NCBI RefSeq assembly: GCF_015476655.1
Contig: NZ_JABFHF010000012.1
Location: 62,001-126,000 of the forward strand
Source of the DNA: Aquiflexum lacus
Lineage (GTDB): Bacteria > Bacteroidota > Bacteroidia > Cytophagales > Cyclobacteriaceae
Length of the DNA: 64,000 nucleotides
Reading direction: 5' to 3'
Below are positions 1 to 64,000 of the stretch, piece after piece. A program made the translations under genes and the position numbers. The first letter of the stretch is position 1. Each line of letters starts with the position of its first letter. Below the pieces are notes generated by a model. The model saw nothing but the letters and a program-made list of their open reading frames with translations. It had not been told where the DNA came from and made no database searches.

Positions 1-1279
1 AACCTATGTCAGGGAGATGCAAAAGGTATTTGGTGTTAGCAGGTATGTATTTGTCAATGTGTCTTTTTAGGGCTTCATCAAACCTTTCAAACTTGGTTAA
101 GTTTTTTAGCAAATAAACAATGTCAAAATATACCTCATAGTTGGCATCAGGAAAATTGTCTTTGTAATAGACTTTAATCACGCCTTCCTTTGGCAATCCG
201 CTTTTGTAATGTTGTGCAAATGTCCCAATGCTTTTCGCAAAATATTCAGGACTAACTTTTAAAAGGTGTGGTTCTACTTTTGGTTGAACTGTAAGAAATA
301 CGTCACCACGAATATTTATTGGGCGTGAATGGTCTAAACAAAGAGTGCAAACTGGATTTTCCGGAGTGTTATATGTTTCAAATTCTTCTTCTCCAAGCTG
401 AAAGTCCTTATCCTTAGTCAAGTTGCAAATTATATTAGCACCATGATTGAGGAATTTTTCAGTAGGACCTAAATAATAAATTACCTGTATCTGTTCTTTT
501 TCTGCTCTCTTTTCTTTTAGTAATCTATCAATGATATTACCCGATGTTGATGATGAAATTAAAATCAATGATTCGGAAGGAAAACTGTCTTTACTTGATT
601 CAAATACATCATATGATTCAAAGCTATGAACAATAGGGCAGTCAAAATCCAGTTTAAATCTTCTTCTAAGTTCAAAAACTGAATAGGGTAAAACATTAAT
701 TGATGAAGTGTCGCAATAAATAATGTTTTTGTCTTTTGTCTGTTTCAGGAGTTGCACAGCAAGAAAAAATATTTCTGACTGATTTATCAAAACATTTCCT
801 GTTCGAATAAACTTTGCACAATGTTTATTGCTTGGGAAAACAAAATGATGGTCGGGAGTCGATTCAACCAAACCCCCATTGTTTTTGAAAATTATAGTTG
901 AACCGCTTCTTAGTAGATGTGAAATGAACTTTGATTCGTTTTTTGGTTTTTTGCCTTCAATCAATGTGACATTTCCGTCAGCATCATATTCATGAATCAT
1001 TAGGCATTTGTCAAAATAGTCTGCCGATTTACCTGGAACCCTTTGGAATGTTATCTCTCTGCCTGATTTGAAATATTCTAAGGAGGAAGCATCAAGATAT
1101 TTCGGAACGAGAACCACCAATTTGTCGGTAATACTGTGTTCCTGAAAGAAGTTATTTAGTTCTTGAGCCAACGCATTCTGAGAGCCGATTTTTGTTTGGT
1201 GAACAAACAATACCGTAACTCTCAGTTTTCCTGTTGAAGAAACTACGTCTTCATATTGGTATATAAAGTAGTTTCTCAT
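1..1279 (-). CDS. Unrecognised protein, 3' end beyond the window (third gene of the helicase/GHKL operon)
   Basis: An open frame runs without a stop from an ATG at 1279 down to base 1, so at least 426 residues are present and the C-terminus is missing. The start overlaps the stop of the upstream GHKL gene by four bases (ATGA), which indicates translational coupling. I do not recognise the family. Visible points are an alpha/beta-looking N-terminal half, a segment LILISSSTSGNIIDRLL (about residues 240-255) whose hydrophobic strand plus Ser/Thr/Gly loop resembles the phosphate-binding loop of phosphoribosyltransferase or SIS-type folds, and a single CxxC (VCTLC, about residue 310) followed by a short beta-rich stretch. 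The phosphoribosyltransferase comparison is a guess. The operon position suggests it acts with the nuclease-helicase and the ATPase. Confidence 0.8.
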   Translation of the reverse strand, partial: MRNYFIYQYEDVVSSTGKLRVTVLFVHQTKIGSQNALAQELNNFFQEHSITDKLVVLVPKYLDASSLEYFKSGREITFQRVPGKSADYFDKCLMIHEYDADGNVTLIEGKKPKNESKFISHLLRSGSTIIFKNNGGLVESTPDHHFVFPSNKHCAKFIRTGNVLINQSEIFFLAVQLLKQTKDKNIIYCDTSSINVLPYSVFELRRRFKLDFDCPIVHSFESYDVFESSKDSFPSESLILISSSTSGNIIDRLLKEKRAEKEQIQVIYYLGPTEKFLNHGANIICNLTKDKDFQLGEEEFETYNTPENPVCTLCLDHSRPINIRGDVFLTVQPKVEPHLLKVSPEYFAKSIGTFAQHYKSGLPKEGVIKVYYKDNFPDANYEVYFDIVYLLKNLTKFERFDEALKRHIDKYIPANTKYLLHLPDIG

Positions 1280-2451
1280 GGCTGATTAAATTCTAAGGGA
1301 TAAAAAATAGAAAGTAAAGTCCCTTCGGCTGCTGGATATACAGTAAAATTGTTAGCGCTGTTATTCTGAAAATCATTCAACTGAATTTCACTTGCATTGT
1401 CATGATGATGATAGCGATTGTTTCTCATGTCACGAAAAACATCTGCCCGTCCAGTCTTTATCCTTACAAAGCCTTTCCCGTCTAGTGTTTGCAGAACTCT
1501 GTCAAGTCCAATTCCTTTAATTTCACCTCTGAATCCGTCAGCAGAAGTGTTGTGTCTGCATAAACACTGTTTGATAATTTCTACCTCTTCGGATATGTTT
1601 AAATTGTAGTCGCTTATCTTTTTGTATCGTTTCACAAATCCAGGCCCACTATCCAAAATCGAAATTTCTAACAGATACAAGTCACCTTGTTGATTAACAT
1701 TAAATCCTGAATTGAAATATTGAACAAGACCTGTATAATCCTGAAACTGTTCAATGAATTTTCTAATTGGCTTCTTGTGGAATTTCAATTGCAACGCACG
1801 AATATTTGGATAAAGATTGTAGCCCAGTTCATTCGTCTTTCCGTGTTCGTGTGTATTCGTAAAAAGTTCGTGGATTATTGATATAAAGTCATCATAGTGA
1901 CCTTTTACACCAGTTCTAAACACTCCTTTGTTGAAGTCGCCAACTTTTTTAAAGGCATTGAAAAGGTTAAAGCCAAGTGTGGTTTCATTAACTAGTTCTC
2001 TGAAATTCTTGTAAAGGTGGCGTGAAAGACCTCTGTTTGATTTATCGTGGTCGAAACAATAAATGGGAACGGAAGTTCCTTTTAAGTCGAAAAAATCCAT
2101 GCGATTGAAGTATTCCTTGCTCGGATTCTTTAATTCACCTTTTATGTTTTCTCCATTTGTATTTACAATTTCTTTCTCCCATGCTAATACAATAGATGGA
2201 TAAACAAACTCATTGTTATCCAAATATTCAATCGCTTCTACCGTGTTGTTAACTGGTAGATATAATTTACCTGAACGATTATTTCTTACCCAAGTGGATA
2301 GAAATTGTAAATAGGAAAAGAGTAAACCGAAATCAAGTTTCTCTATTTTCTTAGGCAAATGCAAATCGATCATAGCATCATTTGATAAAGCTAGTTCAGA
2401 ATATAAATTCTGAATTTTAGTAATTGATATGTTGCCTGTTATTTTTATCAT
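1276..2451 (-). CDS. Stand-alone GHKL (Bergerat-fold) ATPase domain protein
   Basis: This 391-residue protein has the ATP-binding motifs of the GHKL superfamily. The N box is HELFTNTHEHG (E195, N199), the G1 box DSGPGF (267-272), the G2 box GIGLDRVL (313-320) and a final GT (377-378). There is no phospho-accepting histidine domain, no membrane segment and no receiver domain, so it is unlikely to be an ordinary sensor kinase. The first 90 residues alternate strands and helices and could be a STAS-like or adaptor domain; this is a weak impression. It begins 15 bases after the helicase stop and overlaps the next gene by four bases, so all three are probably one transcript. GHKL ATPases without kinase parts are known from MutL, Hsp90, topoisomerase and MORC families, several of which occur in phage-defence contexts. 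A defence role here is inference. Confidence 0.85.
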   Translation of the reverse strand: MIKITGNISITKIQNLYSELALSNDAMIDLHLPKKIEKLDFGLLFSYLQFLSTWVRNNRSGKLYLPVNNTVEAIEYLDNNEFVYPSIVLAWEKEIVNTNGENIKGELKNPSKEYFNRMDFFDLKGTSVPIYCFDHDKSNRGLSRHLYKNFRELVNETTLGFNLFNAFKKVGDFNKGVFRTGVKGHYDDFISIIHELFTNTHEHGKTNELGYNLYPNIRALQLKFHKKPIRKFIEQFQDYTGLVQYFNSGFNVNQQGDLYLLEISILDSGPGFVKRYKKISDYNLNISEEVEIIKQCLCRHNTSADGFRGEIKGIGLDRVLQTLDGKGFVRIKTGRADVFRDMRNNRYHHHDNASEIQLNDFQNNSANNFTVYPAAEGTLLSIFYPLEFNQP

Positions 2452-2466
2452 CTGTTATCAATTGGG

Positions 2467-5400
2467 TTAATTGCTCTCATTTGTTAATATATCGTTAGTG
2501 TCAAAGCCAATTTCTTCAAGTTTTCTCTTTCTTTCTGTGCTTGTTCCATTTTTCTTTATTCTAAAAAGCCAATTATATAGTCCTCCAAACTCTTTATCGC
2601 TTTGCTTAACATCAAAGTGACCGTATTTTTGATAGAAATCTTTTAACATTTGAAGTTTAGTGTTCCACTCGTGTTCTTTGACATTCCAAATTACGCCTAG
2701 CTCTTCAAGTAAGTCTTTTCTGTGGTCAAGTAATTTGCCTCTAGAATAATTTACTCTTTGGTCATTTAACCATCTACCAAGTTTCTTATATACCTTGTCT
2801 ACCTGTGAAACATTACAGTGTCCAAATTTCTCTTTATACAATTCTAGCTGTTGAAAATTTAAAAACCATTGTTCGTCATCAGGTGAACCGCCTTTAGTTT
2901 CAGGTTCCCAATCAAAATTTATTTCATCTAGCAATTGAACTTGGTCATTTGTTAGTGAGTCTTTTTTTCTCTTTACTCGTTGCTGAATATTCCAATTCGC
3001 CAGAGGTTTATTGTCATTCCTGGAAACAAAGCAGCTACCAGATTCATTAAATACCTTTGTTAATTCGGTATATTTCTCCATCCAAGCATCAATGAAATTT
3101 ACTTTTCGTTCAACTTCCCATTCAAAGCCTAAAAATTCAAGTTTCTTTATTTGCTCTGGAGGTAGATTACCTTTCCTATAAATATATCTTTGTCGGCTAA
3201 CAAAATTTGCAAGAGTTTTATCTTCGTAACTTCTTGGTACATTGCAGTGTCCTATAGTCATTTTATAATCTAACAACTTCATATAGTTCATTTCCCAAGA
3301 TTGAATATTATTGGCAGGTTTTTTGATTTTTTCTTCTTTTAATTTCCTTTCTCTTCCCTGTCCATAATATTTGGTTTCAAATGAGTAACCAATCCTCTCA
3401 AAGGCACTTAATTGCTCCAACGATAACTTACCCTTATTTTTCAAAATCCTTTGGTATCTCAACCATTGAAGAAGGTCTGCGTTTTCTGTGTCATTTCCTT
3501 TTATATGAAAAGTTTTGTTCTCTAAAAAGTAGCTTTCTAATTGGAGCAACCTTGTTTCCCAATCTTCATAGTTCGAGTCTTCACTTAATGGCTTTCTACC
3601 TCTGAAATCTAGTTCAAATGAATACCCAATATCAGATAGCTTTTGAATTTTTTCTATATCCAGTTTATCCTCTTTGTAAAGCAGTCTTTGATACCTTACC
3701 CAACTTGCAAGTGGCTGTAAAGAATTATCATCACTGGGGATTCTAAATGTTCCATTTGTTTCATAATAATTTTTCAGTTCTTCAAATTTGATGTCCCAAC
3801 TTGGTAGCTTATCAGAATTCGTTTCTGCCTCAGATTCCCGTTTTATTGAGTTTAAAGTCTTACCACGAAAATTCTCATTGAAAGGGAATTTAATTTCACT
3901 TAATAATTTGGTTTTGGTATCTCCAAGTAGTGCTTTTCTGAATTGACTTTTTTGATACCTAACCCAACTCGCCAAGGTTTTTAATTCACTGTCTTGTTGA
4001 GGAATTAGAAAAGTATCATTTTCGATAAAATATTTTTTTAATTCTTCATACCTGTTAAGCCAATTTTCATCTGGTTCGTTATTGGTTGATACTCCTCTTC
4101 TACCTTTTTTGCCACGGTAACTAATGTCAAATGAGTAGCCGATTGCCTTTAATTTATCTATTCTATTCTTTGGTAACAGACCTTGCTTGTATAGAGATTT
4201 TTGGTAACGAAGCCAATTTAATGTCGTACCAAACTCCTTGTCATTTGAAGCAATGTAAAAGCTACCCGTATCATCATTTAGTTTCTGTAGGCGAAGTAGA
4301 TTTTCATCCCAAGAAACACTTTCTTCATTAGAGAAATATTCCTCTAAGGAGAAGTTAATCTCTTTAAAAAAATCTAATTGCTCGCTATTAAGTTTGTTCT
4401 TTAATTGCTTTGAGCGTTGATGTCTTAACCAATTTACAAGTGTTTTATACTTATTGCTGTCTTTGGGAATATTGTAATTTCCGTTTTCTTCAAAAAATTC
4501 ATTAAGTTGTTCAATCCTTTCAGTCCAAGTAAGCAATACCTTGTCTTCTGCTGCTCTTAGTGTAAAATCAAAGTTTATCGATTTTAATTTGGCTAATCTT
4601 TCTTTTGATAGGTTTTTTGGATTCTTTTTAATTCTATAGCACCAATAGTACAGTGACATATCTTCCGCTTGACCTACATTTGAATTTCCATTTAATTGGA
4701 AATATGTTTGGAGTTCCTTAAATCTTGTGTTCCAGTCACCTCTACCAACTTTCCAAACAAATCCAATATCATTTAATCTTTGTAAATGTGCCGAGCGAAT
4801 TCTGCCTTTTTTAGGTGCTACCAAATCACCTTTATTATCTAATTCTCCCGCATTGTAAACAACTCTTAGTTTGTTAACCCACCTTCCTAATGCCTTATAT
4901 TTATCTTCTCCTTGTGTTGGAACTCTTAAATGACCATTTTCTTTATTGAAATTTATTAGTTCAGCGAAGTATTCTTCGAACTTGTTTTTTGGGTCCCATT
5001 CAAAATTAAGTTTTTCCAATAAGTCAATTTGACAATCAGAAAGTTTGCCATTGTCAAATTTTACTCTCTGTGATACAACCCAAGTACCTAGAGATTTATT
5101 TTCCTCATATCTGGCTGGTACATTCGAGTTTCCATTTTGATTGAAATATTCTTCAAGTTTGACATACCCTTGTTTCCAGATTTCATCTAGGTCTGTTATT
5201 TCTCTTCTGTTTTCACCTTTCCAATCAAATCCAATTTCTTCAAGTTTTTTCTTTTTATCAGGTTTTATATTGCCATTATGGTATTGTCTTCTTTGCTCTA
5301 GAATCCAATTTCCTAATTGTTTAAGACCTTCCTCTCTTCTCGAAACATTAGTGTGTCCATTGACTTTTTTGTAATCTAAAAGTTGCTTAAACATCACATC

Positions 5401-7416
5401 CCAAAAAACCCTTGTTTTTTCAATGATTTCATCAAAAAGGACATCCTTTACTTTTTTCTCAAGTCCTTCAAGTTTTACAATCTTTTCAGTTTCGTCATCC
5501 GAGAAGTCAATTTGTATTTTGGAATTAGATTTCTTCCCTTTTTTAAAGGCAATATCATTAATCTCTGCCTGTAATCTTTCGTCTTGGTCACAGAGTGAGC
5601 GTATTACTTGTATAAGATGGTCAAAAATTGGCTTCTTTTTAATTTCCTTTTCTACATCTTCATCAATGTGATGAAAGATTGGCACTACAATAAAGCCTAG
5701 CTCCTTATTTTTGGCTTTATTAGTTCTTAGTGCTCTACCCGAAGCTTGAACAATGTCGATTTTTGAAGTTTTTGGGTCGCAGAAATAAATCAAATCAATT
5801 GTAGGTACGTCAACGCCTTCTGTTAAACAACGAGCATTGGTCACTAGACCAATTTCACTATTTTTAAAATCTCTAAGAACTCTTGCTCGGTAAGTTGTAG
5901 TTTGTTTTCCGTTTACACTTTCCGAAAATATAGTTTCAAAAAATTGCTTGTGTCTTATAGCAAAGTCTTGTGCAAATTTCACTTTGGAATGAAAAGAAAT
6001 AGCGTGGAACGCTTTGTATTTATTCATTACCAAGTCAAGAGCAAAATTGTGAGCTAACTCATCTATTGATATTTCTCCTATGAAATTCCGCTCCTCAATG
6101 AATTTTTTAATTTGCTTGTCAGTTACACCGATTCCTATGATTTTATAATCAACCAAAATACCTTCGTCTATTGCTTGACCAAAGCTCATTCTGAAAGCCT
6201 CCAATCCATAAACATCAGGATTGCTCATATCGCACAAAAGTTCATAATCTTCTCCCAGTCTTGTCTTTAGTTTTGTTGAAACTACTTTGGGAGTAGCGGT
6301 CATATAGAGCCTTTTCTTTGCAGGAATATTAACGTTGTAGTGAACTAATGTGAATGTGTTTTTATTTTTACTCCCTGCTGTTCTGTGTGCTTCGTCACAA
6401 ATTACCAAGTCGATTTGAAAATCATTTACAAGTCTGCAAGCATCAGAAATAACGCCAATTGATTGGTAAGTAGAATAAATTACCTTGTTGCCACTTTTCA
6501 TTAAAAATGCCTTCACATCAAGTGGGGCAGTTGTAACAGGGCCACCAATTTCATAGGTGTGAACATTTACAGCATCTTGTTGGTCTTTATCAATGTCTTT
6601 TTCGGAGCAGACACAGATGTATTTGAAATGGTCATTTTTGTGTCTTGACCAATCATTTTTAATTTGCTTTAATAATGCCAATGAAGGCACTAAAACTAAA
6701 GTTGTTTCGGGATTGATTTCTTCCTTAATCCACAATGATGTCAAAGACTTACCTGCTCCACAAGGTAAAATGAGTTGTCCTCTTTCGTTCGTTCTAAAGT
6801 GTTCAAGAACCTTTGTAATTGCTATTTCTTGGTGTGGCTGTGGAAAGTACTTCTCTAACTCTTTTGGTTGATTTCCTTTGGCTAAAAGAAAAATGTTTTC
6901 AAAAATATCTTCTTCAATAGAAATTAACTCATCAAATGCAATCAGTTCAAATTTTTGTTCAAAGCTTTTTGCTACTTGGGTAATGTCAGAAACATTTGTG
7001 AAAACTATAACCTTATCGCAGTTTGTGCCTAATGCAAATACATTGGCAATTTTATCTCCTGACCAACTTAGGCTTTTGGTTTCATCATTTTTAAATTTAC
7101 ACTGTACAGCATAAAATCTCTTTTCATAGTCTTGCAGTAGTATATCAATTCCGTGGTCTACAGATGGTAGTCGTAATTGTTGTTTAATTTCTAAAGGAAC
7201 ATCATCATAAAACCAAACATTTTCATAGAGTTCTGTCTTTTTCGGTTCTGTTTGGAAATAATACTTTGCAAATACTTCAAATACTTTTCCAGCGAGAGTT
7301 TTCTTGGTTGTCGTCTCAGTCTGCGAAGTGTTGAACTGTTCTAATTTAGGTTTCAGGTCAGACCAATTGTCAACTCCGTTTAAAAGTTCTAAAAGTATTT
7401 GATTCTCTTTCTGCAT
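2467..7416 (-). CDS. Giant nuclease-helicase: PD-(D/E)xK domain, SF2 helicase, 13 helicase-associated (HA) repeats
   Basis: The 1649-residue product has three parts. Residues 40-180 look like a restriction-endonuclease (Mrr-like) fold with the core HGID (D91) and VQCK (Q105, K107). Residues 190-600 are a superfamily 2 helicase with Walker A CGAGKS (219-224), Walker B DEAH (341-344), motif III TATP (373-376) and motif VI QASGRALR (557-564). From about residue 671 to the end are 13 consecutive copies of a roughly 75-residue helicase-associated domain, each starting with a W/F, containing a GxxxV/I core and a xWxxxQR segment, and ending in an IGFxW/F motif. Nuclease-DEAH fusions with a few HA domains are known in Bacteroidota and plasmid or phage-related islands; thirteen is unusually many. 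It is the first gene of a minus-strand operon. Restriction or anti-mobile-element activity is likely but inferred. Confidence 0.92.
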   Translation of the reverse strand: MQKENQILLELLNGVDNWSDLKPKLEQFNTSQTETTTKKTLAGKVFEVFAKYYFQTEPKKTELYENVWFYDDVPLEIKQQLRLPSVDHGIDILLQDYEKRFYAVQCKFKNDETKSLSWSGDKIANVFALGTNCDKVIVFTNVSDITQVAKSFEQKFELIAFDELISIEEDIFENIFLLAKGNQPKELEKYFPQPHQEIAITKVLEHFRTNERGQLILPCGAGKSLTSLWIKEEINPETTLVLVPSLALLKQIKNDWSRHKNDHFKYICVCSEKDIDKDQQDAVNVHTYEIGGPVTTAPLDVKAFLMKSGNKVIYSTYQSIGVISDACRLVNDFQIDLVICDEAHRTAGSKNKNTFTLVHYNVNIPAKKRLYMTATPKVVSTKLKTRLGEDYELLCDMSNPDVYGLEAFRMSFGQAIDEGILVDYKIIGIGVTDKQIKKFIEERNFIGEISIDELAHNFALDLVMNKYKAFHAISFHSKVKFAQDFAIRHKQFFETIFSESVNGKQTTTYRARVLRDFKNSEIGLVTNARCLTEGVDVPTIDLIYFCDPKTSKIDIVQASGRALRTNKAKNKELGFIVVPIFHHIDEDVEKEIKKKPIFDHLIQVIRSLCDQDERLQAEINDIAFKKGKKSNSKIQIDFSDDETEKIVKLEGLEKKVKDVLFDEIIEKTRVFWDVMFKQLLDYKKVNGHTNVSRREEGLKQLGNWILEQRRQYHNGNIKPDKKKKLEEIGFDWKGENRREITDLDEIWKQGYVKLEEYFNQNGNSNVPARYEENKSLGTWVVSQRVKFDNGKLSDCQIDLLEKLNFEWDPKNKFEEYFAELINFNKENGHLRVPTQGEDKYKALGRWVNKLRVVYNAGELDNKGDLVAPKKGRIRSAHLQRLNDIGFVWKVGRGDWNTRFKELQTYFQLNGNSNVGQAEDMSLYYWCYRIKKNPKNLSKERLAKLKSINFDFTLRAAEDKVLLTWTERIEQLNEFFEENGNYNIPKDSNKYKTLVNWLRHQRSKQLKNKLNSEQLDFFKEINFSLEEYFSNEESVSWDENLLRLQKLNDDTGSFYIASNDKEFGTTLNWLRYQKSLYKQGLLPKNRIDKLKAIGYSFDISYRGKKGRRGVSTNNEPDENWLNRYEELKKYFIENDTFLIPQQDSELKTLASWVRYQKSQFRKALLGDTKTKLLSEIKFPFNENFRGKTLNSIKRESEAETNSDKLPSWDIKFEELKNYYETNGTFRIPSDDNSLQPLASWVRYQRLLYKEDKLDIEKIQKLSDIGYSFELDFRGRKPLSEDSNYEDWETRLLQLESYFLENKTFHIKGNDTENADLLQWLRYQRILKNKGKLSLEQLSAFERIGYSFETKYYGQGRERKLKEEKIKKPANNIQSWEMNYMKLLDYKMTIGHCNVPRSYEDKTLANFVSRQRYIYRKGNLPPEQIKKLEFLGFEWEVERKVNFIDAWMEKYTELTKVFNESGSCFVSRNDNKPLANWNIQQRVKRKKDSLTNDQVQLLDEINFDWEPETKGGSPDDEQWFLNFQQLELYKEKFGHCNVSQVDKVYKKLGRWLNDQRVNYSRGKLLDHRKDLLEELGVIWNVKEHEWNTKLQMLKDFYQKYGHFDVKQSDKEFGGLYNWLFRIKKNGTSTERKRKLEEIGFDTNDILTNESN
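2470..5406 (-). repeat. Region encoding 13 tandem HA domains
   Basis: In the helicase gene the last 979 codons are a tandem array of 13 HA units averaging 75 residues. Outer units (1-3, 10-13) keep a GHxNV-type core, whereas the central units (6-9) share a TFxI core, a GYSFE/D end and basic linkers with RG or KGRR. This suggests two subfamilies and internal duplication. The array is diverged enough that no long identical DNA stretch is obvious by eye. Confidence 0.8.
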
Positions 7417-7441
7417 TATTTGGTTGTCGGGCGTTGGAAAA

Positions 7442-7504
7442 ATTCAGGCTCTTTTGCTTGCGAAGCGGTCGCCTGTGTGTCGGGGCAAGCAAATGTGCCT
7501 GAAT
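7442..7504. repeat. Imperfect 20-bp inverted repeat (attC-like hairpin candidate)
   Basis: Arms 7442-7461 and 7485-7504 match at 18 of 20 positions when one is reverse-complemented, with a 23-base loop. GTT-starting segments (7423, 7433) and a GATAAC segment (7568-7573) lie outside. The arrangement resembles folded integron recombination sites, but the flanking heptamers do not fit the classical GTTRRRY/RYYYAAC pair, so the attC reading is tentative. An element with this kind of hairpin just upstream of an accessory operon could also be a repeat family or a regulatory RNA structure. Confidence 0.55.
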
Positions 7505-7620
7505 GTGCGGTTGGCTTTTTAATTCTGTCGTTCATTTTTTCACTGTTGCTGTCTTTTTACACTGAGCGATAACGATTTTCTTTCCCCAATAATAGAGTAA
7601 AGCACACCATTCCGTCATGC

Positions 7621-7640
7621 TTTCCACAATATTGTGGAAA
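7621..7640. repeat. 20-bp perfect palindrome
   Basis: The sequence TTTCCACAATATTGTGGAAA equals its own reverse complement over all 20 bases; the symmetry stops at 7620/7641. It has no spacer and no T tract, so it fits a dimeric protein binding site or recombinase site better than a terminator. It lies about 205 bp upstream of the helicase start. Confidence 0.7.
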
Positions 7641-7753
7641 TATCTTCAATTTCAAACTTACCTTATTCCTACCAAACAAAAAATCCCTTGTTCAGGGTAT
7701 TTTTACCAAAAACCAGAAGTATTTCTTCGGAAATAAAACTTTTAACCTAGGCA

Positions 7754-7823
7754 TTTGACAATGAAAATTTTCAGGTACAGACGAAAATTTCCCTTCGTTT
7801 GACAAAATTTTCAGGTATGGACG
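7754..7823. repeat. Direct repeat, units at 7764-7783 and 7804-7823
   Basis: Two 20-base units of form AAAATTTTCAGGTAYRGACGA (first 20 positions) lie exactly 40 bp apart and differ at two positions. Each is preceded by TTTGACA. The spacing is near four helical turns, so the copies would face the same side of DNA. They could be recombinase arm sites, a repressor binding array or a duplicated target. Confidence 0.6.
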
Positions 7824-7914
7824 ACAAATCCACAATTTTAGCCAAGTATGGTTTTTAAGATAGCAATGCAATGCAAATATCTTTTGACAGACAAGCTAAC
7901 TGTCCGCTTACAGA

Positions 7915-8805
7915 TCAGTTTGACCCAACTTCGAAAGGCTCATAAGACATCCAATCCACCTCCAATTCATAGGGATGCTGTGGTTTTTCGATAGAAAGGG
8001 GATTGGTTTCCACTGACCAATCTTTGGTATGCCAAAAGTTCATCCGGTAACGGGTCCGGTGTTGGGGTATTCCCTTAGTAGTTCCCTGATAATCCCACAA
8101 GACTATTCTTTCACCACTTGTAGGATGAAGCATCCACCACTGTATGCGGTCAGAATACCAATCAAAACCATAGGTATAAAATGCTGCCGAAGCATCAAAG
8201 TCTGGAATAGCTTCAATCGTTTTCGGCTGATTCTGCATGTCGGTCAAATGCGTTCTTTCGCCGCCGTGCCCTTCTCTGTAGCTGGTTCCATAAATAATTC
8301 CTTCAGCCATATTGATGGTCCTGCCAACTCTTCTCAGTTCACCTCGGTGGCCGGTCCAAGTGCCGACATAAATCACAGTCGGATCGGCAAGGAGCCATTC
8401 AAAATCAACCTCACTCAGTCCGGGAATGCTGTCGACATGATAGGTGAAATAACCTACTACCGCGCCCACATTGGGCTGAACATCTCTTGTATCCGGAACT
8501 TTCAGCCGTGCAGCATAAGTGCCAAAATGGGTAAAGCTTTTGGAGATAATCTCCGGTCCCCTACCCGCCCCTGCACTGTCCAAGGGATCTATCTTGAAGG
8601 AAAGCACTTTAGTATCTGGCTCTATCGAAGAATTCACACCCATTTTGTATTTAAAATCAGATTTGTTTCCGGTAGAGCCATACCTGAAATATTGAGAGGT
8701 AGCGTCAGAAAAATCCTCTACAAATGATTTATGAAAATCCTGGGTTTGGGAAATGGAAATGAAATGAATCAAAAATAAAAGGACTGATAGTATTGGAAGC
8801 TTCAT
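7915..8805 (-). CDS. Secreted GH16-type glycoside hydrolase (laminarinase/agarase superfamily)
   Basis: The protein has 296 residues with a signal peptide (about residues 1-20, ending SISQTQ). A single GH16-like jelly-roll domain follows. The catalytic signature is SEVDFEWL, giving E132, D134 and E136 as nucleophile, assisting acid and acid/base. A later segment YGFDWYSDRIQWW is the strand in GH16 enzymes that forms the cleft wall. The family retains configuration while cutting beta-glucans or galactans; the substrate cannot be read from sequence. It is monocistronic, with long non-coding flanks, and is not in a SusCD locus. No type IX C-terminal sorting domain is seen, so it is probably periplasmic or released by another route. 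Confidence 0.85.
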   Translation of the reverse strand: MKLPILSVLLFLIHFISISQTQDFHKSFVEDFSDATSQYFRYGSTGNKSDFKYKMGVNSSIEPDTKVLSFKIDPLDSAGAGRGPEIISKSFTHFGTYAARLKVPDTRDVQPNVGAVVGYFTYHVDSIPGLSEVDFEWLLADPTVIYVGTWTGHRGELRRVGRTINMAEGIIYGTSYREGHGGERTHLTDMQNQPKTIEAIPDFDASAAFYTYGFDWYSDRIQWWMLHPTSGERIVLWDYQGTTKGIPQHRTRYRMNFWHTKDWSVETNPLSIEKPQHPYELEVDWMSYEPFEVGSN

Positions 8806-9028
8806 AATGACAGAATGGTGGAGTCAAAAGTAAATCTAAAAAAAAGATGCAACAGCTAAAGTTGATACGCCTCTAAAGTTTGCCTTTTGATGTAATATTT
8901 GGTAAAAACTAAAAATGCCAGATAAGGAAACCGATATTCAATAGATCTCTTATGTCAAGTTTAAAATGGGAATTTACTCATCCTTCTTCCATCTTAATTT
9001 TATTTATAAAACTATCATCTCAAATCAA

Positions 9029-9044
9029 AAATATACGTATATTT
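9029..9044. promoter_or_regulatory. 16-bp perfect palindrome upstream of the toxin-antitoxin pair (operator candidate)
   Basis: AAATATACGTATATTT is perfectly self-complementary and ends 26 bases before the antitoxin ATG. Toxin-antitoxin operons of the VapBC type are usually repressed by the antitoxin binding such a palindrome, so an autoregulatory operator is a reasonable reading. Confidence 0.6.
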
Positions 9045-9070
9045 ATGAGTAAAACAATAAAATCACACGT

Positions 9071-9319
9071 ATGGAAAAATTAACCCTTAGTATTAAAGAT
9101 CCCGAATTGATTGCTTGGGCCAAAAACTATGCTAAAGCCAATAATGTAAGTGTGAGTGGCTTATTTGAGTCTCATATCAGGGCAATAATGGAATTTGACA
9201 AAAAAGAAATAATATTAAGCCCAGAACTCCAAAACCTTAGAGATCCTGGTCAAAGACCAACTGAAAAGGAAATTGAAAAGCATTTGATCCAAAGACGAAA
9301 AAAGTCAGTAAAGGCTTAA
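9071..9319 (+). CDS. DUF6364-type antitoxin
   Basis: This 82-residue protein opens with KLTLSIKDPELIAWAKNYA, the pattern of DUF6364 antitoxins: a short beta strand followed by a helix with the ribbon-helix-helix look. The C-terminal 35 residues are charged and would wrap the toxin. The start is the ATG at 9071, preceded by a 16-bp palindrome. The toxin ATG begins four bases after this stop codon. It should neutralise the PIN toxin and repress its own operon, as established for related pairs. Confidence 0.85.
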   Translation: MEKLTLSIKDPELIAWAKNYAKANNVSVSGLFESHIRAIMEFDKKEIILSPELQNLRDPGQRPTEKEIEKHLIQRRKKSVKA

Positions 9320-9322
9320 AAA

Positions 9323-9745
9323 ATGAAAAAACTATTTTTGGATACAAATACCTTATTGTCCTTCCATTTTAGGGATGCTGAAAAAAATCAACAGAATGCA
9401 ATTGATTTTATTTTTTCTGAAATTCAAAAGGGACATTGGGAGGGAAATATCAGTATAATTACTTTCTACCAATTGCTTTACTTTATTGACCGAAAAATTA
9501 ATAATCCAAGAACTGCTGCCCTTAGAGCTTATGCTTATTTGGGTCTACTACAATTAACCCCATTTTACCCTAAAAATCTTATTGAAATGGATTATTCCAA
9601 ATGGCCTGATTACGAAGACGGTCTTCAATATAGTTGTGCAAAAAGCGGAAATTGTAATATAATAATAACTACCAATTACGCTGATTTTTTCGCTTCTGAT
9701 ATTCCAGTAATTGATCCTTTGAATTTCGTTACATACAATATTTGA
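9323..9745 (+). CDS. PIN-domain ribonuclease toxin (VapC-like)
   Basis: The 140-residue single PIN domain starts with FLDTNTLL (D7). The second acidic cluster is in DYEDGLQYSCA (D99 the canonical position), and the end has IIITTNYADF (N118, D121). The usual mid-domain glutamate is replaced: the segment ITFYQLLYF has Gln at about residue 50. Some DUF6364-linked PIN toxins deviate here, so activity is still possible. VapC-type enzymes cut tRNA or rRNA in a metal-dependent way. It is co-transcribed with the antitoxin, with a three-base gap. Confidence 0.87.
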   Translation: MKKLFLDTNTLLSFHFRDAEKNQQNAIDFIFSEIQKGHWEGNISIITFYQLLYFIDRKINNPRTAALRAYAYLGLLQLTPFYPKNLIEMDYSKWPDYEDGLQYSCAKSGNCNIIITTNYADFFASDIPVIDPLNFVTYNI

Positions 9746-9897
9746 TTTAATAGGGCCCTAAAAATAGGTTGATTTAAAATTTCAGAGCCATTATCTAAAC
9801 TCAAATAAATTGGCTTAAAAATTAAATTGAACTCTCTTGCCTGCCCAAGGGAATCAGGCAGAGATAAAGCTGAGTTTCTCAATTCCTGCATGTAAAT

Positions 9898-9935
9898 AAA
9901 TCAGTGAAAATCAGCCAAATCAGCGTCATCAGCGT
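9898..9935. repeat. Short degenerate tandem repeat, unit about 9 bp (AAATCAGCG)
   Basis: Four units of the form WMATCAGYS follow one another, with lengths of 10, 9, 9 and 9 bases. They lie between the PIN toxin and the terminator of the trans-sulfuration gene. No reading frame of note covers it. Confidence 0.55.
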
Positions 9936-9953
9936 TCCAATTATAATCCTAAA

Positions 9954-9983
9954 TAAAAAAACCGGATATAATCAATATCCGGT
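9954..9983 (-). terminator. Rho-independent terminator of the trans-sulfuration gene
   Basis: A perfect 9-bp stem, ACCGGATAT (9961-9969) paired with ATATCCGGT (9975-9983), has a five-base loop. On the minus strand it is followed by six T residues (complement of 9955-9960). It lies 39 bases after the stop of the gene starting at 11167. Confidence 0.8.
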
Positions 9984-10021
9984 CTTCAATTAAATCATTT
10001 GAGTGATGACAGATTCTTTTA

Positions 10022-11167
10022 TCAAACCTTTGCCAAAGCCTGATCAAGATCATTTTTGAGATCTTCAATATCCTCGATCCCCACACTCAATCTGATTAAA
10101 GAATCCACCAAACCCACTTTTTCTCTTTCTTCCTTTGGAATACTTGCATGGGTCATACTGGCAGGGTGGCCACTCAATGACTCTACTCCGCCCAAGGATT
10201 CCGCCAAAGAAAAATAATGCAGGTTTTCCAGTACGGTATGGGCATCTTCAATTTTATTTCTTTTGATGGTAAATGAAATCATACCTCCAAAATCCCGCAT
10301 CTGTTTTTTGGCGATATCATGGTTGGGATGGTCTTCAAATCCCGGCCAATACACTTTATCTATTTTTGGATGTGATTTTAAGAATCGGGCTATTGCTGCA
10401 CCGTTTTCACAGTGTCTTTCCATTCTGAGGTGTAGAGTCTTGATCCCTCGCAACACCAAAAAACAATCCTGAGGCCCTGGAGTAGCACCACATGCATTTT
10501 GGATAAAGGCCAGTTTTTCCTGCAATTGATCATCATTGACGACCAATGCCCCCATCACCACATCAGAGTGACCACCAAGGTATTTGGTCACAGAATGCAT
10601 CACAATATCAGCACCCAAATCCAAAGGATTCTGTAAAAATGGCGTGGCAAAGGTATTATCCACTCCAAACAGGATATCGTGTTTTTTGGCCACTTTTCCG
10701 ATTTCCTCAATATCGATGATGTTCATCATCGGATTGGTAGGGGTCTCGGCCCAAATCAACTTGGTATGAGGAGTAATATAAGTTTCAATAGTCCTTGGAT
10801 CTTCCATCGAAATGAAGTGGAATTTGATGCCATATCGCTCAAAAACCTTGGTGAAAATCCTATAAGATCCACCATAAAGATCATTGGTACTGATGACTTC
10901 ATCTCCGGGGTTCAATAATTTGATAATGGCATCAATGGCTCCCAAACCCGAGGAAAAGCAAAGTCCGTGTTTACCGTTTTCCAAGGCTGCGAGATTATTC
11001 TGCAGAGCTGTTCTTGTAGGATTGTGTGTTCTGGAATATTCATAACCTTTGTGGTCACCCGGTGAGCGCTGCACATAGGTGGAAGTCTGAAAAATAGGAG
11101 TCATGATTGCCCCTGTACTTGGATCCGGTTCTACACCGGCATGTATTGCTTTGGTACCAAATTTCAT
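10022..11167 (-). CDS. metB: Cystathionine gamma-synthase/lyase family PLP enzyme
   Basis: The 381-residue length is normal for the Cys/Met metabolism PLP family. Diagnostic parts are the N-terminal FGTKAIHAG, the [11 protein letters not shown] segment that binds PLP phosphate from the neighbouring subunit, SSGLGAIDA, and the PLP-lysine motif [12 protein letters not shown]. Near the C-terminus are [13 protein letters not shown] and [12 protein letters not shown]. Members make cystathionine from activated homoserine and cysteine, or cleave cystathionine; sequence inspection does not separate the two well, so the symbol is the usual annotation rather than proof. It is transcribed alone, with a clear terminator. 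I see no SAM riboswitch in the leader. Confidence 0.88.
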
Positions 11168-11486
11168 GTTTGTCTTTTTCTTTGGGTTATATCTATTTTT
11201 ATTTAGTATCGGGAATGAAGCAAGTGATCTAATTCCCTTTGTTTTTTGGGACCGAAGTCGGAAGACCGAAGACGGAAGTTGGTTGACCGATGAAAGCCTG
11301 ATTTAATTTATTGAACCTTCACTTTGATTAGGTTGGATTCATTAGATTTTAAGAATGAAGGTAATCTTAGTGGAATAAAACATAATAAGGTCATAAGGTT
11401 CCTTCCTTTAAGATTTGGTTGAAATCAAATGAAGTATTGGTGACTTGGTAAGGATTTCCTTTCCTTTGCAGTTACGTGGTCCAAAG
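11168..11486. other. 319-bp divergent non-coding region between the PLP enzyme and the TVP38 protein
   Basis: It should hold the promoters of both divergent genes. The only clear structure is the heptamer array at 11250-11291. I see no riboswitch or RNA gene. Confidence 0.5.
11250..11291. repeat. Heptamer tandem array, GACSGAA family (6 units)
   Basis: Six consecutive 7-base units of the type GACCGAA/GTCGGAA/GACGGAA, then two diverged units, keep exact 7-bp phase. The same unit occurs in the array at 23018-23052. It is intergenic and 196-237 bp upstream of the TVP38 start. Confidence 0.75.
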
Positions 11487-12185
11487 ATGGAAAAAAAGCA
11501 AGGGATATTCAAGGAGTTCAAAATAGCAGGTAAACAAAACCCTGTTGTGGCTTTTGCCTTGCTATGGGTAAGTTTTATGCCTTCCATAGGTTCACTGGTT
11601 TTTGTCCCTTTAGCTGTCAAATTCAATAGTTTTCTATCTGAATTGGATTTTGGCGATTTCATTACTGTATTAACAGGTTTGTTGATCAGCATCTTGCTTA
11701 TGGGATTGGCATTGATGCCTACGACTTTGATTGCTGGAATATCAGGTTTTATTTTTGGTTGGCAGGCATTTCCATGGCTGGTATTGGGCTATACCTTGGC
11801 AACACTTTTGGGTTATGGGTGGGGCAAAAAACTGGGAGGAGGAAGCCTAGAAATAATCCTTGACAAGTATCCTAAAGCAAAAACCATGTTGGAAAGAAAA
11901 AGTGGCCGTATGGGAGAATTGATCTTTTTTGTCCGCTTAAGTCCCGTCATTCCATTCGCATTATCCAACTTGATGTTTGCCCTTTTGAAATCCGGTTGGA
12001 AGAAATTGGTTATTTTTGGAACAATCGGCATGCTTCCCAGAACGACTTTGGTCTTTATCTCAGGAACCTTGGCCATTGACCTCTATACCGCCATCAGGCA
12101 GGAAGGCGTCAGCGGGAAAGTTTGGATTTTTGTTTTCCTGTTGTTGCTGAGTTTTTGGGGGATTTGGAGGTTTTTTAGGAAGTGA
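11487..12185 (+). CDS. TVP38/TMEM64 family membrane protein (VTT/SNARE-associated domain)
   Basis: The ATG at 11487 is preferred; an in-frame TTG at 11445 would only add 14 uncharacteristic residues. The 232-residue product has about five membrane segments. The VTT domain shows IAGISGFIFGWQAF, then GYGWGKKLGGG, then FFVRLSPVIPFALSN and the re-entrant motif GMLPRTTLVFISGTLA. DedA and TVP38 proteins are inner-membrane transporters, several implicated in undecaprenyl-phosphate or phospholipid flipping. The substrate here is unknown. It stands alone between repeat-rich spacers. Confidence 0.85.
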   Translation: MEKKQGIFKEFKIAGKQNPVVAFALLWVSFMPSIGSLVFVPLAVKFNSFLSELDFGDFITVLTGLLISILLMGLALMPTTLIAGISGFIFGWQAFPWLVLGYTLATLLGYGWGKKLGGGSLEIILDKYPKAKTMLERKSGRMGELIFFVRLSPVIPFALSNLMFALLKSGWKKLVIFGTIGMLPRTTLVFISGTLAIDLYTAIRQEGVSGKVWIFVFLLLLSFWGIWRFFRK

Positions 12186-12195
12186 GGTTGGAGAG

Positions 12196-12244
12196 GCGAG
12201 AAGCGAGAAGTTAGAAACAAGAATCAAGAATCAAGAGACAAGAG
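12196..12244 (-). repeat. Heptamer tandem array, TTGNNTC family (7 units, minus orientation)
   Basis: Read on the plus strand, seven units such as GCGAGAA, GTTAGAA, ACAAGAA, TCAAGAA and ACAAGAG keep exact 7-bp phase. The reverse complements match the TTGTTTC/TTGATTC units of the arrays at 12497, 28874 and 38435. It starts 11 bases after the TVP38 stop. Confidence 0.75.
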
Positions 12245-12325
12245 CTTTGAAATTAAGCGTCCCTATGTATTTCCGGGAGTCAAGGCCTGAACCTAAAAGC
12301 ACGGAAGAGAGAGAAGTAACTTTGC

Positions 12326-12353
12326 CTTGTCACCTCGACGGAAGGAGAGGTCT
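12326..12353. repeat. Dispersed-repeat element of the 'CTTGTCACCTCGACG...GGAGAGGTCT' style
   Basis: The segment has the layout of the widespread intergenic repeats that read GTCA-x-TCGACG-x-GGAGAGATCT in many bacterial genomes. Recognition is from memory of the pattern. Only one copy is seen here, with a likely degenerate partner around 12370-12400. Confidence 0.4.
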
Positions 12354-12496
12354 AAAAACCCTTCAAGGCAGATCAGATATCTCTCCTGATAATCATCGGG
12401 ATCAATATGACTAGGATATGCTTGCAACCTATTATCCAACAAAAATGGAAGGACTAATTATTTCTGTAAACCTCTTTCTATTCTCATTCCTAAATC

Positions 12497-12531
12497 TTGG
12501 TTCTTGTTTCTTGTCTCTTGTCTCTTGGTTC
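12497..12531 (+). repeat. Heptamer tandem array, TTGNNTC family (5 units)
   Basis: Five consecutive units (TTGGTTC, TTGTTTC, TTGTCTC twice, TTGGTTC) keep exact phase. It ends 26 bases before the stop codon of PorU2 on the other strand and mirrors the array at 12196-12244. Confidence 0.75.
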
Positions 12532-12557
12532 TATAAATCAACCCTCTCTCCCTACAT

Positions 12558-15500
12558 CTACCTCAACAAATACATCTTCCCATAACCCTGTTTAAATGCT
12601 TTATCTCCTGCTGTAGCCCTTGGTTCTACAAATGTACCGTTCTTTCTGACTAAGACCCGGTAGATATAGACCCCGTTGGCCAATTGGTCTCCAAATTCAT
12701 CACGTCCATCCCATGCATATTCCGAGATATTATTGCCTATCCGAAGAGGACCCAATTCATCCTGAAGAATTTCCCGGACAACTCTTCCAGTCACTGTCAT
12801 GATCTGTATTTTGATCTGATCGGGAACTTCGGAACCCGTTACGGTAAATACAAACCGTACACTGGTACTGAAAGGGTTTGGATAAGGATAGAAATTGGTA
12901 ATACTGGCCTCATTGATCACCTCAAAATTGATCTCATAGGGCTTGTCTACTCCCAAGTCCTCAGTTACGACTCGGAAAGTATACATACCATCCTCCAAAG
13001 GACCCGGTCTCAATTCAATTTTAAAGCTGTTACTTTGTGTGGCTTCGGTCCAGACTACTTTTGGTGAAGAAAAATTAACTTTTTCGAACAAACAGCCTTC
13101 ACAGGATTTTTTGAGGAAAAGCTCCAAACCCAAGGTGTCTTTTTTCAGAATCAGGGACTTGTCGTTTTTCAACAAGGTATTGATCATTACTGACGGTGAT
13201 ACTATGTCTCCGTCCATGATATAGATGCCGTCAAAGTTTACATCTAAAACTGCTATGTTATTATCTGGAGTGACAACAAAATAAGTTTCCAAGTCAATAT
13301 AATTGTTTCTGAAAGTCAGTTCCTGAAATATTCTGGGATTGGCAAAGACCGTCACTTTATTATTACCTGACCTACCTATGGAATTGAATTCCAAACTGAA
13401 TTCATGTTTTTCACCTGCTTTGACAGCAGGGATTTTTTTTGTGAATTTTTCAATTTTCTTTTGAGAGGTGTTGTTAAATTCCCATTGTACCGTCAAAGAA
13501 TCAAGAAAGTCGAATTTTGAGATATTGATGAATTCGAAATTAAGCATTTCAGTTTCTCCTTCCTGCAGCGTTCGTTTATCTTCTCTATTTTTAAATACCA
13601 AAACTCCTTCAGGTACACCGGTGTAATTGACCTGCCATTTGTCGAGTTGTGATGGCGCGGTGGAAAGCTCATCTTCCATGGCATATCGAAGACGGAGTTG
13701 GGGAAAAACTTCAGGATTAATGGTCGCCAGATCAATCTCCCCTTCCTGAATATCTGCAAAAATCACCTGCTCTTCTCCTGTATTCCTTATCCCAATCACA
13801 TCAAATACAGCAAGTTCTTCATTGAACCAATCTCTCGCTTTGACATGATTGTAGAATCTTTTCCATTCCGAGGCAGGGCCTATTCTTGGCGTGATGATAC
13901 TTCCGGATGTAAAATAACCTTGGAGATTGGTCTCAAATTCAATCACCTGCTCATTGGTTTCCAATTCTATATCCCTCTGGGCGACAATCTCCACTGCTTC
14001 TCCGGGCTTCATTCCTTTTCTACCGTACAAAATGTACGGATCACCATTTTTTAGATTTCTTAAAAGGGCCTCATTGGCACCAATTTGCTTCATTTTTTCA
14101 AAATTTTCATCCGACCAATTTTCAAAAGTCACATTACCGACTGAAAATATAACCACATAATCTCCATCTCTTAGACCATCAATATAATCTAACAACAGGT
14201 TTTGTCCGGGTTGATTGATCCAGTTATTTCTTAAGCTTTGGATTACCTGAGGCAATCTACCGCAGCTCCTTCCATCCAGTACATCAAAGCCTGTAACAGG
14301 GATGACGAGATAGGGGGTCAGAGACCTTTGTTCGAATGCTACCAAACCTAGCGAACCATTTGCACAGAGTCTTGTATTGGCATTATTAACATTGTCAATA
14401 ATGTAGGGAACACCTTCCAAATAAAACTGTGTATTCCGGAAAGTAAGACTGTCTGTTTGGGTACCAAAAGTAAATACTTCTATGTTCAGGTTAGTATCAA
14501 GGTATTTCCATTCCTTTTTATCCCTATCTATTTCCAAATTAGTGAGTTGGTTACTTTCCAACTGCGGAATCTCTCTTTGGGTCCATCCTTCTGGTCCGTT
14601 ATTGATAAAGGAAAAACTTCCTTTGGTCCAATCCTGGCTTTCACCTTCTTTTGGCTCCAAAAATCTCGTACGCCAATAAAAAGTCAAGGAATCCTTCTGT
14701 GTCACATTTTGAAAAAGGTCTATATTCCAAATAGCAAGATCTCTGGTTGTGATCCTGTTTTCTCTCCGCTGGGAAGATGAAAAATCAGCATGCGTGTCTA
14801 TTTGAATGACAATATTTCTTGGTTCGGTGGATTTACCTGGGATTTGGGCTATCAGGTTGATTACATTATCATTGACAATACCAAAATTTTCAGGCAAAAG
14901 ATGGAGCGTCCCACTCAAAGGAACAAACTTGGTCACTGTCACCGAGTTGTTTGCAAAAGTCATTTCAGGAATTGATCTTGAAGGATTGATCTCAATGGTA
15001 AAAATATTTTCCCCAAAAGCCTGAATACCGGTATTTGGTATCGAAAAATCAACAGTATCTTTTCTGAACACAGTTGCCAACTTTTCAACTGGAAAATTTA
15101 TCTGTGTTCCGTCAGGTAGGCTTCTGGTAACCTTAAATTCTATAGAATCAAAATCTACACGTCCAAGATTTTTCAAAACAAAAGAAAGTTTCAAGGAATC
15201 TGCCAAAGCATTGAAAACCTCCCCTTCAAAACTATCCAAAGTCACATCAGATTCCTGTACAGCATAATCGGCTTTATCAGCAGGAAACATCCTTATTGCA
15301 GGATCTCCCAACATGACCAACTGCTCAGCATGAGACCTGTTGATGACTGATGAGCCATACCTGAAAAAAAACAACTTCTCCGCTTCTCTTTTGACAATGC
15401 CAATAGGCTGATAGATCATCGATGAGTCGGAAAAAGCCTTGTTGTAAATGGATTCGCTTAGCCTTCTGAGGTAAACATCCACTCCAACATTGGCATGTGC

Positions 15501-17585
15501 CATAAAATTGGTGGTACCTTTACTCGGCGTTAAAACCCAGTCTTCTCCAAAAGTAAATGCATTCCCAAAAGAATTACCTGCATCACAGCCATTGAGTAGC
15601 ATCATAGGATATTTACCCCTGTTTTCGTACCCCATGGTTGGGTCGGAAGCAAAACCTATTTCAATATCAATAACAGAAGGTGCCCCATGTCCAAAGAAAG
15701 TCACCAAGCTGACACCCCTATTTATATCCTTGGATATATCGATCAGTTCAATGGTAGAATTTGACCTTTTCCTATAAGTGGTGACATTCCCTCCCATAAA
15801 AGGACCCTCTGCAATGGTTTTGAACCCGTTGAGAAAGTTGAAATATCGTGTCAGTTCAAAAGAAGTAAGGCCTCCACTGAGATGGATGATTTCTTTCTGC
15901 CAATCACCGGAGATACCCGCTGCATCTTTTTCTTTAGCTTTTTCGAGATAATCTGCCACATTCTGAGGTGTTCGGGCCGGAATCCTACCAATCGAAACAG
16001 CGGACACCAAGGGATTCTCGGGATCAAGGCCTATGCTGAAATTATTATCTGCATATGGGTATCCCGCAGGTGGTACCATGTCCTGAAAAGCGAAAATTGA
16101 AGGATTCTGTCTATAAAAAAAATTGGTATTATTGGCCCTTGCAGTTGAGAATATACCCATAGCCCTACCTATCAAAAACAAAAAGTCGGGTTTGTGCAAG
16201 GGATAGTAGACCCTTAGAAATTCTTTGACGGCCAAGGGGGTTCTTTCACCAAAAGTAAATTGATTGTAGAGTTCATCGATATTTACAGTCAAGGTATCAT
16301 AGCCTCCGCCCGCAGGAGATGCCCTGTGAGCGGCATAAGCAGCAACAGGGTCAGCATAATTCCCAACCGGCTTTCTCAAAGCCCTATTGCTGAGTATAAT
16401 GAAATCAGCATGCCTCTCGATCAAATTTCTGAACCTCACCATTTGCATCGAGCTGATGATTTTGATATCTAATTGATTTTCTACCATCACCCTAGACCCC
16501 CTATCTGCCACTCCTGACTGAAATTTAATCCTGTTGGATCCGCTTTCCAGACCTATCCGAACAGGATTGATTGGATCGCTGACTTCAAGGGCAAGATAAT
16601 TAGATAGAAGATTATTGATTTCAATAGCATTGTCACCTTCATCCAGGACAAAGATTTCTTTAGAAAAATCTCCATTTGTGACGCTTTTGGGGTAAGAAAG
16701 CGTCATATAAGTTACACCGATATTATCTGTCGCAGCCGGACCTATGGGGGTAATTCGAATATAAATCTGCCCGTTGGAATTAAAATCTGAAGCTTGAAAG
16801 GTGACCATTTCATTGATCGCCTGATAATTTTCGAATTCAAATGTACCTACTTCCCTTAAAGTTGCTGATGAAGGGCCAACACTGATCTGTGCGAGATGTG
16901 GAGTTTCTGCTCTTCCTGCCAGTCCAAATTCCAATCTGGCTTCACCTGTTGCAGCCATTTCACCCAAATCCGACAAAACAATAGTTCTTGGGTTGGTTTT
17001 GGAAATCAGGGCACTTATCCACCCTTGACCCTCTTCAAAATCTGATAACCTTACTCCAGGATTATAGAAATAACTTAAATTATAATTTTCAAAATACACA
17101 GTCTCTCTTACACCATGATATGTACCCGTAACCGGGACACTTGACGGGGGAGCGGGACGCATACCCATTCTTTTGCCCTGACTACCTGGAGTGATTGCCA
17201 AGAAAAATGCAGTGGTATCGCTATGCATGTTGTATTTGATATTCCCAATGTGAGAGGGATCTTCAAAAAATTTCACATCTAAAGTGCCATCGTTTCTTTT
17301 TCCGTAAAAATCTATGAAATCAGAAGGATCAAATCTGCCGTCCTGCTCGCCCTGAACGAAAATTGACACTTCCTCACCCCTGTGAAAAATCCTGATATTT
17401 CTGGGGTCTATGACATTGGGATTGATTCCAGAAGCGGACAAGCTGGTGAAATTGAGGCGGTGGATACCGTCTGATGCCGTCTCAATTTTATAGTAGGTCT
17501 GATTATAATCGATCCATTCCGTCTGGGCAAAGCCAACGTTAATGGTCAAACCAATTACAACTAAAAAAAAGATTCTTTTCAGCAT
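12558..17585 (-). CDS. Type IX secretion C25-family sortase, PorU2-like
   Basis: The 1675-residue protein has a signal peptide (1-21), long beta-rich N-terminal domains, a gingipain-type C25 peptidase domain (about 395-770) and more beta domains. The catalytic pair is His633 in TFFGHGAPS and Cys667 in LLNGCDAGN. The C-terminal 90 residues contain YPNPF and WDGRDEFG, the pattern of FlgD-like or type IX sorting domains. PorU removes the C-terminal signal of type IX cargo and attaches it to the cell surface; PorU itself is usually around 1100-1300 residues, so this larger form fits PorU2. It starts six bases after the stop of the PorV-like gene, so the two are co-transcribed. Its cargo specificity is unknown. 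Confidence 0.85.
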   Translation of the reverse strand: MLKRIFFLVVIGLTINVGFAQTEWIDYNQTYYKIETASDGIHRLNFTSLSASGINPNVIDPRNIRIFHRGEEVSIFVQGEQDGRFDPSDFIDFYGKRNDGTLDVKFFEDPSHIGNIKYNMHSDTTAFFLAITPGSQGKRMGMRPAPPSSVPVTGTYHGVRETVYFENYNLSYFYNPGVRLSDFEEGQGWISALISKTNPRTIVLSDLGEMAATGEARLEFGLAGRAETPHLAQISVGPSSATLREVGTFEFENYQAINEMVTFQASDFNSNGQIYIRITPIGPAATDNIGVTYMTLSYPKSVTNGDFSKEIFVLDEGDNAIEINNLLSNYLALEVSDPINPVRIGLESGSNRIKFQSGVADRGSRVMVENQLDIKIISSMQMVRFRNLIERHADFIILSNRALRKPVGNYADPVAAYAAHRASPAGGGYDTLTVNIDELYNQFTFGERTPLAVKEFLRVYYPLHKPDFLFLIGRAMGIFSTARANNTNFFYRQNPSIFAFQDMVPPAGYPYADNNFSIGLDPENPLVSAVSIGRIPARTPQNVADYLEKAKEKDAAGISGDWQKEIIHLSGGLTSFELTRYFNFLNGFKTIAEGPFMGGNVTTYRKRSNSTIELIDISKDINRGVSLVTFFGHGAPSVIDIEIGFASDPTMGYENRGKYPMMLLNGCDAGNSFGNAFTFGEDWVLTPSKGTTNFMAHANVGVDVYLRRLSESIYNKAFSDSSMIYQPIGIVKREAEKLFFFRYGSSVINRSHAEQLVMLGDPAIRMFPADKADYAVQESDVTLDSFEGEVFNALADSLKLSFVLKNLGRVDFDSIEFKVTRSLPDGTQINFPVEKLATVFRKDTVDFSIPNTGIQAFGENIFTIEINPSRSIPEMTFANNSVTVTKFVPLSGTLHLLPENFGIVNDNVINLIAQIPGKSTEPRNIVIQIDTHADFSSSQRRENRITTRDLAIWNIDLFQNVTQKDSLTFYWRTRFLEPKEGESQDWTKGSFSFINNGPEGWTQREIPQLESNQLTNLEIDRDKKEWKYLDTNLNIEVFTFGTQTDSLTFRNTQFYLEGVPYIIDNVNNANTRLCANGSLGLVAFEQRSLTPYLVIPVTGFDVLDGRSCGRLPQVIQSLRNNWINQPGQNLLLDYIDGLRDGDYVVIFSVGNVTFENWSDENFEKMKQIGANEALLRNLKNGDPYILYGRKGMKPGEAVEIVAQRDIELETNEQVIEFETNLQGYFTSGSIITPRIGPASEWKRFYNHVKARDWFNEELAVFDVIGIRNTGEEQVIFADIQEGEIDLATINPEVFPQLRLRYAMEDELSTAPSQLDKWQVNYTGVPEGVLVFKNREDKRTLQEGETEMLNFEFINISKFDFLDSLTVQWEFNNTSQKKIEKFTKKIPAVKAGEKHEFSLEFNSIGRSGNNKVTVFANPRIFQELTFRNNYIDLETYFVVTPDNNIAVLDVNFDGIYIMDGDIVSPSVMINTLLKNDKSLILKKDTLGLELFLKKSCEGCLFEKVNFSSPKVVWTEATQSNSFKIELRPGPLEDGMYTFRVVTEDLGVDKPYEINFEVINEASITNFYPYPNPFSTSVRFVFTVTGSEVPDQIKIQIMTVTGRVVREILQDELGPLRIGNNISEYAWDGRDEFGDQLANGVYIYRVLVRKNGTFVEPRATAGDKAFKQGYGKMYLLR

Positions 17586-17591
17586 TTTATA

Positions 17592-18704
17592 TCAATTGTC
17601 CCAGCCTTTGTTTATTCTGAATTTTCCGTCAAGTTTTTCCAAACTCACTTTGACCGTGAATACATGTGAATAGGGTGTTTGGGAAATTCCTCCAATATCC
17701 GTTAAAGCATAATCAATCTGAAATTTTTCATTCAGAAAAACACCCAAACCGAAGCTTGGTTTCCATGACATATAATATGTCGCATCAAAATCTTTGATTC
17801 TCTGTACATGACTACCTCCTGCCCTTAAATAAACCATATTTTTATAACTTGCCTCCAGCCCAATTCTTGGATCGAAACTCACAATATCTGTACGGACGAT
17901 GGTATTCCTTCTGCCATCAAAAGTAAAATCCAAATCAATGACACCTTGCACCCTGATTTCATCGGTAATGTCTAAGTCTCTGGTTATACTGAATATAGCC
18001 CTTGGCATTGTAAGTTCAATAGAATTAACCGGTATCTCATTGTTAGTCTGGGAATAAATATCCCTTACCATGTCTGCATCATGAAACCACGCATTGAAAG
18101 TGGTAGTAACATCCCGAAGCATAAAACCTATTCTCCATTCTTCCAAAAGAAAAATCCCTCCCACATCAAGTCCAAATCCCCATGCTTGGGCAAATTTCCC
18201 CACATTACGATGGATGATTTTGGTATTGACCCCCAATTTAAACTGATCGCTTACATCCCTGGCATAGGATAAGATCAGGGCATAATCAGCAGCATTGAAA
18301 AACTGGATATTGTTGTAATTCAAAGCCCCGCTGGCATCATACAAAAATCTGGTATCAGGAATGTCATCTACTCCAAACCTAATAAGGGAAACACCAATTT
18401 GATTATCTATATCGAAATTTGTCGTATATCCTAAATAATCAAATTTAGCTATACCCGCAAAATATTCAGCATGCATCAAGGAAAACTCATGCTGATGCTG
18501 AACTCCCAAGAGGCCGGCAGGATTCCAATAGGCAGCAGTGACATCCCGGACAGAAGATACCTGCGCACCACCCATGCCAAGGGCACGGGCACCAATGCCT
18601 ATGTTCATAAATTCATTGGAATATTTCGGAGCTATAGTTTGGGCATCAAGCTTAGCAAAACTGAAAAACAGCAGCATTCCAATAAAACACCTGATAATCA
18701 CCAT
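17592..18704 (-). CDS. PorV/PorQ family outer-membrane protein of the type IX secretion system
   Basis: The 370-residue protein has a signal peptide (1-21, ending LDAQ). The mature N-terminus contains NIGIGARALGMGGAQVS and AAYWNPAGL, the signature of PorV, PorQ and related FadL-like 14-strand barrels. PorV carries type IX substrates to the PorU sortase on the outer membrane. The pairing with a C25 sortase six bases downstream supports the PorV-like reading over PorQ. Whether it is the main PorV or a dedicated PorV2 cannot be told from one window. Transcription starts somewhere in the AT-rich 390-bp region shared with the divergent PadR gene. Confidence 0.85.
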   Translation of the reverse strand: MVIIRCFIGMLLFFSFAKLDAQTIAPKYSNEFMNIGIGARALGMGGAQVSSVRDVTAAYWNPAGLLGVQHQHEFSLMHAEYFAGIAKFDYLGYTTNFDIDNQIGVSLIRFGVDDIPDTRFLYDASGALNYNNIQFFNAADYALILSYARDVSDQFKLGVNTKIIHRNVGKFAQAWGFGLDVGGIFLLEEWRIGFMLRDVTTTFNAWFHDADMVRDIYSQTNNEIPVNSIELTMPRAIFSITRDLDITDEIRVQGVIDLDFTFDGRRNTIVRTDIVSFDPRIGLEASYKNMVYLRAGGSHVQRIKDFDATYYMSWKPSFGLGVFLNEKFQIDYALTDIGGISQTPYSHVFTVKVSLEKLDGKFRINKGWDN

Positions 18705-19096
18705 TTATCGAGTCTCAAATTCAGATGCAAAGTAAAAATAAATACTTAAGTTAAAAGCCTATTCAAAGAAAATTAAACTAGCACAAAGATTAAAAAACTG
18801 TTCGATTACGCACACAAAAATGTCCATTTGAGCCACATTCATTTTTCCACTGACAGAAACTGCATATCAAGCTCAAAAAAAATCTTTTCATTCCATTTCA
18901 TTAGAAATGTGTCTCTATTGAAAAAAAATCAACTTTTTTTATTTTTTTTCTCTCAAAGGGTACCTTTTAATAACAAGTGACATGGTATTGCAAGGTACCA
19001 TTTTACACTTTGGTACAGTTTTTCTTATTTCTTCGCCAAAAGAGGTACAGCTTGGAATCAGGTCCAAGCACCGAAAAACTTAAACGATCAGAACAA
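18705..19096. other. 392-bp divergent promoter region, PorV-like gene and PadR gene
   Basis: The region is very AT-rich with long T runs around 18930-18950. Apart from the GGTAC cluster near the PadR gene I see no clear structure. It must contain promoters for both directions. Confidence 0.5.
18959..19049. promoter_or_regulatory. Cluster of four GGTAC(C/A) motifs before the PadR start
   Basis: GGTACC occurs at 18959 and 18994 and GGTACA at 19012 and 19044, with a related GGTATT at 18984. Four copies of a 5-mer within 91 bp upstream of a PadR-type repressor suggests its own binding sites. GGTACC is itself palindromic. Known PadR operators are longer ATGT/ACAT palindromes, so this is a guess. 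Confidence 0.4.
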
Positions 19097-19426
19097 ATGA
19101 ACGCTTCAAACACCCAGATACAAATGCGGAAAGGATTGCTTGAATTCTGCATTCTGCACATCATATCACGAGGAGAAGTTTATGCCTCGGATATGATCGA
19201 AGAACTGACCGCTGCAAAGATGATCGTTGTAGAAGGCACACTTTATCCTTTGCTCAACAGATTAAAATCCGCTTCCCTCGTTTCCTACAAATGGGTGGAG
19301 TCGGAATCCGGTCCCCCAAGAAAATACTACACCATTACGGATGAAGGAAAGGAATTTCTCGAGACCCTCAATGAAACCTGGGACTCCCTTGTCAGTTCTA
19401 CCCAATTAATCACCTCAAAGAAATAA
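19097..19426 (+). CDS. PadR family transcriptional regulator
   Basis: The ATG at 19097 gives 109 residues beginning MNASNTQIQMRKGLLEFCIL, the normal PadR start; a longer frame from 18977 adds unlike residues. The winged helix contains VEGTLYPLLNRLKSASLV and GPPRKYYTITDEGKEFL, with the PadR dimer helix at the end. It precedes the PspC gene by three bases. In Bacteroidota such PadR genes commonly sit before PspC-domain membrane proteins and are thought to respond to envelope stress. Autoregulation through the GGTAC cluster upstream is possible. Confidence 0.9.
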   Translation: MNASNTQIQMRKGLLEFCILHIISRGEVYASDMIEELTAAKMIVVEGTLYPLLNRLKSASLVSYKWVESESGPPRKYYTITDEGKEFLETLNETWDSLVSSTQLITSKK

Positions 19427-19429
19427 GCC

Positions 19430-21340
19430 ATGAAAAAGACAATAAGTATCAACATCAGTGGTATCCTGTTTCATATTGAAGAGGATGGTTATACCACATT
19501 AAAGAAATACCTCGAATCAATTAACAGGCATTTCTCACATTATCAGGACAATCAGGAGATTATTTCGGATATAGAAAACCGAATTGCTGAAATCTTTCTA
19601 AGTAATCTGAAAAACAACAAACAGGTCATCACATCGGAAAATGTAAACAGTCTGATTGAAAAAATGGGTACTATTGCAGATTTCAAAGCAATAGAGGAAG
19701 AATTGTCGCAGGATGAGGATAAAAAATCCAAACCTGAACCTGAATTCAATGACTACTACAAACATATTACACCCAACCAAAACACCAAAGGCTACAAAAA
19801 GCTTACCCGACTTGAAAACCGGAAGATACTTGGTGGTGTATGTGCAGGAATGGCTCATTACCTTGCGGTGGATCCACTTTGGACCAGATTGATCGCCATC
19901 CTCCTCTTATTCAGCGGCAACCTAAGGTTTGGTAGACCAGGTTGGGACTTCCTTCCATGGAATTTCGATTTCAATCTTTCCCTCGGAATTTGGGCAGTGA
20001 TTGCCTATATCGTATTGTGGGTGATTCTTCCTGTGTCCTATGACGAACCTGAGGACAAAAACATTAAAAAACTCTACCGAAATCCGGATGACAGAACCCT
20101 AGGCGGGGTAGCGAGCGGATTGGCTGCCTATTTTGGGATAGAGGTTATTTGGATGAGGTTGCTCTTCATTGGGTTGATATTTGCCGGTGGGTCAGGTTTT
20201 GTGATCTATATTATTCTATGGATCATTACACCTGTAGCCAAATCAATTACCGAACGGATAGAAATGAAGGGTGGTGCCATAACGCTGGACAATATAGAAA
20301 CGACGATCAGGGAAAACATGAACCCAATTCCCCCAAGGGAAGAAAGTCAGGCCAGAAAAGTATTGCTTGCCCCGTTCAGATTCCTAGGCAAGTTGATCAA
20401 TGCCCTCGGGGAAGCTTTGGGTCCTTTAGGCACATTTCTACTTTCCTTTATTAGGGTCATTTTTGGACTGATTATATTTCTGATAGGAATGGGTATTACA
20501 ATCACTCCTTTGATCTTATTGGGTGTCTATTTCGGATTAGTGCCAGATGGGGATATTGTATGGGGGATTCATGAGAATATACCCATAGAATGGATCAATG
20601 ATATAGTTCCGGTTTGGCTTGCGTTTGCAGTGGCTTCAGCAGTGCTGATACCTGGAATAATAATTGTATTACTTGGAATATCGGTACTCGTTCAAAGAAG
20701 TATCATAGACGCCAGATTCGGTCTGGTAGCATTAGGAATATGGTTGCTGAGTATTGGAATCTGTGCATTCCAGATCCCAAGGGTCATCGGTCAGTTTAAA
20801 ACTGAGGGCTCCCATTCCGTCGAGCAAGTACTTGAATTTTCTGAAGGTACAATGGTATTGAAATCATCTGCTATAGGAGTAGATCAATGGCTTTCCAATC
20901 AAATAAGTATTCAATTGGAAGGTACTGATGCAAGCCAGCCCATTCTGATTCAAAATTTCAAGTCAAGAGGGAAAAATTATGAGGATGCAATCCAAAATGC
21001 ACAAAGCCTTGAATACAGCTTTACGGTAAAAGATTCCGTTCTTACGCTGGACAGGAGTGTGGATTTAAGTCAATTGGACAAATTCAGAGGTCAAAGTCTT
21101 AAACTGAATTTGGAGATTCCTTTTGACCGCCCATTTGTCATGGATAAATCTCTATTACCTATCATACAGAATACCATTCATAGAAATGGGTATAAAACAA
21201 GGGATGTCAACTCCCGAAATCATTGGGTTTTCAATGAAAACGGACTGCTTTGCCTTACCTGCCAGGATACAGGAAAAACTTCCACTGCAGACAGTCTATC
21301 GAGAGCTAAATTTGAAGGGGCTTACTTTATGAACAGATAA
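19430..21340 (+). CDS. PspC-domain envelope-stress membrane protein with two PspC domains
   Basis: The 636-residue protein has a cytoplasmic N-terminal domain (1-100) rich in charged residues. Two PspC units follow at about 125-205 (LGGVCAGMAHYLAVDPLWTR) and 215-270 (LGGVASGLAAYFGIEVIWMR). About four further membrane segments lie near 340-460, and a 170-residue soluble C-terminal domain resembles beta-rich DUF2807-like folds. PspC proteins relate to phage-shock signalling in Gram-negative bacteria. This architecture is typical of Bacteroidota and is co-transcribed with PadR. Its molecular role is not established. Confidence 0.85.
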   Translation: MKKTISINISGILFHIEEDGYTTLKKYLESINRHFSHYQDNQEIISDIENRIAEIFLSNLKNNKQVITSENVNSLIEKMGTIADFKAIEEELSQDEDKKSKPEPEFNDYYKHITPNQNTKGYKKLTRLENRKILGGVCAGMAHYLAVDPLWTRLIAILLLFSGNLRFGRPGWDFLPWNFDFNLSLGIWAVIAYIVLWVILPVSYDEPEDKNIKKLYRNPDDRTLGGVASGLAAYFGIEVIWMRLLFIGLIFAGGSGFVIYIILWIITPVAKSITERIEMKGGAITLDNIETTIRENMNPIPPREESQARKVLLAPFRFLGKLINALGEALGPLGTFLLSFIRVIFGLIIFLIGMGITITPLILLGVYFGLVPDGDIVWGIHENIPIEWINDIVPVWLAFAVASAVLIPGIIIVLLGISVLVQRSIIDARFGLVALGIWLLSIGICAFQIPRVIGQFKTEGSHSVEQVLEFSEGTMVLKSSAIGVDQWLSNQISIQLEGTDASQPILIQNFKSRGKNYEDAIQNAQSLEYSFTVKDSVLTLDRSVDLSQLDKFRGQSLKLNLEIPFDRPFVMDKSLLPIIQNTIHRNGYKTRDVNSRNHWVFNENGLLCLTCQDTGKTSTADSLSRAKFEGAYFMNR

Positions 21341-21561
21341 TCCTTTTTGACCTAAATACGGATTTAAAAAACAGAGTATCTTAGAAGGATGCCCTGTTTT
21401 TTTTGATTGTTTGATTAAATTCATAAATTGAACGGAATAGTTAGCGGCTTGCGACTTAGTTATTTCAACAAAGACAGAAAAATCATGATAGGCAAGGTTG
21501 CAGATAGTCATTATTGAAATATTTCTTGTATTTTTAACTAAACCATAGCCCAAAAATATAG

Positions 21562-22962
21562 ATGAAAGTTAAATTAAAATTTTTAGGTGGAGCCAAAACT
21601 GTAACTGGATCTAGATACCTGCTTGAAATAGATGATTATAAAGTTTTGGTAGATTGTGGCCTTTTTCAGGGATTAAAAGACCTTAGGTTGAGAAACTGGG
21701 ACAGTTTCCCTATCCCGCCTTCAGAAATTGATATGGTCATGATCACTCACGCCCATATCGATCACAGTGGTTACCTCCCAAAACTGATCAAAGAAGGATT
21801 TAACGGGCCAATTTACTGTACTTACCCTACGATGGAACTGATCAAAATTCTGTTGTTGGATTCAGGAAAACTTCAAGAAGAAGAAGCTGCTTTTGCGACC
21901 AAGAAAGGCTATTCCAAACATGAAAAACCACTTCCCTTATATACCATAGAAGATGCCGAAAAAGTGTTCCCTAAGCTTCATCCCATTGAAATGGAACAGG
22001 TGGAAAAAGTCAATGAAAACATTTCAATAACTTATTTCAATGCAGGTCATATTTTGGGAGCGGCCATTTTAAAAATTAAAGTAAAGGGGCAGTATCAGGA
22101 AAAAAAGATTGTGTTTTCCGGCGATCTGGGTAGATTTCACGACCCTATCATGAACCCTCCCGTCAGAATTCCATTTGCTGACATCTTATTGATGGAATCT
22201 ACTTATGGTGACCGTAAGCAACTTTCAAACAGACCTGAGGAGGAGTTAGGACTTGCAATCCGGGAAACTTATAGAAATGGAGGGGTTGCGGTCATACCTG
22301 CTTTTGCTGTTGGGAGGACACAATTGATTTTGTACTATTTATTTCTTTTGCAGCAAAAAGGTAAGATCCCTGATATCCCGATTTATGTGGACAGTCCCAT
22401 GGCCATCAACGTAACGGAACTATACAAAAAATTTGGGAAATACCACAAACTCAGCCCTACTCTGGAGGAAGATGATTGCAATCCCTTTTCGCACAAAAAC
22501 CTTCATTATTACCGAAGTCAGGAATCCTCCATGTCTCTCAATGCAGTCCGGGGTGATGCAATCATTATTTCTGCCAGTGGTATGGCAACAGGAGGCCGGA
22601 TTGTACACCACCTTTACCATAGATTACCCAATGAAAACGATAGTTTTATTTTCGTAGGCTTTCAAGCTGAAGGAACAAGAGGCAGAAGACTTTTGGAAGG
22701 TGAGAAAACAGTGAGAATGTACGGTATCGATGTGCCCGTCAAATCTAAAGTCTATTATATTGAGGGGATGTCAGCACATGCAGACCAAGATGAATTGGTA
22801 GAGTGGGCAGATGGATTCACTTCAAGTCCCAAAATGACATTTCTGATTCATGGTGAAAAAGAAGCAGCTGGGAGTTTGTCCACAAGACTCAAAGAAGAAC
22901 TGGGCTGGAATGCTATCGTTCCTGAATATCTGGAAAGTTTTGAGCTTTTTGATGGAATATGA
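21562..22962 (+). CDS. Metallo-beta-lactamase/beta-CASP nuclease (CPSF/RNase J-like)
   Basis: The 466-residue protein starts with the MBL fold: LGGAKTVTGSRYLLE, the metal motif THAHIDHSGYLPKL, and then FNAGHILGAAI and FSGDLGRF. The beta-CASP insertion follows with PAFAVGRTQLILYY, PIYVDSPMAI, SASGMATGGRIVHHL and the final IEGMSAHADQDELVEW and FLIHGE motifs. Enzymes of this group are RNA endo- or exonucleases. This length and architecture are those of the YSH1-like bacterial branch rather than classical RNase J (about 550). Its role in RNA decay is inferred. It appears to be transcribed alone. Confidence 0.9.
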   Translation: MKVKLKFLGGAKTVTGSRYLLEIDDYKVLVDCGLFQGLKDLRLRNWDSFPIPPSEIDMVMITHAHIDHSGYLPKLIKEGFNGPIYCTYPTMELIKILLLDSGKLQEEEAAFATKKGYSKHEKPLPLYTIEDAEKVFPKLHPIEMEQVEKVNENISITYFNAGHILGAAILKIKVKGQYQEKKIVFSGDLGRFHDPIMNPPVRIPFADILLMESTYGDRKQLSNRPEEELGLAIRETYRNGGVAVIPAFAVGRTQLILYYLFLLQQKGKIPDIPIYVDSPMAINVTELYKKFGKYHKLSPTLEEDDCNPFSHKNLHYYRSQESSMSLNAVRGDAIIISASGMATGGRIVHHLYHRLPNENDSFIFVGFQAEGTRGRRLLEGEKTVRMYGIDVPVKSKVYYIEGMSAHADQDELVEWADGFTSSPKMTFLIHGEKEAAGSLSTRLKEELGWNAIVPEYLESFELFDGI

Positions 22963-23017
22963 ATATAATATAGATAACTGCAACGACGACAGTCACCGAA
23001 ATTCCTTTGCTCACCGA

Positions 23018-23052
23018 GACGGAAGTCGGTAGACCGAAGACGGAAGTTGACG
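23018..23052. repeat. Heptamer tandem array, GACSGAA family (5 units)
   Basis: Units GACGGAA, GTCGGTA, GACCGAA, GACGGAA and a diverged GTTGACG follow in exact 7-bp phase. The unit order matches the array at 11250. It lies in the 188-bp spacer between two convergent genes. Confidence 0.72.
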
Positions 23053-23150
23053 ATGATAATTTGAACAGGTCTAAGTTAATTTACTTACTTTAATTTTTTT
23101 TTAAGAAAGATGATGTATCAACCTTTTAAGAAAGTTTTTGTCCTTTAAGA

Positions 23151-24305
23151 TTAATCCGGAAACCTACTTGTGTCTATATTTGGTATTATTTTGATTGCAT
23201 TTTTGTAATAGACTTTTTTTAAGACTTCATCTGACAAACCCAAACCATACATGCTCCAGAAAGCATGGTATTTTTTGTAATAAGGAAAATATTCATCTTC
23301 AGTTTCCAATACCCTGAAGTAGGTATAAAACTCCTCTTTGTTATAAGCATCTTTGGCAAATAACAGACGGTCCTGGTATTTGGTAAAAAATGCTTTTGCC
23401 CTTCTGGGTTGTCTACCGAATTCTGCGATCACAGCCCCAATACCAAAATAGACATTAGGGTATTTCTCCAAATGCGCTTCTGCCTTGTCCAAGTTATTGG
23501 CCATCCAACCCATGTGTGCGTTGATAAAAGTGGTTTTGGGATGTTTGGCAAAAACATGGTGCTGTTCAGCTATCAATTGATCAAAAGGTGCGGGGTCGGT
23601 ATCACTTCTTTTTCTTCCCGGATTGATCTTCAATTCCAGCCATCTTTCATTGTTGGCATCCATTGGTGACCAAAATGGCTCCGGATCGGCGGTATGGATA
23701 AGTACCGGTATTCCAAGTTCTCCAGCTTTGGCCCAAACAGGGTCTAAATCGGGATGGTCCACAGGAACTCTTTTCCCATGAATATCTTTGACAGAAAATC
23801 CAAGACTCTTGTAGATTTTCAGACCATTGGCGCCATTTTTTACATCCTCTTCCAAAGCAGCAACAGCTTTCTTACTCCATCCCTCGGATCCAAAATCAGT
23901 AAAAGACAGATTGGTAAATACAATGAATCTACCGGGAGCCACACCATTGAACCTTCGGATCATGGAAAACATGTATTCCTGCTGATCAATATCGCTGGCA
24001 CCTCCCCTAGAAAAACCTCTGCCGCTAAGATTCACCATAACACCCATATTGAGTTCATCCATTTCCGTGACCAAACGAATCACAGTTTCCTGTGCCACAT
24101 TCCATTGGTGACTATGCACATCTATAAAGGGGAACTTGGCTCTTTTAACAGGATTTTCAGGAACCACAAGGGTGGATGGAGGATTATATTCTTCAAAACT
24201 CATTTCTTGCGCCATTGAAAAATCCATTTTGACAATCGAAATACAAAAAAGAAAAACAGCAATCAGTGATTTAAAGGAAATGAAAGATAAACCTTGGGAT
24301 TTCAT
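23151..24305 (-). CDS. Secreted amidohydrolase (amidohydrolase 2 family)
   Basis: The 384-residue protein has a long signal peptide or anchor (1-32). The TIM-barrel metal site is FIDVHSHQW, followed by VLIHTADPEPFW and FINAHMGW. Near the C-terminus LLFAKDAYN is the catalytic Asp strand. These features fit Amidohydro_2 proteins, which include decarboxylases and lactone hydrolases; the substrate cannot be predicted. It is a single gene reading away from the methyltransferase cluster. Export to the periplasm is unusual for the family in general but common among Bacteroidota members. Confidence 0.85.
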   Translation of the reverse strand: MKSQGLSFISFKSLIAVFLFCISIVKMDFSMAQEMSFEEYNPPSTLVVPENPVKRAKFPFIDVHSHQWNVAQETVIRLVTEMDELNMGVMVNLSGRGFSRGGASDIDQQEYMFSMIRRFNGVAPGRFIVFTNLSFTDFGSEGWSKKAVAALEEDVKNGANGLKIYKSLGFSVKDIHGKRVPVDHPDLDPVWAKAGELGIPVLIHTADPEPFWSPMDANNERWLELKINPGRKRSDTDPAPFDQLIAEQHHVFAKHPKTTFINAHMGWMANNLDKAEAHLEKYPNVYFGIGAVIAEFGRQPRRAKAFFTKYQDRLLFAKDAYNKEEFYTYFRVLETEDEYFPYYKKYHAFWSMYGLGLSDEVLKKVYYKNAIKIIPNIDTSRFPD

Positions 24306-24466
24306 ATACTATTCTTTGTAGAGTACAACTTATGCAACAGAACTTTAATCTGTTATCATTCTATTTGAAATTGAAATCTTGGAAAAGATAATTGAATTTC
24401 AATGCCACCCATCAAAAACTGCTATTTTCAATTTGGTTTTATTTTGACAGCATGGGGTATCTATTT

Positions 24467-25192
24467 TTATTTCTCAGTTTTATATAGCGTGTAAAAAATA
24501 TCAACAGGAAGTTCTTGAAGATGGAGGTTTTTTAACTTCCCGTAAACCATATCAAAGGGAATAACATCCGGATATTTAGATAGCAATGCCTGATATACTC
24601 CGTACTCTGCTAAAAGTAGATGGGTCATTTCCTTAGGAGACACTTGTATTTTTATCCTTTCCTTTTGGGTAAAGAGTTTTGAAATCCCATAGGTATCGAG
24701 ACCTGATAAGTCCAACCAATGATCGTATCCCTCCAATGACTTTTCTACCAAGATTCCCAAATCTCTCTGAAATTCATCCATCATAATTTCAAAATCATAA
24801 ATCAGGATTAGTCCATCTCTTTTGGTCACTCGAAGCGTCTCATCAAAAAGCCTTTGGGATTTGGCATAAAAAAGAGAGCCTGCAAAAGTCACGATATCAA
24901 ATTGGTCATCAGGAAAATCAAGATTCTTTCCATCAAAAGATTTATAACTAATCCTTCGATTCGATTTTGCCATCACAAGCATTTCAGGGCTTGGATCAAT
25001 TGCAATGACCTTTTCACAGAAACCTGTCAGAGCAACTGAGGATTGTCCGGTTCCGCAGCCGACATCTAAACCCAATTTGAACTTCGACTTCTGATATCCT
25101 TTAAGACACTTTTTCAAGATTAAATCATGCAGAGGTGGCCTATATGCCGCATAATTTTCTGCAATAATCACATCATATTCGTGTTTCATCAT
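24467..25192 (-). CDS. Class I SAM-dependent methyltransferase
   Basis: The 241-residue protein has SAM motif I LGLDVGCGTGQSS (residues 39-51), motif II VIAIDPSPEML, and post-I FDIVTFAGSLFYAKS. It is of the Methyltransf_11 kind; the substrate is unknown. It lies 33 bases after the GNAT gene on the same strand, so the two may share a transcript. Confidence 0.85.
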   Translation of the reverse strand: MMKHEYDVIIAENYAAYRPPLHDLILKKCLKGYQKSKFKLGLDVGCGTGQSSVALTGFCEKVIAIDPSPEMLVMAKSNRRISYKSFDGKNLDFPDDQFDIVTFAGSLFYAKSQRLFDETLRVTKRDGLILIYDFEIMMDEFQRDLGILVEKSLEGYDHWLDLSGLDTYGISKLFTQKERIKIQVSPKEMTHLLLAEYGVYQALLSKYPDVIPFDMVYGKLKNLHLQELPVDIFYTLYKTEK

Positions 25193-25225
25193 ATTTGGTT
25201 TTCTTTAAAAAAATTTGTCCGCCAA

Positions 25226-25675
25226 TTAAAGTAATTTTTCAAAACAATAGCTATTTAAAACTCCAATATATTGACCATAATTTTCGGTAAGTAAATAAGC
25301 GTTTTTCTTATATAAAGCTATCGCATCCGGCTGCCTGACCCCTGTTTCCAAGATACATCTGGAAAAAGACATTTCTTTCGCCCAAACTTCGAGGGACTGC
25401 AAAATTCCAGTGGCAATACATTTGCCTCTTTGTGACTGCACCACATACATTCTTTTGACCTCCATGGTTTGAGAATCAAATTCCTTAATCGCTCCACAAC
25501 CCACCGGAATTTCCCCTATGTAAGCTAACACAACATATTTTATGCTGTCTATCTTATTGAACTGATTATAAAAAGCATGTTCATCACCATCAGTTATCGC
25601 TAACTCCGAATCTAATAATTTGACGAGTTTCTTAAAATCAGGGTTGTTGGAATCTGTTCTGACTAATTTATACAT
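25226..25675 (-). CDS. GNAT family N-acetyltransferase
   Basis: The 149-residue protein has a GNAT core: strand 4 ending MEVKRMYV, the acetyl-CoA loop SQRGKCIATGILQSLE (Q/RxxGxG/A form slightly altered, with GKCIA in place of the usual GKGIG) and IALYKKNAY. The substrate is unknown. It sits 21 bases downstream of the mechanosensitive channel gene, so co-transcription is likely. Confidence 0.87.
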   Translation of the reverse strand: MYKLVRTDSNNPDFKKLVKLLDSELAITDGDEHAFYNQFNKIDSIKYVVLAYIGEIPVGCGAIKEFDSQTMEVKRMYVVQSQRGKCIATGILQSLEVWAKEMSFSRCILETGVRQPDAIALYKKNAYLLTENYGQYIGVLNSYCFEKLL

Positions 25676-25696
25676 TTCTTCAATTAATTAAAAAAC

Positions 25697-27373
25697 CTAC
25701 TTTTCATCCCTTTTATCCATTTTTATACTAAAACTAGGAACTTGGTAATCTTTAGGGAGATAGCTGTCAGGGATGGTGCTCCTATTCCCATCTCTTGCTG
25801 CCCTGTAATGTGGCGAGAGAATCTCTATGCCTTTTTCAAAAAAACTATCCTGAATATTTTGGTGAAGTTCGGAATATACCCTTGGTAATAGATTAGACTC
25901 TCTTGTATAGGCATTAATTTGGTATGAAACATAGAAATCTTCCAATCCGGTCTGCAAAACAAAAGGCAATGGCTCCTTCAGGATTTTTTCAGTTCTCAAA
26001 GCTGCATCAATGAGCGCTTGATGAACTTCTTTCCAAGGCACATCATAACCAATGGTGACTGTGGAATGAATGATCAGTCCTTCTGTTCTTGCCAAAGTAC
26101 TGTAATTGGTTGTATTGCCACTTAGAACAGCGGAGTTTGGGATTGTAATCTCTTCATTTTTTGGAGTTCTTAACCGTGTAACCAATAGTGTTTTTTCCAT
26201 AACATCTCCGGTAACATCTCCGATTTTGATCTTATCACCGATTTTGAAGGGGCGCATGTAGGTAATCACCAATCCGGCTACCATGTTTGCGATTGCTGAC
26301 GAGGATCCCAATGAAAATAAGACACCAATAAAAACAGAGACCCCTTTAAAGATATTGGAATCAGAACCTGGCAGATAAGGGAAAACCAACACAAACATAA
26401 AAGCATATAACAAGAACCTGACAATACTATAAGTTGGCATCGCCCAATCCGCATGAAAACCTGAGATATGCAATTTTTCTGCATCAATCTCTTTGAAAAT
26501 ATACTTTACCAGGCGGATAAAATAGGTCATTACAAAAACTATTACCACAATGGTAAAGAGGTTTGGTAAATACTCCCAAATCGCCAAAAAGATGGATGTA
26601 AAGGGTGACCAAACCAATTGGAAGAGCCTATCTGCCCATCCCCTTGTAAATGGGAAAATGCTGAATGCAATTGACAAAGTGAAATAAAACAACAACACAT
26701 ACAGAAATGCCCTGATAATTTTCAGGACCAAAAGTATCATCTGCAGTTCCTGTTCAGCAGTAAGGAAAGTATATTCCTTATAGGCTAGATTTCTTAGCCA
26801 CTTGTCTTTATGTGTATTTAAATAATTCAAAACCTTGGTGTTGCCGATTCCCAACAACCAATATAAAAGTGCGGCAATGCCCAAGACCAACAAAACAAGT
26901 AAAGATCTTATCAAAACCTTAACAAACTCCTGGTCCTCTTTCGCTTCAAGAATCGACTCTGAGATCTGGGTTTTAAGTTCATTGGCTAGCTCCATTATCT
27001 CCATGTTTTGCCATGTCGCATCTGATGAAACTATACTTGTGATGATGAGGTCTCTATAAATTAAATCAATCGAATTTTCAGCCTCCTGTATGATGAGAGA
27101 GTCTATGCTGAAAGACTCCTCATTGTAAATTTTTTTGATCTTACTACTGATATTTTGCGCTCTTTCCTGTGGGGTTGATGCTCCCAGACGGGAATACACA
27201 AAAAAGATCGTATCACCATTTACACCTAAGACCGGAAAACCTGACTTTTCCTGAATACTGGATTGTAACGTATTGGTAAGACTGTCATTTTGGGCAGCTT
27301 TGGTTTCCAAGCCCAAAAAAATATAAACCAAAACAAGAATTATCGAGGATCTCGTCAAAATATGGGTTCTCAT
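25697..27373 (-). CDS. MscS family mechanosensitive ion channel with periplasmic N-terminal domain
   Basis: The 558-residue protein has a signal peptide (1-27), a 130-residue extracytoplasmic domain, then about five membrane segments. The MscS pore helix and beta domain are ANMVAGLVITYMRPFKIGD and IKIGDVTGDVMEKTLL, followed by ITIPNSAVL and the C-terminal alpha/beta part. The channel opens under membrane tension to release solutes after hypo-osmotic shock. The gene begins 30 bases from an NTF2-like gene on the same strand. The region 24467-28735 could be one long minus-strand transcription unit. Confidence 0.9.
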   Translation of the reverse strand: MRTHILTRSSIILVLVYIFLGLETKAAQNDSLTNTLQSSIQEKSGFPVLGVNGDTIFFVYSRLGASTPQERAQNISSKIKKIYNEESFSIDSLIIQEAENSIDLIYRDLIITSIVSSDATWQNMEIMELANELKTQISESILEAKEDQEFVKVLIRSLLVLLVLGIAALLYWLLGIGNTKVLNYLNTHKDKWLRNLAYKEYTFLTAEQELQMILLVLKIIRAFLYVLLFYFTLSIAFSIFPFTRGWADRLFQLVWSPFTSIFLAIWEYLPNLFTIVVIVFVMTYFIRLVKYIFKEIDAEKLHISGFHADWAMPTYSIVRFLLYAFMFVLVFPYLPGSDSNIFKGVSVFIGVLFSLGSSSAIANMVAGLVITYMRPFKIGDKIKIGDVTGDVMEKTLLVTRLRTPKNEEITIPNSAVLSGNTTNYSTLARTEGLIIHSTVTIGYDVPWKEVHQALIDAALRTEKILKEPLPFVLQTGLEDFYVSYQINAYTRESNLLPRVYSELHQNIQDSFFEKGIEILSPHYRAARDGNRSTIPDSYLPKDYQVPSFSIKMDKRDEK

Positions 27374-27403
27374 GTCGGAATGTACAAAAAAAATGTATTT
27401 TTT

Positions 27404-27844
27404 CTATCGTGTAGGTAACATGTTTCTGATAGCAGAGATTTTCCAACCTTTATCGGTAAATACAACCAAAAACGTACTCCACATTTCCCGCTTAATTCCA
27501 TTTGTATTTTCAATGACATACTTGGCATCAACAATACTGACATCATCCGTAATAAATTTGATTTTATCAACAGTTAATGTTCGTTTTCCATGATTCGCAA
27601 TGGAACTCCGCTGCATGCCTTCCACAGCAGATTGTATCCCCATTCTCCACTCTCCGGAAGAAACCAATTGGTCAATATTCGGCATCAAGATTTTTTTTAG
27701 CAATATGGTATCCTGCAATTCCCTCGCTTCGGCATAATCATCTATCAAAGCAATGATGGCCTGTCTATGTTTTTGATCTTCCTGTGCAAAAACACCAAGT
27801 GAGAACAATTGAAAGACCGTAAATAGAAAGATGTACTTTTTCAT
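27404..27844 (-). CDS. Secreted NTF2-like (SnoaL/DUF4440-type) protein
   Basis: The 146-residue protein has a signal peptide (1-20, ending GVFAQ). The mature part begins with IIALIDDYAEARELQDTILL and ends with WSTFLVVFTDKGWKISAIRN. This is the cone-fold pattern of NTF2-like proteins, many of which bind small ligands or act as ketosteroid-isomerase-like enzymes. No catalytic residue set is recognisable. It is followed, 30 bases on, by the MscS gene. Confidence 0.8.
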   Translation of the reverse strand: MKKYIFLFTVFQLFSLGVFAQEDQKHRQAIIALIDDYAEARELQDTILLKKILMPNIDQLVSSGEWRMGIQSAVEGMQRSSIANHGKRTLTVDKIKFITDDVSIVDAKYVIENTNGIKREMWSTFLVVFTDKGWKISAIRNMLPTR

Positions 27845-27869
27845 TTCTTCTGAAATTAGGTAGTGGAAC

Positions 27870-28085
27870 TTAGATTTTAATTTTGGTTACACGGTATGAA
27901 AAATACTTATCCACCATTTTCATGGCCAAATTTGAAGGCATTGCCTTGAAAGCGAAATTCCTAAAAGCAATCAACACAGGATTTGTAAGCTGACCCATTT
28001 TCCCTAATTTCAGACTTTCATTGACAATCATTTTCGAACGCGGAAATTGTAATTTTTCATATCTCTCAAATGCTTTTTTGGTCAT
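27870..28085 (-). pseudogene. C-terminal remnant of an FAD-dependent monooxygenase
   Basis: The 71-codon frame AFERYEKLQFPRSKMIV...NPVLIAFRNFAFKAMPSN matches, by my recognition of the family pattern, the last 70 residues of FAD-binding monooxygenases (PF01494), whose C-terminal helices read FExYExxRxPxxxxIVxxS and later QLxNPxxxxxRN. No FAD-binding GxGxxG part is present upstream; that position is held by a membrane protein whose TAA stop overlaps this ATG by one base. The likely history is a deletion that fused the tail to a new upstream neighbour. It could still be translated by coupling. Confidence 0.55.
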
Positions 28086-28735
28086 TATTCCATTGGGAGA
28101 TCAGCCAAAATAAACTCCCCCTTTGTCAACCATGAAAACCCAAAGGCCGCCATGGCTACCCATTCCATCCAGAAAATGACTTTTGGGAAAATGGGGAAGG
28201 CAGAAAATATCGGTATCAGTACCAAGGCCACAATCATCACAATCGCACAGATACGGTAAATTTTGTTCCTATCAACTTTTTGAGGGGTCATATTTCCCGA
28301 AGTCTTTGTAAACTGAAAATAGGACATATACGCTAAGATCAGGAAAAAAAGGATTGCCAGGATATTATGGGCAGTAGTTCTCCATGCCAATTCTTCCAAT
28401 TCCCTGATGCTACACTGTTCATCCATATTTTGACCTGTTGGTAATAAAACTACTAGAATCGCAAAAACCCCCGCTACTCCTGTCAACCATTGATCTACCC
28501 TATCATACCCTTTATACGCAATCAAGAAAAAGGAAATACTGAAAATCATACCAACAAAGATGTCCCCTGAGGTCGTATAATAATAATCTGAAAGGGAAGA
28601 TTGTATGGTCTTGCAATCTCCAAAAATAGCGACCCAAACAATTAGAATCAAAGGCAAGGTAAATGCCAAAAAACCTAGGGATTTTCTAAGCCTGTTGAAG
28701 GTTGTCAGGTATGGTTCTTTAAAATCTTCTGCCAT
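28085..28735 (-). CDS. Six-segment integral membrane protein, family not certain
   Basis: The 216-residue protein has about six hydrophobic segments (residues about 20-38, 55-72, 82-100, 118-138, 158-176, 183-200). A conserved-looking loop SSLSDYYYTTSGDIFVGM follows the first segment, as in DUF998/Frag1-like proteins, but I cannot name the family firmly. Its function is unknown. Its stop codon overlaps the start of a monooxygenase remnant. Confidence 0.7.
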   Translation of the reverse strand: MAEDFKEPYLTTFNRLRKSLGFLAFTLPLILIVWVAIFGDCKTIQSSLSDYYYTTSGDIFVGMIFSISFFLIAYKGYDRVDQWLTGVAGVFAILVVLLPTGQNMDEQCSIRELEELAWRTTAHNILAILFFLILAYMSYFQFTKTSGNMTPQKVDRNKIYRICAIVMIVALVLIPIFSAFPIFPKVIFWMEWVAMAAFGFSWLTKGEFILADLPME

Positions 28736-28873
28736 AACTATAAAAATATCATTTCCTTGATAAAAACACTAATTGGTATTTTTTTCTTGACACTTTTTTT
28801 GAATATTTCCTGATACTGTTTTCTCCTTGTTTCTTGAAACTTAGCACCCCGATACCAGGCCAAGCTTTAGTTT

Positions 28874-28985
28874 TTGATTCTTGTTTCTTGGTTCTTTCTT
28901 CTTGGCTCTTGCCTCTTGCTTCTTGGCTCTTGTTTCTTGGCTCTTGCCTCTTGCTTCTTTGCTCTTGCTTCTTGGCTCTTGTTAC
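28874..28985 (+). repeat. Heptamer tandem array, TTGNNTC family (16 units)
   Basis: Sixteen consecutive 7-base units run without a phase break. The commonest are TTGGCTC (4), TTGCTTC (3), TTGCCTC (2) and TTGTTTC (2). A three-unit block (TTGGCTC, TTGCCTC, TTGCTTC) recurs at 28902 and 28937, a 35-base higher-order period. This is the longest of four TTGNNTC arrays in the window. Confidence 0.85.
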
Positions 28986-28995
28986 TAAAGGCCAA

Positions 28996-29030
28996 AGACC
29001 TTCGAGGTCTGAAAAAGACCTCAAAGGTCT
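28996..29030. repeat. Two tandem AGACCT/AGGTCT hairpins
   Basis: AGACCT-TCG-AGGTCT (28996-29010) and AGACCT-CAA-AGGTCT (29016-29030) are two perfect 6-bp stems separated by five bases. A larger stem with an AGACCTCTAA arm appears at 33421. They may be a terminator-like or repeat family common between genes. Confidence 0.6.
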
Positions 29031-29126
29031 AGACTCTCGCTTCTCAAAAAAAAATTAACCTTTTTTCACAAATCAATGCAACCTATTTTTACTGACCTGT
29101 ATCTACCTATTTGAAAGCCATCAATA

Positions 29127-29696
29127 ATGTTATTTAGAAAAACTTTTACAACGGAGTCGGACATCATCAAAAGTTGCCTCAAGGGTGAGCGAAAAGCTCA
29201 ACAGCATCTTTATGAGTCTTATTCCAAAAAGTTTCTCGCCATCTGCATGCGATATGTCAAAGACAAGGACCTTGCAGAAGATGTAATGATAGAGGGCTTT
29301 ATGAAGATCTTTGAAAAAATGTCGCAGTTTGAAGGGAAAGGAAGCTTTGAGGGTTGGATGAAAAGAATTATCGTCACACAATCATTGCTCACCCTTAGAA
29401 ACAACCGCAACCTGAGTATGGAGGTCAATATGGAAAGCCATCTTGAAGCCATGGATTCAGCATATGAACTGAATCACATGGAAGCGGCGGAACTGATGGA
29501 CTTGGTCCAGGAACTTCCGGTTGGCTACCGGACAGTGTTCAACCTATATGCCATCGAAGGATACAGCCACTCTGAAATTGCAGATTTATTGGGAATTACG
29601 GAGTCTACTTCCAAATCACAATTGAACAGGGCAAGAAATACATTGAAACAAAAAATAGCCGATCAACAAATTAAAGAAAGGAGAATCAATGGCTAA
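29127..29696 (+). CDS. ECF-type RNA polymerase sigma factor
   Basis: The 189-residue protein has sigma region 2 (LYESYSKKFLAICMRYV ... AEDVMIEGFMKIFEKM) and region 4 (LPVGYRTVFNLYAIEGYSHSEIADLLGITESTSKSQLNRAR). It lacks regions 1 and 3, as extracytoplasmic-function sigmas do. The start of the next gene overlaps its last eight bases, so sigma and anti-sigma are coupled. It probably drives this five-gene operon and distant envelope genes; the stimulus is unknown. Confidence 0.93.
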   Translation: MLFRKTFTTESDIIKSCLKGERKAQQHLYESYSKKFLAICMRYVKDKDLAEDVMIEGFMKIFEKMSQFEGKGSFEGWMKRIIVTQSLLTLRNNRNLSMEVNMESHLEAMDSAYELNHMEAAELMDLVQELPVGYRTVFNLYAIEGYSHSEIADLLGITESTSKSQLNRARNTLKQKIADQQIKERRING

Positions 29697-30447
29697 TTCA
29701 GATAAAAAATTTGACCAGTACTTCCAAGAAAAATTGGGGAATCATGAAGTAAAACCATCCAAGCTTGCTTGGGAAAGGTTGGATTCCCAATTGGGCAAAA
29801 AAGGCAAAGCTGCTTATTATCCATTTATGAGAATCGCAGCCGCAATCATACTGCTGATGGGGGCAGGTTATTTGGTATGGCAATTTAAAACAGCTGAAAT
29901 CACAAGACCTCAGACTGCTGAAATCATTCAGATTCCTGTGCAAGAAGAGGTTTTAGATAACAAAACAGAATCCCTAACTGAGCAGGAAATAACAAATGAG
30001 GACAAAGGTGTTTTTGTTAAACCGGAAACAATTGAAAAGGAAAAAGCCCAAGAAACTCCTGTCAAAAAACCACAGATGGTAAGTAAGCCTGTTACTGAAA
30101 GTCCGAAAGAACTCTTAACGGAAAATACAATTCAGACAGAACGGAATCAGGAACAGATGATCAGTATTCCTGAACTTGATCTTCCTGAATTAAAATTAGA
30201 AGAAGCCATAGCCATGAATAATCTTGAGGAACAAGACGATGAAGACGTAATAGAATATAAAGTCATTATAAAATCCAACGGTTTGAAGGATGAACCCGCC
30301 AAACAGAGTTTGATAGTAGGAATTGAAGAAAAAGTAGATAAAATCGGAGGATTTCTGAACAAAGTAGAACAAGGATTTGCAGACCTGCAGGATGCAAAGG
30401 AAAATCTCTTTGCCAGCAATGTTCCAAGAAAAGAACGTAGTAAATAA
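29689..30447 (+). CDS. Anti-sigma factor candidate, single-pass membrane protein
   Basis: The 252-residue protein has a cytoplasmic part (1-45) with a KFDQYFQEKLGNHEVKPSKLAWERLD pattern seen in Bacteroidota anti-sigma-like proteins, a single membrane segment (about 49-65, MRIAAAIILLMGAGYLVW) and a long acidic, Glu/Pro/Lys-rich periplasmic tail. No zinc motif HxxxCxxC is visible. The role is assigned from overlap with the sigma gene and topology, so it is an inference. Confidence 0.75.
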   Translation: MANSDKKFDQYFQEKLGNHEVKPSKLAWERLDSQLGKKGKAAYYPFMRIAAAIILLMGAGYLVWQFKTAEITRPQTAEIIQIPVQEEVLDNKTESLTEQEITNEDKGVFVKPETIEKEKAQETPVKKPQMVSKPVTESPKELLTENTIQTERNQEQMISIPELDLPELKLEEAIAMNNLEEQDDEDVIEYKVIIKSNGLKDEPAKQSLIVGIEEKVDKIGGFLNKVEQGFADLQDAKENLFASNVPRKERSK

Positions 30448-30469
30448 CCAATTATTAGAAAAATAAACC

Positions 30470-31495
30470 ATGAAAAAATACTTGTTATTGTTTTGCTTGT
30501 TAGGCTTGGTACAATTGGCCTATGGACGTGTGAATGATGACTTATTGGTCCAGAATGACACCATCATTGTCGAATTTGGTAAATCCGGGAAAATTGTTGT
30601 CATCGTGGACAGCAAGGAGGATTTTGAAAGATTGAAAGGAATGAACATCAATCAGATCATCAGAGAACTAGACTTAGCAGTTGATGAGGAGTCCGGTGAA
30701 CTCGTTGTTGTAGAAGTACAGGGTAAAAAAGGAACTAAAGAAGTTGTCAGAGTCCGCGAAGACGGCCAGGAAACTGAAGTTAATGTTGGAGGTATCCGGG
30801 TCATTGTGGATGAAACTAGTGGTGACACCAAAGTCAGGGTTCAAACCGGTACTAAGAAAAGAAGTGATCCACCATTCAGAACTTATTTCAACATTGACCT
30901 GGGCATCAATAATTACCTGGATGGGAACGGTCAATTCCCCAGCTCAAGTTCGCCCTACGCTGTTAGAGGATGGGGAAGCTGGAATGTGGGTCTCAATTGG
31001 ATGGCAAGTCAGCGAATCAGCAAAGGATTCCATTGGGATCTTGGTCTTGGAGTACAATGGTATAATTTCAAGTTTGAGAACCGTGACTTTCAAGCAGTCC
31101 GTGGAGACGGGCAGATTGATTTTATTCAAAGAACCGATGTAGCAGGATTCAAAAGTAAGATTTCAGCATCCTACCTGACAGCCATGAGTTTGTTCAAATT
31201 GGATTTTGGCAAAATGAATGATCAGGGAAGAAAAGGATTCAGGGTAGCCTTAGGGCCTTATGCAGGTTATAGGCTCGGTGGAAGGAGTAAATATGTATAT
31301 AGGCCATTGGAAGGAGGTGGACGTAGAAAAGACCACCTAGCCACCGGGATATATCTCAACAACTTTCGCTACGGTATCCGAGGTGAGGTAGGCGTTGGCA
31401 GGGTTAATTTCTTCAGCACTTATGATCTCAATAAACTCTTCCAGGATGGCGCAGGGCCTGACTTGAACCCAATCACCTTTGGGGTGATATTTTAA
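30470..31495 (+). CDS. Outer-membrane beta-barrel protein with long N-terminal extension
   Basis: The 341-residue protein has a signal peptide (1-19, ending LAYG). Residues 20-130 are a soluble extension rich in Val/Glu/Gly. A barrel-like C-terminal half follows with alternating aromatic strands, WGSWNVGLNW, LGLGVQWYNFKFENRD and ALGPYAGYRLGG, and terminates with phenylalanine after FGVIF. It is paralogous to the next gene over the last 200 residues. It is likely a small porin-like or sensor barrel controlled by the sigma operon; its substrate is unknown. Confidence 0.75.
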   Translation: MKKYLLLFCLLGLVQLAYGRVNDDLLVQNDTIIVEFGKSGKIVVIVDSKEDFERLKGMNINQIIRELDLAVDEESGELVVVEVQGKKGTKEVVRVREDGQETEVNVGGIRVIVDETSGDTKVRVQTGTKKRSDPPFRTYFNIDLGINNYLDGNGQFPSSSSPYAVRGWGSWNVGLNWMASQRISKGFHWDLGLGVQWYNFKFENRDFQAVRGDGQIDFIQRTDVAGFKSKISASYLTAMSLFKLDFGKMNDQGRKGFRVALGPYAGYRLGGRSKYVYRPLEGGGRRKDHLATGIYLNNFRYGIRGEVGVGRVNFFSTYDLNKLFQDGAGPDLNPITFGVIF

Positions 31496-31520
31496 ACTCC
31501 CTTTTTAAAAAAATACACCT

Positions 31521-32330
31521 ATGAAAAAGACCACAATTATTTTGACCTTCCTTTTTCTTTCTACTTGTGCTTTCGCCCAGGTAGAAGATTCAGTGAAAAT
31601 CGCAATGAACAAAAAGACAGTGTTTTCAATTTTTGACACCAAAATAGAGGTGCAGAAAAATGATGATGGTACAAAAACCTGGGAATTCATTCCTAACTCC
31701 AAAGTGTACTATGATAAGGATACAGAAAAACACTTCAATCGAAAAGTCAAACATAGTACCGGACTTGATCTGGAATTAGGAATAAACACATGGATCGGAG
31801 AGGGTGATGCCCCGGCTGTAAGGCCTTGGGGAAGCTGGAATCCTGCTATCAATGCCTATTACACCTACAAACCAAATAAAAATTTCAGTCTAAAAACAAT
31901 GCTAGGGGTAAGCTGGTACAATTTTAAATTTGAAGACAGAAATCTTCAGGCCTTACGCGGTCCAGATGGTGTTTTTTTTGAGCGATTTGAGGATGGAGCA
32001 GGTATCAAGTCCAAGATTTCTGCTTCCTATGCAAACATCAGTTTGATCCCTACGATTCGGAGTAATAATGGAAAATTCAGATTTGGAATAGGTCCATATG
32101 CAGGCTTAAGATTGGGAGGCAGGGGAAAATTGGTATACCGCGATGATACTGGTAACCGCAGAAGACAATTTCAAATGGGGAATATGTTTGCCAATGACTT
32201 CAGGTATGGCGGCAGAGTCGAAATTGGTGTGGGTGATGTAGACCTATTTATGAATTACGATTTTAACGAAATGTTTCAAACTGACAAAGGTCCCAAAGTC
32301 AATACTTTAAGCTTTGGAATAATATTATAA
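31521..32330 (+). CDS. Outer-membrane beta-barrel protein, paralogue of the preceding gene
   Basis: The 269-residue protein has a signal peptide (1-20). It shares with the upstream gene the segments GVSWYNFKFEDRN, LRGPDGVFF versus VRGDGQIDF, KSKISASY, GIGPYAGLRLGGR and a final FGIIL. The extension is shorter (about 60 residues). A tandem duplication inside a sigma-controlled operon is the likely origin, with divergence mostly in the N-terminal part. Confidence 0.75.
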   Translation: MKKTTIILTFLFLSTCAFAQVEDSVKIAMNKKTVFSIFDTKIEVQKNDDGTKTWEFIPNSKVYYDKDTEKHFNRKVKHSTGLDLELGINTWIGEGDAPAVRPWGSWNPAINAYYTYKPNKNFSLKTMLGVSWYNFKFEDRNLQALRGPDGVFFERFEDGAGIKSKISASYANISLIPTIRSNNGKFRFGIGPYAGLRLGGRGKLVYRDDTGNRRRQFQMGNMFANDFRYGGRVEIGVGDVDLFMNYDFNEMFQTDKGPKVNTLSFGIIL

Positions 32331-32348
32331 CAAACTCCAACAATTATT

Positions 32349-33287
32349 ATGAAAACCAACATCAAATTCTTCTTAAGCATGCTACTATTTGTCATGGTAG
32401 CTTCAGCAAGCCAAAGTTTTGCTCAGTTGAAAACTTTGGTAGATGTCAACAGGACCTTTTCGGGTATCAGCAAAATTGAAGTATCGGGAGGTTCATTGGA
32501 CATCGAATACCTTGGGAATTCAGAGAATGAAGTATCCGTAAATGCTTTTCTGGAATCCACTAACCATGATCAGGACATCGTCTTTGTCACCATGGGCAAT
32601 GTTCTGAAAATATCACATAACGTGAACAACAACAGGTCAAGTTGGGGAAACGTCCGAACAAAAGGCCATATCAAAATCCGTGGGCCACAAAGTGTGGAGT
32701 TGGATATGAAGGCAGGTTCAGGTAGTGTCAATGTGGAAAATGTAACGGGAGACGTCACCAATCTCAGCGTTGGATCCGGAAGCATTATGGGTTCTAGCAT
32801 TAATGGCGATATCTATGCAAAAGCAGGTTCAGGTTCCATCAAACTTTCGGACATCAAAGGAGACGTCAAAGGACAGATTGGTTCAGGTTCGGCGGAAATC
32901 AGAAGCGTATCAGGTTCTTTGAATTATAACTCTGGAAGCGGTGGCGTCAAAGCATCTGAGATTGAAGGTCTTGTCAATATCAGTCTTACATCTGGAAATG
33001 CAAAATTGGATAATGTCGCTGAATTGGGAGATCTCAAGTTGACCTCAGGTAATCTTGATGCCAGAAATGCTGGATTGGGACCCAATACCAGGCTTAATGG
33101 TACTTCGGGTAATTTTAAAATCCAGACAAGCTCAAATATCAGGGATTTCAATTATTCCATGAGCGCTACCTCCGGTAATATCACTGTAGGAAATTCAAGA
33201 GGCAGTAGAAACTTATCCATCGATAATGGTGCCTCTGACAGCATCAAAGGAAGTATTACCTCAGGCAATATATCAATCGTTAATTAA
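32349..33287 (+). CDS. Head-GIN/DUF4097-type beta-helix protein
   Basis: The 312-residue protein has a signal peptide (1-25, ending SFAQ). The remainder is a repetitive beta-helix with many GSGS, GDV, SGN and SGNI turns at about 20-residue intervals. DUF2807/DUF4097 proteins of this form often accompany sigma/anti-sigma genes and probably act at the cell surface. Repeats with SGN turns are regular from residue 110 to the end. It closes the operon and is followed by a hairpin. Confidence 0.8.
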   Translation: MKTNIKFFLSMLLFVMVASASQSFAQLKTLVDVNRTFSGISKIEVSGGSLDIEYLGNSENEVSVNAFLESTNHDQDIVFVTMGNVLKISHNVNNNRSSWGNVRTKGHIKIRGPQSVELDMKAGSGSVNVENVTGDVTNLSVGSGSIMGSSINGDIYAKAGSGSIKLSDIKGDVKGQIGSGSAEIRSVSGSLNYNSGSGGVKASEIEGLVNISLTSGNAKLDNVAELGDLKLTSGNLDARNAGLGPNTRLNGTSGNFKIQTSSNIRDFNYSMSATSGNITVGNSRGSRNLSIDNGASDSIKGSITSGNISIVN

Positions 33288-33290
33288 TAT

Positions 33291-33333
33291 TTTTAAATTG
33301 GCTAAGGCTGAAAAAGCACAAGCCAATTTAAAA
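33291..33333 (+). terminator. 13-bp stem-loop just after the sigma operon
   Basis: TTTTAAATTGGCT (33291-33303) pairs perfectly with AGCCAATTTAAAA (33321-33333) around a 17-base loop, four bases after the stop. No T tract follows on the plus strand, so it may be an attenuator or processing structure as well as a terminator. The sure terminator lies 90 bp further. Confidence 0.5.
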
Positions 33334-33420
33334 TATTAAAAGTGCTATTCAATAAGTTTGTATGCCAAACAATTCTTCTCTTGAGCCCAAAATCCCATAA
33401 ACCTATCATTCCAAAAATGC

Positions 33421-33464
33421 CACAAGACCTCTAAGATTTAAATTTTAGAGGTCTTGTGTTTTTT
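33421..33464 (+). terminator. Strong rho-independent terminator
   Basis: CACAAGACCTCTAA (33421-33434) pairs perfectly with TTAGAGGTCTTGTG (33445-33458) with a 10-base loop that is itself palindromic, followed by six T residues. It ends transcription of the sigma operon and shields the next gene. Confidence 0.85.
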
Positions 33465-33577
33465 AGCAAACAATCTTGCCTGATTTCCTCTTTTATATCC
33501 ATTCCCCATTATTCAGTTAAATTTAATCTTGCAATTAGTTATATTCAGGATTGGAATTTTATCTAAGGAAAACAAAT

Positions 33578-34471
33578 ATGGAAAATAGACCAATTAAAAA
33601 AGAAGACTTAGATCAGGAAATTTTCGACATGTATGATTACTATGTCCATGGGAAAATCGATAGGCGTGAATTTGTCAATCGGCTTTCTGTGTATGCAGTG
33701 GGTGGTCTTACGGTTTCTGGCATCCTTTCATTTTTATTACCTAATTATGCTGAGGCCAAAAGATTTAAGTTGGAAGATCCACGGTTAATATCAGAATTTG
33801 TGGAATATGATTCTCCAAAAGGAGCTGGGAAAATGAGGGGATTACTAACCCGACCTGCAGATGCCAAAGGAAAGCTTCCAGGTATTCTGGTTGTGCATGA
33901 AAACCGAGGTCTCAATCCCTATGTAGAAGATACGGCGCACCAAGCGGCCTTGGATGGATTCATTGCTTTTGCCCCAGATGCGCTTAGTCCATTTGGAGGA
34001 TATCCCGGAACAGATGATGAAGGAAGGGCCATGCAGGCAAAAAGAGACCGAAACGAAATATTGGAAGATTTCATAGCTGGATTTGAATTATTAAAGGCCA
34101 ATGAACACTGTACAGGAAATATTGGTGTTGTGGGATTTTGCTTTGGCGCTTGGGTTTCTAATATGATGGCTGCCCGCGTACCTGATTTAAAAGCTTCTGT
34201 ACCTTTCTATGGAGGACAGGTGAGTGCTGAAGATGCCGCAAAAATCAAAGCTCCATTGCAGTTGCATTATGCCGAACTTGATACCAGGGTGAATGCAGGA
34301 TGGGCAGATTATGAAGCCGCATTGATCGCCAATAATAAAAAATATGAAGTATTTTTCTATGAAGGAGTCAATCATGGCTTTCATAACCATTCCACACCAA
34401 GGTACGACAAAGAAGCTGCCGAATTAGCTTGGGGAAGAACCATTGAGTTCTTCAAAAAGAATCTGACCTAG
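33578..34471 (+). CDS. Dienelactone hydrolase family protein with Tat-like signal
   Basis: The ATG at 33578 gives 297 residues; the in-frame TTG at 33551 only adds nine. DRREFVNRL (RR at 29-30) followed by a hydrophobic stretch is a Tat-like anchor. The alpha/beta-hydrolase triad is Cys188 in GFCFGAW, Asp235 in AELDTRV and His266 in NHGFH, the set used by dienelactone hydrolases. Substrates of exported members are not known. It is monocistronic and ends with a terminator. Confidence 0.87.
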   Translation: MENRPIKKEDLDQEIFDMYDYYVHGKIDRREFVNRLSVYAVGGLTVSGILSFLLPNYAEAKRFKLEDPRLISEFVEYDSPKGAGKMRGLLTRPADAKGKLPGILVVHENRGLNPYVEDTAHQAALDGFIAFAPDALSPFGGYPGTDDEGRAMQAKRDRNEILEDFIAGFELLKANEHCTGNIGVVGFCFGAWVSNMMAARVPDLKASVPFYGGQVSAEDAAKIKAPLQLHYAELDTRVNAGWADYEAALIANNKKYEVFFYEGVNHGFHNHSTPRYDKEAAELAWGRTIEFFKKNLT

Positions 34472-34484
34472 TAAAGATATTTTT

Positions 34485-34558
34485 CTCCCGCCGGTCAAGG
34501 AAACTTTGGTTTTTTTAAATAAAACCTTAAGAATTCAGCGATTTGCGGGAGTTTTTTT
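34485..34558 (+). terminator. Terminator with long loop after the dienelactone hydrolase
   Basis: CTCCCGC (34485-34491) pairs with GCGGGAG (34545-34551), followed by seven T residues (34552-34558). The 53-base loop is long, so it is weaker evidence than a compact hairpin. Confidence 0.55.
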
Positions 34559-34635
34559 GAAAATTGAAGAACTGAAAAATACACAAAAATCAGATAGATA
34601 GGTTCTAAAAAAAAATCCATTCGGGAACAAAAGCA

Positions 34636-35472
34636 TTACCACCTGATTTTGACTAACAGCGGTTTGTGGTCTGAATGCATTACATCCAAAACTTCCACCG
34701 AAACAATTTCCCAATCAATCTTTCTGTCGAACCAAAAATAGTCTATCCTGATTTTGGGTTCTTTGGAGGAATAGGTGTTTTCAGGATCTCCCATTTCCAA
34801 TGCAGCATCTAAAAAATGCTCGCTTAGCAATTCATATCCTTTTTCCTTATGGGTAAAATTAAAGTCTCCTGTCAGAATAATCGGTAAGCCAATTGTTGAA
34901 AGGGTTTCCTCGGCAGCAATCGCCTGGGCTGTCCTGTTTTCGGAGAATTCATGACAGAGGTGTGTACCCGCAAAAATCAACTCTTTGTTCGTGAATTTCA
35001 CTTTAGCGACAGCCATACTCCTTCCCTCTCCACCTTTAGGTGTGGGAAGTGAATAAGACTCAAATATGGCGGGATTTCTGCTTAGAATGCCCTCCCCATA
35101 ACCTCCATCTGAATAATCAATTGCCTTAGCGAAAAAGGAATTCATTCCTGTCAGCTTTTCAAGTTCCAACATCAGGTTCTTTTTGCCATCAGGATTAAAA
35201 TTCTTGGTGCGGTTGGTCATACTGTCTACTTCCTGAAGAGCCACCAAATCAGGCTTAATGGTATTGATCAGATCGGCAATCTCCCTGATGTTACTGTTGC
35301 CTGGGTTATAAGGGTCCTCTCCATGATAAATGTTATAAGTCATGAAGGTTAAAGTTTGATCCTGAGCTTTAAGTGGCATCATCAGAAAAATTGAAAACAT
35401 CAGAAATACAATGATCAAAAGGTATCTGGGTATCATTCTTATTGGCGTTGTATTTTTTGTTTGAAAAGACAA
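34636..35472 (-). CDS. Secreted endonuclease/exonuclease/phosphatase family protein
   Basis: The 278-residue protein has an N-terminal membrane segment or signal (about 13-36). The catalytic fold shows TFMTYNIYHG, LVALQEVDSMT (metal Glu), FAGTHL, ILTGDFNFTHKE and the terminal SDHKPLLVKI (catalytic His). DNase I-like enzymes include nucleases and phosphodiesterases; the closest activity is not readable here. An internal ATG at 35436 is an alternative start just before the membrane segment. Confidence 0.88.
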   Translation of the reverse strand: MSFQTKNTTPIRMIPRYLLIIVFLMFSIFLMMPLKAQDQTLTFMTYNIYHGEDPYNPGNSNIREIADLINTIKPDLVALQEVDSMTNRTKNFNPDGKKNLMLELEKLTGMNSFFAKAIDYSDGGYGEGILSRNPAIFESYSLPTPKGGEGRSMAVAKVKFTNKELIFAGTHLCHEFSENRTAQAIAAEETLSTIGLPIILTGDFNFTHKEKGYELLSEHFLDAALEMGDPENTYSSKEPKIRIDYFWFDRKIDWEIVSVEVLDVMHSDHKPLLVKIRW

Positions 35473-35485
35473 AATAACAAAAACA

Positions 35486-35518
35486 AGAAAAAACCTTGGC
35501 GGATTTCTCCGCCAAGGT
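35486..35518 (-). terminator. Terminator of the CBS-domain gene
   Basis: ACCTTGGCGGA (35493-35503) pairs perfectly with TCCGCCAAGGT (35508-35518) around a four-base loop. On the minus strand a T run follows (complement of 35486-35492). It lies 25 bases after the stop of the CBS gene. Confidence 0.85.
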
Positions 35519-35542
35519 CAATAGGATTGAGATATAATACGT

Positions 35543-36013
35543 TTACCATGTAGTTTCCCTTAGTTTTGGAAATGCTCTGATGATGTCACTCAAACTGATC
35601 TGACCGACCAATCTATCGTCCTTCATTACAGGAAATCTTCGGATTTTATTATCCAGAAATTTTTGGGCAGCATCAAATAGAGATAAGTCAGGAGAAAGTG
35701 TCATTACATTTTTGGTCATATGTTCTTCTACTGTTCCCGGAAATGCAGGGGTGTTGGAATATTTACCTTTGATGATTTCTTTCAGACAATCTACTTCAGA
35801 GATAATTCCGACAAGATTCCCATCACTGTCCACCACCGGTGCACCTGAAATTTTCCTTTTGGTCAAGAGGTCCAAAACATGATCAATGGTGTCACTGGGA
35901 CGAAAAGTGACAAGGTTGGTAGTCATGTGATCTTTTACTAAAATTGGTGCTGCGGTTTTTTTGGAATCAACCACTCTAACACCTTGAAAGCTTTTTACCA
36001 TAACAAAATACAT
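35543..36013 (-). CDS. Two-CBS-domain protein
   Basis: The 156-residue protein is made of a pair of CBS domains: HMTTNLVTFRPSDTIDHVLDL ending in VDSDGNLVGIISEVDC, then HMTKNVMTLSPDLSLFDAA ending in DDRLVGQISLSDII. Pairs of CBS domains bind adenosyl nucleotides and can sense energy state or regulate a partner. The start could also be the Met five codons further in. It is monocistronic with a perfect terminator. Confidence 0.87.
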   Translation of the reverse strand: MYFVMVKSFQGVRVVDSKKTAAPILVKDHMTTNLVTFRPSDTIDHVLDLLTKRKISGAPVVDSDGNLVGIISEVDCLKEIIKGKYSNTPAFPGTVEEHMTKNVMTLSPDLSLFDAAQKFLDNKIRRFPVMKDDRLVGQISLSDIIRAFPKLRETTW

Positions 36014-36262
36014 TTTTTTTGAGACGAATAATTTAACCCAAAAAAATCAGACATCAAAATCTGATTCTCAGAAAAAATAAATATGCCATATAAATGTTTA
36101 GGAAATCAACTTAATCCATCCTTTTGTCCAATTCAGGGAATAGAAGGTTTTGAATTACATTTTTTAGTCTGACTGAAAGAAGGAAAGTTTAAACGAAGGA
36201 GTTAAACCTAATTTCTGTTTTGCAATCTTAATCCTTTAATCTGAAAATCTCATAGCGTTGGT

Positions 36263-37015
36263 TTATTTGCTTTGATTGGGTGTGAATTCAGTCAAAAATT
36301 CAGTAACCAATGTCCTGTCTATTGTAAGGACCTGTTTGAAAGCATTGGGATCATTTGAAAGGGAAACAGAGGGGTGAGAATAATTACTTTCGGTTGGTCT
36401 AAATGTTTTACAGCTAGCATGGACTTCCTGAAGTTTTCTGGTATTGATGAGTTCGGAAATATGCGATGGTTTTAAGCCTCCTCCTGGCATGATAATGATT
36501 TGATTTGATGCCTGATCCAGCCATTTGAGGATGTTGGACATTCCTTTTGTAACATCATTTTCACCGCCTGAAGTCAATATTCTTTGAAAGCCACAGGAGA
36601 TGATGTCCTCCATGGCTTTTTCTTTATCTCTGCTGATATCAAAAGCCCTATGGAAAGTACATGGTAAATCTTCCACGGCATACATCAGGTATTTGCAGGC
36701 CTCTTTGTCCACATGGCCATTTTTGTCCAATACCCCAAACACAAATCCATCTGCCCCATGAGATTTCAGTATAGCAATATCTTTCCTCATCACATACAAT
36801 TCCTCCGGGGAATACACAAAATCACCTCCTCTTGGTCTGATCATTACAAAAACAGGAATCTGTACCTTTTCCTTCAAAAAAGACAATGCACCGGCACTGG
36901 GGGTCTCGCCGCCTTCACCAAAATCCGAACAGAGTTCCAATCTGTCGATCCCGAATTTCGCTGCTTTCAATCCCGCTTCAATCGTAAAGACGGGAGCTTC
37001 CAATAAAATAGACAT
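36263..37015 (-). CDS. cutC: CutC family protein (copper homeostasis)
   Basis: The 250-residue length is right for the CutC TIM barrel. Typical segments are LLEAPVFTIEAGLKAAKFG, RLELCSDFGEGGETPSAG, VFVMIRPRGGDFVYS, TFHRAFDI and ILTSGGE. CutC is linked to copper handling in some bacteria, although its biochemistry is unsettled. It follows the glycosylasparaginase gene by three bases, so both share a transcript. Confidence 0.93.
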   Translation of the reverse strand: MSILLEAPVFTIEAGLKAAKFGIDRLELCSDFGEGGETPSAGALSFLKEKVQIPVFVMIRPRGGDFVYSPEELYVMRKDIAILKSHGADGFVFGVLDKNGHVDKEACKYLMYAVEDLPCTFHRAFDISRDKEKAMEDIISCGFQRILTSGGENDVTKGMSNILKWLDQASNQIIIMPGGGLKPSHISELINTRKLQEVHASCKTFRPTESNYSHPSVSLSNDPNAFKQVLTIDRTLVTEFLTEFTPNQSK

Positions 37016-37018
37016 ATT

Positions 37019-38002
37019 TTAAAATTTACTTTTTGAGTCGATCAGATCTTTCCCATTGCTATGGTGTCTGGCAAAGTTAAAACCAGGATGAACTGCATAA
37101 GCACCATACTCCCCATCTTTATTAATAGCAAGAAAACCAGCTTGAATATCCTCAATGCCCTTATTTTTGGCAATCAACCTTTTCACTGCCTCTTCACAGG
37201 CTTCTTGTGGAGTTCTACCCTGACGCATCAATTCCACGATCAGAAAACTCCCACAGATCCTGATGATTGATTCTCCTAAACCTGTAGCTGTAGCCGCTCC
37301 TACCTCATCATCAACAAACAGACCTGCCCCAATAATCGGGCTATCTCCCACCCTTCCATGCATCTTATAGGCTAGACCTGAAGTGGTACAAGACCCGGCC
37401 AATTTGCCATCGGCACCTAAAGCAATCATACCGATTGTATCATGGTTTTCAATATTAATGATGGGTTTATACAAAGAAGTTTTTTTCCACTCCTGATACA
37501 GTTCATCGGCTTTGGGACTCAATTTTTCTGATTCCAGAGGAAAACCCTGCGCAATAGCAAATTGCCTTGCACCTTCCCCGGCCAACATGACATGTGGCGT
37601 TTCATCCATCACTTTCCTTGCCAATGATATGGGATGCTTTATTTGTCTGACAAATGCCACAGTCCCACAAGAACCATCACCTTTCATAATGGACGCATCC
37701 AAGGTGGGTATTCCTTCTCGATCCGGCAAACCCTGAAGTCCCACAGAAAGATTATTCATATCCAATTCAGTCACTTTCACCCCTTCTTCCACCGCATCAA
37801 TCAGACTGCCAGTTTCCATCATGACTTCCCATGCCCTGTCATTTGCAGGCATGCCATGGTTCCAGGTTGAGAGAATCAGTGGTTTGAATTTCTCATTGCT
37901 GTTTTTTTGAACAGGATTGGCGCAGGATTCCAATATTCCACCAGGCAAAAGTAAAGTTGAGGAAAGAAGTGTTTTTTTTATAAATGATCTCCGATCAGAC
38001 AT
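37019..38002 (-). CDS. N4-(beta-N-acetylglucosaminyl)-L-asparaginase family protein with Tat-like signal
   Basis: I take the ATG at 38002, giving MSDRRSFIKKTLLSS, a Tat-type signal; an ATG at 38026 would add eight residues. This is an Ntn hydrolase; the autocleavage site and nucleophile threonine are in NHDTIGMIALG. Other family parts are STWNHGMPAND, GDSPIIGAGLFVDDEVGA and GESIIRICGS. It should cut the GlcNAc-Asn bond after glycopeptide proteolysis, in the periplasm. The CutC gene follows three bases downstream. Confidence 0.88.
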   Translation of the reverse strand: MSDRRSFIKKTLLSSTLLLPGGILESCANPVQKNSNEKFKPLILSTWNHGMPANDRAWEVMMETGSLIDAVEEGVKVTELDMNNLSVGLQGLPDREGIPTLDASIMKGDGSCGTVAFVRQIKHPISLARKVMDETPHVMLAGEGARQFAIAQGFPLESEKLSPKADELYQEWKKTSLYKPIINIENHDTIGMIALGADGKLAGSCTTSGLAYKMHGRVGDSPIIGAGLFVDDEVGAATATGLGESIIRICGSFLIVELMRQGRTPQEACEEAVKRLIAKNKGIEDIQAGFLAINKDGEYGAYAVHPGFNFARHHSNGKDLIDSKSKF

Positions 38003-38184
38003 GTTGATTTTTTTGAGCTGAAACATAAAATTAATTCAGGAATAAAGATTCAAAAAAATTCGCATAAATATATTTGGCATCGTTGATTTTTTTGAGGAAG
38101 TTAGGGATGTGATGGATGAGGATGAATTTATCAGATGACAGATGACCGATGTCTGGTTTAAGATCTAAACCATCGAAATTGGCC

Positions 38185-38252
38185 GTCATTCTGAACGAGC
38201 ATAGTAAAAGTCTGAAATTAATATGAACTAACCAGCGAAGTGAAGAATCTCT
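38185..38252. repeat. GTCATTCTGAAC...GAAGTGAAGAATCTC dispersed repeat and a partial second copy
   Basis: The two ends match the style of the common GTCATTCTGAGCG...GAAGAATCT repeats seen between genes in many bacteria, with an unusual 45-base insert in the middle. A 31-base piece (38187-38217) recurs at 38313-38343 with 26 of 31 positions identical. Confidence 0.55.
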
Positions 38253-38434
38253 TGAGGAACAGGGAAAGGATGAATATAGCAAGAAACAGTTCAAAGTCCG
38301 AAATACATCCTTCATACTGAAAGAGCCTAGTAAAACTTTGAAACAAAAAAACGTCCTTTTGCAAAGTGAAAGCCTGCCCCACAGAATTTCGAAGACTCTC
38401 TAGCCGGAAAAATTGACCCCATTTTGATAGATTC

Positions 38435-38531
38435 TTATGTCTTGACTCTTGGCTTCCCGATATTCGGGACAGGCATTGGTTCTTGGCTCTTGTTTCTTGA
38501 CTCTCGCATCTCGCTTCTAATCTCTCGCTTC
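38435..38531 (+). repeat. Heptamer tandem array, TTGNNTC family, interrupted
   Basis: Three units (38435-38455) are followed by a 20-base insert carrying a CCCGA-TAT-TCGGG hairpin (38456-38475). Eight more units follow (38476-38531), the last four of TCGCTTC/TAATCTC type. The insert breaks the phase by one base. The array ends 13 bases before the creatininase ATG. Confidence 0.75.
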
Positions 38532-38544
38532 TAAAAAAACCAAC

Positions 38545-39306
38545 ATGCGACCATACATACTTGCAGAAAATAACTGGAAAAACTTAAAGGATTTTAGATT
38601 TGAATTGGCGGTTTTACCTTGGGGTGCCACAGAGGCACATAATTACCACATGCCTTATGGTACTGATATATTTGAAGCAGACGCTGTGGCAGCAGGAGCG
38701 GGTAAATATGCTTGGGAAAAAGGTGCAAAAGTTGTCATTCTACCCACGATTCCATTTGGGGTAAACACGGGACAGAGTGATATCTATCTGGATATCAATA
38801 TGAACCCAAGTACCCAAATGGCTATCCTCAAAGATATTCTGACTGTATTGGACAGACAGGGAATCAAGAAGTTTCTGATCGTGAACAGTCACGGTGGCAA
38901 TGATTTCAAAACGATGTTAAGGGAATTGGGATTAATTTTTCCTGAAATGATGTTGATGACCTGTAACTGGTTTCAGGCATTGGACAAAACCAAGTATTTT
39001 GAAATTGAAGGAGATCATGCCGATGAAATGGAAAGCAGTTTGATCTTACACCTTCACCCTGAATTAGTGTCGCCACTGGAAGAGGCCGGAGAAGGGAAAG
39101 AGAAAATATCCGTGATTCCGGGTTTGAGGGAAAAATGGGCCTGGGCTGAAAGAAAGTGGTCGCAGGTCACAGAAGATACAGGAATCGGAAATCCTAAAAA
39201 AGCAACTTCTGAGAAGGGAAAGCGGTATTTTGAAGATATATGTGAGAAGGTGGGGAAATTGATGGTGGATATTTGTGAGGCGGATGCTAGGGAGTTATAC
39301 AAGTGA
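38545..39306 (+). CDS. Creatininase family amidohydrolase
   Basis: The 253-residue protein has the metal-binding pattern of the creatininase fold: LPWGATEAHNYHMPYGTD (Glu, His, Asp), VNSHGGND and EGDHADEMESSLILH (Glu). The family includes creatininase and mycofactocin or FAPy-type amidohydrolases, so the substrate is undetermined. The start lies directly after a heptamer array. It ends nine bases before the stop of the convergent FG-GAP gene, with no terminator between. Confidence 0.88.
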   Translation: MRPYILAENNWKNLKDFRFELAVLPWGATEAHNYHMPYGTDIFEADAVAAGAGKYAWEKGAKVVILPTIPFGVNTGQSDIYLDINMNPSTQMAILKDILTVLDRQGIKKFLIVNSHGGNDFKTMLRELGLIFPEMMLMTCNWFQALDKTKYFEIEGDHADEMESSLILHLHPELVSPLEEAGEGKEKISVIPGLREKWAWAERKWSQVTEDTGIGNPKKATSEKGKRYFEDICEKVGKLMVDICEADARELYK

Positions 39307-39315
39307 AACCAAACT

Positions 39316-42300
39316 TCAAAATTTCAGATCCAAGAGATTCCCCTTGTAATCCACTCCTTTCAATGAGACTGCGTTTTCAGGAATTGTGATAGATTTACCA
39401 GAATTGGAATAAAATCCAGATCTATTGAAAATTTCGATCTTTTGGGTTCTACCATTTTCAAACTCAATTAATACCGTGTGAATCCCATTTGGTGGTATGA
39501 TGGAGCTATTTTCGTTCTGAGTTACAGTTTGATGTGCCAATAGTTCCCCCCTATTTTGAGTGGATAAGTATAAGGGCTTGCCATCAACTTCCGTTAATAT
39601 TGCCATGGATTTCGCATCACCGGGAACAACAAACCCACTTTCATGGGAGCGCACCGCTTCAAATCCACCTTTGCCGTCACCCAACAGCAATAGACCGTTA
39701 AAAGCATCATACCTACCTGAGAAAACTTCATTGCCATAATCATTGCCAATCATTAAAACATCCAAATTGCCGTCTCCATTTATATCATCTACTACCATAC
39801 CATTTACCGGAGCAAATTGTGCCAAGATGGGCAATTCTTGGATTTTGAATTTTCCATTTCCCAAGTTTTCCAAATAACTTGTTCGGTCATAATTCCCCTT
39901 CAACACCAAAGCTCCTTCCAATTCTTCCTCAGTAAAAAAATCGCCCTCTGTAATCCGGGCATACTCTTTATACCAGTCAAACTTTCTCCTGAATAATGTA
40001 CTCTGTCCGTACAAGTCATCCCAAAAATGCACAGGTACGGATATATAGCCTCCACCCATTTCTGATTTGAAATAAGAAAATACCACAGGGTCTGTACTTC
40101 TGTTGCCATCAAAATCCTTCCCATAAACGGTCACAGGCCTGATTTCACTGGCATGGTAATAGTTATTTGCTCCAAGATTACCAACTACATAGTCCATCAT
40201 ACCATCTGAGTTGAAATCTCCAGCAACAATGCTGTTCCACCAGCCAAAATGATTTTGTACCCCGGTTTCGGTGAAAGACTCAAATCCAGCGCCATTGTTC
40301 CTGAAAAAGGAAATAGGCATCAATTCCCCAACCACTACCAAATCCACCAAGCCATCCCCGTCAAAATCTGTCCAAATGGCATCGGTTACCATACCCACAT
40401 TTCGCAATTCAGGAGCGAGCTGATCGGTTACATCAACCAGTTTGCCCTGCTTGTTCATTAACAGAAAAGACATATCAGGAAACGGAAATTGTCCAATAGG
40501 ACTACGCCCTCCAACGAAAAGGTCCATGTAACCATCTCCATTAAAATCTGCTGCTCTTACGACAGAACCACTGGCTTTTATTGAATCCAAGGCTTCCAAT
40601 GATCTTGTGAAATTTCCTTTCCCATCATTTATGTAAACTCTGTCTAAATACTCCGCTGCATCCGGGACAAATTCAGAACTACCAGAAACCATATAAAGGT
40701 CAAGGTCCCCATCCCCATCAAGATCAAATAGTACCATTCCCATTTCCTCATACTTTCGGTCTTCCCCTTCTTGGAACATCTCTATTTCAGTAAAAATCCC
40801 ATCAGCATGTTGAATAAAAATACTGGGAGAATATCCAGCGGCACTACCAACAATAAAATCTTCCGTTCCATCTCCATTAATGTCACCCACAACCAAACTT
40901 GGACCAAATTGCGTTAACTTATGGGGAATGGTCCGCTGAACGTTATAATCAATCTTATCATCTTCCTGATGGACGAAATCTAAACCTTTTTCTGCTGTGA
41001 CCTTCTTAAGCAACTGATCAACCTTTTTGGGTGTGAAAGGAAAATCAAGTCCTTTCAAATCAGCTGAGCTAGCCTTTTGATGCTCTAATTCCAATACTTG
41101 ATTCGCCGCTATCGATTTAAAAACCTGATATTTACCATCTTGCCAGTAAATTTCCAAAGATGAAATATTTTCTCTTTCTCCAAGTCCGAAATGAACCACA
41201 TCTTCTACAGCAGACATATATCCTCTTGAAAGATGCTGCTCGTGATAAAGAAACGTACCGTCCTCAAAGCGTAAAACCAACTTGGCTCCAATTCCCATAG
41301 GATTACTGCTACTACCCTTTAATTTGACACGAAAAAAATTAGGCTTTGTCTTTTGTTGATTGGTTTTGTTTTCAAAAACAAAAGCAGGATCATTGATATT
41401 GTTGACTACGTAATCGAGATCACCATCCCCATCCAGGTCTACGAAGACAGCACCATTGGAAAAAGAAGCCTGATTCAAACCCCAGGATTTACCTACATCT
41501 TCAAAGGTCCAATCTCCCATATTTTTGAATGAGTAATTTGGGATTTTGACAATTGGAATTGAATCAAGAAGCTGCCGTACAGAGGCAACACTACCAACAT
41601 CTGCTCTATAATTGGCAAAATCTTTATCTGTAATGTCTCTTGGAAAACCATTGGTAATCAACAAATCCCTCTGTCCGTCATTATCCATGTCAACAAAAAG
41701 CGGCGACCAGGACCAATCAGTTTGATAAACACCTGCCATAAACCCAATCTCACTAAAAGGGACCCCTGGCCCATTTCCTAAATGAAGCATGTTACGTACA
41801 TGTTGGTACTCATAGTCCCATTCTTCATTATTGATATATTTTTGATAGGAATTTTTCGCAATGGTGGTTTTCTTCCTGAAATTCGTTTCTCCCAACATAT
41901 CCAAAGTAATGATGTCCAGATAGCCATCGTTGTTATAATCAGCAATATCTGATCCCATAGAAAACATACTCTGATGCCGGATATAGGCCCGGGTTTGGTT
42001 GGAAAAAGTCCCGTCCTGATTGTTGATGTACAATATATCATTAGGCATATAGTCATTGCTGATATACATATCCAACCAACCATCTTGATTGATATCCGCA
42101 ACAGCAATTCCCAATCCAAATCCCTCAATGGTTATCCCTGCATCTAAAGTCACATCGGAAAAAGTTCCATTTCCATTGTTCCTATAAAGTCTATCATTAT
42201 TGATGGCTGAACCATCCGTAATTTTTTCTCTAAAATTGGACGGTACTCCTTTTACCTGTTCATTATTTAAAACATATAGATCCAAAAATCCATCATTGTC

Positions 42301-42843
42301 ATAGTCAAAAAAAGTAGCCATCATGCTGTTTCCAGCCTCTGCAATTCCATACTCGGATGCCAATTCTTTAAAAGTGGGCTTACCATCTGCATCCAAACCC
42401 TGATTAACAAAGAGCATATTGGCTCTTCTTTCTTTATCCGGGAACATGGCTGCACAAACATAAATGTCCAACCAGCCATCCCCATTGATGTCAACAACAG
42501 TTACACCTGTACTCCATCGCTCAGGTGCTGTGGTACCAGAGTGCTCTGAAATGTCTTCGAATTGGAAATTACCTTTATTTAAATAAAGCGCATTGGGAAC
42601 TTGGCTTCCTGTGAAATACAGGTCAGGAAGTCCATCATTGTTAAAATCTCCTACTGCTACTCCTCCCCCATTAAAGATATATTCATCTGTAAGAATGTTA
42701 AAAGTATCTGATTCAACAATTCTGTTATTGAATTCAATTCCTGTTGATTTTGCAGTTCTCAATTCAAAAAGCGTATCAGCTTCCTTGGTGCAGGATAATA
42801 AAACAAGCAAGAACAAACTGAATGGTATCAAAATATTTCTCAT
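39316..42843 (-). CDS. FG-GAP/VCBS repeat lipoprotein with ASPIC/UnbV domain
   Basis: The 1175-residue protein has a lipoprotein signal (LLVLLSCTKEAD). It contains at least 13 calcium-loop motifs of the type DxNxDGxxDxxx (DFNNDGLPDLYF, DINGDGWLDIYV, DLDGDGDLDYVV and others), giving beta-propeller blades. The middle (about residues 500-580) holds an ASPIC/UnbV domain with GIGAKLVLRFEDG and HFGLGERENISSLEI. Such proteins often follow SusC/SusD genes and probably bind surface ligands. A terminator after SusD lies between, so it may have its own promoter. No enzyme domain is seen. Confidence 0.9.
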   Translation of the reverse strand: MRNILIPFSLFLLVLLSCTKEADTLFELRTAKSTGIEFNNRIVESDTFNILTDEYIFNGGGVAVGDFNNDGLPDLYFTGSQVPNALYLNKGNFQFEDISEHSGTTAPERWSTGVTVVDINGDGWLDIYVCAAMFPDKERRANMLFVNQGLDADGKPTFKELASEYGIAEAGNSMMATFFDYDNDGFLDLYVLNNEQVKGVPSNFREKITDGSAINNDRLYRNNGNGTFSDVTLDAGITIEGFGLGIAVADINQDGWLDMYISNDYMPNDILYINNQDGTFSNQTRAYIRHQSMFSMGSDIADYNNDGYLDIITLDMLGETNFRKKTTIAKNSYQKYINNEEWDYEYQHVRNMLHLGNGPGVPFSEIGFMAGVYQTDWSWSPLFVDMDNDGQRDLLITNGFPRDITDKDFANYRADVGSVASVRQLLDSIPIVKIPNYSFKNMGDWTFEDVGKSWGLNQASFSNGAVFVDLDGDGDLDYVVNNINDPAFVFENKTNQQKTKPNFFRVKLKGSSSNPMGIGAKLVLRFEDGTFLYHEQHLSRGYMSAVEDVVHFGLGERENISSLEIYWQDGKYQVFKSIAANQVLELEHQKASSADLKGLDFPFTPKKVDQLLKKVTAEKGLDFVHQEDDKIDYNVQRTIPHKLTQFGPSLVVGDINGDGTEDFIVGSAAGYSPSIFIQHADGIFTEIEMFQEGEDRKYEEMGMVLFDLDGDGDLDLYMVSGSSEFVPDAAEYLDRVYINDGKGNFTRSLEALDSIKASGSVVRAADFNGDGYMDLFVGGRSPIGQFPFPDMSFLLMNKQGKLVDVTDQLAPELRNVGMVTDAIWTDFDGDGLVDLVVVGELMPISFFRNNGAGFESFTETGVQNHFGWWNSIVAGDFNSDGMMDYVVGNLGANNYYHASEIRPVTVYGKDFDGNRSTDPVVFSYFKSEMGGGYISVPVHFWDDLYGQSTLFRRKFDWYKEYARITEGDFFTEEELEGALVLKGNYDRTSYLENLGNGKFKIQELPILAQFAPVNGMVVDDINGDGNLDVLMIGNDYGNEVFSGRYDAFNGLLLLGDGKGGFEAVRSHESGFVVPGDAKSMAILTEVDGKPLYLSTQNRGELLAHQTVTQNENSSIIPPNGIHTVLIEFENGRTQKIEIFNRSGFYSNSGKSITIPENAVSLKGVDYKGNLLDLKF

Positions 42844-42941
42844 GCGGCATTTGTGGGTTGATTCCAGCGATTAGAGATTTCAAATTAAAGCTAAATAGCC
42901 TTTATCTAAATTGATTTCCAAAGAATTTTTAAAAACAGTAT

Positions 42942-42976
42942 AAAAAATCAAAGAGATGACCAAAAGCCATCTCTTT
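42942..42976 (-). terminator. Terminator after susD
   Basis: AAAGAGATG (42950-42958) pairs with CATCTCTTT (42968-42976) with a nine-base loop. On the minus strand it is followed by a T run (complement of 42942-42947). It lies 29 bases after the SusD stop and precedes the FG-GAP gene, so read-through may be partial. Confidence 0.75.
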
Positions 42977-43004
42977 AAAATTGATTATAAATCGGTAAGT
43001 CAAA

Positions 43005-44735
43005 TTAATACCCAGGGTTTTGAACCAACTTGTCTGATCCCATCAAATCGACTTGATTTTGTGGTAGTGGAAGCAATTCATCTCTTCCAGGCGTGAAACT
43101 TGAACCGCCCAAAGCTGCTTGAAGTAATTGACCATCGTGAGCAAAGTATCTATCCAATTCTTGCTTAGCAATCCCCCAACGAACTAAATCATAAAATCTA
43201 TGACCTTCCATACCCAATTCCAACTTTCTTTCGAATCGAACGGCATCACGTGCCAAATTGGCATCTGTCCAAGGAGTATTGTATAAGGAGACCTCATAGT
43301 TAGCAGCGGAGTTACCATTATCTCTTACGAGATCAGAATTCTGTGCACGCTCTCTGACCAAATTGGTATATTCTCTCGCTTTTTCTAGATTGCCTAGCTC
43401 CACTTCTGCTTCCGCTGCCATCAAAAGGACATCTGCAAAGCGTATGATCATAAAGTTGATACCTGTGTAGCCCGGTGTCCATGAAGAGTTATCTTGGAAA
43501 GATCCCTGTTCGGACCGCTTATACACATATTTTTTAGGAGAAAAAGGACCACCATTAGGTTGGTTACGAATCCAAGCCTCACCTGGGTGATCTATCCAAT
43601 CTAAATAAGGAATACCTCTTCTACCAACAGTATGGTCTAATCTAGGATCTAAGGTGCCTTGATCTGGTGTATGCGCTTCTGCGGAAGTCACACCTTGATC
43701 ATTAGCAACGCGATTTGCTGGCTGGTTAAAGGAATTATCCAATAAAGGAAGCCCATTAGTAGTTCTGAAAGAATTCACAAATGAAAAGCTTGGTTGAAAG
43801 AATCCACAGCAGTTACCTGGACCATTAGGACCAGTATTGTAAGGGAAATTTAAATCAAACTCAGGATTTGCATTATTCACCGAACCGGTACCCGCGGCGG
43901 ACTGGTATGCCCAAATAGACTCCTGATGGTTATCATTAGCTCCTCGGAACATATCCTCATAATACGGTACAAGTCCATACTTTAGACCGTTGCTTGTTAC
44001 ACCATTTACTATGATATCATCAAATAACTGCTTTGCACCTGCAAAATCTTTTGCATACATCAACGTTTTTGCAAGGTAGCTTTTAGCCGCCCATGAATTA
44101 ACACGCCCTACTTGTGGTTGTGTAGGAGGAAGATTATCCGCGGCGAATGTAAACTCTCGAATGATGTAAGGAAGAACATCCTGATCATTTGCCAAATCTT
44201 CTAAGCCAGCTCCATAATCGATGTCTTTTTCTATGATGGGAACTTTATTAAAATTTCTCCACAATTGAAAATAATAATGACCTTTAAGAAATCGTGCCTG
44301 AGCTTCAATATCTAATGCTTGAGCATCAGTAACTCCTGCATCTCTAGAGTCCAATAATCGCAACACGTTATTAGATCGTGCAATTCCTTCATATAAACCA
44401 TTCCAATTTTCTTCAAGTATTGATACAGTAGGATCAGTATCGAAACGTTGAATAGGATTTATGGTATTGAAGTCACCAGGGTCTGTACCTTTATTGGCAT
44501 CCCCACCGCGGATGCTACCCCATACCCAATTGGAAGGAGAAGCTAATCTTTGATTCCGTCCATTCACTTGCGAATAGGCTGCAATAAGAGCTGCATTCAA
44601 TCCATCAAGTGATCTAAGCTGAGCTTCTGAAAGCTGACCTACTACGGGTACCTCCAGAAAATCATCACAACTAGTCGCAAACAACATCAATCCTGCTGCA
44701 AGTGTAGCTGCTATTTGAAATTTAAATCTTTTCAT
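43005..44735 (-). CDS. SusD/RagB family surface glycan-binding lipoprotein
   Basis: I take the ATG at 44735 (MKRFKFQIAATLAAGLM); a start at 44762 would add nine residues. The lipobox is FATSCDDFLEVP, with the cysteine at residue 23. The 576-residue protein shows SusD helices LLDSRDAGVTDAQALDIEAQ, RFLKGHYYFQLWRNF, RFADVLLMAAEAEVELG and a C-terminal REFERKLELG-type segment (ERKLELGMEGHRFYDLVRWG). It binds the substrate at the cell surface as the lid of the SusC transporter. The nature of the substrate is not readable. Confidence 0.95.
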   Translation of the reverse strand: MKRFKFQIAATLAAGLMLFATSCDDFLEVPVVGQLSEAQLRSLDGLNAALIAAYSQVNGRNQRLASPSNWVWGSIRGGDANKGTDPGDFNTINPIQRFDTDPTVSILEENWNGLYEGIARSNNVLRLLDSRDAGVTDAQALDIEAQARFLKGHYYFQLWRNFNKVPIIEKDIDYGAGLEDLANDQDVLPYIIREFTFAADNLPPTQPQVGRVNSWAAKSYLAKTLMYAKDFAGAKQLFDDIIVNGVTSNGLKYGLVPYYEDMFRGANDNHQESIWAYQSAAGTGSVNNANPEFDLNFPYNTGPNGPGNCCGFFQPSFSFVNSFRTTNGLPLLDNSFNQPANRVANDQGVTSAEAHTPDQGTLDPRLDHTVGRRGIPYLDWIDHPGEAWIRNQPNGGPFSPKKYVYKRSEQGSFQDNSSWTPGYTGINFMIIRFADVLLMAAEAEVELGNLEKAREYTNLVRERAQNSDLVRDNGNSAANYEVSLYNTPWTDANLARDAVRFERKLELGMEGHRFYDLVRWGIAKQELDRYFAHDGQLLQAALGGSSFTPGRDELLPLPQNQVDLMGSDKLVQNPGY

Positions 44736-44782
44736 AATTAAATTAACTTTATAAAATAACAATTGTTTATTTTCCTATCGGA

Positions 44783-47700
44783 TTAGAATGAAAGATTCAC
44801 TCCGAATGTATAACCTCTTGTCACAGGGTAGTTACCTACGTCTATTCCAAAAGCCAAATCCACATTACCACCTACCATAGGATCAAGACCATCGTAACCA
44901 GTCAATGTCCAAAGGTTGTTAGCAGATGCAAATACTCTTAATCTCTCAAGCTTCCATCTTTGTAGCAAACTGTTTGGCATAGTATAACCCAAAGTCAAGT
45001 TTTGAAGTCTTAAATAAGATCCATCTACTACATAATAGCTATTTCCTGCGGTTGATGTACTGATGTTTGCCGTTTTGTCAGCTACTGGCACCGTTGCATT
45101 GGGGTTTTCTGGAGTCCAGGAGTCCAATAAGCGTTCTGAAATTGCAGCTCCTTCAAAGGTTTGGAAGAAGTCAGTAAACCATCTCCATTGCGCCCAAATT
45201 TTATTTCCCGCAGTTCCATAAAAATAAGCAGATAAATCAAAGTTTTTATATCCAACTGTGAAATTCATACCTCCAGAGAATTTTGGTACAGGAGAACCCA
45301 AATAGGTTCTGTCATCCGGAGTAATTACCCCATCTCCATTAACATCTCTGTATTTGAATCGACCGGGAGCAGCGCCATCTTGTGCAGGATGGTTTGAAAC
45401 GTCTTCATCAGACTGGAATAGACCATCTACTTGATATCCAAAGAATGCAGATAAAGGTAAACCCACTTGGTTACGTATTGGCTGGATTCCTCTGAATCCT
45501 GGGTTGCCAGCTCCCGAAGTAAGAAAATCAATACCTGGCGCAAAGGATACAATTTCGTTTTTGAGGAAACCACCATTTACTTGTAGCTCATAAGTCCAAC
45601 CTCTTGCAAGATTACCTCTTGTAGCCACTAAGATATCAATACCTTGATTTCTCATTTGACCAATATTTACCGCCGGTGCAGCAGCATTAAAGCCTGCTAT
45701 GGAAGGGATTGGCACTTGAAATAACAAATCCTTAGTATCTTTTCTCCAGAAATCCACAATCACATCCAGACGTCCTCCAAAGGCACTACCATCAAAACCA
45801 ATGTTGGTTGTTTCTGCAGTTTCCCATTGGGCATTTGGATTACCTATTCTTGATCTTCTAAATCCAATGACAGCAGAGCTATTTGTTCCTGCTATATCAT
45901 AAGATGAAGCACCAATATTTCCCCCAAATAGCGAGAATTGGTTATTTGGGTCAACATTGTTGGAATTACCCATTTGTCCCCAACCACCTCTGATTTTCAA
46001 GTCATCTAACCATGTTGAGTTTGCCAAAAACCCTTCAGATGAAAGTCTCCAAGCAGCAGAAACTGCAGGAAAAACACCAAATCGTGTATTGGCTCCAAAA
46101 CGAGATGAACCATCGCGTCTAATCACTCCACTAAATAAGTATTTATCATTATAAGTATAATTAATACGGCTAAAGTAAGAGAAGAAATTAACTCCAAGGA
46201 ACTGTCCTGAGTTTACCTGACGGGTAGGTACTGGTAAGTTTGAGATGGTTATAAAATTAGGGTCAGTAGAGAAAGGGTTTTGACCTAAGCCATTCATGTT
46301 TCTTCCTGCACCTGTATTTAAAGCCTCTTGACCAACTAAAACATCAAATGCATGCCTATCAAATGTTTTTTTCCATTGTGCGGTATTTGTAAAAGTCCAA
46401 CTCAACGAATACCCAGAAAACTCATTGTAACCAAAAGCAGAGTTATTTTCAGAGTTTTCATATTGCAAACGGCTGTAGCCAACACCGTAGAAGTTGTTAT
46501 ACTGACCACCTATTGAAGAACGTAAAGTAACATTCTCAATTGGATCAAATTCAACGTAGACGTTACCAAAAGCATTAGCATTAAAGTTTCTATTGTCTAC
46601 CTGACCTTCTCTGTTGGCAAGTGGGCTTCTCGGATTGTTGAACCCACGTGCAGCAGTACCAGCATAACCACCAAATTCATCTCTTAATGGAATCATAGAA
46701 GGCATTCGGAACGCTTGCAAGATATCATTTTCATCCTGGGCTACGCGCTGACCTCCTCCACCACCGGTCTGACCCAATACCTGTCGGTAGGTTGCCTGAA
46801 AGTTTTGGCCAATTCTTACTTTGGAACCAAGATCATGCTCGGAGTTTGCTCTAAGTGATATTCTTCGGAAATCATTATTAAGTAGAATACCTGCCTGATC
46901 CTGAATTCCCAATCCAAAATAAAATCTACTTGAGCCGTTTCCGCCCGAAAAGCCCATTGAATGTCTGGAAATTGGAGCCCTTCTTGTTATGGCATCATAC
47001 CAATCTGTACCATCGCCTGTAGCAGCACGAACTAATTGGTGAATGCCTCCTTGACGCGGGTCAATGTTGTACAATTCTCTTTGTCGTTCTAATTCGGCTG
47101 GGCCAAGTGGTCCAGCTACACCTGCTTGACCTCCAACATTGATATAATAAGGCAATACAGGCTGTGGACCAGTACCAAGTTGTGGGTGACCATAATTAGG
47201 TGCTCTACCGTCAATTCTTGCTTGGTTTTTTTCAGCTAACCAAGTGATATCCGCATATTGCTGGGGATTCGTCATCGCCAATCCATTTCCAGGATCTGTG
47301 AATCCCATCATACCATTATAGTCAAAGCGCAATTTCTGAGCCCGCTTATTTCCACGTTTTGTTGTATAGATAATTACACCGTTGGCGGCACGAGCACCAT
47401 AAATTGAAGCTGAAGCTGCATCTTTTAATACAGTAACAGACTCGATATCATCAGGATTTAAGAAATCTGTTTGATCCACAGGAACTCCATCCACTATATA
47501 AAGTGGCTGGTTACCTCCAAAAGCACCGAATCCTCGCACCCTGATTTGAGATTGGGTACCTGGCTGACCATTGGTAACAACTGTAACACCAGCAATCCTA
47601 CCTTGAAGGGTCTGCTCGACGTTACCTGTAGGAATTACCTGGATATCTCTCGGATTTACTGTCGAAATTGCACCGGTAGTTTCCCTACGACTATCAATGG

Positions 47701-48037
47701 TATAACCAGTCACGATAAGCTCTGTCAACTGCGTGTCATCTACAGTCATTTGAACAACAATGTTAGAACGAGTTCCAAGAACCTGCTCTATGGTTCTATA
47801 ACCGATAAAGGAAAACACCAAAACACTTTGATCGCTAGGTACATTGAGGGAAAAATTTCCTTCAATATCTGTTGCCGTTCCTGTTGTGGTCCCTTTTACC
47901 AAGACAGTGACTCCAGGAAGACCTTCCCCGAATTCATCGAGAATAGATCCCGTTACAGCCTTTTGTGCCAGCGCTGTAACGCTGGTAAGCGCTAAGAGTA
48001 CAATAAACACACTTAGACATTTGTAAAGTTTTTTCAT
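44783..48037 (-). CDS. SusC/RagA family TonB-linked outer-membrane transporter
   Basis: The ATG at 48037 gives 1084 residues. After the signal peptide (about 1-24) a carboxypeptidase-regulatory-like domain follows (VTGSILDEFGEGLPGVTVLV), then the plug with TELIVTGYTIDSRRET, QIRVRGFGAFGGNQPLYIVDGVPV and a TonB-type barrel ending in VNLSF. It imports oligomers with SusD, powered by TonB. The SusD gene follows 47 bases downstream. Three TTGCAA motifs lie upstream. No degrading enzyme is encoded beside it, so the substrate is not deducible. Confidence 0.95.
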   Translation of the reverse strand: MKKLYKCLSVFIVLLALTSVTALAQKAVTGSILDEFGEGLPGVTVLVKGTTTGTATDIEGNFSLNVPSDQSVLVFSFIGYRTIEQVLGTRSNIVVQMTVDDTQLTELIVTGYTIDSRRETTGAISTVNPRDIQVIPTGNVEQTLQGRIAGVTVVTNGQPGTQSQIRVRGFGAFGGNQPLYIVDGVPVDQTDFLNPDDIESVTVLKDAASASIYGARAANGVIIYTTKRGNKRAQKLRFDYNGMMGFTDPGNGLAMTNPQQYADITWLAEKNQARIDGRAPNYGHPQLGTGPQPVLPYYINVGGQAGVAGPLGPAELERQRELYNIDPRQGGIHQLVRAATGDGTDWYDAITRRAPISRHSMGFSGGNGSSRFYFGLGIQDQAGILLNNDFRRISLRANSEHDLGSKVRIGQNFQATYRQVLGQTGGGGGQRVAQDENDILQAFRMPSMIPLRDEFGGYAGTAARGFNNPRSPLANREGQVDNRNFNANAFGNVYVEFDPIENVTLRSSIGGQYNNFYGVGYSRLQYENSENNSAFGYNEFSGYSLSWTFTNTAQWKKTFDRHAFDVLVGQEALNTGAGRNMNGLGQNPFSTDPNFITISNLPVPTRQVNSGQFLGVNFFSYFSRINYTYNDKYLFSGVIRRDGSSRFGANTRFGVFPAVSAAWRLSSEGFLANSTWLDDLKIRGGWGQMGNSNNVDPNNQFSLFGGNIGASSYDIAGTNSSAVIGFRRSRIGNPNAQWETAETTNIGFDGSAFGGRLDVIVDFWRKDTKDLLFQVPIPSIAGFNAAAPAVNIGQMRNQGIDILVATRGNLARGWTYELQVNGGFLKNEIVSFAPGIDFLTSGAGNPGFRGIQPIRNQVGLPLSAFFGYQVDGLFQSDEDVSNHPAQDGAAPGRFKYRDVNGDGVITPDDRTYLGSPVPKFSGGMNFTVGYKNFDLSAYFYGTAGNKIWAQWRWFTDFFQTFEGAAISERLLDSWTPENPNATVPVADKTANISTSTAGNSYYVVDGSYLRLQNLTLGYTMPNSLLQRWKLERLRVFASANNLWTLTGYDGLDPMVGGNVDLAFGIDVGNYPVTRGYTFGVNLSF

Positions 48038-48602
48038 AAACATAGATTGATTGGGTAATAATTATTAATCGATTTATTGTTGCAACATTTATTTTTTTTG
48101 ATGCAAACGATTGCAAAGTTTATTAAAATAATTGCAATAGCTTCTTTAGAATTTTGATAAATTCATCTCTATTGCGGATTATACCTTGACAGATAACCTG
48201 TCGAAACTTCATTTTGTATCGAAACACAAAATGCCAAATTATTAAACTACTGTGATTTTTTTACTTATTAAAAAATTAAGTGTTGTTCATAGGCGAAGAG
48301 ATTTTGGGTTAATGTAATTGAAAATTTTGAGTAAATCCTTGAATAATTCAATGGAATTAAATTTGGTTTTCAAACTGTGAAATGCTTTGATTATAATCTA
48401 AATTCATTTTACAACGACTAATATAATAAATCATAAACTATACAAAAACTTTTTGTTAAAAATCATTAAATAAAATTCAAATTAACAAGTACTAAAGATG
48501 CAGCTTTAATACAAACGGCAATTATTACTTATGAGCGAAACATTCAATTGAAGAAATAAATTGTTTCAAAATTAAATCGCGTCGTTTTTAGAAAGTATAA
48601 CC
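48038..48602. other. 559-bp promoter region upstream of the SusC gene
   Basis: The first 100 bp upstream of the SusC start carry the symmetric sites listed below. The remainder (about 48150-48600) is AT-rich without any ORF or hairpin that I can support. It also forms the downstream region of the TPR lipoprotein gene. Confidence 0.5.
48080..48138. promoter_or_regulatory. LacI-type operator candidate with two flanking TTGCAA palindromes
   Basis: TGCAAACGATTGCA (48102-48115) is a near-perfect dyad with central CG, as in LacI/GalR-family operators, differing only at the two bases beside the CG. GTTGCAAC (48079-48086) and ATTGCAAT (48131-48138) are perfect 8-bp dyads on either side. All three lie 40-100 bp upstream of the SusC start codon. 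No LacI gene is in the window. Confidence 0.5.
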
Positions 48603-50390
48603 TTATCGAAAAATTTCAATAAGTTCTTTGGTACCAATGAAGGGTTTGAAGTTAATATCTCTAAAAGCTTTTTCTTTAAGGAATTCGCTTCTCTCCACTG
48701 CTTTTGAAAGATTCTCTTTTAATGCTTCTATATCCTCTGAATAAGATGCTACTAAAGCTAATCCATAAAACCCGTATCCTGATTCGCGGTTTATCTGCAC
48801 ACATTCTTCGAATGATTCCAAAGCCAATCTATAATCTTCAGATAAAAAATAAGCCAAACCTTTATTAAAAAGATTCTCTTCATTTTCAGTCGCTCTATTC
48901 AATCTGATAGTTGCCAACTTATAATCACCATTGATAATATCCAAAGCGCCACGAATACCTTCATTATATATTAAAAATGCATCTGTTTCATTTTTCTCCA
49001 AGGCTGAAGCCTCAGAGATTGAGATATACGCATCAAAATAATCTCCCCTCAATAAATACGCTCTTCCAATATTATGGAGAGAAACTGAAGTGGTTTTAAT
49101 CCTATTGGCCTGCCGGAACATATTCATGGATTTAGTGATCAGGACATTTTTTGCTCTTAAATCAAGTTCTCGCTGCGCCTGATTCAAATAGACCACTCCC
49201 AAGTTATTAAAGGCTAATTCTGAAGGATACATTTCAGTTAGTTTAAAAAAAATCGCTTCTTTCTCATCAAGTTTTTTCGCTGTTTGACCAGCAAAAATCA
49301 AATGGTCTTGATTAAAGCCTGCCAATGGCTTTTCCTCCTGTAACAATGCATAAACACTTGCTGCGATTTCAATATCATTGAACCTTGTATCTTCCAAGAC
49401 CAGAGATATTTTTGCAGAACTGAGTTTTGGGAAAAGATCTCTTGATATTTTTCTGAAAGCAGGCAATCTCTGTAATTCCCCCTTTTGGCTGAAATAGTCA
49501 CTTTCGTTCAAAAGGATAGTATAAACTTCTTCTTTCTCAGTCTGTTTGATGCCCTCATAATCACTCAAAAGCAATCTTAGGTCAAACCAATCATTGCTCC
49601 TGTATTCAGTTTCAATCTCTATTCCTTTTAGTCCCCTATTTTCTTTAAGATATTCTGAAATAAACTCAGCCCTTTTTTGGGCAAGTCCTTGGATATTATC
49701 TCTGGAATCCGGTGAGATTAAACCTGTCACTATGATTCGGTCAATTTTTTTCCCTGATTCGCCCAAAAGAAGAAAATCCCTTATGGGAAGAGGTAAAACT
49801 GGGGCCATCCTCTCAGCATTCCCTGGTTGAAAAGCAACAGTAAACTCTCTTGTTTCCAAGGTATTGCTTTCCGAAAAAAATTTCTCCAAATAAATCCCAA
49901 TATCCGGAATGGGTTGGTCTTGAATTATTTGTCCTATTCTTGTCAAAAGCGGAGATGTTTCCAATCCTTCTGCCAATACTTTTGTGGGAGATTGAAAAAC
50001 ATTATTTCTTCTTTCAACCAAACCCTTCATAATTAAAGTACCCTGATCCATTCCTGGCAAATAAGGAAAAATATATTGCTCATCTACTTTAGCTGCCACA
50101 AGACTTTTGGTGAAAGCTCCGTCATAAGGAACAATTTCCCCTAATCTCAAAGCACCTTCACCATATATATATTCAGGGAATAGGGTGATTTTTGTATCTT
50201 TGTTCAACAATTCCAATGGAATAGCACCTTCAATCCTAAAACGGACTGAATCCCTGTGAAGCGCTAAAACCTCTGGTTTGGCATTTATCCCATTTAAAAG
50301 ACTGTCATATTTACCTATTTTCGGACTGCACGAGCCTGCCAATACGATAAAAATAATAAAGAGCAAAGATTTTATGGACAATTTAAACAT
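48603..50390 (-). CDS. Lipoprotein with TPR repeats
   Basis: The 595-residue protein has a lipobox (FIVLAGSCSPK). The first 330 residues are beta-rich, with a short OmpA-like segment (IDRIIVTGLISPDSRDNIQG, QKRAEFISEYLKEN). The last 250 form TPR-like helical pairs (ELAFNNLGVVYLNQA, VSLHNIGRAYLLRGDYFDA, NLFNKGLAYFLSEDYRLAL). It could be an outer-membrane adaptor; I cannot assign a pathway. The gene is divergent from the small PspC gene. Confidence 0.78.
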   Translation of the reverse strand: MFKLSIKSLLFIIFIVLAGSCSPKIGKYDSLLNGINAKPEVLALHRDSVRFRIEGAIPLELLNKDTKITLFPEYIYGEGALRLGEIVPYDGAFTKSLVAAKVDEQYIFPYLPGMDQGTLIMKGLVERRNNVFQSPTKVLAEGLETSPLLTRIGQIIQDQPIPDIGIYLEKFFSESNTLETREFTVAFQPGNAERMAPVLPLPIRDFLLLGESGKKIDRIIVTGLISPDSRDNIQGLAQKRAEFISEYLKENRGLKGIEIETEYRSNDWFDLRLLLSDYEGIKQTEKEEVYTILLNESDYFSQKGELQRLPAFRKISRDLFPKLSSAKISLVLEDTRFNDIEIAASVYALLQEEKPLAGFNQDHLIFAGQTAKKLDEKEAIFFKLTEMYPSELAFNNLGVVYLNQAQRELDLRAKNVLITKSMNMFRQANRIKTTSVSLHNIGRAYLLRGDYFDAYISISEASALEKNETDAFLIYNEGIRGALDIINGDYKLATIRLNRATENEENLFNKGLAYFLSEDYRLALESFEECVQINRESGYGFYGLALVASYSEDIEALKENLSKAVERSEFLKEKAFRDINFKPFIGTKELIEIFR

Positions 50391-50457
50391 TTGGCATTCA
50401 ATTAGATTATTGAAAATTAATTACTAATTTTAATCGAATTAACAAAACCAGCTTAAT

Positions 50458-50676
50458 ATGAATAAAGTAAAATTATTCTTCGAAGAAAGGGCTTTCGGAG
50501 TTTGTTCCAAGTTGGGTGAAAAACTCAATTTTCCAATTGATAGTATCCGATTATTTTTCATCTATAGTTCCTTTATCACCCTTGGTTCTCCTGTTATCAT
50601 TTATACAAGCCTTGCAATGATGATGAAAGTTAGGAAATACTTGAGGAAAATGAACAATCCTGTTCTTTTTGATTAA
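50458..50676 (+). CDS. Small PspC-domain protein
   Basis: The 72-residue protein is almost entirely a PspC domain: AFGVCSKLGEKLNFPIDSIR followed by one membrane segment (about 30-54) ending MMMKVRKYLRKM. The usual GGVCxGLA is changed to FGVCSKLGE, so it is a diverged form. Stand-alone short PspC proteins are common in Bacteroidota. It is unrelated in position to the larger PspC gene at 19430. Confidence 0.75.
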   Translation: MNKVKLFFEERAFGVCSKLGEKLNFPIDSIRLFFIYSSFITLGSPVIIYTSLAMMMKVRKYLRKMNNPVLFD

Positions 50677-50726
50677 ACTCTTTTACTTTGACGGTAACAT
50701 AACCTTTTGTGAAAATGGCGGAAGGT

Positions 50727-51734
50727 CTATAAATCACGATATTTCTTTTTCCCAACTAAATAATAATCCCATAAAATAGACCTTCTAGCGGTTTTTTTAT
50801 GCACATTCGGCAATATTGGTGCCAATGGATATGAATCTTTTTTGTTTTTGAGTTGGGCAAATGCCAAATGGGCTCTGAAAACTTCTTTGGAGTCGGCAGT
50901 TTTTCCATCTAAGAAAAAAGAAATTGCTGCTATAAGATCCAAACCCATCCGCAGGACATAAACTAAAAAAAAACTTTTCCTATCCAGGTTATTATGAAGC
51001 ATCAATAAATTATTTCTAAAATTAAGGTGGGTTTTAAATGGATTAGTCCTTGAAAGTGTCGCTCCGCCAACGTGCCATATTTTCACACTCCCAAGGTAAC
51101 CTATCTTGTACCCTTTCCTTTTGAGTCTCCAACAAATATCGATTTCCTCCATATGGGCAAAAAACCTTTCATCAAAGCCTCCTATTTCATGAAAGCAGGA
51201 TGAACGCAAGACCATACATGCACCTGAGGCCCAGTCCACTTCAATAGGGTCATCGTATTGATTGGTATCTTTTTCAATAGTCGAGAATATTCTCCCCCTA
51301 CAATAAGGATAGCCCAAACTATCCATGAATCCTCCCCCTGCACCTGCATAATCAAAATATTCAGGATTTTGATAAGAAAGGATTTTTGGCTGTATCGCTG
51401 CAAAATTTGAATGCTGCCCCATCCAGGTAATCAAATCCAAATCCCATCCGGCACTCACTTTAATATCCGAATTGAGCAGGATATAAAATTCAAATTCTGC
51501 TTTTATTTGATTTAAAGCCTGATTATATCCCCCGACATATCCCAAATTAACATTCAATTTGATCAATCTGATTTGAGGATATTCATTTTGCAAGAATTCA
51601 ATAGAATCATCCTGACTAGCGTTATCAACGACTATAATTGGATAAATGGAATGTGTTACAACAGAAGGCAAGAATTGGCGAAGCATTTCTTCCCCATTAT
51701 AATTAAGAATAACAATGGCTGCTTTTTGCATCAA
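50727..51734 (-). CDS. Glycosyltransferase family 2
   Basis: The 335-residue protein has the GT-A nucleotide-binding start AIVILNYNGEEMLRQFLP, IIVVDNASQDDSIEFLQ, the ILLNSDIKVSAGW variant of the DXD motif, and GGFDERFFAHMEEIDICWR. It transfers a sugar, probably rhamnose or similar, onto a cell-envelope glycan; the target is unknown. The ATG overlaps the stop of the YbaB gene by four bases (ATGA), so the two are coupled. Pairing a nucleoid protein with a glycosyltransferase is odd and perhaps incidental. Confidence 0.92.
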   Translation of the reverse strand: MMQKAAIVILNYNGEEMLRQFLPSVVTHSIYPIIVVDNASQDDSIEFLQNEYPQIRLIKLNVNLGYVGGYNQALNQIKAEFEFYILLNSDIKVSAGWDLDLITWMGQHSNFAAIQPKILSYQNPEYFDYAGAGGGFMDSLGYPYCRGRIFSTIEKDTNQYDDPIEVDWASGACMVLRSSCFHEIGGFDERFFAHMEEIDICWRLKRKGYKIGYLGSVKIWHVGGATLSRTNPFKTHLNFRNNLLMLHNNLDRKSFFLVYVLRMGLDLIAAISFFLDGKTADSKEVFRAHLAFAQLKNKKDSYPLAPILPNVHKKTARRSILWDYYLVGKKKYRDL

Positions 51735-52063
51735 AACATATTACCGAAATCCATCCCCGGAATATTTGGCATCATTCCATCTGTTGCGGATTTTAATTCG
51801 TCTTTGATTTTTACTTCAATCTGCTCCATGGCTGTATTGGTTGCAGCCACTATCAGGTCGGTCAGCATTTCTTTATCAGACAAATTGACCAAAGAGTCGT
51901 CCATTTCAATTTTCACTACTTTTCTGTTGCCATTGACGGTCACTTTGACTAGACCTGCGCCAGACTCCCCTTCTACTGTAAGATAAACAAGTTTAGCTTG
52001 GGCATCTTTGATTTTAGCCTGTGCTTCCTTTACCTTGTTCATGATACTCATTATATCTAACAT
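51731..52063 (-). CDS. ybaB: YbaB/EbfC family nucleoid-associated protein
   Basis: The ATG at 52063 gives 110 residues beginning MLDIMSIMNKVKEAQAKIK, the standard start of the family; a longer frame from 52087 adds eight residues. The beta hairpin VEGESGAGLVKVTVNGNRKV and the final PGMDFGNMF are characteristic. YbaB dimers bind DNA in tweezer fashion and are commonly linked to RecR and DnaX. No recR or dnaX is adjacent here. Confidence 0.9.
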   Translation of the reverse strand: MLDIMSIMNKVKEAQAKIKDAQAKLVYLTVEGESGAGLVKVTVNGNRKVVKIEMDDSLVNLSDKEMLTDLIVAATNTAMEQIEVKIKDELKSATDGMMPNIPGMDFGNMF

Positions 52064-52406
52064 ATCATCAAATTTAGTTTGCCACAAATATACAGTATTT
52101 CATTTCAGTTGATAAAAGAAACTCGGCTTGTCATTTTAATTCCTTAAAATACCGGTAGACTTAAAATCCACCAAACCCCAAAAGCTTCAAATAAATCACT
52201 AAAAAGGCTAACAGATTTTTCCGTATGCCTTAAATAGAAAATAAATGGGATTCAATCGTTCCAATGATTTTCTTTTAAAAGAACAAAGGTCAAAATAATA
52301 TTTTTTATATATAAATCATTATAAAATTTTATGTATATTATGAAACATTTTTCAATGAATTTCGAATTCTTTAATTAAACAACAACATCCTAAACTTAAG
52401 GTATTT
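52064..52406. other. AT-rich divergent spacer of about 340 bp
   Basis: It contains no ORF of significance and no hairpin that I can support. It must hold the promoters of YbaB and of the 93-residue protein. Confidence 0.4.
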
Positions 52407-52688
52407 ATGAAACTCGTAGAAAAAATCAGCAAGGAACAAATCATAGATTTGAAATTCTGCAAAAAAGAAGTTTTAGAGGACGAAATGGCGCGCAGAAAAC
52501 GAAATTTTGATTTGATGAGAGCGCAGGCATTGGGTAACCTTTTAAGGAGTAAAGTAAATATCACTTTTGAAACCGCAGATGAAAAAATATACCAAGTAAA
52601 TACCACAGTATGGGCGGTGGGCAACCAATTTGTTTCACTCAAGTGCAATACCTATATACCCATCAATTCCATTCTGGAAATTGACTAA
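52407..52688 (+). CDS. Conserved hypothetical 93-residue protein
   Basis: I do not recognise a domain. The N-terminal half is helical and charged (KEVLEDEMARRKRNFDLMRAQ), with a C-terminal beta-rich part (VNITFETADEKIYQVNTTVW, VSLKCNTYIPINSILEI). It looks coding because of regular amphipathic periodicity and an upstream AT-rich leader, and the antisense frame is poor. The ATG is at 52407. It may be a small cytoplasmic regulator, but nothing supports a function. Confidence 0.65.
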   Translation: MKLVEKISKEQIIDLKFCKKEVLEDEMARRKRNFDLMRAQALGNLLRSKVNITFETADEKIYQVNTTVWAVGNQFVSLKCNTYIPINSILEID

Positions 52689-52742
52689 AATTATGAGGAC
52701 TGTCAAAAAAAGACTATCCTTCTAATTCAATATATAAGCGCT

Positions 52743-54110
52743 TTATACAATTTTATCAATAGCTTCTTCAAGATGCATTGAATCCTGCTGACCGGTAGCA
52801 AGGTTTTTTAAGCTGATCATACCTTTATTGATTTCATCATCTCCAAGCACTATCACATAAGGAATCCCTTTTTTATCCGCATAAGAAAACTGTTTTTTGA
52901 TTTTGGTGATTTCAGGAAAAAGTTCTGAAATTACCCCATTGGTTCTCAATTTATTCAAGACTTTTAGACCATAATCAAAACCTTTCTCATCGAAATGGGT
53001 GATTAAAACCTTGGTTCTATCGAAGTTTTCTTCCGGAAAAATACCTAATTCATCCATGACATCGTAAAGCCTGTCCACACCAAAGGAAAAACCAACCCCG
53101 GAAACACCATCAAGGCCAAATACTCCAGTAAGATCATCATACCTGCCGCCACCACTGACCGAACCAATAGATACATTGTTGACCTTCACTTCAAAAATCG
53201 CTCCTGTATAATAGCTCAATCCTCTTGCCAATACCACATCGAAATCAACATGTTCTTCATTTTCTCCATAAGTCTGCAACAGATCAAATACTTCCTCTAA
53301 TTCTTGTAAGCCTTTTAGGCCGATATCTGAGGCAGATAAAAAATCCTTCAAAAATTCAAGTTTTTCTTGATTGGATTGCTTCAGGTGGATGACAGGCTCC
53401 AATTTCTCAATGGCGGTTTGTTCAAAATTCCTCTGCAACAATTCCTCCTGCACTTTTTCCCAACCTATTTTGTCCAATTTATCAATCGCCACGCACAATT
53501 CACCCTCTCTGCCCTTTTCGCCAATTACTTCAGACAACCCAGTAAGTATTTTCCGGTTATTTATTTTAATACTGTAATCTGTAATGCCCAGATTCGCAAA
53601 TACCCTTTTGATCATGAGCAGGATTTCGAGTTCACAGACCAAGCTGTCAGTACCCACTACATCCGCATCACATTGATAAAACTCCCTGTACCTTCCTCTC
53701 TGAGGTCTATCAGCCCTCCAAACAGGTTGGATCTGAAATCTTTTGAATGGAAAAGTAATGTCATTTCGATTCATTACGACATATCTTGCAAAAGGAACGG
53801 TCAGGTCATATCGTAGGCCTTTTTCGGACAGCTTTGGAAGAACCATAGAAGTACCTGATTCAACATCTCCCCCCTCCAAATTCTTTAGAAAATTTCCACT
53901 GTTTAAAATCTTAAACAGCAACTGATCTCCCTCATCACCATATTTTCCTGTTAAGGTACTTAGGTTTTCCATGGCCGGTGTTTCTAATTGCTGAAACCCA
54001 AAAAGCTTAAAAGTATCCTTGATAGTTTCCAAAATAAAATTTCTTCTAGCCATCTGTAATGGCCCAAAATCTCTCGTTCCTTTTGGCAGGCTTGGTTTCT
54101 GAACAGACAT
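52743..54110 (-). CDS. hisS: Histidyl-tRNA synthetase
   Basis: The 455-residue class II synthetase starts with KPSLPKGTRDFGPLQM. Motif 2 is seen as PVWRADRPQRGRYREFYQCD. The histidine-specific loop is VVLARGLSYYTGAIFEV, followed by GSVSGGGRYDDL (motif 3 region) and the anticodon domain. It charges tRNA-His. It is a single gene with a short spacer to the convergent hypothetical gene; both ends read normally. Confidence 0.97.
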   Translation of the reverse strand: MSVQKPSLPKGTRDFGPLQMARRNFILETIKDTFKLFGFQQLETPAMENLSTLTGKYGDEGDQLLFKILNSGNFLKNLEGGDVESGTSMVLPKLSEKGLRYDLTVPFARYVVMNRNDITFPFKRFQIQPVWRADRPQRGRYREFYQCDADVVGTDSLVCELEILLMIKRVFANLGITDYSIKINNRKILTGLSEVIGEKGREGELCVAIDKLDKIGWEKVQEELLQRNFEQTAIEKLEPVIHLKQSNQEKLEFLKDFLSASDIGLKGLQELEEVFDLLQTYGENEEHVDFDVVLARGLSYYTGAIFEVKVNNVSIGSVSGGGRYDDLTGVFGLDGVSGVGFSFGVDRLYDVMDELGIFPEENFDRTKVLITHFDEKGFDYGLKVLNKLRTNGVISELFPEITKIKKQFSYADKKGIPYVIVLGDDEINKGMISLKNLATGQQDSMHLEEAIDKIV

Positions 54111-54201
54111 GTTTTATTTTTAATTTTGGCCAAAGTTAAGTAAAATCAAAATTTTATTTTAATTTTGCACCTCATTTGAGACAATATAAACAGATAAGAC
54201 G

Positions 54202-54345
54202 ATGGCTGTTACTACTTTAAAAAGAAAATTGAGAAGAAAGAGACAAGGTCAGAAGACAAGAGTTATAAAAATCAAACAATTGAGTGCCAAGCCGGTAATC
54301 AAAAATGTAGATATCGAAGAACTGAAAAAATCCTTTGAAAAATAA
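54202..54345 (+). CDS. Conserved 47-residue basic protein
   Basis: The 47-codon ORF starts MAVTTLKRKLRRKRQGQ and ends EELKKSFEK with a TAA at 54343. It is lysine/arginine-rich (about a third of residues) in its first half, with a hydrophobic/acidic C-terminal third. A strong terminator lies 29 bases after the stop. Small proteins beginning MAVTxLKRKxRR and carrying VIKNVDIEE are, as I remember, widely conserved in Bacteroidota; nucleic acid or ribosome binding is a plausible but unproved role. Confidence 0.75.
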   Translation: MAVTTLKRKLRRKRQGQKTRVIKIKQLSAKPVIKNVDIEELKKSFEK

Positions 54346-54373
54346 TTCAAGACCACTCTTTGGCAAGAAATAG

Positions 54374-54404
54374 AAAAGGCAACGTAATGACGTTGTCTTT
54401 TTTA
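54374..54404 (+). terminator. Terminator of the 47-residue protein gene
   Basis: GGCAACGT (54378-54385) pairs with ACGTTGTC (54390-54397) with one G-T wobble and a four-base loop, extended by A/T pairs, then runs into a T-rich stretch. It is well placed after the small gene. Confidence 0.85.
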
Positions 54405-54486
54405 TTTTGAGTTTATTCAACCCACCTGTTCTTTAGCCTAGTTTGTATTGAAGGTTCGCTATTCTTTAAATAGATGTCAATTCGAA

Positions 54487-54987
54487 TCAAACCCCTCTTT
54501 TTCCCAATTCGACAACTCTTAAATTTTGGACTTTTGCATTGTGGATTTCAAACAACAGCATGGTTCTCATCGCATGAAACCCATGTTGCCCGATAGCACC
54601 GGGATTCATATAAAGACAGTTTATTGACTTATCATATTCCACTTTGCAAATATGGGAATGACCACAGACCAGTAACTGTAGGTTATTTTCCCTGATCTTT
54701 TCCTTGATTCCTTTGGCATAACGCGGGGGTTTTCCGGCTATATGGATAATTCCAACCTTTAGCCCTTCAATTTCTACCCAAATTTCTTCCGGAAAAGATT
54801 GCCTTGCCATTTGGTCATCAATATTCCCCGTCACAATTCTTCTTGCTTTATCTCTGGGAAGATTTTCCACAACTCTTAAATCTCCAATATCACCCGCATG
54901 CCAAACCTCATCCACATCTTGCAAATAATCAATGACTTTTTGATCGATATAGCCATGAGAATCAGAGATCAATCCTATTTTTATCAT
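54487..54987 (-). CDS. Metallophosphoesterase (YfcE-type)
   Basis: The 166-residue protein has all calcineurin-like metal motifs: IGLISDSHGY, DEVWHAGDIGD, IVTGNIDDQ (a variant of GNCD), LLVCGHSHI and YMNPGAIG. Small enzymes of this kind hydrolyse phosphodiesters such as bis-pNPP or cyclic nucleotides; the true substrate is unknown. It stands alone. Confidence 0.92.
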   Translation of the reverse strand: MIKIGLISDSHGYIDQKVIDYLQDVDEVWHAGDIGDLRVVENLPRDKARRIVTGNIDDQMARQSFPEEIWVEIEGLKVGIIHIAGKPPRYAKGIKEKIRENNLQLLVCGHSHICKVEYDKSINCLYMNPGAIGQHGFHAMRTMLLFEIHNAKVQNLRVVELGKRGV

Positions 54988-55060
54988 TTCAGATAGTTTT
55001 ATTGATTAGTTTTGTGGTAAAGAAATATATAATTTATTATAAAAATAAACTGTCTAGATA

Positions 55061-55471
55061 ATGAATCCTGTAACTAAAATTTTGACTTTACTGTTTTTCC
55101 TTAGCTTGGTAAGCCCCACGCAACAGCTGTTTGCACAGGATGGTGCCCCAAAATTGACTCCCTCAGAATTTGAGGTGCAGTCTAAAAAGAAAAAAAAGAA
55201 TGTAATCCTTGATATCAGAACACCTGACGAAACAGCAGAAGGTCACATTGATGGTGCTACATTTATTGATTTTCTGGGAGGAGATTTTGAACAGGAAATC
55301 AGCAAATTAAATAAAAGAAGGACCTATTATGTATACTGCCGTTCGGCCAAAAGGACAATACCTGCCACTGAAAAAATGATGGAAATGGGATTTAAAAATG
55401 TTTACATGCTGGAAGGTGGACTTAATAATTGGATGGAAAAGGGTAAGCCTATTAAAGTCCCTGAAAAGTAA
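55061..55471 (+). CDS. Secreted single-domain rhodanese
   Basis: The 136-residue protein has a signal peptide (1-25, ending LFAQ). The rhodanese fold contains NVILDIRTPDE, AEGHIDGATFIDF and the active-site loop YVYCRSAKRT (Cys98-Arg99 by count), with FKNVYMLEGGLNNWMEKG. The CRSAKR loop matches Cys-x-x-x-x-R sulfurtransferases that hold persulfide. It lies 125 bp before the E1 beta gene; a shared role is not evident. Confidence 0.92.
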   Translation: MNPVTKILTLLFFLSLVSPTQQLFAQDGAPKLTPSEFEVQSKKKKKNVILDIRTPDETAEGHIDGATFIDFLGGDFEQEISKLNKRRTYYVYCRSAKRTIPATEKMMEMGFKNVYMLEGGLNNWMEKGKPIKVPEK

Positions 55472-55596
55472 AAACTCAAGAAAAACCAATTCTACTTTTA
55501 TAAAACCAAAATAAAAATAACAGGCCATTCACCAAAGGTAGTTTTGGAATTGAGGGATTCCTTCCTATTTTTACCATCGAAAATATTGTTCAAACA

Positions 55597-56574
55597 ATGA
55601 GAGTAATTCAGTATAGAGAAGCTTTAAGAGAAGCCATGTCAGAGGAAATGAGACGCGATAAAAACGTGTTTCTCATGGGTGAAGAGGTGGCAGAATATAA
55701 CGGTGCCTACAAGGTATCCCAAGGTATGTTGGATGAGTTTGGCCCCGATCGTGTCATTGATACACCAATAGCAGAGCTTGGATTTGCCGGTTTAGGTGTA
55801 GGGGCTGCGATGAACGGATTGAGACCCATCATCGAGTTCATGACCTTCAACTTTTCGCTGGTAGCTATTGATCAGATAGTGAATTCTGCAGCAAAAATGC
55901 TCGCAATGTCAGGAGGTGCCTATAATGTCCCAATTGTATTCAGAGGTGCTACCGGAAATGCAGGACAACTTGGTGCAACCCACTCTTCAAACTTTGAAAA
56001 TTGGTTTGCCAATACCCCTGGTCTAAAAGTAGTAGTCCCATCCAATCCATATGATGCCAAGGGCCTTTTAAAAGCTTCTATCAGAGATAATGACCCTGTC
56101 ATATATATGGAATCAGAATTGATGTACGGCGATAAGGGTGAAGTTCCCGAAGCGGAATATCTTTTACCAATCGGAGTAGCTGATATTAAAAGAAAAGGTA
56201 AAGATGTTACCATTGTGTCTTTTGGTAAAATGATGAAAGTAGCATTGGAAGCTGCTGAAGAATTGGCAAAAGATGGGATTGAAGCAGAGGTGATAGATTT
56301 AAGAACTGTCAGACCAATTGATTATGCGGCTGTAGTTGAATCCGTTAAAAAAACCAATAGATGTGTGGTCGTAGAGGAAGCTAATCCTTTAGCAGCAATT
56401 TCATCCGAAATCACCTATCATCTCCAAAGAAATGCTTTTGATTATTTGGACGCTCCTGTTATAAGGGTAAACTCGATGGATATTCCTTTGAGTTATGCTC
56501 CTACCTATATAGATGCAACTTTACCAAATGTGAAAAGAACACTGGATGCTGTAAAGCAGGTAATGTATAAATAA
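55597..56574 (+). CDS. pdhB: Pyruvate dehydrogenase E1 component, beta subunit
   Basis: The 325-residue protein starts MRVIQYREALREAMSEEM and has GEEVAEYNGAYKVSQGM, DTPIAELGFAGLGVGAAMNG and GRTVRPIDYAAVVESVKKT-like (LRTVRPIDYAAVVESV) segments. With E1 alpha it decarboxylates pyruvate using thiamine diphosphate. The alpha subunit is not in the window. It could instead belong to a branched-chain 2-oxoacid complex, but these motifs favour pyruvate. It ends at a bidirectional terminator. Confidence 0.92.
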   Translation: MRVIQYREALREAMSEEMRRDKNVFLMGEEVAEYNGAYKVSQGMLDEFGPDRVIDTPIAELGFAGLGVGAAMNGLRPIIEFMTFNFSLVAIDQIVNSAAKMLAMSGGAYNVPIVFRGATGNAGQLGATHSSNFENWFANTPGLKVVVPSNPYDAKGLLKASIRDNDPVIYMESELMYGDKGEVPEAEYLLPIGVADIKRKGKDVTIVSFGKMMKVALEAAEELAKDGIEAEVIDLRTVRPIDYAAVVESVKKTNRCVVVEEANPLAAISSEITYHLQRNAFDYLDAPVIRVNSMDIPLSYAPTYIDATLPNVKRTLDAVKQVMYK

Positions 56575-56640
56575 AATAAATGAATTTAATTGACTGAGGG
56601 ACTAAGCCCTGAAAGCTAGTTGGTCAAAAAAGTATATCAG

Positions 56641-56673
56641 AAAAAACCACGTGGTAATCCATGTGGTTTTTTT
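56641..56673. terminator. Bidirectional rho-independent terminator
   Basis: AACCACGTGG (56645-56654) pairs with CCATGTGGTT (56659-56668) around TAAT, with one wobble pair. A runs on the left and T runs on the right give a U tract in both directions, so it can stop both the pdhB transcript and the TonB receptor transcript. Confidence 0.87.
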
Positions 56674-56702
56674 ATAACTATTACCCAATCAACTAAACCG
56701 TC

Positions 56703-59219
56703 TTAGTTGTTATTCATGACGGCACCGGCGCCGCTTTCAGATCCTTCTTTCAAATCGTCATTGGAAACTCCTCTTTTTTTCCTTCTGGAAGGTTCCATGG
56801 TCAACTTTCCAATTCTATAGGAGAAATTGACTTTGAAATTCATATTTCTTAAACCAATAGTACTTTGCTGCATAATGGTTGGTGTGTACAACTCATTCCT
56901 GATGGTAAATTCTTTAGTAAAAAAGTTCTCCGCACCAAATCCTATACTCCCTCTTTTTTCATTGAATTGCTTGTTCAGGTTAAGTCCATAGACACCAAAG
57001 CCACCTGCTGTACCCTGTAACTGAACCTGTCTGCCCCTTGCAAAAGTAAAACTCTGAATTTGCCAGTTATTAGGAAGGGAGTAGTTGGCAAAAAGCCTTC
57101 CGCTCAAAACAAAGCCTTCGTTAGAGGCTGCATATAATGGATCATCAAGTCCATTATCCAATCTCGCATAATAACCATCAACACTTCCATTTAAGGAGAA
57201 TTTACCTGATAAGTTCACATTTGAGAAGATAGAGAACCCGTAGGCTTTTTCTTGTCCGATGTTTTCAAAAGTTGTAAAGATGATATCGTCATCCAGTACG
57301 GTTCTTACAGGCTGAATAGACCCTGATGTATTTCTGAAATAAGAGGTGAAGTTCAAAGATGAGCCTTTAAAGAAGGTGCTATACGACATTTCATAGTTAT
57401 CTGTCAATTCAGGATCCAACAAAGGATTCCCTTGGCTTATCTGCTGCGGGTTAGCAGCATTGATATTTGGATTCAAGAAGTTTAAAGATGGTCTTTGCAC
57501 CCTTCTGTTGTAGGCAGCTTTGATCATATTTCCTTTGGCCAATTTACGGCTCAGGTTTACACTTGGAACCCAAAGGCCAAAAGATGGGATATCTGCGGCC
57601 ATTTCAGAGTTCCTGAAATCTGCGGAGATATTGGTATATTCGTACCTCATACCTGCCTTCAATGAATATTTTTCAAGGATACTTGTAGTAAGCGAGGCGT
57701 ATGCTGCGGTTACATTTTGATCATAACTGAATTCATTTGAAAATCTGACATCAGGATTTTCTACGAATTCACCGTCAGCACCCTCCGCCTCGAAGTATGC
57801 AAAATCAGAGACTGCTTTTCTTAGGATGTTTTTTGCACCATATTCCAAAATCTGATTTTTACCTGTTCCTATTGGAGTCACATAATCCAACTGAATGGTA
57901 AATTCTTGGTTGATGCCCGCATTATTGTTTTTAACCCTGCTTACTATATCATCAAAAGTTCCGTTATAAAGACTATTGATGAAATCATTGGTCAGATTAT
58001 TTTGACTGTATAATGCCGAAACACTGAATTCTTTCATCGGCTTCTCATAAGTCCTGGTATAATTGAAATTGAAATCCACATTATTGGAAAGATTTGCCAC
58101 ATTGACATCCCTTAACAAGGAATTGATCAAAACATCTTCAAAGAAAGTCTCTGTCAACAATCCGTCCTGATTGTTTCTCATATTCCGGACTCCAAAACTT
58201 AACGAAGAGGTAAGAAAATTGAACTTGTCTATTTCAAAATCCCATCCAAGGTTATATCTACCAAACATCATTCTATTCCTGGTATCAGCTGTTTGCCTGA
58301 TATTTAATATAGCTCCATCCGCATTGGTGATATATTGTTGATTTTCAAAAGAACCCAGGATGTTGTAACCGGCCCTTCCAAAGCCACCAAGAGTCCAAGC
58401 CATTTTACCCTTTTTCAAACTGGCATTTAATCCTAAATTAGAACCTCTGAATCCTGCACTGCTATTGATGTTCAAAGATGCTCCTTGAAGATTATTCTTT
58501 TTCGTAACGATATTGATGACACCACCCGTACCTTCTGCATCATATTTGGCAGATGGGGAAGTGATCACTTCAATGGCTTTGATTTCTTCAGCAGGTATTT
58601 GCTTTAAAGCATCAGCTACATTGGATGCTACGATAGCAGACTGCTTTCCGTTGATCAACACCAGGATATTTGAACTACCCCTCATTGAAACATTACCATC
58701 CAAATCCACAGAAAGCATCGGTACCCTTCTCATCACATCGGCAGCATCTCCTCCGATAAGGGTTTTATCATTTTCAGCATTATAAATAGTCCTATCTACT
58801 TTTTCCTCAATCAGGTCTCTTTGACCAATCACTGTTACCTCTTGCAAGGCCACTGCTTCTGTTTCAAGAGAAATAATGTCAAGGTTGATATTGCTGTTCT
58901 GTTCAGTTACCTGAATAATTGGAGAATCGAAGGTCTGAAAACCCATAAAAGTTACCTGTACCTGATATGTTCCGGTACCAAAACCTGTTATAATAAATAC
59001 ACCATCAAAGTCAGCAATTGAGCCTACAATGCTCTTTTGAGATTCCACATCTATTAGAGCGACTGCGGCATAAGCCACCGGAGTATCATTTCCTTTCTCG
59101 ATGATTTTACCTGTGATTTTGTATACCGGTTTATCATCTTCGGTATTTTGAGCATTCACAGTCTGAATCCCAGTGAGGAGAATCAAACTTGCAAATAAAA
59201 ATTGGATAAGCGTTTTCAT
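56703..59219 (-). CDS. TonB-dependent receptor of the outer-membrane beta-barrel (OMP_b-brl_3) type
   Basis: The 838-residue protein has a signal peptide (1-23), a carboxypeptidase-regulatory-like domain (about 30-115, ITGKIIEKGNDTPVAYAAVAL), and a plug with RRVPMLSVDLDGNVSMRG, IEVITSPSAKYDAEGTGGVI and NIVTKKNN. The rest is a barrel with alternating aromatic strands and a Lys-Arg tail (RRKKRG) unusual for the end of such barrels. Members import or bind varied ligands. It is divergent from a LytS/LytTR pair, which may regulate it; this is inference. Confidence 0.9.
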   Translation of the reverse strand: MKTLIQFLFASLILLTGIQTVNAQNTEDDKPVYKITGKIIEKGNDTPVAYAAVALIDVESQKSIVGSIADFDGVFIITGFGTGTYQVQVTFMGFQTFDSPIIQVTEQNSNINLDIISLETEAVALQEVTVIGQRDLIEEKVDRTIYNAENDKTLIGGDAADVMRRVPMLSVDLDGNVSMRGSSNILVLINGKQSAIVASNVADALKQIPAEEIKAIEVITSPSAKYDAEGTGGVINIVTKKNNLQGASLNINSSAGFRGSNLGLNASLKKGKMAWTLGGFGRAGYNILGSFENQQYITNADGAILNIRQTADTRNRMMFGRYNLGWDFEIDKFNFLTSSLSFGVRNMRNNQDGLLTETFFEDVLINSLLRDVNVANLSNNVDFNFNYTRTYEKPMKEFSVSALYSQNNLTNDFINSLYNGTFDDIVSRVKNNNAGINQEFTIQLDYVTPIGTGKNQILEYGAKNILRKAVSDFAYFEAEGADGEFVENPDVRFSNEFSYDQNVTAAYASLTTSILEKYSLKAGMRYEYTNISADFRNSEMAADIPSFGLWVPSVNLSRKLAKGNMIKAAYNRRVQRPSLNFLNPNINAANPQQISQGNPLLDPELTDNYEMSYSTFFKGSSLNFTSYFRNTSGSIQPVRTVLDDDIIFTTFENIGQEKAYGFSIFSNVNLSGKFSLNGSVDGYYARLDNGLDDPLYAASNEGFVLSGRLFANYSLPNNWQIQSFTFARGRQVQLQGTAGGFGVYGLNLNKQFNEKRGSIGFGAENFFTKEFTIRNELYTPTIMQQSTIGLRNMNFKVNFSYRIGKLTMEPSRRKKRGVSNDDLKEGSESGAGAVMNNN

Positions 59220-59491
59220 AATTTCTTTTGTGATAATGTGGTAATGTTGGACAGTTTACAGCAACAAAGGAATAGCAAGAATAAAACATAAAAAAATCAA
59301 ATAGACCAGTGATACACATCCCTCGACCAATATGGTAAAACACCTGACGAATAGGTTTGTTTATAACAAAGACAATATTTTATCTATAAAATTCGCCATT
59401 TCGCCGATGATATCGTGTTATTGGTAGATTCTAGTGGCTTGCAAGCAAAACTTTATTTTAGTTTACATAAAAATTGCCTAATTTAAATGCT

Positions 59492-60565
59492 ATGCGAGAG
59501 AATGCAATCAAGAAAAATATCCCTCTGCTTATCCATGTTTTGGGATGGGCTTTGTTTGGATGCGTCATCTTTGTCCTCTCCCCATTGTCGGCAGGTGTTG
59601 AAAGGCCAAATGTCTTTTGGCTCAAACAAGGCATCAACTTTTCATTATTAATAGGTATATTTTATTTTAATTTTCTTTACTTAATCCCAAGGATTCTTTT
59701 CAATAACAAAATCTCACTTTTCCTTATCATCAATTTCGTTGCAGGTCTCGCATATGTGGGGTTATTGATTATGTATGACGACTGGACAAATATGCAGGAG
59801 CTCATGCATAAAGCCTTCAGACCTAATGTGCCTTATTCCCCAAGACCACGTAATTTCTATTGGGACATTTCACAGCTGTTAATATTTTTTATGGCAGTAG
59901 GTATTAGTACCAGCATTGCAGCTGTACAAAAATGGCAGGCTGATGAACAACTCAGGCTCAAGCTTATGGAAGAGCAGGTCAATTCAGAATTGACTTACCT
60001 CAAAGCTCAGATTAACCCTCATTTCTTTTTTAATACCTTAAATAATATCTATGCGCTGACCAATATCGATGTGGAGAAGGCCAAGAGAGCCCTTCTCAAG
60101 TTGAGCCGAATGATGCGCTATGTGCTTTATGAAACAGAAAAAAACCACACCCTGCTTTCTAAGGAATTGGACTTCCTCAAGGATTTCATCGAATTGATGG
60201 AAATGAGACTTTCTTCACGGGTCAAACTAAATATTGAAATTCCTGATAAAATTGAAGAAGCGGAAATAGCCCCGATGTTGTTGCTTCCATTTATTGAAAA
60301 TTGCTTCAAGCATGGCATCAGTTCCCAAAAAGAAAGCGAAATTGTTATCTCTCTGAAAAAACAAAACAATAAATTGACTTTAGAAACTCAAAACACAATT
60401 TTCAACTCTTCCGAGAATACACCAGAAGGAAAATCCAGTGGAATTGGTTTAGTCAATACCATGAGAAGGCTTGAGCTCCTTTATCCCAATAAATTTCAAT
60501 TGACTTTTGACAAAGACAATCCAGAAAACCAATATAAAGTATACCTGAATATTGATCTCAAATGA
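59492..60565 (+). CDS. LytS/YehU-type sensor histidine kinase
   Basis: The ATG at 59492 gives 357 residues; the in-frame TTG at 59474 adds six. Four membrane segments lie in residues 12-145. The His_kinase domain starts at about 165 with LTYLKAQINPHFFFNTLNNI, the phosphorylatable His being about residue 177, followed by the HATPase_c-like part with LLLPFIENCFKHGIS and GIGLVNTMRRLELLYP. No sensory extracellular domain is evident, so it probably senses within the membrane. The response-regulator ATG overlaps its stop by four bases. Confidence 0.93.
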   Translation: MRENAIKKNIPLLIHVLGWALFGCVIFVLSPLSAGVERPNVFWLKQGINFSLLIGIFYFNFLYLIPRILFNNKISLFLIINFVAGLAYVGLLIMYDDWTNMQELMHKAFRPNVPYSPRPRNFYWDISQLLIFFMAVGISTSIAAVQKWQADEQLRLKLMEEQVNSELTYLKAQINPHFFFNTLNNIYALTNIDVEKAKRALLKLSRMMRYVLYETEKNHTLLSKELDFLKDFIELMEMRLSSRVKLNIEIPDKIEEAEIAPMLLLPFIENCFKHGISSQKESEIVISLKKQNNKLTLETQNTIFNSSENTPEGKSSGIGLVNTMRRLELLYPNKFQLTFDKDNPENQYKVYLNIDLK

Positions 60566-61302
60566 AACTCAAATGCATTGCTGTTGATGATGAACCCTTG
60601 GCCTTGGAACTTGTCTCCAAGTTTATAGAACAGACATCTTTTCTGACATTGGAAGCCAAGTTTGATAACGCCATTCAGGCATTAGGGCACCTCAATCAGC
60701 ATGACGTTGACCTCATTTTTTTAGACATTCAGATGCCCGACCTATCGGGCATGGAGCTTGCAAGGATCATTGATGGCAAAAACAGTATGAAAAAGCCAAA
60801 GATAATTTTTTCAACAGCTTACAATCAGTTTGCCATTGAGGGATATAAAGTTGATGCGCTTGATTATTTGTTGAAGCCTTTTAGCTACGAGGAATTTCTA
60901 AAAGCTTCTACCAAAGCATACCAGTTTTACGAAAACCAATCAAAGCAACAAGCGGATAAAAAAGAAAATGAAAAGCCCTCAGAATATATTTTTCTGAAGG
61001 TGGAGTATTCTTTGGTCAAAGTGATACTCAAAGATATTGCCTATATAGAAGCATATAAAGATTATGTAAAAGTACATTTGGCTGACAAACCAAATCCCTT
61101 ACTTTCTCTGACCAGTATGAAAAGTATGGAAGAAATGCTTCCAACTGACAAGTTCATGCGTGTCCACAGGTCTTTCATTATCAATCTTGATCATATTAAC
61201 TCCATATCAAGAAATACTGTGAATATTGGGGATGCAAATATCTCAGTGAGTGAAAATTACAAAGACAATTTCTTGGAATTCCTGAACAGATGGGTGGGAT
61301 AA
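60562..61302 (+). CDS. LytTR-family response regulator
   Basis: The 246-residue protein has a receiver domain with Asp55 in LIFLDIQMPD, DE at 10-11 and Lys in LDYLLKPFSYEEF. The LytTR DNA-binding domain occupies about 140-246 (YIEAYKDYVKVHL, KFMRVHRSFIINLDHI). It pairs with the kinase by overlapping translation. LytTR regulators bind imperfect direct repeats in promoters; nearby targets could include the divergent TonB receptor. Confidence 0.95.
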   Translation: MKLKCIAVDDEPLALELVSKFIEQTSFLTLEAKFDNAIQALGHLNQHDVDLIFLDIQMPDLSGMELARIIDGKNSMKKPKIIFSTAYNQFAIEGYKVDALDYLLKPFSYEEFLKASTKAYQFYENQSKQQADKKENEKPSEYIFLKVEYSLVKVILKDIAYIEAYKDYVKVHLADKPNPLLSLTSMKSMEEMLPTDKFMRVHRSFIINLDHINSISRNTVNIGDANISVSENYKDNFLEFLNRWVG

Positions 61303-61479
61303 ACTCAACCTATTTCCATTTAAAGAATAATTTCAATATTATTTCCAATTTTTTAAAATTAAATATCAAAATCAACATTTTTTTGAATCAATTCCGATGT
61401 TTGTGCCGTAATAATCTACCAGAATAGTTGTAAATTTGACGAATTATTGTGAAGTCATTTTTGTTGACAAATTAGATGA

Positions 61480-61956
61480 ATGGAACAAAACCGTGAATTC
61501 TTTATGAAAATGGCCATTGAACTTTCCCGCGATGGAATGGATCAGGGTAAAGGTGGGCCATTCGGATGCGTGATTGTTAAAAATGGAAAAGTGATTGGAA
61601 AAGGATCCAATTCTGTATCCTTGACCAATGATCCTACTGCCCATGCAGAAATGGTAGCCATCCGAGATGCATGTAAAAACCTTGGGCATTTCCAACTTGA
61701 GGATTGTGAGCTTTACACCTCTTGCGAGCCCTGCCCGATGTGTCTTGGAGCCATTTATTGGGCTAGACCCTCCAAGGTTTTCTATGCCAATTCCAAAAAA
61801 GATGCAGCTGAAATAGGCTTTGATGATGATTTCATTTATCAGGAAATTGAACTTCCTTTAGAAAAGAGAAAAATTCCCTTCGAGCAAATTTCACAAAATG
61901 AAGCAAAAAAGGTATTTAAAGATTGGCTCAAAAAAGAAAATAAAAATTTATATTGA
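61480..61956 (+). CDS. guaD: Guanine deaminase (cytidine-deaminase fold)
   Basis: The 158-residue protein resembles Bacillus GuaD by recall of its sequence: GGPFGCVIVKNGKVIGKG, the zinc motif HAEMVAIRDACKNLG (His, Glu) and TSCEPCPMCLGAIYWARP (two Cys), and AEIGFDDDFIYQEIELP. It converts guanine to xanthine. The lipoprotein gene begins 20 bases after this stop, in a different frame; the two are probably only neighbours. It could act on other nucleobases or nucleosides. Confidence 0.9.
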   Translation: MEQNREFFMKMAIELSRDGMDQGKGGPFGCVIVKNGKVIGKGSNSVSLTNDPTAHAEMVAIRDACKNLGHFQLEDCELYTSCEPCPMCLGAIYWARPSKVFYANSKKDAAEIGFDDDFIYQEIELPLEKRKIPFEQISQNEAKKVFKDWLKKENKNLY

Positions 61957-61975
61957 AAATAAACCAAATAAAATT

Positions 61976-62512
61976 ATGAAAAAGTTAATGATAATCACAT
62001 TGAGCATTGTCTTGATGAGTGCATGTTCGAGTGAAAAATCAGTAGAAGAAAGATATATCTACGAAGGTGAAAAAATAGTGGATGTCGAAACAGGTGATGA
62101 ATATATGATGGAAGAGGAAGGGAAAATCACCGTAGTACATACTGATGGCAGCATGGAAAAGTTAGCCATTGATGAAACTCCCTTTTATGAAACTGCACTT
62201 TCAGAAGAATTCATAGAGTCCTTGGAAGCAAATTATGCTGAGAGAAAGCAAGCACTCCTAGAAGAAAAGAAAAAACTTTTGAAGGAAAACAGGAGATCTA
62301 GATATGCTGAAATCTCGGATGAAGAATTGTTGAGTCAATTCCAACAGGCGCATAAGGACGGCTTGGATATGGGAAGGCAAATGGATATGATCGCCGAGTT
62401 GATCGAAAGAGGAACAGTAACAGAGGATCAAGCTCCCGAATTATTGGAAATTGAACCTGAATTGATCAATTTTGATATCGATATAGATAAGCCCGGAGAG
62501 GTGAATAATTAA
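61976..62512 (+). CDS. Small lipoprotein of unknown function
   Basis: The ATG at 61976 gives 178 residues with a lipobox (VLMSACSSEKS, Cys about residue 17). The mature part is acidic and helical, with a charged coiled-coil-like segment (about 80-110, ESLEANYAERKQALLEEKKK). An earlier in-frame start would overlap the deaminase gene. I recognise no domain; an envelope role is only suggested by the lipid anchor. Confidence 0.75.
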   Translation: MKKLMIITLSIVLMSACSSEKSVEERYIYEGEKIVDVETGDEYMMEEEGKITVVHTDGSMEKLAIDETPFYETALSEEFIESLEANYAERKQALLEEKKKLLKENRRSRYAEISDEELLSQFQQAHKDGLDMGRQMDMIAELIERGTVTEDQAPELLEIEPELINFDIDIDKPGEVNN

Positions 62513-62558
62513 TTATTGTTGAGGCATTGAATCAGAAAAGGTCTTTTGACAAAAAAAC

Positions 62559-62591
62559 ATCCCCTAGTCTGTAAAGGTTAGGGGATTTTTT
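62559..62591 (+). terminator. Rho-independent terminator after the lipoprotein gene
   Basis: ATCCCCTA (62559-62566) pairs with TAGGGGAT (62579-62586), a perfect 8-bp stem with a 12-base loop, followed by T residues to 62591. It separates the lipoprotein from the oxidoreductase gene. Confidence 0.85.
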
Positions 62592-62669
62592 ATGGAATGT
62601 GATGAATATCACCTTATGTTAGTTACAATCCAATTAAATTTATCATCAATAAAAATAAACCAAAAGACC

Positions 62670-63932
62670 ATGAGCCACTATCAAATATTGATCATCGGAG
62701 GCGGTACAGCCGGCATTACCGTAGCCGCCCAGCTTCGACGCAAAGACAAAAATCTTCAGATTGCTATACTCGAGCCTTCCGAAAAGCATTACTATCAACC
62801 TGCTTGGACGTTAGTTGGTGCAGGGACTTATAAGTTTTCAGATACAGAAAGATCTGAAGAGAAGTATATTCCTAAAGGGGTAAATTGGATTAAGGATAAG
62901 GCCACTGAATTAATCCCTGAATCAAATACAGTCAAAACCAAAAACTCAGGCTCAATAACCTATGACCACTTGGTACTGGCGCCCGGGTTGATTATGGCCC
63001 CAGAATTACTGCCAGGCCTTACTGAAGCCCTTAAGACTGACACCGTATGCAGCAATTATATTGATCCCGAAAAGACATGGAAGATCTTACAGAACTTTAA
63101 GGGTGGAAACGCTGTCTTCACTCAACCTACCACCCCGATCAAATGCGGAGGAGCCCCACAAAAAATCATGTACATGTCTGAGGAATATTTCAGAAAATCC
63201 GGGGTTAGGGACAAGACCAATGTAGTCTTTGCGACACCGGGAACTGTTATCTTCGGAGTTCCGGAATTTGCCAAGACGCTGAATAAAATTATAATAGATA
63301 GGGATATTGTTCTTAAAACATTTTATGCACCTGTAAAAATTGATTCAAAAAAGCAGGAAATCACCTTTAAATACACCCATGAAAACTTCGCGCAATGTGC
63401 AGAGACATTGGTTGATAAGGTAGGAGAGCAGCTTACCGGTGATTCTGAAATTGTCATCAAATATGACATGTTGCATTTAGCCCCACCTCAGCAAGCTCCT
63501 GATTTTGTTAGAAATTCAACAGTTTCTCTCAAAGAAGGTCCAAACAAGGGATGGGTTGATGTAGACATCAATACTTTGCAACATCTCCGTTTTCCGAATA
63601 TTTTCTCTTTGGGAGATGTTGCAGCACTTCCTACTGCCAAGACCGGTGCTGCCATCAGAAAACAAGCTCCTGTCTTAGTTGGAAACCTACTACACTTTAT
63701 CAAAAACCAAAAATCAGGAGATCTTAAGTACGAAGGATATTCTTCTTGTCCATTGGTTACAGGATACAGCAAGATGGTGTTGGCGGAGTTTAAATATAAC
63801 AATGTCCGGGACAGTGATCCTTTGATTTCTACCTTTGTGGATACCTCCAAAGAACAATACAGCATGTGGCTGTTGAAAAAATATGTTTTGCCCAAAATGT
63901 ATTGGGATATGATGCTGAGAGGTCGGGCTTAA
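62670..63932 (+). CDS. Sulfide:quinone oxidoreductase, mitochondrial-type (SQOR-like)
   Basis: The ATG at 62670 gives 420 residues; an earlier in-frame start would add 26 poorly conserved residues. Visible parts are the FAD-binding IIGGGTAGITVAAQLRR, the NADH-like strand, and two cysteines placed as in animal SQOR: Cys159 in IKCGGAPQKIMYMSE and Cys360 in YSSCPLVTGYSKMVLAEF. The C-terminal half matches human SQOR segments WVDVD and TLQH. It oxidises sulfide and passes electrons to quinone. The best guess is detoxification or energy from sulfide. Confidence 0.87.
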   Translation: MSHYQILIIGGGTAGITVAAQLRRKDKNLQIAILEPSEKHYYQPAWTLVGAGTYKFSDTERSEEKYIPKGVNWIKDKATELIPESNTVKTKNSGSITYDHLVLAPGLIMAPELLPGLTEALKTDTVCSNYIDPEKTWKILQNFKGGNAVFTQPTTPIKCGGAPQKIMYMSEEYFRKSGVRDKTNVVFATPGTVIFGVPEFAKTLNKIIIDRDIVLKTFYAPVKIDSKKQEITFKYTHENFAQCAETLVDKVGEQLTGDSEIVIKYDMLHLAPPQQAPDFVRNSTVSLKEGPNKGWVDVDINTLQHLRFPNIFSLGDVAALPTAKTGAAIRKQAPVLVGNLLHFIKNQKSGDLKYEGYSSCPLVTGYSKMVLAEFKYNNVRDSDPLISTFVDTSKEQYSMWLLKKYVLPKMYWDMMLRGRA

Positions 63933-64000
63933 TTGAAAAAATAAATGTGTTTATCCATTTTCTACCGATAAACAAATATCCTATTGAAAAAAAGTTACCA
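63933..64000. other. Window end, no feature seen
   Basis: The last 68 bases are AT-rich and contain no start, hairpin or repeat that I can support; the adjacent gene is beyond the window. Confidence 0.5.

Follow-up and report, generated by a model that had tools for sequence, protein, structure and literature searches.

Three open reading frames (ORFs) form one minus-strand unit in the genome of Aquiflexum lacus (5.94 Mb) and raise the question whether they constitute an undescribed three-gene defence system, as a sequence-only reading of the locus had proposed, or whether only some of them belong together. The stretch of DNA analysed, in the following referred to as the window, has a length of 64,000 nucleotides and covers contig positions C14:62001-126000. 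The gene H (2467..7416, minus strand) encodes 1649 amino acids (aa) that comprise an Mrr-type nuclease, a superfamily-2 helicase and 13 HA domains, A (1276..2451, minus strand) encodes a GHKL ATPase of 391 aa, and B a phosphoribosyltransferase (PRTase)-fold protein of which the window contains the first 426 of 758 aa (2..1279, minus strand). The remaining 332 aa of B lie to the left of the window, with the end of the gene at contig position C14:61003, and the full-length protein was completed from the locus in its own genome (L002:13003-15279, minus strand). The ORF coordinates confirm the layout originally described, with a gap of 15 nt between H and A and an overlap of 4 nt between A and B, and the three genes probably share one transcript. 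A Bacteroidota-type promoter pattern occurs upstream of H (7653-7680); as the window contains 8 such matches compared to 4.5 expected, this is no evidence for a promoter at that position. Rfam at gathering thresholds gave zero matches in the window or in L002.

The composition of H, described earlier as an Mrr-like nuclease joined to a DEAH helicase and 13 HA domains, is corroborated by Pfam and by motif strings. The nuclease segment (Mrr_cat_2, PF13156, E 1.4e-07) occupies residues 55-112 (7081..7254, minus strand) and includes the strings GIDILL at 89 and QCK at 105, while the helicase domains (ResIII, Helicase_C) extend over residues about 192-577 (5686..6843, minus strand) with Walker A at 220, DEAH at 341 and motif VI at 557. 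The array of HA domains (PF03457, family E 1.1e-162), with approximate outer limits, follows at residues about 660-1640 (2497..5439, minus strand), 13 stretches being recognised at E<=0.1 and 12 of them at E<=1e-5. Among solved structures, H matches LlaBIII (4xqk, E 1.7e-63) and LlaGI (5ffj, E 2.9e-55), and the alignment to LlaBIII consists of two segments (LlaBIII residues 21-442 and 556-678) that cover the motor only. Judged from these alignments, the motor half of H is homologous to the Type ISP enzymes LlaBIII/LlaGI. No methyltransferase family was detected in H at E<=0.1 (Pfam), and no methylase was found in the 24 kb that surround H with the restriction-modification (R-M) references used. 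A search of viral contigs by short exact peptide patterns, which is a weak approach, confirmed no occurrence of H.

The second gene had been described as a GHKL ATPase devoid of a kinase domain, and its GHKL boxes are indeed complete (ELFTNTHEHG at 195, DSGPGF at 267, KGIGL at 312, EGTLL at 376). Residues E195, N199, D267, G269, G271, G315 and G377 are kept in 72 of 72 members of the A family, the Glu and Asn of the N-box thus being invariant. Pfam assigns zero families to the A of the window at E<=0.1, HATPase_c is weakly matched in 7 of the 72 members (best E 0.0075), and a HisKA-type family is absent from the Pfam matches of all 72, a missing match being weak evidence. The AlphaFold2 (AF2) model of the GHKL domain (residues 124-389; 1285..2082, minus strand) reaches a pLDDT of 91.5, and its best-scoring solved fold is SpoIIAB (VIA Z 9.6, rmsd 3.3, 141/141 residues); a PDB sequence search with the A profile returned one chance-level match. 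According to this model, A is a GHKL protein with a SpoIIAB-like fold, and no kinase domain was detected in it. The structural comparison barely covered the N-terminal part. A STAS domain had been guessed there from a sequence pattern, yet no signal emerged when this part was compared with 22 STAS sequences at the profile level, and we therefore do not claim one.

B, to which an alpha/beta look had been ascribed, does contain a PRTase fold. Its domain 2 superposes on this fold with Z 12.3 over 146 residues (rmsd 3.6), PyrR is found among the structural matches, and the comparison with PRTase profiles yields a weak match (E 0.0087, probability 5); the PDB sequence search with the B profile had zero matches. 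We consider the PRTase fold of domain 2, as modelled, well supported. The fold probably occurs in tandem: domain 1 (residues about 115-345; 245..937, minus strand) is assigned from its loop columns and from a match to domain 2 within B that is weak (hhalign E 0.0014, probability 17). Type I PRTases need acidic residues in the PRPP loop for their ordinary chemistry. In domain 1 this loop is degenerate (ISSSTSG) and accompanied by a CxxC pair, and none of 75 B sequences carries D or E at the PRPP-loop positions 241-244 or 467-470. Other polar residues (H145, R159, D190) are invariant in 75/75 sequences, and so is a C-terminal block of the form R-x-N-D-G-x-I-Q...R...E (R662, N664, D665, Q669, R674, E714). 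When this block was sought in other architectures in 395 genomes, nothing stronger than E 0.015 was found outside five B genes.

Both proteins belong to a pair that is already listed, without known function, as the phage-defence candidate PDC-M65 of PADLOC. The A of the window matches PDC-M65A with E 4.1e-147 (profile 4-397 of 398) and the full 758-aa B matches PDC-M65B with E 7.8e-288 (profile 1-757 of 763). Across the families, PDC-M65A is the sole model matched at E<=0.01 by 72/72 A proteins, and the 10 B proteins tested all match PDC-M65B only. Of 80 B loci examined, 76 have A immediately upstream of B, a count that includes one locus with A in two ORFs and one with A cut by a contig end; the four exceptions are three contig edges and one truncated remnant. 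The spacing between the two genes falls within -8 to +11 nt in 76/85 cases. A and B (hereafter AB) are one portable two-gene cassette, and the refuting case named earlier, that the cluster is already described under a system name, applies to AB, which figures as an uncharacterised candidate. In the literature searched we found no published experiment on AB or PDC-M65 and no paper on a GHKL-PRTase pair like it. Another PADLOC candidate pair, PDC-M63AB, is reported as inactive when tested (PMC12409345), and figure legends on DefensePredictor name PRTase and HATPase (PMC13092281), which may not be the AB family.

H is not a regular companion of this pair. Both halves of H were compared by phmmer with 1604 ORFs flanking 90 AB locus rows, and the only match (E<=1e-3) was the window's own H; the flanks covered for the 89 other rows contain no homologue. 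An AB pair with 93/89.5% protein identity to that of the window stands without H. Among 395 genomes of the phylum, A occurs in five (plus two weak matches) and the C-terminal block of B likewise in these five (with three further weak matches), while H-like sequence, counting any part at E<=1e-20, occurs in 33. The two sets overlap in the genome of the window and in one further genome, where a distant HA match lies about 393 kb from AB. These neighbourhood and co-occurrence data lead us to reject an obligate three-gene system: H is a separate kind of gene, and AB happens to sit behind it here. Hence the undescribed three-gene defence system is not supported, H being found beside AB in no other genome of the 90 locus rows, and the expected recurrent co-occurrence of the homologues fails for H in the locus rows and in the 395 genomes. 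Of the idea that the three genes act together, the part concerning A and B stands, as a close pair connected with restriction and defence genes, whereas the partnership of H does not.

The limits of the cassette are sharp. The AB of the window shares 85–87.5% DNA identity with copies in unrelated contexts, and blastn homology to three of them (L018, L021, L022) is confined to AB. On the left it begins at the start codon ATG of A (in L018, 9 nt ahead of this codon), and on the right it ends about 80 nt past B for L021 and L022. L021 stands behind a Type I R-M operon, L018 and L022 have no attached gene, and we conclude that AB moves horizontally across unrelated bacteria and contexts. A palindromic tail follows B, with a single full copy in the genome. 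An integron-cassette origin of this tail is not supported, no TIGR02249 integrase match exceeding the cut-off and the tail being single-copy. B had zero matches in 50,697 phage records (query: the B of Pantoea), its profile matched one contig in IMG/VR, and DNA searches with the Pantoea copy found no AB in E. coli genomes.

Restriction systems, and not H, are enriched in the neighbourhood of AB. At least one same-strand gene of at least 100 aa lies within 120 nt upstream in 29 of 84 AB loci. Among the 58 upstream genes scanned, 9 carry Methylase_S, 9 ResIII (H included), 4 HSDR_N, 4 N6_Mtase and 2 N6_N4_Mtase. Given the base rate of Methylase_S (150 domain matches in 61 genomes), about 0.2 would be expected in an equal number of slots, and the enrichment beside defence genes that had been anticipated is thus present, at least for R-M genes. 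Indeed, AB can be inserted between HsdS and HsdR (L063) or between HsdS and HsdM (L080), precede HsdR by 3 nt (L051) or follow HsdS after 2-4 nt (L021, L070). R-M genes within 1.5 kb were detected by phmmer at 9/72 AB loci compared to 0/60 control loci, which were housekeeping genes (p 0.003), and at 5/68 after removal of the four loci that had supplied references (p 0.04). Insertion of AB into Type I and III operons, or attachment to them, occurs far more often than the base rate predicts. The upstream partners vary and include Types I, III and IIG, a Cap4 nuclease, SIR2, Schlafen and NACHT; a MutS and a ThyX are non-defence genes among the 58. At the other 55 of the 84 loci, no gene of at least 100 aa lies on the same strand within 120 nt upstream, which indicates that AB functions, or persists, also where no system is attached.

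We propose that AB adds a second layer of defence to restriction systems, a reading to which we assign a probability of about 0.55 and whose mechanism we infer. B would presumably serve as sensor/effector. A nucleotide or phosphoribosyl ligand might occupy the PRTase-fold pockets of B and undergo no ordinary PRTase reaction there, and A, in one nucleotide state, would bind and restrain B as sigma-F is held by SpoIIAB. Upon infection, or when the neighbouring restriction enzyme is interfered with, the nucleotide or ligand state could then shift and free B, whose C-terminal block would act on cell or phage. H would provide an independent first layer by cutting DNA.

Several other explanations have to be weighed against an add-on layer. 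AB could be a control module of the host restriction operon that, for example, alleviates or times restriction and is itself no anti-phage effector. Its position between subunits within R-M operons (L063, L080), the anti-sigma-like fold predicted for A and the regulatory nature of PRTase-fold proteins such as PyrR all fit this explanation, but the upstream partners are of many kinds and 55/84 copies lack an attached gene, so that no single target enzyme is common to the AB copies, and we regard it as unlikely. Alternatively, B could be a catalytically active, nucleotide- or NAD-consuming PRTase-fold enzyme, i.e. a toxin released by A. The fold and the polar residues invariant in 75/75 sequences agree with such an enzyme; the lack of D or E at the examined PRPP-loop positions of both domains in all 75 speaks against it, which makes it rather improbable.

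An obligate partnership of H, A and B, in which the helicase would sense DNA and the ATPase would be the switch, draws on the common strand, the spacing of 15 and -4 nt and the probable single transcript. Moreover, AB is attached elsewhere to DNA-translocating restriction enzymes, and a functional contact with H is for this reason possible. Nevertheless, the restriction of H homologues beside AB to the window's genome, the near-complete separation of H-like genes and AB in the 395 genomes (barring the window's and the one with the distant HA match) and the close relative of AB that stands without H make this partnership very improbable. Even less can be said for a selfish passenger on mobile islands that needs its neighbours for transcription alone. 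Sharp edges, wide spread and the palindromic tail would suit such a cassette, but AB prefers restriction operons over operons in general and its pairing is kept in 76/80 loci, and we give this explanation hardly any weight. Finally, the add-on layer could be taken further, and we do so only tentatively, to a universal retrofit fail-safe: AB would be an exchangeable unit of GHKL switch and pseudo-PRTase effector that can be fitted after or into Types I, III, IIG, a Cap4 nuclease or H, and it would fire once the host enzyme is inhibited or the pockets of B are loaded from nucleotide pools that the phage has altered. H would in this case be a derivative of Type ISP enzymes that has no methylase and uses its 13 HA domains to read the target DNA. 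We found no named defence system with such signalling logic in the literature searched.

Among known defence systems, PARIS (AriAB) pairs an AAA ATPase with a TOPRIM effector and senses an anti-restriction protein (PMC9122126), and it has the two-gene logic of ATPase and effector in common with AB; by contrast, neither of these two families was detected by Pfam in A (72 members) or B (10 members). The DprA-PRTase system of P2-like phages (PMC9122126) can be likened to AB in that it is a two-gene phage defence that includes a PRTase, although the partner there is DprA and in AB a GHKL ATPase. The anti-sigma factor SpoIIAB superposes with its whole chain of 141 residues within residues 124-389 of A, which differs by an additional N-terminal domain of about 120 residues and by an operon partner that is a PRTase-fold protein instead of a sigma factor. 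The Type ISP enzymes LlaBIII/LlaGI unite an Mrr-type nuclease and an SF2 translocase in one chain, as does H, whereas LlaBIII has a methyltransferase and target-recognition half where H has its 13 HA domains; H is hence of separate interest as a putative Type-ISP motor in which an HA-domain array replaces the methylase half. The closest counterpart of AB is PDC-M65 itself, both models of which are matched full-length and with the same tight spacing, while an HA-array nuclease-helicase in front of the pair occurs at no other locus examined. New here are the domain anatomy of PDC-M65, with the modelled SpoIIAB-like GHKL fold of A and PRTase fold of B, and the degenerate PRPP sites and invariant R-x-N-D-G-x-I-Q block of B. 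PDC-M65, which like many other listed defence candidates is uncharacterised, thereby gains a domain anatomy and cassette edges, and closely similar AB copies with, without and behind different systems represent natural experiments, which together render the contribution of this module to restriction directly testable.

At the left end of the window, three minus-strand ORFs lie in the layout proposed by the sequence-only reading: H (2467-7416, 1649 aa), a nuclease-helicase; A (1276-2451, 391 aa), a GHKL ATPase 15 nt after H; and B, a protein of phosphoribosyltransferase (PRTase) fold, which overlaps A by 4 nt, crosses the left edge of the window (C14:62001-126000) and ends at C14:61003 (758 aa when complete). 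A is a full-length match to the PADLOC model PDC-M65A (E 4.1e-147), the sole model matched by all 72 aligned A relatives, and complete B is a full-length match to PDC-M65B (E 7.8e-288); the pair (AB) belongs to the already listed candidate PDC-M65. PDCs are reported to be unpublished candidates, found by 'guilt by embedding' (PMC12988326), and literature searches found no published work on PDC-M65. For another PDC pair, M63AB, testing is reported to have given no evidence of activity (PMC12409345).

The pairing of A with B is widespread. A B-profile scan of GTDB contigs gave 129 relatives, the best 80 of which, going by record titles, span Bacteroidota and Pseudomonadota, with single relatives in Planctomyces, Acidobacteria, Verrucomicrobiaceae, Parachlamydiaceae and Obscuribacterales. 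A lies directly upstream of B in 76 of these 80 loci, counting L035 (A in two ORFs) and L039 (A cut by the contig end); three of the others (L051, L069, L097) begin at contig edges and the fourth, L060, has a truncated B. This B of 558 aa (L060:10016-11692), away from the contig edge and with no A found upstream, is the one clearly orphan case and looks like a decaying remnant. With nine loci from plasmids and other genomes and our own, 90 locus rows were compared, including one duplicate (L019 = L030). A and B lie -8 to +11 nt from each other in 76 of 85 cases, and five of the nine others are more than 60 nt apart or overlap by more than 60 nt. B of a Spirosoma plasmid (L012:13142-15495) is divided between ORFs of 147 and 637 aa that overlap, and is a split gene or frameshift. 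A B relative with 35% identity over nearly its full length on one 86 kb contig of the viral collection IMG/VR (L155) suggests that prophage-like elements are occasional carriers.

DNA comparison of our locus with the other loci delimits AB as a cassette: at E 1e-5, only AB was matched, in L018 (87.5%), L022 (86.2%) and L021 (85.3%), and none of the remaining loci gave a match. For L021 and L022, homology runs from the ATG of A to a point about 80 nt beyond B; for L018, it begins 9 nt before that ATG and stops 19 nt short of the end of B. These closely similar copies follow an HA helicase (our locus), a Type I operon (L021) or no upstream gene within 120 nt (L018, L022). The tail behind B (L002:12926-12994 = C14:60926-60994, just left of the window), common to L021 and L022 but not L018, contains in our locus an inverted repeat of 22 nt (86% complementary) whose arms stand 25 nt apart, folds better than shuffled sequences (z -3.46) and occurs as a full copy once in the genome; it may be an element of recombination or termination at the right end of the cassette. 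The stretch left of AB looks accessory and toxin-antitoxin-rich, with a nucleotidyltransferase and HepT pair (L002:5978-6620), an HTH antitoxin-like gene (L002:7359-7748) and an AbiU2-like HEPN gene (L002:9701-10363). Between the latter two, a DDE transposase gene (L002:7917-8909), flanked by imperfect inverted repeats (35 nt, 1.5 kb from each other), is probably part of an insertion sequence (L002:7894-9488). A low-copy intergenic repeat of ~100 nt (L002:9545-9660) has partial copies at G000:C23:58439-58542 (77% identity, 104 nt) and G000:C34:72469-72534 (76% identity, 66 nt). Across H from AB, a DUF6364 and PIN-domain pair (window 9071-9745, plus strand) is likely a VapBC-type toxin-antitoxin.

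AB is repeatedly attached to restriction-modification (R-M) operons. An upstream gene was present at 84 loci, and in 29 of them (ours included) one or more such genes lie on the same strand, encode 100 aa or more and are no further than 120 nt away. The 55 loci without them count against a restriction link. Pfam scans of 58 of the 60 attached genes (two from L086 were left out) gave, among the first 25 of 56 families, Methylase_S 9, ResIII 9 (one being H), SWI2_SNF2 6, T1R_D3-like 5, HSDR_N 4, N6_Mtase 4, Eco57I 3, N6_N4_Mtase 2, SLFN_AlbA_2 2 and MmeI 1, besides single MutS, MazG_C and Thy1 genes. Given 150 Methylase_S domain matches in 61 genomes of the phylum (3.4 Mb on average) and assuming one gene per kb, the expectation for 84 x 3 upstream slots is ~0.2. 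Nine were seen, not all of them independent (L046, L047 and L054 are similar systems). With subunits labelled by phmmer to reference proteins (by Pfam for L080, L051, L017 and L020), the arrangements comprise HsdR-HsdM-HsdS-AB (L021, L070), HsdM-HsdS-small gene-HsdR-AB (L046, L047, L054), HsdS-AB-HsdR (L063), HsdR...HsdS-AB-HsdM (L080), AB-HsdR (L051), AB-HsdM (L044) and Type III Mod-Res...AB (L017, L020). Elsewhere AB stands beside SIR2 and a Type IIG enzyme (L026), a Schlafen-group helicase (L033), NACHT and Schlafen AlbA (L050), or a Cap4 nuclease and an SMC-like ATPase (L012). R-M genes occur in the flanks of 23 of the 90 rows, the references coming from these same loci and six of the 23 having themselves supplied them. 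Within 1.5 kb, they accompany 9 of 72 AB loci versus none of 60 housekeeping control loci (p 0.003), or 5 of 68 when four reference-supplying loci are dropped (p 0.04).

The AlphaFold2 model of A (72 aligned sequences; pLDDT 91.5, pTM 0.92) superposes, within residues 124-389, on the whole SpoIIAB chain of 141 residues (Z 9.6, rmsd 3.3), followed at lower Z by histidine-kinase catalytic domains and topoisomerase VI. All 72 sequences share the G boxes and the N-box residues E195 and N199; Pfam HATPase_c matches weakly in 7 of 72 members, and Foldseek alone found no PDB match for A below 0.001. B was modelled from its 90% identical relative in L021 (758 aa; pLDDT 90.7), with domain placement less certain owing to a pTM of 0.68. 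Foldseek retrieved PRTases of the orotate and adenine types (best E 8.4e-07), and the structure comparison tool VIA places the PRTase fold at residues ~352-535 (top Z 12.3). A putative first, OPRT-like domain (~115-345) weakly matches this second one in profile comparison (hhalign E 0.0014, probability 17), aligning both phosphate-loop motifs. Domain 2 weakly matches 25 PRTase sequences along 30 columns of the PRPP loop region (E 0.0087, probability 5), unrelated control pairs giving E 0.01 to 0.14. PRTase chemistry needs acidic residues; none of 75 sequences has D or E at positions 241-244 or 467-470. Invariant residues are H145, F157, R159, D190, S222, S242 and R485 and, in the C-terminal part, R662, N664, D665, G666, Q669, R674 and E714. 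Searched for in 395 genomes, the C-terminal block matches strongly in five, which are those with A, and weakly three more times (E 0.015 to 0.097); A has two weak matches beyond these five genomes.

Beside the observed pairing, motifs, folds, restriction attachment and spread of AB, we would place a mechanism in which the nucleotide state of A restrains or releases B, a view whose background is how SpoIIAB works. The pockets of B would bind a ligand without PRTase chemistry, its C-terminal block may be the output, and infection or a blocked restriction enzyme could be the trigger.

The proposal that H, A and B form one three-gene system found no support, as phmmer with H against the 1604 ORFs of the locus rows matches our own H only. 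HA helicases without AB are common: 754 plasmid records match H to some extent, in 108 the match extends over 80% of H at a single place, and no A or B was recognisable in the annotation near two plasmid relatives (Rhodococcus, Pseudomonas). The Rhodococcus relative has a NACHT protein two genes away. Our AB copy is of interest for its neighbour H and for the light that the comparison sheds on the module. H contains Mrr_cat_2, ResIII, Helicase_C and 13 HA domains, with nuclease and helicase motif strings present; no methylase family was matched in H, and R-M reference proteins, methylases included, matched none of the ORFs of the 24-kb locus. Among solved structures, H aligns through its residues 27-441 and 521-639 with LlaBIII (E 1.7e-63), and also with LlaGI (E 2.9e-55), both Type ISP enzymes, in agreement with the PADLOC REase_MTase_IIG model (1646 positions), which matches H 42-453. 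From these alignments and the lack of a methylase in H or its locus, H is, as judged from sequence, a Type-ISP-like nuclease-translocase with HA domains where the modification half would be.
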